The position numbers were made by a program, and so were the translations under genes. Positions 1 through 39,326 of a stretch of DNA of 39,326 nt are shown piece after piece. The notes under the pieces are model-generated. The model was not told the DNA's origin and ran no database searches. It worked only from the letters and a program-made list of their open reading frames with translations. The stretch is from NCBI GenBank assembly GCA_018657475.1, contig JABHXC010000011.1, positions 1-39,326 on the forward strand. Direction: 5' to 3'. Every line of letters begins with the position of its first letter. The first letter of the stretch is position 1. This DNA is from Candidatus Woesearchaeota archaeon (GTDB lineage: Archaea > Nanobdellota > Nanobdellia > Woesearchaeales > GW2011-AR9).

Positions 1-161
1 CCTGCGTTTGAGAGATCTATAATTGATAATCTTCTATGGCCAAGAGAAATGTTTTTGTTTGTGTATATTCCTTGTCCATCAGGACCTCGATGTATAAGGG
101 AGGAATTCATATGTTTAATTAGATTTTTATCTTCCCAATTGAACCCAGTGATTCCACACAT
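1..161 (-). CDS. asnB: Asparagine synthase (glutamine-hydrolysing), N-terminal class II amidotransferase fragment; truncated by window edge
   Basis: Reverse strand from 161 reads MCGITGFNWEDKNLIKHMNSSLIHRGPDGQGIYTNKNISLGHRRLSIIDLSNAG: Cys2 Ntn nucleophile, HRGPD and GHRRLSIIDLS motifs. Not in the ORF track (too short). Confidence 0.88.
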   Translation of the reverse strand, partial: MCGITGFNWEDKNLIKHMNSSLIHRGPDGQGIYTNKNISLGHRRLSIIDLSNA

Positions 162-162
162 C

Positions 163-1122
163 TTATTTTTTTAGTTCCTGTTTTTTTAATCTATAAAGAA
201 CATCTTCTTGTAGCATCCTATTTCTGTCAAGCATGTCAGCAATAAGTGCTAGGATCATTAAAAGAATTCCAATGATAATTAAAAAGATGTTAGCGTAAAC
301 AACAATTAAGTAAGGGTCGACATGGTTTGTAACTAACCACCTGATAAATAAAGCTATACTACTCAGGCCTCCTAAAGAAAATAAAACAAATCCACTAACT
401 CCAAAAAACTTTAGAGGTTCGTAATCTCTCATGGTTCTTAGCAGAATCAGTGAAACTTTTAGTCCATAATCAAACCAACTTTTAACTATTCTTGATTTTC
501 CTTCTCTTTGACCTTTAACTTTACACGGTACTTCAACAATTCTGAATCCTTTCTTTATTAAATCAATAAATACTTCTTGTGTATATGTGAACTTGCCAAA
601 AAGAATTAGACGTAAAGCTGCTTCTTTTGAATAGGCTCTAAAGCCGCATTGTGTATCTGCATAATTTTTCTTGAGAAATTTGTTAAGAATTTTTGCTACA
701 AGTTTATTCCCAAATGATTTAATTCCTGGCATTGTTGGGTGAAGAGATTTATCTTTGAACCGTGAACAAGTTGCCATATCCGCTTTATTTTCAATAATTG
801 GTGCGAGTAATTTTGGAATATCGTTAGTATCAAATTGGCCATCTGCATCAATATTTATAATAATATCAGCTCCCATTTTTAAAGCTTCATTAATGCCATC
901 TTTGAATGTTGTTCCTAGGCCTAGGTTGGTTTTATGTGAATAAATTTTATCTGCGCCAGCTTTTTTTGCTTCTATTACTGTGTTGTCTTTAGATCCATCA
1001 TTTACTACTAAGACTTTAACTGTTTTAGCACAGTCTCGTGGGATAGATGAGACAACTTTTCCAATAGTTTTTTCCTCGTTAAATGCTGGAATCATTACTA
1101 CTAAATTAATATCTGCTTTCAT
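163..1122 (-). CDS. Glycosyltransferase family 2, DPM1/dolichol-phosphate sugar synthase-like, with C-terminal TM helices
   Basis: VMIPAFNEEKTIGKVV, VVNDGSKDNT, NIDADGQFD motifs; two C-terminal hydrophobic segments. Confidence 0.88.
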   Translation of the reverse strand: MKADINLVVMIPAFNEEKTIGKVVSSIPRDCAKTVKVLVVNDGSKDNTVIEAKKAGADKIYSHKTNLGLGTTFKDGINEALKMGADIIINIDADGQFDTNDIPKLLAPIIENKADMATCSRFKDKSLHPTMPGIKSFGNKLVAKILNKFLKKNYADTQCGFRAYSKEAALRLILFGKFTYTQEVFIDLIKKGFRIVEVPCKVKGQREGKSRIVKSWFDYGLKVSLILLRTMRDYEPLKFFGVSGFVLFSLGGLSSIALFIRWLVTNHVDPYLIVVYANIFLIIIGILLMILALIADMLDRNRMLQEDVLYRLKKQELKK

Positions 1123-1123
1123 T

Positions 1124-2125
1124 TTATATCAGGAATGCAATTAGAATAAAAAGTAATTGAAATAAATGAATAAAAATTACTACTTTTTTCTCTGTTGCTT
1201 TTATTTTTGTTTTATTTAGTAGCCTAACTGCAATGTGTTCTAAGCCATAAAATTTCTTATATCTGGTTCTTAAAGTATTGTTCTCTTGAATTTGTGAAAA
1301 GCTTTCTTTTTTGAATTTTCCTCTAAACTTAAGAAAAAATTCTATGATGTAAGGAATAAAGATAATAACAAAAAATCTTTCATTATTACTGAGAATAGCT
1401 AATATTGCTGCAGTTGTTCCTACAGTATATGTTAAAGTGTCTCCCGGAAATATTTTTGAAGGGTATTTATTGAAACATAAAAAACCAAAAAGTGCAGCAA
1501 CCATTACAAAACCAATAACGCTAACCCATGTTGCACCTGTTAATGCGCTTATAATACTTAGTGCACTTAAAATAAGAACTCCTTGAAATGCTTCTAATCC
1601 ATTATAACCAGCAAGCATGTTAAAGCCGTTAGCTCCAACAATAATGAATCCTGGAACAATCAGAAAAGGATACCATAGGCCAACATTTATTTGACCTAAG
1701 AAAGGAATACTCATAATGTGGTTTCCAATGTTTATTGCAACAATTGGAGCAGCAATAAGTAAAGTTAATAATGGTTTTTGCCATTGTTTTAAACCAAGTT
1801 TCCAGCCAAGAATGTCATCAATTAAACCAATCATTCCGCCGATTAGTACCGCCGTTAAAAGAGCTAGAATGGGTGTTAATTGGCTACTGGCATTAAGAAA
1901 AAATACCCTAATTGCAATATAAATTAAAACCCCAATAATAAAACTGAGAATAATTGCAATTCCACCGCTTTCAGCTACATGGACATCTTCTTTTTTATGA
2001 ATATCTTTGCCAGTTAATCCGGCTTGTTTTGCTCTTTTTATCCAAAATTTAGTTGTGATTAATGAGATAATAAACACAATTATGAAAAGTCCTGCAAATA
2101 CTGGAAGGATTTGGGAATCGAACAT
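1124..2125 (-). CDS. Glycosyltransferase family 4 / UDP-GlcNAc-1-phosphate (polyprenyl) transferase-like membrane protein
   Basis: Multi-TM; GGIAIILSF, GLIDDILGW, NGFNMLAGYNGLEA, FPGDTLTYTVG motifs typical of MraY/WecA/Alg7 family. Start reassigned to MFDSQILPVF at 2125 because a TATA-like ATATATAAAC lies inside the longer ORF (to 2185). Confidence 0.83.
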   Translation of the reverse strand: MFDSQILPVFAGLFIIVFIISLITTKFWIKRAKQAGLTGKDIHKKEDVHVAESGGIAIILSFIIGVLIYIAIRVFFLNASSQLTPILALLTAVLIGGMIGLIDDILGWKLGLKQWQKPLLTLLIAAPIVAINIGNHIMSIPFLGQINVGLWYPFLIVPGFIIVGANGFNMLAGYNGLEAFQGVLILSALSIISALTGATWVSVIGFVMVAALFGFLCFNKYPSKIFPGDTLTYTVGTTAAILAILSNNERFFVIIFIPYIIEFFLKFRGKFKKESFSQIQENNTLRTRYKKFYGLEHIAVRLLNKTKIKATEKKVVIFIHLFQLLFILIAFLI

Positions 2126-2218
2126 ATACCTTTTTTTAGAGATTTTGTTTATATATCTTTTGAATAAATCACACACTTTTATCATAAAACATATAAACAG
2201 TTATTTTGGTGTTTAAAC

Positions 2219-3304
2219 ATGAAAATTGCAATTATTGGAGCTGGACCTGTTGGGTGTTATACTGGTTATTTATTGGCTAAGCAAGGTTATTCGGTTAAAA
2301 TTTATGAGAATCATTCTTCTGTTGGTTCGCCAATTCAATGTACTGGGTTACTTACTAAAGATTTTGATAAATTAGGTTTGTCTAAGAAAGATTTTTTAGT
2401 AAATACTTTTGAAAAAGTTACAGTTTATTCTCCAAATGGAAAAGTGACTATCCCTCAAAAAGAATATTTAGTCTGTAGAACTAAATTTGATAAGTATTTT
2501 GCAAAATTAGCTTTAAATAATGGAGTAGTGATAAAAGTAAATCATACTTTTATTGGGCGTTCTGGAAAAACATTACGGATAAAAAACGCATTACAAAATA
2601 AAATAATTGAAGTAACTCCGGATATTGTTATTGGGGCTGATGGACCTTTATCCCCTGTTGCGAAAGCATTTAGTTTTTATCATCCTAAAAGAAAGAACTA
2701 TTTTGGTATTCAAGCTTTAGTTAAAGGAAAATTTGATCCTAAATTTTTTTCTGCTTATTTTAGTAAAGATATTTGTTCTGACTTATTCGCATGGATTGTT
2801 CCTGAATCAATCTCTACAGCCCGTGTAGGTTTAGCAATGTACAAAGATTCAAAGAAATATTTTGATAAGTTTATGGCTGAGAATGGATTTAAATCTAAAG
2901 AAATTCAAGGTGGAACTATTCCTTTATACTGCCCTCAGCAAAAATTACAAAAAGATAATTGTTATTTAGTTGGGGATGCAGCAACATTTGTTAAAGCGAC
3001 AACTCTTGGTGGATTAATTCCTGGTTTATGGCAGGCAAGAGTTTTAGCTGATTGCATTAAATATGGGAAAGATTATCAGAAATCTTGTCGCCCCTTAGCA
3101 AGACGATTACATTTACATCTTTGGATCAAAAGAATTTTTGATAATTTTTCAGATAAAAATTGGAACAAATTAGTTAAGTATGTCTCTCAACCTAGAGTTC
3201 AGAAATCATTTAAAAAGTATACCAGGGATAACCCATTACCTTTAGTAATTTCTGTGTTATTACGAGAACCAAGATTGTTATGGTTTGGAAGAAGATTATT
3301 TTGA
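2219..3304 (+). CDS. FAD-dependent geranylgeranyl reductase family protein
   Basis: IAIIGAGPVGCYTGYLLAKQG Rossmann motif, SPIQCTGLL, VIGADGPLSPVAK, YLVGDAATFVKATTLGGLIPG. Confidence 0.85.
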   Translation: MKIAIIGAGPVGCYTGYLLAKQGYSVKIYENHSSVGSPIQCTGLLTKDFDKLGLSKKDFLVNTFEKVTVYSPNGKVTIPQKEYLVCRTKFDKYFAKLALNNGVVIKVNHTFIGRSGKTLRIKNALQNKIIEVTPDIVIGADGPLSPVAKAFSFYHPKRKNYFGIQALVKGKFDPKFFSAYFSKDICSDLFAWIVPESISTARVGLAMYKDSKKYFDKFMAENGFKSKEIQGGTIPLYCPQQKLQKDNCYLVGDAATFVKATTLGGLIPGLWQARVLADCIKYGKDYQKSCRPLARRLHLHLWIKRIFDNFSDKNWNKLVKYVSQPRVQKSFKKYTRDNPLPLVISVLLREPRLLWFGRRLF

Positions 3305-3305
3305 A

Positions 3306-3444
3306 AAGGCTCTGTTGAAAATCTTTAATAATTGTTTTGTATTAGGGCACGGCACTTCCTACAAGATAAATTAAATTTATCTTGTGTGCCTCGTCTTCGA
3401 CAGGGCGCTAATACAAAAAGAGAAAATGGTTTCTACAGAGCCTT
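3306..3444. repeat. 139-nt nested inverted-repeat element / possible structured RNA
   Basis: Paired arms: AAGGCTCTGT 3306-3315 with ACAGAGCCTT 3435-3444; TTTTGTATTAG 3335-3345 with CTAATACAAAA 3408-3418; GGCAC 3351-3355 with GTGCC 3386-3390; ACAAGATAAATT 3361-3372 with AATTTATCTTGT 3374-3385. Confidence 0.85.
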
Positions 3445-3487
3445 CTGGAAAGAAAACTTTTAATATGATGGCTGTTCTTTGCTTTTC

Positions 3488-3943
3488 ATGTCAGTTTGTG
3501 AGATGTGTGGGAAAGATACTTCGTTATTAACTGCTACTATTGAATCTGTGGAAATGCAAGTATGTAACTCTTGTGCTCGTTATGGGAAAGTTAAGAAAGA
3601 AATTGTTACTCGTTCTTTTATTAGAAAAAAGAATCAAACAAAACTAGATCCAAATGAGGAGCAAGAAGTTATTGGGAATTTTTCAGTTATTATTCGGCAA
3701 GAGAGAGAAAAAAGAAAGCTTAGCCAAGAAGAATTTGCACGATTTCTAAATGAAAGGGAAACAATTGTTGCAAAATGGGAAGCTGGAGTTTTAAGACCTT
3801 CTTTAGCTGTAGCGAGAAGATTACAGCGTAAATTGAAAGTGAGAATTGTTATTGCTTCTTCTGGTTCTGATGAAATGGTTATAAAAAAGACACCTACTAT
3901 TGCCACATTAGGTGATATGGTCAAGATAAGAAAACGAAGATAA
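3488..3943 (+). CDS. MBF1-like transcription factor (N-terminal zinc ribbon plus HTH_3)
   Basis: CEMCGKDT...CNSCARYGK zinc ribbon; IRQEREKRKLSQEEFARFLNERETIVAKWEAGVLRPSLAVARRLQRKL HTH. Met at 3488 gives the MBF1-like start. Confidence 0.85.
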   Translation: MSVCEMCGKDTSLLTATIESVEMQVCNSCARYGKVKKEIVTRSFIRKKNQTKLDPNEEQEVIGNFSVIIRQEREKRKLSQEEFARFLNERETIVAKWEAGVLRPSLAVARRLQRKLKVRIVIASSGSDEMVIKKTPTIATLGDMVKIRKRR

Positions 3944-3975
3944 ATTTATATAATCATTTTTGTTAGTTCTAATAA

Positions 3976-4347
3976 ATGCCTTCAGCACGTAAGTGGACAA
4001 TAATTAACATTTCTTTAGGGTTGGTTGCCGTATTATTATTGGTAACTTTTCTTGATGTTGAACTACCTTCACTGGGAAAAGCGTTTTATTTAAGTGATTC
4101 TAGTGATCCTATTTGTATTGTTGATTGGCAAGGGGAACTGAATGAATTTTCAGATTTAGATAGATGTTGTCTTGAAGCAAGAAAGCAATTATATTGTGAT
4201 GTGGTTGTTCGATCAATTAATGGAAGTAATATTGATCGGGTATGTCATTCAGGTAAAACCTTAGTGGATGATAATTCTTTAAGATATTGGTTGAACAACA
4301 AAGCGCATGGTTATTGTCAATATGAACAGACGGCAGTATGGGGATAA
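3976..4347 (+). CDS. Hypothetical membrane-anchored, Cys-containing exported protein
   Basis: N-terminal TM, then Cys-containing soluble region; stop overlaps start of next gene (TAATG). Confidence 0.6.
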   Translation: MPSARKWTIINISLGLVAVLLLVTFLDVELPSLGKAFYLSDSSDPICIVDWQGELNEFSDLDRCCLEARKQLYCDVVVRSINGSNIDRVCHSGKTLVDDNSLRYWLNNKAHGYCQYEQTAVWG

Positions 4348-5438
4348 TGGTTAAAAAGAAAAAAGGAATGGAAATGCATCGCTTGATCTTTATCGTTTTG
4401 CTAGCTTTAGTTTTAGGTTTAGCTATGTTGAATGTTGCAAAAGCAAAAGGTTGGTTAATTCCACCTTCAGGGGAGATTCAGATTTATGAAAATACTGTTG
4501 TTTTAGGTTCAATGACTACTGAACAAAAAATTGCTCAAATGGTAGTTGGGATTGGAACTCCAGAAAACCGTTTGGCTTGGCAGAATATGGATCTTGGTGG
4601 TATTTATTTATACGCTCGTGAAACTGATCACATTTTTAGACAGACAATTATTGATTATCAATATGGAATGACTATTCCTTTTTTTGTAACGGCTGATTTT
4701 GAAGGTTGTTTTAACCCTTTTACAGCTTTAACATTATCTAAACCAAACTCTGAGATTAAAACTATCGGTGAAGCATTTGAGAAAGGAGCTGAGGATGGTG
4801 CATTCATGAGTGATTTAGGATTTACTTTAAATTTTGCTCCCGTTGTTGATTTAGATGATTCAATATGGGGTTGTAGGGCATTTCCTGGAGATAAAGAAGG
4901 AATTGCTGCTCTTGCACAAGCTTACACATTAGGTTTACAGGATCAGGGAATTATTGCTACTGCTAAACATTATCCTGGAAAAACACTTGTTGTTCGTGAT
5001 CCTCACAAATTTGTAGTTGCTGCTGAAATTGGGGATGATGATATATTCCCTTACGAATTTTTGGCTTCTAAAGGTGATGTTAAAGCTATAATGGTAAGTC
5101 ATTTGATTACTGTTGGTTCAGTAGATTCTTCAGGAGTTCCAGCTGTTGTTTCTCCTTCAGTTATGGCAGGAATTCGTTCTAGTTATGATGGGTTGATTAT
5201 TTCAGATGAAATTCATATGTTAGGTTTACGTAATTTTTATGATACGGTAGATGATATGTACATTGCAGTATTTGCTGCAGGAAATGATGTTATCTTAAAT
5301 TTTGATACTGATCCTAACGAAGTTTACAGAATGATTAAATTAATTGCTTCGGCTGTAGATGATGGTGTTATTAGTGAAGATCAAATTGATGCTTCTGTTA
5401 TTAGGATATTAGAAGCTAAAGGGTTTGAAGCAGATTAA
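4347..5438 (+). CDS. Membrane-anchored glycoside hydrolase family 3 (NagZ-like beta-N-acetylhexosaminidase)
   Basis: N-terminal TM; MTTEQKIAQMVVG, GGIYLYAR, NFAPVVDLDD, GIIATAKHYPGK, DPH and LIISDEIHM (nucleophile Asp) motifs. Start taken at ATG 4347. Confidence 0.85.
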   Translation: MVKKKKGMEMHRLIFIVLLALVLGLAMLNVAKAKGWLIPPSGEIQIYENTVVLGSMTTEQKIAQMVVGIGTPENRLAWQNMDLGGIYLYARETDHIFRQTIIDYQYGMTIPFFVTADFEGCFNPFTALTLSKPNSEIKTIGEAFEKGAEDGAFMSDLGFTLNFAPVVDLDDSIWGCRAFPGDKEGIAALAQAYTLGLQDQGIIATAKHYPGKTLVVRDPHKFVVAAEIGDDDIFPYEFLASKGDVKAIMVSHLITVGSVDSSGVPAVVSPSVMAGIRSSYDGLIISDEIHMLGLRNFYDTVDDMYIAVFAAGNDVILNFDTDPNEVYRMIKLIASAVDDGVISEDQIDASVIRILEAKGFEAD

Positions 5439-6124
5439 CTGCATTGATCAGGTAATTTGCTATCAATTCTTTTAAATTCGTCACATAACTCTTCAATTAG
5501 TACTTCTACAGTGGAATGACCTTGTAATACTGTGTCTCCTACAACGACTGAAGGGAATTCTTTAATGTCATAAGAATTCATTAACACAGAAATCATAGGT
5601 TCTTGTCTAAATGTTGAATCAAACGAAAATACTAACACATTGTCTCCAAACAATTTTCTTAAATAATCAAGGATATTACCTTGGGTGTCAAATTGATTTT
5701 CATCATAGAAATATAATACTTTAACACTATCTTGTGGACATTGTTGGTCTACTTCATTTGCTAAAAATAAAAATTGCATCTGGGTTAAAAAATAATCTTG
5801 TAATTGTAACTCAAATTCGTCTTGGTTAAACACAGATTTTTTATCATATTCAATAACTTGGGCAACTTTTTTCCCTAGTTCATTAATGTTTGAATCAAGT
5901 ACTTGTTGTAATGTCCCACAGTCAGCTAATCCTGATTCAATGTATTCTTGCTGTAATTGTAAGCTTCTTAAAGTGATCTTTTCATTCAAAATTGTTTGTT
6001 CTGAAGAATTTAACCTGGCATCTTCTAAAAGGATTCCAATAAAAATTCCACCCGTGAAAATAATAATGGTGAGGATGAATGCCAAAAGATACTTTTTTGT
6101 ACTTACTTTACGGTGTTGGCTCAT
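5435..6124 (-). CDS. Membrane-anchored protein with possible C-terminal thioredoxin-like fold
   Basis: N-terminal TM; C-terminal VKVLYFYDENQ...YDIKEFPSVVVGDTVLQGHSTVEVLIEEL resembles a Trx-fold core (cis-Pro FPSVVV), without a CXXC. Confidence 0.5.
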   Translation of the reverse strand: MSQHRKVSTKKYLLAFILTIIIFTGGIFIGILLEDARLNSSEQTILNEKITLRSLQLQQEYIESGLADCGTLQQVLDSNINELGKKVAQVIEYDKKSVFNQDEFELQLQDYFLTQMQFLFLANEVDQQCPQDSVKVLYFYDENQFDTQGNILDYLRKLFGDNVLVFSFDSTFRQEPMISVLMNSYDIKEFPSVVVGDTVLQGHSTVEVLIEELCDEFKRIDSKLPDQCS

Positions 6125-6181
6125 AAATTCCTGGATGAGTAGTGATTTAAATAGTTAATGGTGATGGGTTATAGATAATCA

Positions 6182-7441
6182 TCAATACCAAAAATTCTTC
6201 TTTCTTCTAACAAACATATAAGCGATATACATCCAAACAGTAGAAAGGAATAATGAGTAAACTAATAAATAAGTGATTAATGAAACCCAAGTTCTTCCGT
6301 AGTTCGTTATTTTTTCTTGCACAAGCTTAAACGCTTTTACCATAATAAACAAGCTTATAGCAATTAGTGTTCCTGCAATTAGTAGCTTGAAATAGGGAAG
6401 TGTTAGTAAATTGATATCTGGGGAAAAGTTTTTGATTAAAGTTAAAATGTCGAAATTTATCTCTTTTAAATATGCGCCATACTGTATAACTCTTTTTAAT
6501 AAATCTTGAAGTAATGCGATTGAAAGAACAATAGCAATTAAACCTGAGAGAATAATTGCTGGCATTCTTAAAAAACCAAAATCACCATATTCTTTGTTAA
6601 ATAACATCTTTTTGTAACGAATAGTATTGTCTACAGAACCTTTATACCACCTAACACGTTGTCTAAACGCTTGTTTCCAAGTTTCAGGTGAGATTGTTTC
6701 TACAATAGTATCAAAAGTTTGCAGAATTTTATAATGGTGAGATTGTAACCTAATAGCGATTTCTAAATCTTCGGTGATTGTTCCTTCATAAAATCCACCT
6801 AAATCTTTGATAACTTTTGTTCTATAAACACTAAATGGGCCAGGAGTAACGTGCACACAATTGATTTTAGCATTAAGGAAACGATAAAACATGTTAATTA
6901 TATATTCTGTCCACTGAACTTTTTGTAATGTGTTTTGTGGGTTTCTTACTTTCATTAATGGACAAACAGCTCCTACTTGTTTATCAGCAAATAACGGTAA
7001 CATTGCTTCTAAAGCATTTGAATGAATAAATGAGTCTGCATCTAAACAAGCAAAGAATTCTCCGGATATATATGCTAAACCAGTATTCATTGCTCGACCT
7101 TTACCGTGATTATCTTGATTAATAAGTTTAATATTGTCTTCAGGGTGTGTTGCAATAAATTGTTCAACAATTTGTTGTGTGTTATCTTTAGAACCGTCAT
7201 TAACTACAACAATTTCCATTAATTCTTTTGGATAACGAAGGTTAACAAGAGATTCTAATGTTCCTCCAACAGATTTTTCTTCGTTAAACACTGGAATAAT
7301 TGTACTAAATTTTGGTTTTCTTTTTAATTCTCTTTTTGGTTTTTGTTCAGGTGAAAATAAAACTAACATCCAAAATATGGCTAAGAAAAGTAGTAAAAAG
7401 TACGTTGGAAATAAAACTGCATCAAGAAAAGTTATCTGCAT
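6182..7441 (-). CDS. Membrane glycosyltransferase family 2 (cellulose/hyaluronan synthase-like topology)
   Basis: FSTIIPVFNEEKSVGGTLESL, VVNDGSKDNT, CLDADSF, TEDLEIAIRL, QRVRWYKG motifs; flanking TM helices. Confidence 0.88.
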   Translation of the reverse strand: MQITFLDAVLFPTYFLLLFLAIFWMLVLFSPEQKPKRELKRKPKFSTIIPVFNEEKSVGGTLESLVNLRYPKELMEIVVVNDGSKDNTQQIVEQFIATHPEDNIKLINQDNHGKGRAMNTGLAYISGEFFACLDADSFIHSNALEAMLPLFADKQVGAVCPLMKVRNPQNTLQKVQWTEYIINMFYRFLNAKINCVHVTPGPFSVYRTKVIKDLGGFYEGTITEDLEIAIRLQSHHYKILQTFDTIVETISPETWKQAFRQRVRWYKGSVDNTIRYKKMLFNKEYGDFGFLRMPAIILSGLIAIVLSIALLQDLLKRVIQYGAYLKEINFDILTLIKNFSPDINLLTLPYFKLLIAGTLIAISLFIMVKAFKLVQEKITNYGRTWVSLITYLLVYSLFLSTVWMYIAYMFVRRKKNFWY

Positions 7442-7468
7442 TGTCCTGCCCCTTTATGAAAAAATTAA

Positions 7469-8863
7469 TCACTCTGTAATTACCCCGTTTTTAGCAAACG
7501 TCCACACCTCAACATCCTGGTGCTTATAGGTCAATTTAAAGTTTTCGTTTATCAAGAGGAACAATAGGCCTTGTTCTTCAGTAAGTTCTTTCCTAGTTTT
7601 AGGGGTAAGATACAAATGTGTAACTTGTAAGTTTTCTAAAAGTGGGAAAAGTTCTTCAATGTAAGTAGCTTCAGTAATCTGAGTAAATATTGAATCTTGA
7701 TTCCAATGTGGGGCAGTAATAAACTTTCTTTCTGCAATTGAAGCAATATAATAGCTATCGTCAGGGTGAGCAAGAATTACTGCATTTTCCGGAGTATTTG
7801 TTTTAATCCATAATAATGCTTCTTTTTCAGCAGAATCTGGGCCAAAAGCTGGTTGACGTTCAAGATAAGTAAGAGTAGAGAATAATAATCCTAGTAGTAG
7901 AAGAAGAAGAGTAAATTTTTTTAAGCTGACTAAAGTCCATTTATTTTTACAGAGTTTGATAAAAGCATTACTGGCAAGAAAAACAATGGATAAAGTTAGT
8001 ACAAATATTGTACTTGGATCAAAAAAGTAAGCAAGTAAAGATATGCTAACAAAAACATAGGCAAAAATGTTTCTTTTATTTTTCCAGGCAAATGTGAAAC
8101 CAATTAAACCAAGAAGAATAAGGAAAAAACTGACACCGTTTAAACCGCCCAGATCACTGATTAGTGAAGTTCCTGGAGAAGTTAGGTTAAATGGACCTGT
8201 TGTCCAAGGATAATTAAGAATTGTACCTGTGATGATAAGAAGTAAAACACTCATAACAATGTAGAAGCTTCTAACTGTTTTAGTTTTCTTGTTCTTAGTT
8301 GGTTTTATTAAAATAAAGATTTGGAGTAAAATTAACAAGAAAGTTGTGTATAAATCAAAGAAAGCAATCAGACTAAATGGAATTATTGCAAGGATTTGTA
8401 AGCTTATCTTTTTAGATGATGTAAGACTTAATCCCATTAACATTAATAATGTGATTAAGCTATACATTGCAATTGTTGAATATGTAAACAAAAAGCTTGG
8501 AGTTAATATTAACAAAAAGAGAAAGAAAAATGTGACTTCTTTTGAAACTTTCCATTTTTTTGTACAATGATAAAATAATCCTACACTAATTAAAGCAAAA
8601 AGTAATGGGAACCAAGCAAGTGCTGTTAAAGAAAAAGTGTTAGTAATTGCATGCCATGGTGTCCAATTTCCTTGATGTGAAATAAAATAATAACTTTCTC
8701 CTTGTTGAATTAACGGTTCGTTAAGAGCATGATTTGCAATTATTGGAATTAGTAAAAGAATGATAATAATTAGGGGAATATAAAATCTTTGATATTTTAA
8801 TAAATGGATACTAGCAGGATGTTTCATTAAATTCTGTCTTGGAGTTTGTTTTTCTTTAATCAT
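7469..8863 (-). CDS. Multi-TM GT-C/STT3-like glycosyltransferase or oligosaccharyltransferase-like protein
   Basis: Many TM helices; first-loop GESYYFISH; C-terminal EALLWIKTNTPENAVILAHPDDSYYI resembles the region around WWDYG in STT3. Confidence 0.5.
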   Translation of the reverse strand: MIKEKQTPRQNLMKHPASIHLLKYQRFYIPLIIIILLLIPIIANHALNEPLIQQGESYYFISHQGNWTPWHAITNTFSLTALAWFPLLFALISVGLFYHCTKKWKVSKEVTFFFLFLLILTPSFLFTYSTIAMYSLITLLMLMGLSLTSSKKISLQILAIIPFSLIAFFDLYTTFLLILLQIFILIKPTKNKKTKTVRSFYIVMSVLLLIITGTILNYPWTTGPFNLTSPGTSLISDLGGLNGVSFFLILLGLIGFTFAWKNKRNIFAYVFVSISLLAYFFDPSTIFVLTLSIVFLASNAFIKLCKNKWTLVSLKKFTLLLLLLGLLFSTLTYLERQPAFGPDSAEKEALLWIKTNTPENAVILAHPDDSYYIASIAERKFITAPHWNQDSIFTQITEATYIEELFPLLENLQVTHLYLTPKTRKELTEEQGLLFLLINENFKLTYKHQDVEVWTFAKNGVITE

Positions 8864-10353
8864 TGTTCTGTTAACTCACAGCGGACAAGGTAAACCCATG
8901 TTCCTTCATTGTAGATCTTAGTAAAGCAGTCTCTTGAGATATAAGGAATATTTTCTAAGTTAAATTTTTCTTTTGCTAAAGGTGTAACAACAAGGTAATC
9001 TGCTTGATATTTATCAAAAATTTGTAACACATCGGTTTGGAATTGTGTTGTATAAACTGCAGTAATATCTAAGAATCTTTCATTGATGTTGTCAATGAAG
9101 TGGAACTGATTATCCATAACATTTTTCTTTTGGCTAACATAAGTAATTAAATGTCCTTCTTCTAAAAGTGCAACTATTGTTGCATCTTTTGGAGTATGAT
9201 CTTTTAACCAAACAAACGTTGCCATGTCTTCTTCACTTGGAGTTGTTTGTGCAGTTGCAGTAGAAATAAGTGAAGGAATCATTGAAGCAATCAAAACTAT
9301 AACTAGAATTATTGAAAATAATTTTTTCTTCTTGGCGAATCTTGTTTTTTGTAAAAATTGTTGCCAGTCTTGAAAGAAAAATGCAAATAGTATAGAAATG
9401 ATTAAACCTACAAAGATGAGTGCAGATTGAAACTCAATAAGACCTGCCCAGGATAATAATGTGGTTGAAACAACTAAACTGATCAAAAGAAATGCTTTTT
9501 GGTTATGTGAGCTAAACAAAGAACGATAGACAATATACACTCCCGCAATAAATGGAATAATACTAACTGCAACTAATGCTTCAGGAATTGTTGGTTTTGG
9601 TAAATAATCAATTATGAACTCTGTTGGGATATTTTGCCAAATAAAACCAACACCTTCTTTCAAAAAAGCATCTTTGAAAAAGATGAACTGCGCCCAGAGG
9701 AAAAAGAAAACTGAAAAAAGAATAAGTTCAATTTCTGACTTTTTAATTTTCTTTCTTTCTAACACTGAAAGAAGAAGATAAATGCCAAAACCCATTAAAA
9801 TAAGAAAAGTTGTTGAACTGGTAAATGAAAGAATAATAAATGAGACTAGATAAGTATACAAGTATTTTGTTTCTTTAATTTTTAAAAATGAATAAATTGC
9901 AAGAAAAGCTAATGGGAAAACGAGTGTTAAAGGAGTAAATGTATTAGTGATAAAGAGTATAGGTAAAAGTGCAGTAACCAAACTTGCAACAAGTGATGCA
10001 TTATCGTTATTTGTTAGTTGTTTTGCAATAAGAAAAGTAAGTATTGGTAAAGTTGCTAAAAGAATATTGGGAATAAGTTTAGTTAGTATGGCTATTGGAA
10101 GAATTAAATTAAAAAGTGCCATAAGATAATGGAAAAAAGGTAGGAATCTAACTTCTTTTCCACCGAATGATAAAGGATCATTGAACAAAGGTTGTCCTGT
10201 TTGTGTAACATGTTCAACTTGTTTTACATGAAAATAGGAATCATAAGTTAGATTTGGGGTAGTAAAAGCAAAAATTAAGCGTAAAGCTAGAGTAAACAGA
10301 ACAATAAGCGTGAGGAAAGTTACTGTGCGCTTATTCATAACACTCATAAACAT
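8860..10353 (-). CDS. Multi-TM GT-C/STT3-like glycosyltransferase or oligosaccharyltransferase-like protein
   Basis: First-loop YDSYFHVKQVEHV after TM1 (STT3/GT-C-like acidic motif); FVWLKDHTPKDATIVALLEEGHLITYVSQKKNVMDN at C-terminus; 4-nt overlap with the next gene. Confidence 0.58.
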   Translation of the reverse strand: MFMSVMNKRTVTFLTLIVLFTLALRLIFAFTTPNLTYDSYFHVKQVEHVTQTGQPLFNDPLSFGGKEVRFLPFFHYLMALFNLILPIAILTKLIPNILLATLPILTFLIAKQLTNNDNASLVASLVTALLPILFITNTFTPLTLVFPLAFLAIYSFLKIKETKYLYTYLVSFIILSFTSSTTFLILMGFGIYLLLSVLERKKIKKSEIELILFSVFFFLWAQFIFFKDAFLKEGVGFIWQNIPTEFIIDYLPKPTIPEALVAVSIIPFIAGVYIVYRSLFSSHNQKAFLLISLVVSTTLLSWAGLIEFQSALIFVGLIISILFAFFFQDWQQFLQKTRFAKKKKLFSIILVIVLIASMIPSLISTATAQTTPSEEDMATFVWLKDHTPKDATIVALLEEGHLITYVSQKKNVMDNQFHFIDNINERFLDITAVYTTQFQTDVLQIFDKYQADYLVVTPLAKEKFNLENIPYISRDCFTKIYNEGTWVYLVRCELTEQ

Positions 10354-10419
10354 TGGGCGTTTTATAAACTTGTCCTTAGCAAGAGAAATGTTTATATGTG
10401 ATCTTTGGTCTGAATTTAT

Positions 10420-11094
10420 ATGGGAAAAATTTCTACTGGTTCTGTTTTTTTTGATGAATTTCTTGCAGGAGGGTATGATCAGGATATTATTACTACCATC
10501 TATGGTCCTTCCGGTTCTGGGAAGACAAATTTATGTTTAATTGCTGCGGTACAAATTGCTTTAACGGGAAAGCAAGTGGTGTTTATTGATACAGAAGGAG
10601 GAATTGCTGTTGACAGAATAAAACAAATAACTTCACAATGGAATGAAGTATTGGAAAGATTCATTTTCTTTTCTCCAACAACTTTTAGTGAACAAGATGA
10701 AGTTTTTTCTGGTTTGCGTGAAAAAATTGATCTTAACGTAGGATTAATTGTTGTAGATAGTATTTCAATGTTGTATAGATTGGCTTTAGGTCAAAGTAAT
10801 GAGGTGTATGATGTGAATGCAACTTTAGGAAAACAAATTGCGTGCCTTGTAGAAATAGCACGTAAAAAGAAGATTCCTGTATTAGTTACAAACCAAGTAT
10901 ATGCTGATTTTAAACAACCTGATACAGTGAAGATGGTTGGAGGGGATTTGTTAAAGTATGGTAGTAAGTGTTTGTTAGAATTACAAAATTTAGCAAATGG
11001 TCGTGGATTGTTGTTAAGAAAGCATCGATCTTTACCTGAAGGGAAAAGTTGTTTGTTTAGAATTGTAGGGGAAGGGATTGAAGAGGTAGTTTAA
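10420..11094 (+). CDS. radB: DNA repair and recombination protein RadB
   Basis: RecA-fold: TTIYGPSGSGKTNLCLIAA Walker A, GLIVVDSISMLYR Walker B; short, lacking the RadA N-terminal domain. Confidence 0.88.
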   Translation: MGKISTGSVFFDEFLAGGYDQDIITTIYGPSGSGKTNLCLIAAVQIALTGKQVVFIDTEGGIAVDRIKQITSQWNEVLERFIFFSPTTFSEQDEVFSGLREKIDLNVGLIVVDSISMLYRLALGQSNEVYDVNATLGKQIACLVEIARKKKIPVLVTNQVYADFKQPDTVKMVGGDLLKYGSKCLLELQNLANGRGLLLRKHRSLPEGKSCLFRIVGEGIEEVV

Positions 11095-11813
11095 ATTTTT
11101 GAAAATACAAAAATGGTACAAATAAACCCATTGTCATCTAATTCTTTTTTCTGTTCTAATTTGAACCCATTATTCTCAAACAAATTAACGTATAGTTCTT
11201 CTTCCCTGTTATAATCGATGATAGTGCCAATTTTAGGAATTTCAGAATAATGAAGAAATTCTGTATACTTTTTATTATTGTAATTAATTGTATTCTTTTC
11301 AATGAAAAGATCTTTTTTTGCGTCTAGTTTTTTTCTTAGATAGGCTTCATTTGACACCACCATAATGAACTTACCTTCATTGTTTAGCATAGAATGAATT
11401 TTTTGGACAGATTTTTCTAATTCGTCAAACACAAATGCGGTAAATGTGTAAATGGAAGTTATAAAGTCAAATTTTGTTTCAGTTTTAGTTTCTAGAAAAG
11501 TTTTATTGAAAATTTTCAAATTAACATTGTTTAATTTAATCTTTTTGAGTTTAAAATAGTTAAAATTTTTATTTGAAGGTTCACACCCCTCTAAAGTTAT
11601 ATCTTTGAATAAATTACCTAACTTGCTTGTTAACATTTTAAAGAAAAATCCTATTCCAAAACCAATATCAAACATTTTAACTTTTTCTGAAGAATTTTTG
11701 ATAATAATCTCTTTAATGATATAATCATTAACAAATGAATTAATCTTTGTTTTTTCTTGATTTTCCCATTTCAACTTGTTATACTGTAAATAAAAAAATT
11801 CTTTATTTTTCAT
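11091..11813 (-). CDS. Class I SAM-dependent methyltransferase
   Basis: VKMFDIGFGIGFFFKML motif I, FDFITSIYTFTAF, MLNNEGKFIMVV. Confidence 0.72.
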   Translation of the reverse strand: MKNKEFFYLQYNKLKWENQEKTKINSFVNDYIIKEIIIKNSSEKVKMFDIGFGIGFFFKMLTSKLGNLFKDITLEGCEPSNKNFNYFKLKKIKLNNVNLKIFNKTFLETKTETKFDFITSIYTFTAFVFDELEKSVQKIHSMLNNEGKFIMVVSNEAYLRKKLDAKKDLFIEKNTINYNNKKYTEFLHYSEIPKIGTIIDYNREEELYVNLFENNGFKLEQKKELDDNGFICTIFVFSKI

Positions 11814-11870
11814 GTGCGTATTGTATAAAAAATCTTAATTTATTAAGTTTGCTTAGCTTTGCCCAAAACC

Positions 11871-11878
11871 TTTATAAA
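11871..11878 (+). promoter_or_regulatory. TATA box for the S2 ribosomal protein transcript
   Basis: TTTATAAA about 120 nt upstream of the ATG; implies a leader of roughly 100 nt. Confidence 0.6.
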
Positions 11879-11997
11879 CCAATCACTCTCTGAATGATTA
11901 TAGCCGACTTTCCTCTATGAGTTGAGGGAAATAGCTGTGTGAGGCAAAAAATAACACAGATAAGATAAAATTCTTATTTGTATGGAGTAATGAAAAA

Positions 11998-12600
11998 ATG
12001 ACAGAACAAGAAAATTTATTATTAGACTCAAATGATTACCTTAAATCAGGAATTCATATTGGAACAAAATTTAGAACTAAGTATATGGCAGATTTTATCT
12101 ACAAAACTCGGCCAGACGGATTATCAGTTTTAAACTTGAAAAAAATTGATGAAAGAATTCGTGTAGCTGTAAATTTCTTATCACAATATGAACCAAATGA
12201 TATTTTAGTTGTATCACGAAGAGAAAATGGTTGGAAAGCGTTAAAAAAATTAACTGAATTAACAGGTATAAATGTTATTATAGGAAGATATCCGCCTGGA
12301 ATATTGACTAATTCTAACTTGGAAACATTTACTCAACCAAAAATTTTGGTAGTTTCTGATCCTTGGACAGATAAAAATGCTGTAGAAGATGCAATTAAAA
12401 TTGGTATTCCGGTTGTTGCATTATGTGATACAAACAATCAATCAAATAAAGTGGATTTAGTTGTACCATGTAACAATAAAGGAAAAAAGTCAATTGGTTT
12501 ATTCTATTTCCTACTTGCTCGAGAATATATGCGTTCAAAAGCAATGTTGAAAGATAGTGATGAATTACCAGCAACTTTTGAAGATTTTATTGTAGAATAA
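11998..12600 (+). CDS. rps2: 30S ribosomal protein S2
   Basis: LKSGIHIGTKFRTKYMADFIYKTRPDGLSVLNLKKIDERI, VVSDPWTDKNAVEDAIKIGIPVVALCDTNN. Confidence 0.95.
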   Translation: MTEQENLLLDSNDYLKSGIHIGTKFRTKYMADFIYKTRPDGLSVLNLKKIDERIRVAVNFLSQYEPNDILVVSRRENGWKALKKLTELTGINVIIGRYPPGILTNSNLETFTQPKILVVSDPWTDKNAVEDAIKIGIPVVALCDTNNQSNKVDLVVPCNNKGKKSIGLFYFLLAREYMRSKAMLKDSDELPATFEDFIVE

Positions 12601-12602
12601 AA

Positions 12603-13331
12603 ATGCAAGCATTAATTCTTGCTGCTGGAAAAGGGACAAGATTTTCTGATGAAAAATCTAAAGTTTTACACGAAGTTAATGGTATCTCTTTAGTTAAACA
12701 CGTCATAAATTTAGTTGATTCAGTTGGAATTCAGAAGAAAGTTGTTGTTATTGGACATCAAGGTGAAGCTGTGCAAAAACATTTACAAGATAGTCCTAAC
12801 ATTTTATTTGCTTGGCAACATGAACAGAAAGGTACAGGTCATGCGGTAATGATGGCTGAAACTTTTCTTTCTTTTGATCAAGATGTTTTAATTCTTTACG
12901 GTGATGTGCCTGCATTAAAAGAAGAAACAATTAGGAAATTATTGAATGAACATCAAACTTCTAAAAATCAGGTTACTATTCTTTCTGCTAATTTAGATAA
13001 TCCAAAATGGTATGGGAGAATTGTTCGTGAAGATGGAGAAATTGTTGCTATAAGAGAAATGCGTGATGCAAGTGATGAAGAACTTAAAATTAAAGAAGTT
13101 AATTCGGGAATTTATGTAGTGAATGGAGAATTTTTGTTAAATGCTTTAAGTAAAATAACTTCTAATAATCAACAAGGAGAATATTATCTCACCGACATTG
13201 TTGAAATTGCTTGTATAGAAGGAAAAAGAGTTGGTTCTCATACTATTGATCACGGTGATGAGATTAAAGGTGTAAACAGTATGGAAGAACTTATTGAAAT
13301 TCGTATATTAGTTGAGAAGCAAAATATATAA
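12603..13331 (+). CDS. Sugar nucleotidyltransferase, GlmU N-terminal domain-like (UDP-GlcNAc pyrophosphorylase type)
   Basis: ALILAAGKGTRFSDEKSKVLHEV, QHEQKGTGHAVMMAE, LILYGDVPALKEETI, EVNSGIYVV; no C-terminal left-handed beta-helix domain. Confidence 0.85.
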   Translation: MQALILAAGKGTRFSDEKSKVLHEVNGISLVKHVINLVDSVGIQKKVVVIGHQGEAVQKHLQDSPNILFAWQHEQKGTGHAVMMAETFLSFDQDVLILYGDVPALKEETIRKLLNEHQTSKNQVTILSANLDNPKWYGRIVREDGEIVAIREMRDASDEELKIKEVNSGIYVVNGEFLLNALSKITSNNQQGEYYLTDIVEIACIEGKRVGSHTIDHGDEIKGVNSMEELIEIRILVEKQNI

Positions 13332-13362
13332 ACTGAAACAATCTCTTTTTTATTGGTTATAG

Positions 13363-13425
13363 ATGAAATTTAAAATAAAAGATAAAAGTAAGCATAGCTT
13401 ACTGGACCTTTTACTTTACAGGTGA
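13363..13425 (+). promoter_or_regulatory. Upstream ORF / leader of AMP phosphorylase (20 codons, MKFKIKDKSKHSLLDLLLYR)
   Basis: ATG at 13363, TGA at 13423-13425 overlapping the GGTGA Shine-Dalgarno-like site; TATA-like ATATATAA at about 13324; first seven codons mimic the downstream gene; hairpin GTAAGC-ATA-GCTTAC at 13388-13402. Confidence 0.6.
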
Positions 13426-13431
13426 TAGCTT

Positions 13432-14910
13432 ATGAAATTTAAAGTAAAAGATATGGATATTGCTTCTGGAAGTATTCATATTGCCATATTGCATAAACAG
13501 GATGCAAAGAAATTAGATCTTCGTTCAGGTGATAGAATTCTTGTTAAAGATGGAAAAGGTGAAATTACTTGTATATTAGACATTTCTGAAAGTAAGAAAG
13601 CAGTTGCTCCAGGAAGAATTGGTTTATTTGAAGAAGTTTTAGATAAATTGGGAGTAAAACAGGGACATAAAGTTTCTGTACATTTCACTGGAAAACCTGA
13701 ATCTGTTAAACATATTAGAGATAAGTTATATGGAAAAAAGTTATCTGAAAAAGAATTGTTACATATCATTGATGATATCACCAATGATCGATTGACGGCT
13801 ATTGAAAAGACTTATTTTGTTGCTGCTGGATTTGCTAACGGTTGGAGTTTAGATGAAGTTGTTTCAATGACTAAAGCAATGGTTGCAACTGGACAGAAAA
13901 TTAAATTTAAAGGGGTAACACTGGATAAGCATTGCATAGGTGGGGTTCCAGGAAATAGGACGACTATGATTGTAATCCCAATAATTGCTGCAGCAGGTTT
14001 TACTATCCCTAAAACGTCCTCTAGAGCAATAACTTCACCCGCTGGTACTGCTGATACTATGGAATGTTTAGCAAAAGTTGAATTATCGGAGAAAAAAATA
14101 AAGGCGATTGTTCGTAAAACTAAATCTTGTATTGTTCATGGGGGAAGCATGAACTTAGCTCCGGCTGATGATAAAATAATTGAAGTTGAACATCCATTAA
14201 GTATTGATGCGGAAGGACAATTATTGGCTTCTGTTATGGCAAAGAAAAATTCTGTTACAGCTAACCATATTTTAATTGATATTCCAATGGGGCCACAAGT
14301 AAAAGCTAGAACAAAGAAAGAAGCTTTACATTTGAAAAAAATGTTCAAGCAAGTTGGAAAAAAATTGAATATGGATGTACAAATAATGATCACAGATGGG
14401 ACTCAACCAATAGGAAATGGTATTGGACCTTTATTAGAATCAGAAGATGTGATGGCTGTATTACGAAATAATGCGTTTGCCCCTTTTGATTTACGTGAAA
14501 AAGCTTTAATCATGGCAGGAGTGTTATTAGAAATGACTGGAAAGTACCGTAAAGGAAACGGTAAGAAAGTTGCAAAAGAAATTTTGATATCGGGAAAAGC
14601 TTTGAAAAAAATGAACGAAATTATTAAAGCACAAGGAAAACAAAAACGTCCAGTGTTAGGTGAACATCGTTTTCAAGTACGGGCTGGGAAAAGTGGTAAA
14701 ATTATTGCAATTAATAATGAGATTATTTCTAAAGTGGCGCGTGTTGCTGGAGCTCCAGAAGATAAAGGGGCTGGATTATATCTTGAAAGGAAGGTAGGTA
14801 GTAAAGTTAAAAAATGTGAAGTATTGTATACTATTTATGCTGTTAACAATTTAAAACTAGATTTAGCAAAAGAGTTTTTGCAACAGGGAAAAGGTTATTC
14901 TATAAAATAA
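13432..14910 (+). CDS. deoA: AMP phosphorylase (archaeal DeoA-type nucleoside monophosphate phosphorylase)
   Basis: MKFKVKDMDIASGSIHIAIL N-terminal domain; DKHCIGGVPGNRTTMIVIPIIAAAGFTIPKTSSRAITSPAGTADTME signature. Confidence 0.93.
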   Translation: MKFKVKDMDIASGSIHIAILHKQDAKKLDLRSGDRILVKDGKGEITCILDISESKKAVAPGRIGLFEEVLDKLGVKQGHKVSVHFTGKPESVKHIRDKLYGKKLSEKELLHIIDDITNDRLTAIEKTYFVAAGFANGWSLDEVVSMTKAMVATGQKIKFKGVTLDKHCIGGVPGNRTTMIVIPIIAAAGFTIPKTSSRAITSPAGTADTMECLAKVELSEKKIKAIVRKTKSCIVHGGSMNLAPADDKIIEVEHPLSIDAEGQLLASVMAKKNSVTANHILIDIPMGPQVKARTKKEALHLKKMFKQVGKKLNMDVQIMITDGTQPIGNGIGPLLESEDVMAVLRNNAFAPFDLREKALIMAGVLLEMTGKYRKGNGKKVAKEILISGKALKKMNEIIKAQGKQKRPVLGEHRFQVRAGKSGKIIAINNEIISKVARVAGAPEDKGAGLYLERKVGSKVKKCEVLYTIYAVNNLKLDLAKEFLQQGKGYSIK

Positions 14911-14912
14911 AT

Positions 14913-16049
14913 TTAATGTAAAAAATCAATTTCAATTTCTAACTGGTCTGCGGTGGGATACTCAATAACAATTGCTGGAATTAAACCTAAACTAAGAAAA
15001 TAAGATTTTTTCTTCTTAATTAATTTCTTTGAAATTAGAACTCTAGGTTTTTCTAGGTCAAGATAAATATCTTCTTTTTCTAGTTTGAACTTTTTCTTAA
15101 TTCGATCATAAAAAGGGATAAGTTGTTTGATAAATTCTTCTTTATTTATTGTTGCAAGTTTTTTTCTATATTCAAAGCCGGGTTTTAACTTTTTTAAATA
15201 TAATGCTCCTCTTGTTAATAATCCTTCATTATCAACAATGTCGAATTTTCTCTTACTGAATTTTCCTTCTCTTTTTATTCTGTTAGTTAATTGTATCTTA
15301 TCTTTTAATTTAGCTGTACAAAGATGAACGGCTAAAGAATATTTTTTTTCTTTAACGTAATTAATCATTTTTAAGCCCAATTCTAAAGAATTTTTTATAG
15401 CATAACTATACTGTTCTTTAACTTTTAATCCCATCTCGTCAAGTTTAGATTGTTGATTATCTGCCCTTTCAAGTTCGTTTAAGTTAAGAAAACTGACTTT
15501 ATCTTGGATGAAATCTATGATTTTTTTTGTTTCAGTTTCTTTATCCGGAAGTAATGGAAGTTCTGTTCCAATATCCCATGGATAGCTTTTTGCTAAAGAA
15601 ATCTTTTTCCAAAATTTTTTATCATCAAAATCTAGATGAAAACGAATTTCATCTAATCCAGCTTTGTAGAGTTGTTCTAAGCTTTTTTTAGTAACTAAAT
15701 TTAATGAAGTGTAAAGATGTACATGAAATTGTTTGCCAAACTCTTTTTTTAGTTTTTTAATGTATTCACATGTTCTTTCTAATTTTATTAACGGATCGCC
15801 ACCGGTAATGCCTGCCCCTTTAGCTTGCATTTTTTTTGCTTCATTAATGATATCTTCTATCTCATTTACTTTTTTTTCGTTCGCAAAAATAACGTCATGG
15901 TCATATTTTTCATCTGAAACAGGACAGAAATAGCATTTTCTAGGGCATTTTCCAGTAACAAACAACACGATTTTTTCGCCTTTAACACAGTATTGGCAAC
16001 CTTTAGGTAATTCTTTTACATTATACGAATGATATTTGTTTATTTTCAT
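14913..16049 (-). CDS. Radical SAM protein (COG2108-like, related to pyruvate formate-lyase activating enzyme)
   Basis: VTGKCPRKCYFCPVS CxxxCxxC cluster motif, GAGITGGDPL, HVHLYTSLN. Confidence 0.82.
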   Translation of the reverse strand: MKINKYHSYNVKELPKGCQYCVKGEKIVLFVTGKCPRKCYFCPVSDEKYDHDVIFANEKKVNEIEDIINEAKKMQAKGAGITGGDPLIKLERTCEYIKKLKKEFGKQFHVHLYTSLNLVTKKSLEQLYKAGLDEIRFHLDFDDKKFWKKISLAKSYPWDIGTELPLLPDKETETKKIIDFIQDKVSFLNLNELERADNQQSKLDEMGLKVKEQYSYAIKNSLELGLKMINYVKEKKYSLAVHLCTAKLKDKIQLTNRIKREGKFSKRKFDIVDNEGLLTRGALYLKKLKPGFEYRKKLATINKEEFIKQLIPFYDRIKKKFKLEKEDIYLDLEKPRVLISKKLIKKKKSYFLSLGLIPAIVIEYPTADQLEIEIDFLH

Positions 16050-16060
16050 GTTTTATAGAA

Positions 16061-16498
16061 TTAATTAACTCCTGTACTTCCATAACCACTGCGATCTTTA
16101 TTTTTCATCTCTTCAACTTCTTCCCACTCAGCGGTTTCAACTTTATTGAATCTTCCTTGGGCAAACCGTTCTCCTTTATTGATCATAATATCTTTATTGC
16201 TGTAATTGTAAACTGCTATAAATATTTCGTCAGTATCCCCACAATAATCTGAATCAATTATTCCTGGAGCGTTACTAAGAAATAAACCTGGGAAGTAACG
16301 TGAGATGCTACTTCTTGCACTAATAAGTAAGGCATAACTTGGTGGTGTTTCAATAATAAAGTTACTAGGGACTAATGCTTGTCCTAACGCGGGAACAGTT
16401 GTTGTTTCTCTTGCATACATATCAAATGCAGCAGCACCTTCAGTTTTATACTTGGGAAGGGGGAGTGTATTATCTATACGTTTTATTCTAACTTTCAT
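16061..16498 (-). CDS. dut: dUTP diphosphatase
   Basis: GAAAFDMYAR, SARSSISR, NAPGIIDSDYCGDTDEI, GERFAQGRF, RSGYGSTG: five dUTPase motifs. Confidence 0.92.
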   Translation of the reverse strand: MKVRIKRIDNTLPLPKYKTEGAAAFDMYARETTTVPALGQALVPSNFIIETPPSYALLISARSSISRYFPGLFLSNAPGIIDSDYCGDTDEIFIAVYNYSNKDIMINKGERFAQGRFNKVETAEWEEVEEMKNKDRSGYGSTGVN

Positions 16499-17226
16499 TT
16501 TAATTTTCTACAGAATATTAAAAATCCTGTGTGTCCTAACATCTGGAATTCTGGCCTCATAATTTTATCAGTAATTTTCCATTTTCTTTCAATTAATTCT
16601 ATCGTTTCTAAAGGGTTAATTTGAGATTTTCTTGTTGCATTTAGAAATGTTTGTACCTGAGTAAGATTTGGAAGATAAATTACAAGATGTCCTCCTGTCT
16701 TTAAAGATTTTTCAGCATGTTCAATGACTTGCCATGGTTCTGGAAGGTCTAAAGTAATTAAGTCAAGATCTTTTTCTTTGATATTGTCATAAATATTTTC
16801 TTGTCTAACAGTAATATTCTTTGCTCCTAATAGGGAAATGTTTTTTTGTACAATTTTGTAATGTTCAGGGTTTATTTCATAAACTGTAACTTCTTTACAA
16901 ATATTGGCTAAGGATAAAGACAGTGCACCAATTCCTCCACCAGCATCTACGACTTTTGATTCTTTATTAATTCCTGTTTTTGCAAGAATTAACCCAATGT
17001 CTTTTTGAATGATAGATTGTGGTCCCCGATTTAGATTGTCCCATAAATCGGAAAATATTGGTTTAAGAATAATAAAATCATGACCCTTTTCACTTGTTGC
17101 ACTGTTGTTTTTTAATTGAGCTTTTTTAATCATACCAAACTGTGTGTGAAAATTGTCTGTTAGATCTTTAACTAAAAATCTTTTACCTGTCTTCTTATGG
17201 ATGATAATTCTCTTAATTGATTGCAT
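16495..17226 (-). CDS. trmI: tRNA (adenine-N1)-methyltransferase, TrmI family
   Basis: GPQSIIQKDIGLILAKTGINKESKVVDAGGGIGALSLSLANI, LDLPEPWQVIEHAEKSLKTGGHLVIYLPNLTQV. Confidence 0.9.
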   Translation of the reverse strand: MQSIKRIIIHKKTGKRFLVKDLTDNFHTQFGMIKKAQLKNNSATSEKGHDFIILKPIFSDLWDNLNRGPQSIIQKDIGLILAKTGINKESKVVDAGGGIGALSLSLANICKEVTVYEINPEHYKIVQKNISLLGAKNITVRQENIYDNIKEKDLDLITLDLPEPWQVIEHAEKSLKTGGHLVIYLPNLTQVQTFLNATRKSQINPLETIELIERKWKITDKIMRPEFQMLGHTGFLIFCRKLK

Positions 17227-17293
17227 GGTAGTTTGTATTTGGGTTGTATTTTTAAAAGTTATGAGAATTAAAAGAAAAAAGAAAAATAAAAAA

Positions 17294-20200
17294 TTAGCGT
17301 TTTCTCATCATTAAACCAATCAACAAGATCATTGCAATAACGGCTAACACTACTAACACAGCTAATAATGTGGTATAAGTGTTGCTTTCTCTAAATGATG
17401 CTTTAACAGTTGAACTTTCACTAGGAACTTGTTCTGTAGCTAATTGTGCTTCTAGTTGTCGTTGTAATTGTTGCGCTAAAGCAGCATTACTTTGACTATT
17501 CAACTGATTTTGTTGTTGTGTAGATGATTGTGTTACACTAGTTTCACTCACAGTAAGGTCAACATTTGTGCTATCTTCTAAGTCACCGTCTATGAACACT
17601 TCAATCTCAATTGGATATGTTCCTGCAGCAACTTCATTTTCAACAGCAAAGTTAAACGTTACTCTTCCATCATTATCAGAATCTGTAAACTTATCGATTT
17701 TGATGTTATCTTTATTCAAGTCAATTCCTAATTCTGGATTTGAAACTTGAATTTTAACTTCATCTTCATCTTTCTGACCAATATTCTTAATTGTTACTTG
17801 TACACTGCCTCTTCTTGAAGAGCTTAATGTACTTGGGGTAACAGAAGCACGATCAATCATTAATTGATGTGTTTCTAAGTCTAGGTCAACTGTTTTTTCT
17901 TCTGTTGTTGTGTGGCGTGAACCGTCTTCTGCTCGTCCTTCAACAGTGATTTCTAATGTGAAAGAATCAGTTTCGATATCTTCATCTGCTAAATTGAAAG
18001 TAAACGTTGCAGTATCTTCGTCACCCTCATCTAAATCATCAATCTCTTCACTTTCGTCAACTTCATCGTCGCCTAAATCAATCAGAATTTCAACATCAAT
18101 GTTTTCAATAGTGACATCATCTAATGTGTTTTCAACTTCAATCTCAATTTCATTTTCTTCATCAAGTTTTAAATCACCAGATGATTTTCCATTGATCTCA
18201 ATGTTTGTGATAACCAAAGCACTTTCTGTTTCTAGGAATACATCAACAGTTTCACTGTCTTCTGCACTAGTAACCGTGAAAGTTCCAATTTTTTGTCTGC
18301 CACCATCAGCATCTTCACTTAAAGTGATACTTAATTGGGCGGTTGCAGTTGTATCTGCAGCTATGCTAGTTGGGACGTTTGAAATAACTGGACTGTAACG
18401 GTCATCTATTGTAGTGGATGCAGCAACGTTAGTTAATCCAGCTAAAGTTCCAGTGTTAGTAAGAGGGACATTAACTGTAATTGTTGTGCCTCTTTCTGCT
18501 GTAGTAAAGTCAACTGTGTTAATGTTTAGGTCAGCTGGTGACACTTCAACAACTTTATAGGTAGAGAAACCAGGGACGTTAAATGTGAATTCACCATCAG
18601 CGTTAATAATCCCATCACAGGCAGTACATTCATTAAATGGACCTTCACCAAAATTGTCGGATACTTGAATTTGATGTAAGTCAAACATTTTTTTGATAGT
18701 AACTCTTGCTGATTTGTCTAACTGAGGAGCTTCACTAGTATCAATTGCAACTTGGCCATCTGTAATCTTAATTACTTTATCTAAATCAACTAAATCTCCA
18801 AAATTAACTGTTTCAGTGAACTCAATTTTTCCAAAATTGTTTTCTACAGTAACGGTATCATCAATTGTTAAAGTTAAATCATCGGCTATTGGTACATCAG
18901 TAACTTTTACTTGCCAAGTGTTTGATTCAGCTTCATTAACACTTACAGTAACTTGGTAATTTCCAGTTTCAGTTTCTCTGAATAGATAGGATAAACCAGT
19001 TGCAGTATCAATGCTTTCTCCATCTTTAGTGATGTTCCAAGCGACATTTGCACTTGCACCTTCTTCAGATAAAGTTATAGAAAATTCTTGAGAATTTTCA
19101 TTAGCAAGTGGAATTGTGGTATCTGTAGGAGAAACTTCTCCTAAACAACCTAAATTAAGAAGAGTTGTTGAATCTGTTTCTGTAAAGAAACCGCTTCGAT
19201 AAGTTAAAGTTACAGTAAATGTGTTTGAACCACTATTTAATGTACTTGTTGGAATGGTAACCTCTTTGTCATCTTCTTCACCAGCATTTAATGAAATGTC
19301 TTCAAGAGTTTCTTCAAACTCATTAGGGCCAGTAACAGTGATAACAATATCATCTTCGTTATTGTCTCCTCTGTTAGCGAAGTCGATACTTAAAGTTGTT
19401 TCTGCACCGCAAGTTACATTATCTTGATTTAAATTTAGTTCAGATATTGCAATATTTGCAGCATCTCTTTCAACTACTGTAGTGAACTGAAAATTGTTTG
19501 GAATTGTACTTCTATCTTCTAAGTCTTCTCCAGTTACATATAATGTGGTTGCGACTTCATTTTCTGTGATATCTAACGGTAATGTTTTGGTTAAAGTAAC
19601 AGTATCTGTTTCTCCAGCATCAAGATTTACAGTTTCATTAAATTCACTAAATAATGGGCTTAGTGAAAATTCAATGCCAGTAATTGCTCTATTTAAATTG
19701 TTAGTTAATTGAAAACTTACACTCATTTCATCTTCTGGACCAATTTCTGTGGTTGTACCTTCAGATTCAACATGGTCTCCATTAACTTTTACATTACTAA
19801 TAGCTAATGCATCTGTAACGGTTGCGTTGAATCTTTGTGAACCTTGTTTTCCAGAAGCTTCTCCGTAAGGGTGGTCAATAACGACAAGAAGAACATTTGT
19901 AACATCTTCTTGACCAACTGCAGGTTGCCAAGATATAACTCCTTCATCATTTACACTCATTCCTGTAGCAGCACCATCGAAAAAATATGTGACATTATCT
20001 CCATCTGCGTCATTAGTTGTAACAGTAAATGAACCTTCCATTTTTTCAATGAAAGTCAAAGTATCAATTTCGTCAATTGTTGGAGCTTGATTAAGATCGC
20101 TAACACTAATAAGTGCTGAAACGTTGGTTTCACCACCAAAATCATCAGTTGCTTTAATAGTTAATTCAAATTCTCTAAAAAGATCTGGATGTTTAACAAA

Positions 20201-20860
20201 ATTAAAACTTGGTGTAAAAGAGAGATTATATGTTCCATCTTCATTAGAAACTAAATTGAAATCAGTTAAATCTTCTAAAACGCCAGCTTCAACAAATGCT
20301 TCAACGGTAACTTCATCTTCGTCAGCATCGGTAACTGGGAAATTTACAATATTTAAAGTAACATTTTCACTAGAACCAGTAATATCATCTTCTGGTTCAC
20401 CAATTACTGGAACTCTATTATTTATTGCACCCGGAGTTGCAGTGCTTGAAATTGTCCAATTTTCATTACCATCATGAACTCGTACTAAAACTTCATCTTC
20501 TTCTGGTGCTTCTAAATGGGTAACATTATCTTCTTCAACACTACCATAATTAATCTTATCAATTAATATGTCAGCGTTGTACAATGATACGCTATTTCCT
20601 GAGTTAATTAATTTATTTGAGACATCAATAACAACATAATCTGTAATTGTATCTTCTGTTCCAAATGTTTTTAACACATCGTCAGCGTCACGGATTGTCC
20701 AGTTGTCTAAACTAACTGTTTCTCCGTCATTATATAATTCAACAAAATCGTTTCCTTCACTAGGATTAACCATTACCTCATTAATGTACACCTCAGCGTT
20801 AACAGCAACTGCAGCAAGCAGAAATACCATTAACAAAGCAAAGATTGTTTTAGTAGTCAT
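17294..20860 (-). CDS. Large exported surface protein: signal peptide, lamin-tail-like domain, multiple Ig/cadherin-like and COG1361-like domains, C-terminal TM anchor
   Basis: N-terminal signal peptide; EVYINEVMVNPSEGNDFVELYNDGETVSLDNWTIRDADD lamin-tail-like; repeated beta-rich acidic domains; Q-rich stalk; C-terminal TM then MMRKR. Confidence 0.78.
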   Translation of the reverse strand: MTTKTIFALLMVFLLAAVAVNAEVYINEVMVNPSEGNDFVELYNDGETVSLDNWTIRDADDVLKTFGTEDTITDYVVIDVSNKLINSGNSVSLYNADILIDKINYGSVEEDNVTHLEAPEEDEVLVRVHDGNENWTISSTATPGAINNRVPVIGEPEDDITGSSENVTLNIVNFPVTDADEDEVTVEAFVEAGVLEDLTDFNLVSNEDGTYNLSFTPSFNFVKHPDLFREFELTIKATDDFGGETNVSALISVSDLNQAPTIDEIDTLTFIEKMEGSFTVTTNDADGDNVTYFFDGAATGMSVNDEGVISWQPAVGQEDVTNVLLVVIDHPYGEASGKQGSQRFNATVTDALAISNVKVNGDHVESEGTTTEIGPEDEMSVSFQLTNNLNRAITGIEFSLSPLFSEFNETVNLDAGETDTVTLTKTLPLDITENEVATTLYVTGEDLEDRSTIPNNFQFTTVVERDAANIAISELNLNQDNVTCGAETTLSIDFANRGDNNEDDIVITVTGPNEFEETLEDISLNAGEEDDKEVTIPTSTLNSGSNTFTVTLTYRSGFFTETDSTTLLNLGCLGEVSPTDTTIPLANENSQEFSITLSEEGASANVAWNITKDGESIDTATGLSYLFRETETGNYQVTVSVNEAESNTWQVKVTDVPIADDLTLTIDDTVTVENNFGKIEFTETVNFGDLVDLDKVIKITDGQVAIDTSEAPQLDKSARVTIKKMFDLHQIQVSDNFGEGPFNECTACDGIINADGEFTFNVPGFSTYKVVEVSPADLNINTVDFTTAERGTTITVNVPLTNTGTLAGLTNVAASTTIDDRYSPVISNVPTSIAADTTATAQLSITLSEDADGGRQKIGTFTVTSAEDSETVDVFLETESALVITNIEINGKSSGDLKLDEENEIEIEVENTLDDVTIENIDVEILIDLGDDEVDESEEIDDLDEGDEDTATFTFNLADEDIETDSFTLEITVEGRAEDGSRHTTTEEKTVDLDLETHQLMIDRASVTPSTLSSSRRGSVQVTIKNIGQKDEDEVKIQVSNPELGIDLNKDNIKIDKFTDSDNDGRVTFNFAVENEVAAGTYPIEIEVFIDGDLEDSTNVDLTVSETSVTQSSTQQQNQLNSQSNAALAQQLQRQLEAQLATEQVPSESSTVKASFRESNTYTTLLAVLVVLAVIAMILLIGLMMRKR

Positions 20861-20879
20861 TTTATTTTCTTAACTCCGT

Positions 20880-22322
20880 TTATTTTTTTAGTAATATTGC
20901 CAAAAAGAGGCCAATCATTGCTACTAGCAAAACTACTGCAACTAACAATAGTGCAAATAACAATGTCTCTTGTTGGTTATTTGGATTTTCAATAGTTTGT
21001 AAGATTACTCCCTCGCCAATTTGAGTGTTTGCTGGAGAAGTTGTTGTATCTTGTCTATTATCTCCGGTAGTATCTAATGTTGTGGTAATAACGGTTGTTG
21101 AAGTGTTATCATCATCATCTTGGGAAGGGGTAGCAGTTGTTCCACTACAACTTTGTACATCAAGAATAACTACTTCAGTATCAATAGGTCTAGAAACTTT
21201 ATCTAAAGAAGTTGTAATGATTAAGTTATGTTCTTTTTTAGCTGCATTTTGTGGAATGTCTAACCTAAATGATCTTTGGAATTCATCATCATTTCTACCA
21301 AATTCGTCTAACTCTAATTCTTCAACACTTTCATCGATGTTTAAATCTTTATTAGCAATGGAGATAGCAACGTGCTTTTGATTTTTAGTACCAAGATTTT
21401 TTACTTCCAAATTTAAATTAAAAGGTGTACCTGGACAATAAGGACCATTAGGAGATAATTTTGCTTCCGTAATTCTTATGTCGTTTCGTTCTCTTTCAAT
21501 TTCTAACGTAACTTCTCTAACTATTTTGTAACGAACGTTTTTACCGTCTTTTGCATCAATAGTAAACTCGAAAGTATAATCTCCTGATGGGACATCTTCA
21601 GGAATGCTAAATTCAAATTTAACTGTTTCACTTTCATCAGCGTTTAATGAAGTGATATCAATGGTACTTTCAAAATCTTCTGGAAGAATGTCGTCATCAT
21701 CAACTTCAACTTCAATTTCAAGATCTTCAATTTCTCCTTCATTATAGTCTTCATCTGGAAATCTGTTCTCAATGTCTAATTTAAATGAAATATCTGAGTC
21801 AGGTTGGACTTTTTCTTCCAAATCGAAATTATCATCATCTTCTGCGTCAAAGTCATCTTTTTGACTTTTACCATCTTCGTCTTTATAGCTAATTTCAATT
21901 TCTTTTACAATTAACATAAAAGCGGTATCTTGCACAAGATCTTTAGTAACAGTTTCACCTGCACCTGTAATTTGGATACTTCCAATAGTAGTTTCGCCTG
22001 TGCTTTCTTCATGGGGAATGTTAATTGCGATACTAGTTGAGACACTTTCGCCAGCTTGTATAGTTACTTCTTTATCAGAAACTACTGAATAATCTACAGG
22101 TAAGCCTGTTGCAGTTATAGTAACAGTAATATTTGAAGTTCCTGTATTCTTGATTGTAAAGTCGTTAGTTGTTTCAGAGATGGTTTCTTCATCATCTGTA
22201 TCAAATCCTTCATAATCAACAGGAAGAATAACCTTGTCGTCAACAATTTCTAGTGCAGCAGTAGCGCTAAACACACTAAGTGCAAGAATCAATAATAGTA
22301 ATACCGGTAGTTTTTTTATAAT
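20880..22322 (-). CDS. Acidic exported surface protein (COG1361/S-layer-like domains) with C-terminal TM anchor; start proposed at ATT 22320-22322
   Basis: With the ATT start it reads MIKKLPVLLLLILALSVFSATAA (complete signal peptide), preceded by GGTGA and a 6-nt spacer; ORF track start is TTG at 22292. C-terminal TM LLFALLLVAVVLLVAMIGLFLAILLKK. Confidence 0.68.
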   Translation of the reverse strand: MIKKLPVLLLLILALSVFSATAALEIVDDKVILPVDYEGFDTDDEETISETTNDFTIKNTGTSNITVTITATGLPVDYSVVSDKEVTIQAGESVSTSIAINIPHEESTGETTIGSIQITGAGETVTKDLVQDTAFMLIVKEIEISYKDEDGKSQKDDFDAEDDDNFDLEEKVQPDSDISFKLDIENRFPDEDYNEGEIEDLEIEVEVDDDDILPEDFESTIDITSLNADESETVKFEFSIPEDVPSGDYTFEFTIDAKDGKNVRYKIVREVTLEIERERNDIRITEAKLSPNGPYCPGTPFNLNLEVKNLGTKNQKHVAISIANKDLNIDESVEELELDEFGRNDDEFQRSFRLDIPQNAAKKEHNLIITTSLDKVSRPIDTEVVILDVQSCSGTTATPSQDDDDNTSTTVITTTLDTTGDNRQDTTTSPANTQIGEGVILQTIENPNNQQETLLFALLLVAVVLLVAMIGLFLAILLKK

Positions 22323-22410
22323 TTTTACTCACCCCACTGAGTTTTTATTGTCCAGTAGTTACTAATTTATAAACCTTTCTAAGGGTTCAAAGAGAATAAA
22401 TAAAAATGGG

Positions 22411-22923
22411 TTATTTACTGCCCATATAAAAGAACTTTTCAACTGAAACGTCAGCTTCTTTATAATTGCCAGACCGAGGATGAATTGGAGCTTCTTTTGG
22501 TGTTTCTTGTGGTGTTTGCTGAGCCTGAATCTGTTGCTCTTGTTCTACTTTAGGGGCACTCATCACCAATTCTTTAACTGAAGGAATTTTATTAACACTC
22601 ATTTGATTTTTCATAGCAGCCATCTCTTGTTCTAGTGTTTGAACTTTCTCTTGGAATGCTTTAATGGTTTTTACTAAATATTCAGTATTTTTTTTAAGAA
22701 TTGTTTGAATTTGATCTTGTGTAAGTTCATTTTGTTGTGGTTGTGGGGATTTTTCTGCTTGAACTTTTTGCATTGTTTCACGCATTTCAGTATAAGATTC
22801 TGTATCTTGACTCCTGAAAACTTTTTCTGCTTGCTTTACTGCATCATCTCTATCTTGAGCAAGGCCTTGAGTAAGTAAACTTGATGCTAACTGATTTATT
22901 TTTTGAATTCTTTCAACGTCCAT
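22411..22923 (-). CDS. Hypothetical protein, helical N-terminus, Gln-rich coiled-coil
   Basis: MDVERIQKINQLASSLLTQGLAQDRDDAVKQAEKVF; coiled-coil; conserved-looking C-terminus HPRSGNYKEADVSVEKFFYMG. Confidence 0.6.
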   Translation of the reverse strand: MDVERIQKINQLASSLLTQGLAQDRDDAVKQAEKVFRSQDTESYTEMRETMQKVQAEKSPQPQQNELTQDQIQTILKKNTEYLVKTIKAFQEKVQTLEQEMAAMKNQMSVNKIPSVKELVMSAPKVEQEQQIQAQQTPQETPKEAPIHPRSGNYKEADVSVEKFFYMGSK

Positions 22924-22988
22924 TTTTATATTACCTCTTTGATAAATTTAAGGTTAGAAATTCTATTAATAACGTTTGTGGTAATCTA

Positions 22989-23132
22989 TTATGCACAAAC
23001 CCAAGGGAATTTGAATGGAAGAACGCCATTACAGCTTAATCCCGCAAGAACAAACATAATAATTAGGCCAATAATTAAACCCATAATAAAGTATTTAAAT
23101 TCAATAATGCCCAGTTGTCCTCTTTTATTCAT
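22989..23132 (-). CDS. 47-aa small membrane / pilin-like protein (unlisted ORF)
   Basis: Reverse strand: MNKRGQLGIIEFKYFIMGLIIGLIIMFVLAGLSCNGVLPFKFPWVCA, then TAA. KRG|QLGIIE resembles an archaeal class III signal peptide cleavage site. Confidence 0.6.
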   Translation of the reverse strand: MNKRGQLGIIEFKYFIMGLIIGLIIMFVLAGLSCNGVLPFKFPWVCA

Positions 23133-23186
23133 ACTCTAGAGAATTTTTTAACCTATTTAAAGGTTTTGTTTTAGCTATTTTTTCCG

Positions 23187-23228
23187 TAAGATTTATAAAC
23201 AATGAACGAAAATTGTATATAAATCTTA
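23187..23228. promoter_or_regulatory. 42-bp palindromic divergent promoter/operator candidate for tfb and the small minus-strand ORF
   Basis: TAAGATTTATAAACAAT (23187-23203) - GAACGAAA - ATTGTATATAAATCTTA (23212-23228): 16 of 17 arm positions complementary; each arm contains a TATA-like element. Confidence 0.7.
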
Positions 23229-23261
23229 TGTTTGGTGATAGTTCTGTTTGGTGATAACAAA

Positions 23262-24185
23262 ATGATACGAAAAAGCCTCAAAGAATGCCCGGAATGTGGC
23301 AGTAGTGATATTTTTAGAAATACTGATAAAGGTGAAACTCTCTGTCGGACTTGTGGATTAGTTATTGAAGACAGAATGGTTGATTTCAGCCAGGAATGGA
23401 GAGATTTCCAAGATGATAGTGGTCCAAGTAAGAGAAGATCTGGTGCACCAACTTCACATACACAATTTGATCAAGGATTAGGAACAGAAATAGGTTCTAC
23501 ATCAGATTTTTACAAATTAGGTTCAGACAAAGATAGGGATAAATTTTTTAGATTAAGAAAGTGGAACATTAGAATATCTACTGCTATTGAAAGAAATCTT
23601 AAAGTGGCTTTAGCAGAATTGAAAAGAGTAAGTTCTTTTTTGAAGTTACCTAAATCTGTTGAAGAAGAAGCAGCAAGAATTTACAGATTAGCTGTACAGA
23701 AAGGTTTAGTTCGTGGTAGAAGTATGGAATCAGTTGTTGCAGGAGCATTATATGCTGCTTGTAGAAGACATGAAGTCCCTAGAACTCTTGATGAAATGGG
23801 AGAAGCTTCTGGTATTGAAAAGAAAGAAATTGGAAGAACTTACAGATTCGTGACCCGGGAGTTAGGTATTAGCATTAAACCATCTAATCCTGCAGATTAT
23901 ATTCCTAGATTTGCATCTGCTTTAAAATTATCAGCTGAAACACAATCTAGATCTGTTGAAATTCTAGAAATGGCTAGAGAAGTTGAATTAACTTCAGGTA
24001 GAGGTCCAACAGGAATTGCAGCTGCTGCATTGTATGTTAGTTCTCTTTTGCATGGGGAGAAACGGACTCAAAGAGAAGTTGCTGACGTTGCTGGTGTTAC
24101 AGAAGTTACTATCAGAAATCGATACAAAGAACTGATCAAAAGGTTAAACTTAACTAAACAAGTTGAGAAAACTAAGAAGAAATAG
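23262..24185 (+). CDS. tfb: Transcription initiation factor B (TFB/TFIIB)
   Basis: CPECGSSDIFRNTDKGETLCRTCGLVIEDRMVDFSQEWR zinc ribbon and B-finger; two cyclin-like repeats. Start ATG 23262 preceded by GGTGA. Confidence 0.96.
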   Translation: MIRKSLKECPECGSSDIFRNTDKGETLCRTCGLVIEDRMVDFSQEWRDFQDDSGPSKRRSGAPTSHTQFDQGLGTEIGSTSDFYKLGSDKDRDKFFRLRKWNIRISTAIERNLKVALAELKRVSSFLKLPKSVEEEAARIYRLAVQKGLVRGRSMESVVAGALYAACRRHEVPRTLDEMGEASGIEKKEIGRTYRFVTRELGISIKPSNPADYIPRFASALKLSAETQSRSVEILEMAREVELTSGRGPTGIAAAALYVSSLLHGEKRTQREVADVAGVTEVTIRNRYKELIKRLNLTKQVEKTKKK

Positions 24186-24211
24186 TTCTATTTTGATTGT
24201 TTAGATAGAAA

Positions 24212-24601
24212 ATGGTAGAGATTATATTCTTGGATTTGGATGCTGTGAAACTTTTTGGTTGGGAGGGGCAAAAATCAGATTTAGTTATAGATTCAATAAT
24301 TAGGGGAATTAATGCTGGTGATAATTTTCCAGCAGTTTATATAGAAAAAATTGATGATGAAAATTATCAATTAACACCAGATTATTATAAAGAAAGAAGC
24401 TGTCTTGATCCAGATGGTGGTCATAATCGGGCTGTAGGTCATTACATTGCAGGTAGACCTTTAAAGTGTTTTCTTGTTGGTAACTCAGAACGAAGAGAAG
24501 GTGTTAATATTAATATTATAGATACAATTATTACTGATGATAGGGAATTTGGTTTTTCTTTTTATGATCATTTTAAAAGAAAGGATCCAAACTATAGGTG
24601 A
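24212..24601 (+). CDS. ParB/sulfiredoxin-fold-like small protein
   Basis: DPDGGHNRAVGHYIAGRPLKCFLV resembles the DG.HR..A....G...I.V core of the ParB/Srx-like fold. Confidence 0.45.
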   Translation: MVEIIFLDLDAVKLFGWEGQKSDLVIDSIIRGINAGDNFPAVYIEKIDDENYQLTPDYYKERSCLDPDGGHNRAVGHYIAGRPLKCFLVGNSERREGVNINIIDTIITDDREFGFSFYDHFKRKDPNYR

Positions 24602-24603
24602 AA

Positions 24604-25608
24604 ATGCAATTAACTCCTGAGATAAAGCAACAATTAGAAGCGCAGAAAGCGCAATGTATTTTTTGTAAACTTATTTCTGGAGAAATGGAAGCAAAGAAAG
24701 TATTTGAAGATAATGTTACTATTGCAATGATGGATATTAATCCTGCAATTAAAGGACATACATTGTTTATGTTAAAAGAACATTATCCTATTATGCCATA
24801 CATTCCTGCTGATGAATTTAAACATTATTTTGGATTAATTCCACAATTAAGTAAGGCTATTCAGAAAGCAATGGTCCGTACTGGAATGAACGTTTTTATT
24901 GCAAATGGTGGAGTGGCTGGACAGCAGTCTCCACATTTCTTATTTCATTTATTGCCTAGAGAAAATGGTGATGGGTTTCTTAACTTTTTATTTTCTGGTA
25001 AAGTTTCAACTCCCGGAGATAAAGTGAAAATGTTAGCAAATAATTTGCCTATCATGATGCAAAACCATTTTGGTAGAAATCCAGCATCTTGGCATTCAGG
25101 AGTAGGATTACGCCCTAACTATTTAGAAGATATGCCTAATGTGATTTATGAAGATGAACAAGTTCTTGCAATTGTACCTGAAAAAGGTGTTTCTGAAGGA
25201 CACATAGTAATATTTTCTAAAGTGGAAGAAAAAGATATTGGTAAATTATCAATTTCTGATAGTTCTCATTTATTTTATGTTGCTTCATTTGCTGCAACTG
25301 CCGTATTTGAAGGGTTAGGTGCACAAGGAACAAATATTATAGTGAAATCTGGGGTATCTGATGATAATCCTGAAGGAAAGTTATTAATTCATATTTTGCC
25401 GAGAATGCAAGGTGATGGTTTAGAAAAATTACATTGGCAACCTAAACAACCTTCTTATGATTTAGATTCTGTTGCTTCTAAGATTAAAGATAAAACGTGG
25501 GTAATAAAGTATTCTGAAGAAAAGATTGTTGATGAACCTGTTATTCTTGAAAAAGCTGATAATGAGATTGATCAGGCTATTTTAGCATTGCAACGCCCAA
25601 ATGTTTAA
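24604..25608 (+). CDS. Tandem HIT-domain protein with degenerate catalytic motifs
   Basis: CIFCKLISGEMEAKKVFEDNVTIAMMDINPAIKGHTLF (HIT N-half), PHFLFHLLPR and KLLIHILPR in place of HxHxHxxPR. ORF track starts at GTG 24598; ATG at 24604 preferred. Confidence 0.85.
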   Translation: MQLTPEIKQQLEAQKAQCIFCKLISGEMEAKKVFEDNVTIAMMDINPAIKGHTLFMLKEHYPIMPYIPADEFKHYFGLIPQLSKAIQKAMVRTGMNVFIANGGVAGQQSPHFLFHLLPRENGDGFLNFLFSGKVSTPGDKVKMLANNLPIMMQNHFGRNPASWHSGVGLRPNYLEDMPNVIYEDEQVLAIVPEKGVSEGHIVIFSKVEEKDIGKLSISDSSHLFYVASFAATAVFEGLGAQGTNIIVKSGVSDDNPEGKLLIHILPRMQGDGLEKLHWQPKQPSYDLDSVASKIKDKTWVIKYSEEKIVDEPVILEKADNEIDQAILALQRPNV

Positions 25609-25654
25609 GTAATTACTTCAAATTTATCTTGTTGGTTTTAGATGTTCTAGAAAA

Positions 25655-26329
25655 ATGAATATGATTAGAAGAAAAAATTGGCATGACAAGAGATTAATGG
25701 CTTTGTCGAAAAGTTCAGAAGTGCAAGAACTTTCTAATTATTTGTCCAAACGGCTGAACATTTTACTTGATGAGAGAAATCTTTATGGAAAAGATTTGGC
25801 ACGAGTGGTACATCATGCAATGGATATTGCTGAAGGAACAGCAAGTGGATCTATTTCAAAAATAAGATGTGCCGAGTTTATGATGTTTGGTTGGAATGAA
25901 CAAAATGTTAAAAAATATCTTGATAGAACTGCCATTATTTTTCATGCATTAGGTGTTGTAGCGGACGATGAATTGGTTGGAAAAGTTCAAGAATTTTATC
26001 CAAATTTTACTTATCCTCCCGATGTTGTTTTACCTGATTTTGAAGTCTCTCCAGAGCGTCATCCTAGTTATCTTAAAGTTTATGGTGGTTCATCTCGGAG
26101 ATTAGCAAAAAGATTAGGAAATCTTCGTTATGATAGTTTATCGCGTGTTATAGGGGATTTAGCAGAAGATCTTAATGAGCAAGCAGTAGCGGATAAAAGA
26201 AAAGATAGACCACAATTAGCAGGAAGATTAGAAGAAACTGTTAAACATCTTCAGCAAGCTCAATTGTCTCTTGAAGAAGCTTGGCGAATCTGTAAGCCTT
26301 ATATGGGGACAGAAAAAACTAAAAAATGA
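25655..26329 (+). CDS. Hypothetical helical protein
   Basis: Open ORF with predicted helix-rich content; no family recognised. Confidence 0.55.
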   Translation: MNMIRRKNWHDKRLMALSKSSEVQELSNYLSKRLNILLDERNLYGKDLARVVHHAMDIAEGTASGSISKIRCAEFMMFGWNEQNVKKYLDRTAIIFHALGVVADDELVGKVQEFYPNFTYPPDVVLPDFEVSPERHPSYLKVYGGSSRRLAKRLGNLRYDSLSRVIGDLAEDLNEQAVADKRKDRPQLAGRLEETVKHLQQAQLSLEEAWRICKPYMGTEKTKK

Positions 26330-26389
26330 CACTATCTGAAGATTTTTCGGAAGCATAATCTATATAAATCTCATTCTTTTCTTATTGAT

Positions 26390-27673
26390 ATGTCAAAACC
26401 TGGTGATAGAGTAAAAGTTTCTGCAAAAGGACGTACTGAAGAAGGAATATTAATACCGTCTCCTGAAAAAGATGTTGTAATAATTAAATTAGATAATGGT
26501 TACAATATGGGTTTTAAGAAAAAAGATGTTAAAGAGATAAAAGTGCTTAAGAAAGGAGTTTCTTCTAAAACAGTAAAAAAGAAAATGGTTAAGAATAAAA
26601 GCTTGCCAACTATAGCTATCTTACACACTGGTGGGACTATTGCTTCTAAAGTAGATTACAGGACTGGTGGAGTGGCATCAGAATTTAGTCCAGAAGAATT
26701 AATATCATTATTTCCTGAATTATCTTCAATTGCTAATATTGAATCGGAATTAATTGCACAAATGTGGAGTGATGATTTGAGATTTTCTCACTTTACATTA
26801 ATTGCAAAAACTATTGAGAAGTATGTTAAGAAAGGTGTTGATGGAGTTATCATTGGTATTGGAACAGATAATTTGTCTGTTGCTTCAGCAGCTTTATCTT
26901 TTATAATTGAATCTTCACCAATACCAATTGTTTTTGTTGGTGCTCAAAGAAGTTCTGATCGAGGAAGTTCAGATGCTGCAATGAATTTAATTTGTGCTGC
27001 AGAATTTGCTAAATCTGATTTTGGTGGGGTTGCAATTTGTATGCATAATTCTTCTTCAGATAATTCTTGCGTTATTCTTCCTGCATGTAAAACATACAAA
27101 TTACATTCTTCTCGGAGAGATGCATTTCAAGCAATTAATGATTCTGCTTTAGCTTTAGTTGATTATAAAACTCGTAAAATCACTTGGAAGAAAAAGAAGT
27201 ATGTAAAAAGATCTGAAAAATTAGTTTTAAAATCTGGAATGGAAGATAAAGTTGGATTGTTAAAAGTTCATGTAAACATGCAACCTGAACAATTCTCTTT
27301 TTACAAAGGTTACAAAGGTTTAGTTATAGAAGGTACTGGGCTTGGTCACACTCCTGGACAAGTTCCTAATAATTTATGTAAAATTCATAAAAAGATTTAC
27401 CCTGCTATTAGGTCGTTAGTGGATTCTGGTTGTGTAGTTGTTATGACAACGCAATGTTTATTTGGATCTGTAAACATGAATGTTTATGATAAAGGTAGAG
27501 ATTTGCTAGAATTAGGTGTTATTTCTGGGAAAGATATGTTAGCGAACACCGCATTTGTGAAATTATCTTGGTTATTAGCTAATTATGCTAAAGATGTTAA
27601 AGAATTGGTTGGTAAAGATTTACGAGGAGAAATTAATTCTAACATATCATATGAGGAGGATTTTGTTAAATGA
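26390..27673 (+). CDS. gatD: Glutamyl-tRNA(Gln) amidotransferase subunit D
   Basis: IAILHTGGTIASKVDYRTGGVASEFSPEEL, asparaginase-type VIIGIGTDNLSVASAAL, FVGAQRSSDRGSSDAAMNL; N-terminal small beta domain. Confidence 0.93.
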   Translation: MSKPGDRVKVSAKGRTEEGILIPSPEKDVVIIKLDNGYNMGFKKKDVKEIKVLKKGVSSKTVKKKMVKNKSLPTIAILHTGGTIASKVDYRTGGVASEFSPEELISLFPELSSIANIESELIAQMWSDDLRFSHFTLIAKTIEKYVKKGVDGVIIGIGTDNLSVASAALSFIIESSPIPIVFVGAQRSSDRGSSDAAMNLICAAEFAKSDFGGVAICMHNSSSDNSCVILPACKTYKLHSSRRDAFQAINDSALALVDYKTRKITWKKKKYVKRSEKLVLKSGMEDKVGLLKVHVNMQPEQFSFYKGYKGLVIEGTGLGHTPGQVPNNLCKIHKKIYPAIRSLVDSGCVVVMTTQCLFGSVNMNVYDKGRDLLELGVISGKDMLANTAFVKLSWLLANYAKDVKELVGKDLRGEINSNISYEEDFVK

Positions 27674-27936
27674 GAATTGTTTTTGCTTTATTGTTGGTCG
27701 TTAGTGTTCTTTTAGTAGGTTGTACCACTGTTGTTCAAGTTGAAGAGCAATGTAATGTAGATAGTGATTGTATTGCAGCTACTTGTTGTCATGCATCTGC
27801 TGCAGTAAATGTTGATTATGCGCCTGATTGTGAGAACGCTATTTGTACTGCGGTCTGTGAACCTGGAACTTTAGATTGTGGACAGGGAAGTATAGCTTGT
27901 GTTAAGAATAAATGCTCCGTTGTTCTTAACGAGTAA
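27670..27936 (+). CDS. Small Cys-rich predicted lipoprotein
   Basis: MRIVFALLLVVSVLLVGC lipobox-like; many Cys after cleavage; overlaps the gatD stop by ATGA. Confidence 0.65.
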   Translation: MRIVFALLLVVSVLLVGCTTVVQVEEQCNVDSDCIAATCCHASAAVNVDYAPDCENAICTAVCEPGTLDCGQGSIACVKNKCSVVLNE

Positions 27937-27971
27937 AAACATTTAAATATTTCTTTTGTTTACTTACTCTT

Positions 27972-28187
27972 ATGTCTCGACTTTTTGTAGATCCAGTAGT
28001 AATTGATGATTATTTAAGAAGGGAGAGGAAAAAGCCAATTCAGGAAGAAATTCGAATACATGTTCCAATGCCTTATGGAAATCCAGAAGAGGATGAAAAA
28101 CGTGAGAAGCATCATTCAGGTGATTATAGGATTCCTCAAGATGATATTTATCGAGATGGTGTAACTATTATCTCTTTAGATGAATAA
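27972..28187 (+). CDS. Hypothetical protein, 71 aa
   Basis: ORF with TATA-like TTTAAATAT upstream; no family recognised. Confidence 0.45.
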   Translation: MSRLFVDPVVIDDYLRRERKKPIQEEIRIHVPMPYGNPEEDEKREKHHSGDYRIPQDDIYRDGVTIISLDE

Positions 28188-28221
28188 TTTTAAATAAAAT
28201 GTTAATTTTTTGAAGTTAAAA

Positions 28222-28542
28222 ATGGAAAGATTTTATTCGGAAAAAAGTTTTCAGATTTCAGATTTAGCTGCTTGTTATAAAGATAATATTACTCAGGATT
28301 CACTTTCTGATTATGATTCAAATCTTTCTTGTGATGTGGTTAACATTGTGCTGAAATTACTTTCTGACTGTGATCCAAATCTTTCTAGTGATACAGTTAA
28401 TACTGTACTGAGATTATCTTCTGAGTTTGATCCAAGTATTTCTTGTTGTGGGGATGAATCAGGGAGAAAAATCTCAAATGAAGATTTTGAAGCTCAATTA
28501 AATGAAATTGTGGTTTCTGATAGTTACTCTAGAAGTTTCTAG
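28222..28542 (+). CDS. Small protein with tandem 19-aa repeats
   Basis: LSDYDSNLSCDVVNIVLKL / LSDCDPNLSSDTVNTVLRL / SSEFDPSISCC; ATG at 28222 preferred over the TTG at 28210. Confidence 0.5.
   Translation: MERFYSEKSFQISDLAACYKDNITQDSLSDYDSNLSCDVVNIVLKLLSDCDPNLSSDTVNTVLRLSSEFDPSISCCGDESGRKISNEDFEAQLNEIVVSDSYSRSF
28303..28455 (+). repeat. 57-bp coding tandem repeat, 2 full copies plus a partial third
   Basis: CTTTCTGATTATGATTCAAATCTTTCTTGTGATGTGGTTAACATTGTGCTGAAATTA (28303-28359) followed by a diverged copy (28360-28416) and a partial copy. Confidence 0.75.
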
Positions 28543-28580
28543 GTAAATTTTTAAACAAGTTCTTTTCTTATTTGTTTTAT

Positions 28581-28664
28581 GCGAGGGTGGCAGAGTGGTC
28601 AAATGCGCTAGGTTGAGGGCCTAGTCCCTTAGTGGGTGCGCGAGTTCAAACCTCGTCCCTCGCA
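28581..28664 (+). tRNA. tRNA-Leu (GAG)
   Basis: Acceptor GCGAGGG/CCCTCGC, anticodon stem-loop TAGG-TTGAGGG-CCTA (anticodon GAG), long class II variable arm, T arm CGAG-TTCAAAC-CTCG. Confidence 0.95.
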
Positions 28665-28666
28665 TT

Positions 28667-30433
28667 TTATTTAACTGTAACACTTTTGGCTAAATTTCTA
28701 GGTTTGTCTGGATCACAACCACGTAGAACTGCAAGTTGATAGGCAAGAATTTGTAACGGAACTATTTGACAAATAGAATTGAACTCTTCAGCCTCTCTAA
28801 CTTTAATGAAAAAGTCAAAAATTTCATTATTATTTGGGCCAATACCAATAATGTAACCTCCGCGACTTTTAAGTTCCATTGCATTACTTAATATTTGTTT
28901 TTCTGTACTTTCTGAGGTTAACACAATACAGGGAACTCCTTTTTCAATTAAAGCAATAGAACCGTGTTTTAACTCTCCTCCGGCAAAACCTTCAGCGTGA
29001 ATATAAGATGCTTCTTTAATTTTTAATGCTGCTTCTAACGCTGTTGCAAATTGATCTCCCCTACCAATAATGTAAAGATCTTTAGCATATTGTAATTTTT
29101 CTGCAACTTTTTTAACATGGTCTCTCGTTGATAATGATGTGAGATAATATATATGTTTAATTAAGTCGTTTAGTTTTTCTTTACCTTCATCATAACTTCC
29201 AGCAAGTGCATGGGCAAGTAATGTTAAGATGGAGACTTGTGATGTATAACTTTTTGTTGAAAGTACGGCGATTTCTGGACCTGCTTGTTGAAGTAAAGAG
29301 TGGTCAGATTCACGCATAAGTGAGGAGCCCATAACATTGACAATCGATAATACTTTTGCTCCTTTAATTTTTGCAACTTTAATTGCTTCTAACAGATCTG
29401 CAGTTTCTCCAGATTGTGAAACGGCAATGACTAAAGTTTCTGGAACAATAAAGTGCTGATAATTTGGAAATTCTGAAGCTAAACATACATTAACATGCAA
29501 TTTTGCTATACTGGAGAATTTGTAACTTGCAGCAAGACAAGCATGATATGCAGTTCCACACCCAATAAAATAAATTCCTTTGGCATTTTTAATCGACTCA
29601 GCAATTTCTTTTATTATTTCTGGATTTTGTTGCATGGCTTTAGTAACAACATCTGCTTGTTCTGTGATTTCTTTTAATAAAAAGTGTTCAAACTTTCCCT
29701 TTTTTGCTTGTTCAACATCCCAAGCAATTGTGTCTACCTGTCTGTTTACTTCTTCATTTGATTTTAGATTGGTTGTTTTTAAGTAACCTTTACCAATCTC
29801 AACAAAATCCCAATCATGCAAATACATAACTTTCTTAGTATATTGCAGAAATGCTGGAATGTCTGAAGCAACAAAAAATTCATTATCACCAACGCCAATG
29901 ACTAAAGGTGATTCTTTTCTAACAACTATCATTTTGTGATGATCTGAACTCATAACAATAATCGCAAAACTTCCTTCCAACTGGTGGACAGTTCTTTTTA
30001 CAGCAGCATTAAGATTATTTTCTTTTGTTAAATAAAATTGAATAAGATTAGGAATGATTTCTGTATCTGTTTCACTGGAAAACTTAAACCCTTCTTGTTT
30101 AAGAAAAAGACGTAACTCTTGATAGTTTTCAATGATTCCATTATGGATCACTGCGATTTTTTCATTATTGGATAAATGGGGATGGCTATTTTCTTTTGAA
30201 ACTCCACCATGTGTTGCCCATCTTGTGTGGCCCATGGCCATTTTACTTTGGTCTTGAGGGAGTTCTTTTAAAACTTCTTTCACCCTTCCAATATCTTTTT
30301 TTACAACAAGACCATTTTGTGTATTTATTACAACACCACAAGAATCGTAACCACGATATTCTAACGTTTCCAAACCATCTTTCACAATCTTTGCAGGAGA
30401 TTTGTCTCCATAGTAACTAATTATTCCACACAT
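28667..30433 (-). CDS. glmS: Glutamine-fructose-6-phosphate aminotransferase (isomerizing)
   Basis: MCGIISYYGDKSPAKIVKDGLETLEYRGYDSCGV; two SIS domains; C-terminal NLAKSVTVK. Confidence 0.96.
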   Translation of the reverse strand: MCGIISYYGDKSPAKIVKDGLETLEYRGYDSCGVVINTQNGLVVKKDIGRVKEVLKELPQDQSKMAMGHTRWATHGGVSKENSHPHLSNNEKIAVIHNGIIENYQELRLFLKQEGFKFSSETDTEIIPNLIQFYLTKENNLNAAVKRTVHQLEGSFAIIVMSSDHHKMIVVRKESPLVIGVGDNEFFVASDIPAFLQYTKKVMYLHDWDFVEIGKGYLKTTNLKSNEEVNRQVDTIAWDVEQAKKGKFEHFLLKEITEQADVVTKAMQQNPEIIKEIAESIKNAKGIYFIGCGTAYHACLAASYKFSSIAKLHVNVCLASEFPNYQHFIVPETLVIAVSQSGETADLLEAIKVAKIKGAKVLSIVNVMGSSLMRESDHSLLQQAGPEIAVLSTKSYTSQVSILTLLAHALAGSYDEGKEKLNDLIKHIYYLTSLSTRDHVKKVAEKLQYAKDLYIIGRGDQFATALEAALKIKEASYIHAEGFAGGELKHGSIALIEKGVPCIVLTSESTEKQILSNAMELKSRGGYIIGIGPNNNEIFDFFIKVREAEEFNSICQIVPLQILAYQLAVLRGCDPDKPRNLAKSVTVK

Positions 30434-30549
30434 GATTGTTGTTATTTTTTAGAAACTGTTATTTAAGTGTTGTTAAACTTGAAAATGATTTTTTGAATCA
30501 GAGTTTTCTCATCCAAACTCTTATAAATCTTTACTTCATTTAATTGGTA

Positions 30550-31350
30550 ATGGCAGAATGGGAAATAACGCAATTGTCTAAGACAATTCCAAAGTTAGAT
30601 AAACCAATTTTAATTGAAGGACTTCCAGGGATAGGTAATGTTGGAAAAATTGCAGTTGATTTTTTAATAGAAGAATTGAAAGCTAAACCATTATGCAGTT
30701 TCTTTTCACATAAATTTCCTCATTCAGTTTTTGTAACACAAAATAATTTAATTGAGATGCCTAAAATTGAATTGTACTACAAAAAATCAAAAAATAAAAG
30801 GGATCTTCTCCTATTAACGGGGGACATTCAACCCATTGATGAAGAATCGGTTTATGGTTTTTGTGAAGAAATTATTAAACTTGCTCAAAAATACAATTGT
30901 ACTGAAATGATTACTACCGGGGGGATTGGGTTACAACAGGTTCCTGATAAACCTAAAGTTTATGTTACCGGAAATAATAAGGATTTACATAAGCAATACA
31001 CCGCAAAATCGTTAAAAGTTCAAAAAAATATTTTTGGAGTTGTTGGACCAATAGTGGGTGTTAGTGGAATTCTTTTAGGATTAGGACAAAAAAGAAACTT
31101 TCCAGGAGTTGCATTATTGGCTGAAACATTTGCTCATCCAATGTTTTTAGGAATAAAAGGAGCAAAAGAAATTCTTAGAGTTTTAGAAAGAAAACATAAA
31201 TTGGGTGTCGATGTAAAGAAGATGACTAAAGACATTATCAAAGTTGAAAAAGAATTAATGCAAAAGACTAATGATTTGGCAGTTGAACTTATGGCACACT
31301 CTCAAGCAGGTGCAAAAGCACAGAAAAAAGATGTAAGTTATATAGGTTAA
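30550..31350 (+). CDS. PAC2 family proteasome assembly chaperone-like protein
   Basis: PILIEGLPGIGNVGKIAVDFLIEEL, ITTGGIGLQQVPDKPKVYVTG, PGVALLAETFAHP. Confidence 0.83.
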   Translation: MAEWEITQLSKTIPKLDKPILIEGLPGIGNVGKIAVDFLIEELKAKPLCSFFSHKFPHSVFVTQNNLIEMPKIELYYKKSKNKRDLLLLTGDIQPIDEESVYGFCEEIIKLAQKYNCTEMITTGGIGLQQVPDKPKVYVTGNNKDLHKQYTAKSLKVQKNIFGVVGPIVGVSGILLGLGQKRNFPGVALLAETFAHPMFLGIKGAKEILRVLERKHKLGVDVKKMTKDIIKVEKELMQKTNDLAVELMAHSQAGAKAQKKDVSYIG

Positions 31351-31466
31351 ATGCACTTTTTTTAATATGTTTTATTAAAATCTTCTTTTTAACATTAAAA
31401 TTTAGTCATTTTATAGACGCTAACTACATGAGAACCTTTATAAATCGCTTAAATATACTTATGTTC

Positions 31467-33446
31467 ATGTACAAAAAGAGTTTGAGGGATGCTAGTAGTA
31501 CTTCTAAGATTTCTTTTTTTCCATCGAAAAAAGGGCAACTTACGATTTTTATCATAATTGGTATTTTACTTATTCTTGCAGTGGTACTTGTTTTCACATT
31601 ACAATCAGAATTGGCTACTTTTAAACCTGAAGAAGTAGCACCTACAGAAAAAGGTAGAGTTAACACATTTATCTCTGGCTGTATGGAAACTGTAGGTGAA
31701 GATGCATTGTTCTTGCTTGGCTTGCACGGTGGTTACATAGAAGTTCCCTCAACTCTTGCACAGGATGCAAGCCAGCATTTACGTTTATCTCCAGAAGAAG
31801 TTGTACCTTACTGGGCAGTTGGAGAACGGACAAATGTTCCTACACTATCAGAATTGAAACATGAACTTGACAGATATATTGAAGCTAATCTTAGAGAATG
31901 TGTTCAAAGTTTACAACCTTTTACTGAAAGTTATACAATTGTAGAAAAAAGTCCATTAACTTCTAACACACAAATTATTGATAATGGTGTTACTTTTAAT
32001 GTTCATTGGGATGTAGAAATTCACAATGCTGCAGATGATGTAATAAGTGAAATAATTAATCATGTAGCTGAATCTTCAATCAAACTTAAAAAAATTCATG
32101 AAACTGCTGCAGCTATAATTGAAGCTGAAATGCGTGAATTAAAATTAGAAGATATAACTCAAGATTTAATTGCTTTAGAACATCCTGATGTGCCTTTAGC
32201 AGGAATTGAATTTGGTTGTTCTACAAAAACTTGGAAGATAAGTAAAGTGAAATCTTCAATTCAGGATTTATTGCGGGTTAATTTGGCACAATTAAAAGTT
32301 GAAGGTACAGATTTTATTGAATATCCTAAAGAATTCCCATATTATGAAAATCATTATGCATGGTATGTAGGAAATAATCTTTCTGCACCTGGTATTGATA
32401 CACAATTCCATTATGATAATTCTTATCCATTTACATTTGATGTAACTCCCAGGGCTGGAACTTCTTTGAGAAGTGGACAATTAGGCGGAGATGGACCTTT
32501 AGTTTCTGCATTATGTATGCAAACGTGGAAATTTGTTTATGATGTTTCATATCCTGTTTTAGTTGATGTGATTGATATTGAAAATGATTACAGATTCAAA
32601 ATGGCTTTTACTGTACACTTAAACAACAACTTGCCTGATAGGAGTGAATATCTTCCAATACAACCAACATTATACGCAGCAACAGCTACAGATGAAGAAT
32701 ATTGTCAAGAAAGAACTATCCCTATGACGGTGTTTAGTTATGAACTGGTTGAAAATCTGAAAACAGGAGTTTATTCCAGAGAAGCTCTTGAAAATGTTGA
32801 ATTATCATTTACTTGTTTAAGGTATGGTTGTGATGTTGCAAAAACCCAATATGATTTTGCTGGTTTAGGGAGTGTGGCAGGAGTAAGAGCAAATTTCCCA
32901 TACTGCGCTGGTGGAATATTGCGTGGAGAAAAGGATGGTTATAAAGAAAATTGGGAACGTGTTTTAACAATTCCAAACAAACAAATTGAATTAGACTTAA
33001 CCCCGTTATTTAATTTCCCTGCTTCAGATATTAAATTTATTGAACATGATTTTGATGATTTAAACAGTACTACTGAATTAGAAGATGATAAAACTGTATT
33101 GGTCCAAATTAAATACACCAAGCCAGGTGAGAGTGATCCATTCCATGAAACGTCTCTTGCATTTTCATCTGCATTAGATGAAGAATTTATTGCTGAACAA
33201 AAACTTGAATTTTTAGGTAAAGCAGATTTTACTTATTACTTAGATATTAGTGTTTTAAACGATGATAACAATTTAATTGGTGGCTATAAAGGAGAATGGG
33301 AAGTTGATTGGGAATCTTTAGTAACAGCTAATGAATTAACATTTCATGTTGTTACAGATGAAAATGCCAATGATAATGATTTAATTGAACTTTTTACAGG
33401 TTTACCAACGGCTAGTAGTATGGTTCCAGTACCAGAATTAGAATGA
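31467..33446 (+). CDS. Large exported/membrane-anchored protein with KKGQLTIFIIIG N-terminal segment
   Basis: TATA-like CTTTATAAAT at 31436-31445 falls inside the ORF-track start, so initiation is likely at ATG 31461 or 31467; TM KKGQLTIFIIIGILLILAVVLVFTL, large ectodomain. Confidence 0.7.
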   Translation: MYKKSLRDASSTSKISFFPSKKGQLTIFIIIGILLILAVVLVFTLQSELATFKPEEVAPTEKGRVNTFISGCMETVGEDALFLLGLHGGYIEVPSTLAQDASQHLRLSPEEVVPYWAVGERTNVPTLSELKHELDRYIEANLRECVQSLQPFTESYTIVEKSPLTSNTQIIDNGVTFNVHWDVEIHNAADDVISEIINHVAESSIKLKKIHETAAAIIEAEMRELKLEDITQDLIALEHPDVPLAGIEFGCSTKTWKISKVKSSIQDLLRVNLAQLKVEGTDFIEYPKEFPYYENHYAWYVGNNLSAPGIDTQFHYDNSYPFTFDVTPRAGTSLRSGQLGGDGPLVSALCMQTWKFVYDVSYPVLVDVIDIENDYRFKMAFTVHLNNNLPDRSEYLPIQPTLYAATATDEEYCQERTIPMTVFSYELVENLKTGVYSREALENVELSFTCLRYGCDVAKTQYDFAGLGSVAGVRANFPYCAGGILRGEKDGYKENWERVLTIPNKQIELDLTPLFNFPASDIKFIEHDFDDLNSTTELEDDKTVLVQIKYTKPGESDPFHETSLAFSSALDEEFIAEQKLEFLGKADFTYYLDISVLNDDNNLIGGYKGEWEVDWESLVTANELTFHVVTDENANDNDLIELFTGLPTASSMVPVPELE

Positions 33447-36400
33447 AACGAAAAAGAAGGTTACAGTGGTTTGCAACACTAGCTATTATGCTATTCTTTA
33501 CTTTACCTTTAGCTACAGCTGTATCTATTTCTGGTGTTAGTGCTGTTGATGTTACTTCACATGCTGCAACGGTTGTTTGGGAAACTGATGAACCAGCTGA
33601 CAGTTTTGTTCAGTATACTGCTGATAGTGTAACCTTAACTGTTGGTGATGCTGATGCTGTTACTTCTCATGAAGTTGCTTTAACAAATTTACAGCCAGAA
33701 CAAGATTATACTTTTACTGTACAAAGTGGTGATGTAATAGATGAAAATGAATATGAGTTTATGACTTTAGCTGTTGATATTATACCTCCAACCATTGAAG
33801 TTGATGTTTCTGCTGTTATTTCTGGTACTCAAATAGATATTAATGGAACTACTGAAGCAGGGGCAACTGTTACAGTTTTAGTTAATAGTGAAGTAGCTTC
33901 GGCTACGACTGCGGATTTTGAAGGTTTGTTTTCTTTTACCGGCGTGTTTTTAGCTTCTGGTTTGAATGTAATGACATTTTCTTCTAAAGATGTTGCAGGA
34001 AATGAAAATAGTCTTGATGTAGAAGTTTTTGCTGACACTGATCGGCCACAAATTAATTTAACTCTCCCAGAAGTTGTTGAAGATACACAAATTAGAGTTT
34101 CTGCAACATTTTCTGAACCTGTAACTTATGATTTAGTTGTTAACAATCAATCACAAGAATCTGGTGAGGGAATTACACTTTCAACAACAGTTAGTTTACA
34201 AGAAGGAGAAAATTCAGGGGAGTTGTTTGCAACTGATGCAGCAGGTTTTACTACATCTGAAAGTTTTTCTATTCTTGCTGATACTCAGCCTCCAAGAGTT
34301 TCTGCAACTTTGGTTAAAGGTGGAGAATATTATGAAGGGCAAGCTGAATCTACAATTTCAGGAGAAACTGAACCTGGTGCAGAAGTTTATCTTTACACTT
34401 TTAGGCAAACTGGAACTGGTCAACAGCCAAACTTTGATCGTGCAAGAGAAAAAGTTACAGCAAATGCTGATGGGGAATTTACATTTGCTGATGTAGATTT
34501 TGAGAGTTTTAATTTACAGTTAGATGATCTTCGGCCACGTGAAGTGCCAACTGCATTATTGGACTTATCTGTATTTTCTTCAAGAGATTTGGAAGATGCA
34601 CAACAAAAAACATATTACATTTATTTAATTGCAGAAGATCAAACTGGTAAAACTGGTTATTGGGATACTTCAGTTACAGTACATACATGTTTCTCACAAA
34701 ACTTTGATTTTTCTCCTGAATCTTTAGCGGAATTTCAGGCTCCATTAAGATTAAATCCAACATTAATGGAACAAGGAAGACAAGAAGTTCAAGCAGTGTT
34801 TAAATTGAACTATCAAGGTTCAGGTGTTGCTGAAGATCCTGATGATACAACAACTGCATACCAAATTATTGATGTAGACTTTGAAAAAGCTTGTACTCAA
34901 ACAATGGTTGATGATGAAGATAATGTTGGTTGTCGATTATTTCCTACTAGCAGGCCAAACACGGTAGTTAGTTCAGATGAATCTTCAGTTTATTCTTCCT
35001 GGCAATTACATTCTGCTGAAGAGTTTAAAGAAAGGGATGAAGATTTATGGGATGATTTTACTAGCAAAAGGCAAGTAACTTTTCCTTTAAAGATGGTAGT
35101 AAGTTATCAGGAACGGATTGGTGATAATGAATGGGGAGAAACTAAATTTCAGTCTTCTTGTACTGACTTAAATTATTTTGTTGATATTCCTATTGAAAGT
35201 AGTGAATTAATTCCTGACTTTTTAGCTGATGAGGGAGTGGATGCATTAAATTGGACAATAAGTCAATTAGAAACTGTAAGGCCAATTTTAGAAAAAGCAA
35301 CAATAATTGCAGGAATTAGTTGTGTAACTTCTTGGTTAGGTAGAACTGTAGCAAGATGGGTAAGAATTTTTACTTCAAAAGTTGAAGGGTTAAGTGGGGC
35401 GATAGATCCTGATAGTGAATGTAAAGTTGATCAAAGTGGAATGTATTTAGAAAGTACAATAGAAGAATGGCGTGAAGCTGGACTTGAAAATATTCCTGCT
35501 GATTTGATATCTTTAGATGAAGCTTGTCCTTCCACAGCTGGTACTTGGAAATTTGAATCTGCATTAGATAAGGCATACAAATTTACTTGTGATAGAGCAT
35601 TTTGTAGGGAAGTTCCTGCTAGATGGACTGAAACTGAATCAGAAGAAAAAATTGGTAATGTTATTCTTAGTCAGCAGCAATGTGCAGTAACTGGTGGTGG
35701 GATTCCATTAGTTAGAAGAGAAAATTGTTTGGAATTAATTCAACAATCTAGTCCTGTAGGTGTTGACAGAGCTATTTATTCTGATACTGATACTGTTTGT
35801 TGGCAAGATCAAAATGGAATATTGTATCGGTATGATCAAAGTGAAGGAAAGCAAGATCCAGCGGATACACGGAGAAACATTTTTGTTTTAGAACCAATCA
35901 TTCCATTACTTGGTGATGTTGCATTGCCTTCTGAACCTTTGCGTGTTTATCAGCCACCTGGATCACAAGATTTCTTTGTTGGAAGAAATTTGAAATGTGA
36001 AGAGGTTTGTAGTAATCCACGTCGTGGAGGATTTAGTGCTGATACTAGTGGTGGAAGTAAAGGATGTTATCAGGAAAGAGAGATTGATGGAAGAACAACT
36101 TTAGTTGATGGTAATGGTAATCAATTAACTGGTAATAAATATGCTGCTGGTTACACTTCTGATTGTTTCTTAGGAGAAACAGGATTAGAACAGTGTGTTT
36201 GTATAGGAGAAGATATTGAAGATGAACCTCACAGGAATGATAAACATACATTACGTTCAGCAATTGAAGAAGAACCGTGGGTTTACAGGCAAGCACAACA
36301 ATATAGTGACAGTCATGGTGCTTATGGAACTTATTATTCTCCAATAAGATATTATGATGGAAGGGATTTTACTGGAGCGTTTGGAGCAAATTTCTTATTA

Positions 36401-38602
36401 GATTATGCTAGGGATGATCCGCAAGTTGCAGCGGTTGATCCTCACGAAAATGTTATTTCTACATTTCAAACACTTTGTTTACCTGGAATGTTAAAGAATG
36501 TAGTTATGTTAGAAAGTATTCTTACAGGTATGAGAAATTGTTTAGTTGAAGCAAAATATACAGGATTACAAGATGCAGGAATGTGTCAAGCATTATTCAC
36601 TCGGCATGTTTGTGGGTTAATGTATGAAACTGTAGCTTCATTAGTTAATCAGTGTACTCCCGTAACATTAGAACATCAAAGTGAAGGTGAAGTTGGTGTT
36701 GCAGAAGTACTTGACAGTGGATTTGATGCTATAGGTGAATCAGTTGAATCTTCTATTACTGATTTACGTGATGAATATGGTAATGCAGTATTGAACGAAT
36801 ATTTTAGTGGCGGTGCACAAGGATTTTCACAATCTATTTGTTTAGCTGCATTTGGTTATGAAATGCCTTTATTTAGTGAAGAGTTTTTCTTAGATGCAGC
36901 TTACGCTTTCCCAATATCAACAAGTGTTGTAATGGCGCCAAAGACAAGGGAATTAACTACTTATAACCCTGCAAGACAAACTGCAGTGTTCAATTATAAT
37001 GTAGGTGGAATAATCTTACCTGGATGCAGAGTACGTAATTATAATGTTAAATTAAAATGTATCGGGCAAGAAGATTTAGGATATCCTGGAGTAGATTGTG
37101 GTGAACAACAATGTGATTGTGTTGATGCACAAGAGTATGATGCTTCTTTTGAACGAGAGAAAGAAAAAATTATTCATTCTGGAGAATCTTTAAGATCTGG
37201 AAGTATGCATGATATTCCACTACAAACACCTATACAAGTTGAATCAAATTATCGATATGATCATGTTTTAGTAGAAGTTTCATTAGATCAGTCAGAACGG
37301 GATAATGTTGAACATTGTTTTGATGAAGGTGTTAAAGTGGATGGATTAACTGCAACGTTTTATGAAGCAATCAATGATATTACTCCGCCTGGGGCTGTTT
37401 CGTGTAATGTTGATTTATCTGGAAGATATCAGTGTCCTGAATTGTTTAATTTATTTGGGATGGGTGGGGCTTATCTTGAAGAACCTTACGTGATGTGTCA
37501 AGATGCAGAGTCTGGTGCTTGGATGGATTGTGATACTATTAACTTGTACACATTAGGTGAAACTATTCGTACAAGAGTACATGTTCAAACTGATGGGAAT
37601 GGACAATGTTTAGTTCGAGATGCTCCCAACATTGTTGGCGTACAAGAAAAAAGAGTTTTACCAATTCCTGAAAATATTGATGGGTTTTATCAAATTCAAG
37701 ATGTTTTAGGAGTTGTTAGTGAAGGTATGTTAGGTGGGAGTTATAGCAACATTGAATTGGTTTCCTCTCAAAGTAACTCTGGTTGTATACATCCACAAGC
37801 TCAAGGAAGTGTTCCTGAAGATGTTTCACCAGATGAGTATATTTTTGCTTATGAAAATGTTAATGGTGGGATTCAGTTGACTGTTGATTCAGGAGTTACA
37901 TTAGGGCCTGATCAGGATTATGAGTTATTGAGTGGAGTGGTTGTTTCTGCAGGAGTTCCTGTAACTGATTTATCTGAGTTAAACGGGATTGTATTTGATA
38001 TTCAAGGGTTTAGGATTAGTAATGTGGTTGGTGCATTAATTAGTGGAGAAGATCAATGTGTTTACAGAGTTGTTGAACGAGGTGGTGTTACTGGTGGAGT
38101 TGATAGTAATTCAATCAGAGTGACTTATTCATTATATGAACAAGATGAAGGTGGAAGTTGTAGATTCTTAAGTCAAAGAGTTGATGCTGGTAGAGAGAAA
38201 GATCGTCATAGAGTAGATATTAGTGTACAACGTGAAATAACTGCATTATTGCAAGCAAGTGAGTATCATGATCATTTTGTAGAAGGAAGGTATGATGTTG
38301 TTGCTGGTTTAGCTTCGCCTGTTGTTAATTCTGGGCAGGGAGATTTATCAAACGCATTAGCTATTTATTATTGGACTGCTTCATTAGTTATGGAAGGTTC
38401 TCGTGTTGATAATGCGCAATTACATACTACTGAAATTAATAATTTATTACGAGCTTTCTTTACACGAGTATGGGGTGTTGAATCAGGTGAGCCGTATTCT
38501 GATGATATGACTGATGACGGGGAATTTGTTCGTGTACAAAGATACTTATGTGAAGTTGCAAATTCTTTTGGATATACTGAAGGTGTTGAGGTTTGTTCAT
38601 GA
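33443..38602 (+). CDS. Giant (1719 aa) Cys-containing secreted surface protein with N-terminal fibronectin III-like and Ig-like domains
   Basis: Signal peptide MKRKRRLQWFATLAIMLFFTLPLATA; ISGVSAVDVTSHAATVVWETDEPADSFVQY...LQPEQDYTFTVQSGD FN3-like; further Ig-like repeats. Confidence 0.78.
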   Translation: MKRKRRLQWFATLAIMLFFTLPLATAVSISGVSAVDVTSHAATVVWETDEPADSFVQYTADSVTLTVGDADAVTSHEVALTNLQPEQDYTFTVQSGDVIDENEYEFMTLAVDIIPPTIEVDVSAVISGTQIDINGTTEAGATVTVLVNSEVASATTADFEGLFSFTGVFLASGLNVMTFSSKDVAGNENSLDVEVFADTDRPQINLTLPEVVEDTQIRVSATFSEPVTYDLVVNNQSQESGEGITLSTTVSLQEGENSGELFATDAAGFTTSESFSILADTQPPRVSATLVKGGEYYEGQAESTISGETEPGAEVYLYTFRQTGTGQQPNFDRAREKVTANADGEFTFADVDFESFNLQLDDLRPREVPTALLDLSVFSSRDLEDAQQKTYYIYLIAEDQTGKTGYWDTSVTVHTCFSQNFDFSPESLAEFQAPLRLNPTLMEQGRQEVQAVFKLNYQGSGVAEDPDDTTTAYQIIDVDFEKACTQTMVDDEDNVGCRLFPTSRPNTVVSSDESSVYSSWQLHSAEEFKERDEDLWDDFTSKRQVTFPLKMVVSYQERIGDNEWGETKFQSSCTDLNYFVDIPIESSELIPDFLADEGVDALNWTISQLETVRPILEKATIIAGISCVTSWLGRTVARWVRIFTSKVEGLSGAIDPDSECKVDQSGMYLESTIEEWREAGLENIPADLISLDEACPSTAGTWKFESALDKAYKFTCDRAFCREVPARWTETESEEKIGNVILSQQQCAVTGGGIPLVRRENCLELIQQSSPVGVDRAIYSDTDTVCWQDQNGILYRYDQSEGKQDPADTRRNIFVLEPIIPLLGDVALPSEPLRVYQPPGSQDFFVGRNLKCEEVCSNPRRGGFSADTSGGSKGCYQEREIDGRTTLVDGNGNQLTGNKYAAGYTSDCFLGETGLEQCVCIGEDIEDEPHRNDKHTLRSAIEEEPWVYRQAQQYSDSHGAYGTYYSPIRYYDGRDFTGAFGANFLLDYARDDPQVAAVDPHENVISTFQTLCLPGMLKNVVMLESILTGMRNCLVEAKYTGLQDAGMCQALFTRHVCGLMYETVASLVNQCTPVTLEHQSEGEVGVAEVLDSGFDAIGESVESSITDLRDEYGNAVLNEYFSGGAQGFSQSICLAAFGYEMPLFSEEFFLDAAYAFPISTSVVMAPKTRELTTYNPARQTAVFNYNVGGIILPGCRVRNYNVKLKCIGQEDLGYPGVDCGEQQCDCVDAQEYDASFEREKEKIIHSGESLRSGSMHDIPLQTPIQVESNYRYDHVLVEVSLDQSERDNVEHCFDEGVKVDGLTATFYEAINDITPPGAVSCNVDLSGRYQCPELFNLFGMGGAYLEEPYVMCQDAESGAWMDCDTINLYTLGETIRTRVHVQTDGNGQCLVRDAPNIVGVQEKRVLPIPENIDGFYQIQDVLGVVSEGMLGGSYSNIELVSSQSNSGCIHPQAQGSVPEDVSPDEYIFAYENVNGGIQLTVDSGVTLGPDQDYELLSGVVVSAGVPVTDLSELNGIVFDIQGFRISNVVGALISGEDQCVYRVVERGGVTGGVDSNSIRVTYSLYEQDEGGSCRFLSQRVDAGREKDRHRVDISVQREITALLQASEYHDHFVEGRYDVVAGLASPVVNSGQGDLSNALAIYYWTASLVMEGSRVDNAQLHTTEINNLLRAFFTRVWGVESGEPYSDDMTDDGEFVRVQRYLCEVANSFGYTEGVEVCS

Positions 38603-39174
38603 ATAAACAAGGTAATTGGGCAATAAAAGTACTTCTTGTTTTAGTTCTTATAGTAGTGGTTAGTGGAGTGACTCTTAGTTTAGTAAAGGCGGGTGTATTA
38701 ACTCCTTCTGGTGATCAAGAAGAAGTGTTAAATGCTGAGTTTCTGCCGTTAGGAAGGGAAGGTGCATTAGATTTACGGGCATTTGATTTATGTTCTTATA
38801 TTAATAACGACTTGGATTGTCTTGAGAAAGTTGATACTTTTATCGCAGGTGATGACATTTATGTACGATTTTTAGTTGAAAGTAGTGTTGAGAATGGACA
38901 AGTATCTTTGATTAGAAATTATCGTTTGATTGATCCTTTAGGGAAAGTTGTGTATGATATTGATGAACGAGAAAATTATCATGTTGATATGACTAGTTCA
39001 AAAGATAAAGATTTTGTTGGTGTTGCTGATTATATCATCACCGAGATTGATTTTGTATCAGGAGAATACACATTGGAAGTAGTTATTACAAATCCTGTTT
39101 CTGTAAAAGAAGTAAAAGCAAGAAAGAAATTTATACTTATTGGACCTCAAGTTTATGATGTGGAGGATTACTAA
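38599..39174 (+). CDS. Membrane-anchored exported protein
   Basis: MNKQGNWAIKVLLVLVLIVVVSGVTLSLV anchor; ATG overlaps the preceding stop (ATGA). Confidence 0.68.
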   Translation: MNKQGNWAIKVLLVLVLIVVVSGVTLSLVKAGVLTPSGDQEEVLNAEFLPLGREGALDLRAFDLCSYINNDLDCLEKVDTFIAGDDIYVRFLVESSVENGQVSLIRNYRLIDPLGKVVYDIDERENYHVDMTSSKDKDFVGVADYIITEIDFVSGEYTLEVVITNPVSVKEVKARKKFILIGPQVYDVEDY

Positions 39175-39326
39175 ATGAAAAAATTTAGTTTATTGTTTTT
39201 ATTCTTGATTTTAATTTTAGTAGCTACTGCATCTGCTCAAGTGGTTAACAATATAGGTACTAATAATCCTTCCACTGGTGAGTTTGATTCGGATCAAGAA
39301 GATTCAAGTGATGTTGTTTTATCTTC
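39175..39326 (+). CDS. Exported protein, truncated by window end
   Basis: MKKFSLLFLFLILILVATASAQVVNNIGTNNPSTGEFDSDQEDSSDVVLS: signal peptide; immediately follows the TAA of the previous gene. Confidence 0.6.
   Translation, partial: MKKFSLLFLFLILILVATASAQVVNNIGTNNPSTGEFDSDQEDSSDVVLS

Follow-up and report, generated by a model that had tools for sequence, protein, structure and literature searches.

MITEs derived from IS5-family elements are known from archaea (PMC3852290; see also the review PMC10969869). Among bacteria, the Mutator-like DDE elements TnGBS, ISLre2 and ISKra4 integrate at sigma-A promoters, with TnGBS inserting 15 to 17 bp upstream (PMC3942029). REP elements are extragenic palindromes of 20 to 40 bp that carry a tag at one end and occur in many copies (PMC3733652). 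The palindrome considered here lies in the window, that is, the whole stretch of 39,326 nucleotides analysed (contig JABHXC010000011.1 of a Candidatus Woesearchaeota archaeon); an archaeal origin can also be inferred from its genes and promoters. Taking the evidence as a whole, we are fairly sure that the best explanation is a MITE that is moved by an IS5 transposase, inserts close to promoters and contains a core working as folded DNA.

The original prediction described four nested complementary arm pairs between a geranylgeranyl reductase gene and an MBF1 gene, and all four are present. They consist of the outermost pair AAGGCTCTGT/ACAGAGCCTT (3306-3315/3435-3444, read from the sequence), a second pair TTTTGTATTAG/CTAATACAAAA (3335-3345/3408-3418, plus strand), which is stem P1 and shows covarying pairs, a third pair GGCAC/GTGCC (3351-3355/3386-3390), which is stem P2a, and a fourth pair ACAAGATAAATT/AATTTATCTTGT (3361-3372/3374-3385), which forms the arms of P2b. 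The outer limits had to be redrawn: the outermost pair is real, but its terminal AA/TT are flanking bases, and the element proper measures 135 bp (window positions 3308-3442). The GAAA/TTTC continuation of the outer arm also exists, but it is the inner part of a terminal inverted repeat. This repeat is 13 bp long and matches at 12 of 13 positions between the left end, GGCTCTGTTGAAA (3308-3320, plus strand), which also matches the end of the autonomous IS L377, and the right end, GGCTCTGTAGAAA (3430-3442, minus-strand reading). No ORF of 60 aa or more is found in this short element.

The element is flanked by a decayed 9-bp target-site duplication, with the left copy TTTTGAAAA (3299-3307) differing at 2 of 9 positions from the right copy TTCTGGAAA (3443-3451); the chance probability of at least 7/9 matches is 0.0026. 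The stop codon TGA (3302-3304) of the upstream geranylgeranyl reductase-like gene (2219-3304, plus strand; FAD_binding_3 above the Pfam cut-off, GGR_cat below it) lies within the left duplication, which refines the earlier reading of an element starting 2 nt past that codon, since the element proper starts at 3308. Truncation of the reductase by the insertion, through a change of TGG to TGA in the left duplication, could be ruled out, because the reductase stops at roughly the same residue as 14 orthologues and is thus full length. On the other side, a TATA-like box, TTTTAATA (3458-3465, plus strand), starts 15 bp beyond the element, and the ATG of an MBF1-like gene (HTH_3; 3488-3943, plus strand) is located 45 bp past the element end. 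The insertion would appear to have fallen over the reductase stop codon and upstream of the MBF1 promoter, sparing both.

The interior has a defined layout, all of it given here on the plus strand. In particular, the core GCACGGC (3347-3353), near-invariant in alignments, overlaps the 5' arm of P2a (3351-3355), which is followed by a bulge (3356-3360) and by the variable apical hairpin P2b (3361-3385), with 12-bp arms and a 1-nt loop, whose sequence differs widely among copies with its pairing kept. The 3' arm of P2a with the conserved GCCTC (3386-3392) precedes a small side hairpin, P3, with the sequence GTC-TTC-GAC (3393-3401; loop GAA on the minus strand) and with arms that alternate among copies between GTC/GAC, GGC/GCC and GAC/GTC, and a conserved AGGGC (3402-3406) completes the layout. 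As had been noticed, the core is more GC rich than its surroundings, with a G+C content of 48%, compared to 38% for the element and 33% for the window. The single-strand fold of the region reaches -53.2 kcal/mol, against -30.0 +/- 3.2 kcal/mol for shuffled sequences (z = -7.2; 0 of 200 shuffles).

Only one copy occurs within the window, as first observed, but genome-wide the element is multicopy, and the proposed genome search returned copies at unrelated loci: the genome of origin (G000; 1.06 Mb, 81 contigs) contains 5 further near-full copies with 85 to 96% identity, together with a longer, 188-bp subtype having similar ends and a second core nested inside. Contigs C1, C4, C13, C14, C47 and C66 of this genome break off in the nested subtype or no more than about 100 bp from it, and the true copy number is therefore probably underestimated. 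In nested copies (L007, L010, L014, L337, L338, L339, L139 and L322), the second core is placed in opposite orientation in the apical hairpin of the first. A search with the terminal-repeat pattern gave 21 matches, compared to 1 for the reversed pattern. Copies are present in relatives as well, and among the genomes sampled they were found only within one archaeal order: covariance model R1 of the core detected them in 15 of 353 genomes of the order, and the broader model R2, applied to a sample of 371 genomes from throughout the phylum, in 15, each of them a member of that order. With fuller scoring, the core model gave 31 hits in G000, 18 in G003, 23 in G014, 22 in G002, 6 in G041, 26 in G039, 16 in G048 and 22 in G055; nested cores were counted separately, and the model E-values are rough. 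The core was not found in viral contigs, where two specific patterns gave zero matches and a loose pattern yielded many GC-rich chance hits, none fitting the core model.

Some copies depart from the common arrangement. L078 (positions 2290-2406), L160, L161, L126 and L346 have a variant of the core (GTGCCGGCAC ... GTGCCTATTGCAGG) in an unchanged layout, either inside CGCTGTCCAGAAAGTC ends or around a standard core; L082 and L149 have an extra hairpin-forming insert on one side of the outer part; and in G314 the copy L315 overlaps with a predicted ORF of 341 aa, an exception to the intergenic rule.

A MITE stood first among the identities originally proposed, and it is borne out by the terminal inverted repeats and target duplications, the large number of copies and the existence of an autonomous partner from the IS5 family. 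Automatic delimiting recovered a terminal repeat with an adjacent 8- to 9-bp duplication in 39 of 119 copies, compared to 7 of 400 mispaired and 1 of 400 shuffled controls. The duplications are exact, of 8 to 9 bp, at most delimited copies; the remaining 80 copies were not delimited automatically, among them the window copy, because its duplication matches at only 7/9. Two complete IS of 990 and 994 bp (L376 and L377), with ends related to those of the MITE, are present in the relatives G003 and G039 and have exact duplications of 9 bp (GGAAAAAAC and CTAAGAACA) on their flanks; among their ends, one reads GGCTCTGTAGAAACCCT, the same as in MITEs. The partner transposase belongs to the IS5 family (NF033579 IS5, 143 bits against a cut-off of 140; PF01609, DDE_Tnp_1). 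In the genome of origin, a truncated relative of its gene is found at the end of contig C33, directly following an adenylate kinase-like gene (named from sequence only), and this IS is cut by the contig end. A second IS5-like transposase in the same genome (L058, on contig C48) scores 106 bits on NF033579, below the cut-off, and has an end, GGTCTGTCCAGAAAGGAATAAAAGTGTATACT, that resembles class-3 MITE ends.

Comparison among relatives also provided an empty site, though at the ileS locus only and not at the window copy's own: a copy is inserted at the ileS promoter of G003, whereas G001 and G002 have this promoter without the element, and their homology sets in at the right duplication or shortly after it. 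In the absence of transposition data, we regard it as probable that IS5-family elements move the MITE in trans. The IS5-family DDE transposase is inferred to bind the terminal repeats and to excise or copy the element, which it would then insert directly in front of a promoter's BRE/TATA region by cutting the target in a staggered fashion. Simple internal deletion of the autonomous IS does not account for the MITE, since no core was found in a search of these IS.

The core layout (GCACGGC, apical hairpin, GCCTC, GGC) recurs within terminal repeats of at least six different types. The end types GGCTCTGTAGAAACCC, GGCTAATATGAAACCC, GGCTTCATCCGGAATAAC and GGTAATGTCAAGTTA surround it with a 9-bp duplication, and GGCGCTGTCCAGAAAGTC and GGTCTTGTCCAGAAAGG, as well as GGCTCTGGCCGGAAAAG, with an 8-bp duplication; the core also occurs between less regular ends. 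Since some ends resemble each other, the count of truly independent end families is uncertain. Copies without IS5-type ends (L364 and L317, also L314 and L357) have an outer stem like TATTTAGTT/AACTAAATA, and apparently longer duplications, of 14 bp (TGATTTCTAAGACA) in L364 and 11 bp (TTCATTCAACC) in L317, hint at another kind of transposase. To our knowledge, one core common to different terminal-repeat families has not been reported among structured bacterial MITEs.

The occurrence of one core within unrelated outer stems of at least six end types, and the nesting of an additional core, in antisense, within the apical hairpin of another, would also be expected if the core were an independent mobile palindrome that inserts at hairpin tips already present, for instance in the centre of a MITE, with the host palindrome supplying the outer stem. 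We consider this unlikely, although it is the alternative that survives best, given that the outer stems can be grouped into a small number of families common to several genera, in agreement with ordinary descent accompanied by covariation, that no empty hairpin was found, and that copies without IS5-type ends can have duplications too (L314 and L357). Returning to a MITE with a core of its own, it is possible to hypothesize, as a tentative extension that we would not yet favor, that the core represents a structured module of an undescribed kind, portable and acting as DNA, through which several different IS5-type transposases can mobilise short elements. It would have spread by exchange of ends, in a lineage with transposons that home to the site of transcription pre-initiation.

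The proposed analysis of homologues for conserved pairing showed that the core stems covary strongly. A plain alignment, comprising 15 copies, shows both bases changed in 15 of 26 pairs; in 46 model-aligned copies, 22 of 26 pairs are double changed (284 double-changed cells, compared to 80 in shuffles); and a further set of 54 distinct rows has such double changes in 22 of 24 pairs. Fitting to the model applies to alignments A3 and A4 but not to A1. An RNA helix should tolerate G-U pairs far more than A-C mismatches, while a DNA structure or palindrome repair should not. G-U pairs account for 11 of 1,044 and 16 of 1,119 standard pairs (1.0 to 1.4%), next to 16 and 22 A-C mismatches; no usable tRNA comparison was available for this frequency, as the control held a single tRNA. 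The orientation of copies relative to co-directional neighbor genes is even (17 versus 18). Thus, strong covariation, almost no G-U pairing and no orientation bias point to a structure kept in DNA rather than in RNA.

These observations bear on the suggestion of a processed structured RNA, according to which the core would be a small RNA or an mRNA element carried by the MITEs as a useful or selfish RNA. Unpaired conserved nucleotides between covarying helices do resemble a structured RNA, and the copies adjoin transcribed genes; however, G-U pairs are no commoner than A-C mismatches, the orientation is random, and no Rfam family reached its gathering score, with nothing credible at permissive E-values either. 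An RNA role is therefore not supported, and we deem it improbable, a little more so than an independently mobile core. A cruciform-forming site, also suggested at the outset, remains possible. Under the preferred reading of a DNA structure, the core may act as folded DNA, either as a hairpin on a displaced strand or as a cruciform, and we infer, without having shown it, that it probably helps the MITEs to be mobilised or maintained. Read from the minus strand, P3 usually has a GNA triloop closed by C-G, which is very stable in DNA; this support for a DNA structure is suggestive only.

Short extragenic palindromes in many copies are also what REP/BIME-type repeats moved by a REP-associated tyrosine (HUH) transposase would look like, but the REP-like label of the original prediction is contradicted by the long terminal inverted repeats and the 8- to 9-bp target duplications, and with a DDE partner as well, we give this origin very little credence. 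A one-off terminator or chance palindrome, which the position at a gene 3' end might suggest, can be set aside almost entirely in view of the fold (z = -7.2), the 31 model hits in the genome and the order-wide distribution; the absence of a second copy and of conserved pairing, which would have reduced the element to a one-off sequence, is refuted by the finding of both.

The MITEs occupy a constant position relative to promoters. A TATA-like box (TTTAWAWA, at least 7/8 matching) starts 12 to 18 bp beyond at least one end in 32 of 36 delimited copies, whereas other 7-bp windows contain one in 2 to 10 of 36. The ends of most of these copies were set automatically, and those of the window copy and a few more by visual inspection; the interval was chosen on the same 36. 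Furthermore, among 20 additional copies fetched before examination, 10 could be delimited, and 9 of these had the box in the 12- to 18-bp interval; this hold-out set is dominated by one end type from G055. Both autonomous IS have the box at +15, start codons peak near +45 from the element, and the fixed spacing is seen for copies with several end types.

Such fixed spacing implies promoter-directed integration, in which promoter-bound factors (TBP/TFB), or the sequence or shape of promoter DNA, may guide the transposase. The spacing could derive in part from the survival of harmless insertions, but the sharp peak at 14 to 15 bp speaks against this. We found no report of promoter-directed integration for archaeal IS5 elements, although it is known for some bacterial transposons, and no relevant paper on archaeal pre-initiation factors and transposons, subscription papers not being covered.

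The copies make up a large and apparently undescribed MITE superfamily of small archaeal genomes; under the same restriction on subscription papers, our literature search brought up no paper that treats MITEs together with DPANN or Woesearchaeota. The internal fold is strongly constrained while the ends change, which is not predicted by the view of MITEs as remnants of deleted IS. The findings also indicate that integration of IS5-family elements in archaea takes place at a set distance upstream of TATA promoters, which parallels the bacterial transposons that target promoters as well as the Ty elements of yeast. Promoter-proximal insertions could rewire genes without breaking them.

Compared to the described systems, the family shares with REP elements the nature of multicopy extragenic palindromes but differs in having terminal inverted repeats and target duplications, and it is similar to ERIC, Correia and other structured bacterial MITEs in consisting of short, intergenic, foldable palindromes (PMC10969869). 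It has in common with TnGBS, ISLre2 and ISKra4 the DDE integration at a fixed distance upstream of promoters; however, different from these p-MULT elements, its target is the archaeal TATA promoter, and its partner transposase is of the IS5 family (DDE_Tnp_1), with best matches to IS5 models, and is not Mutator-like. Archaeal IS5 MITEs are similar to the window family in its length of 135 bp, the lack of an ORF, the many intergenic copies and the match to IS5 over the ends only. The window family differs from them in an interior that is not IS derived, in a covarying core common to several end types, and in its fixed spacing from TATA boxes.
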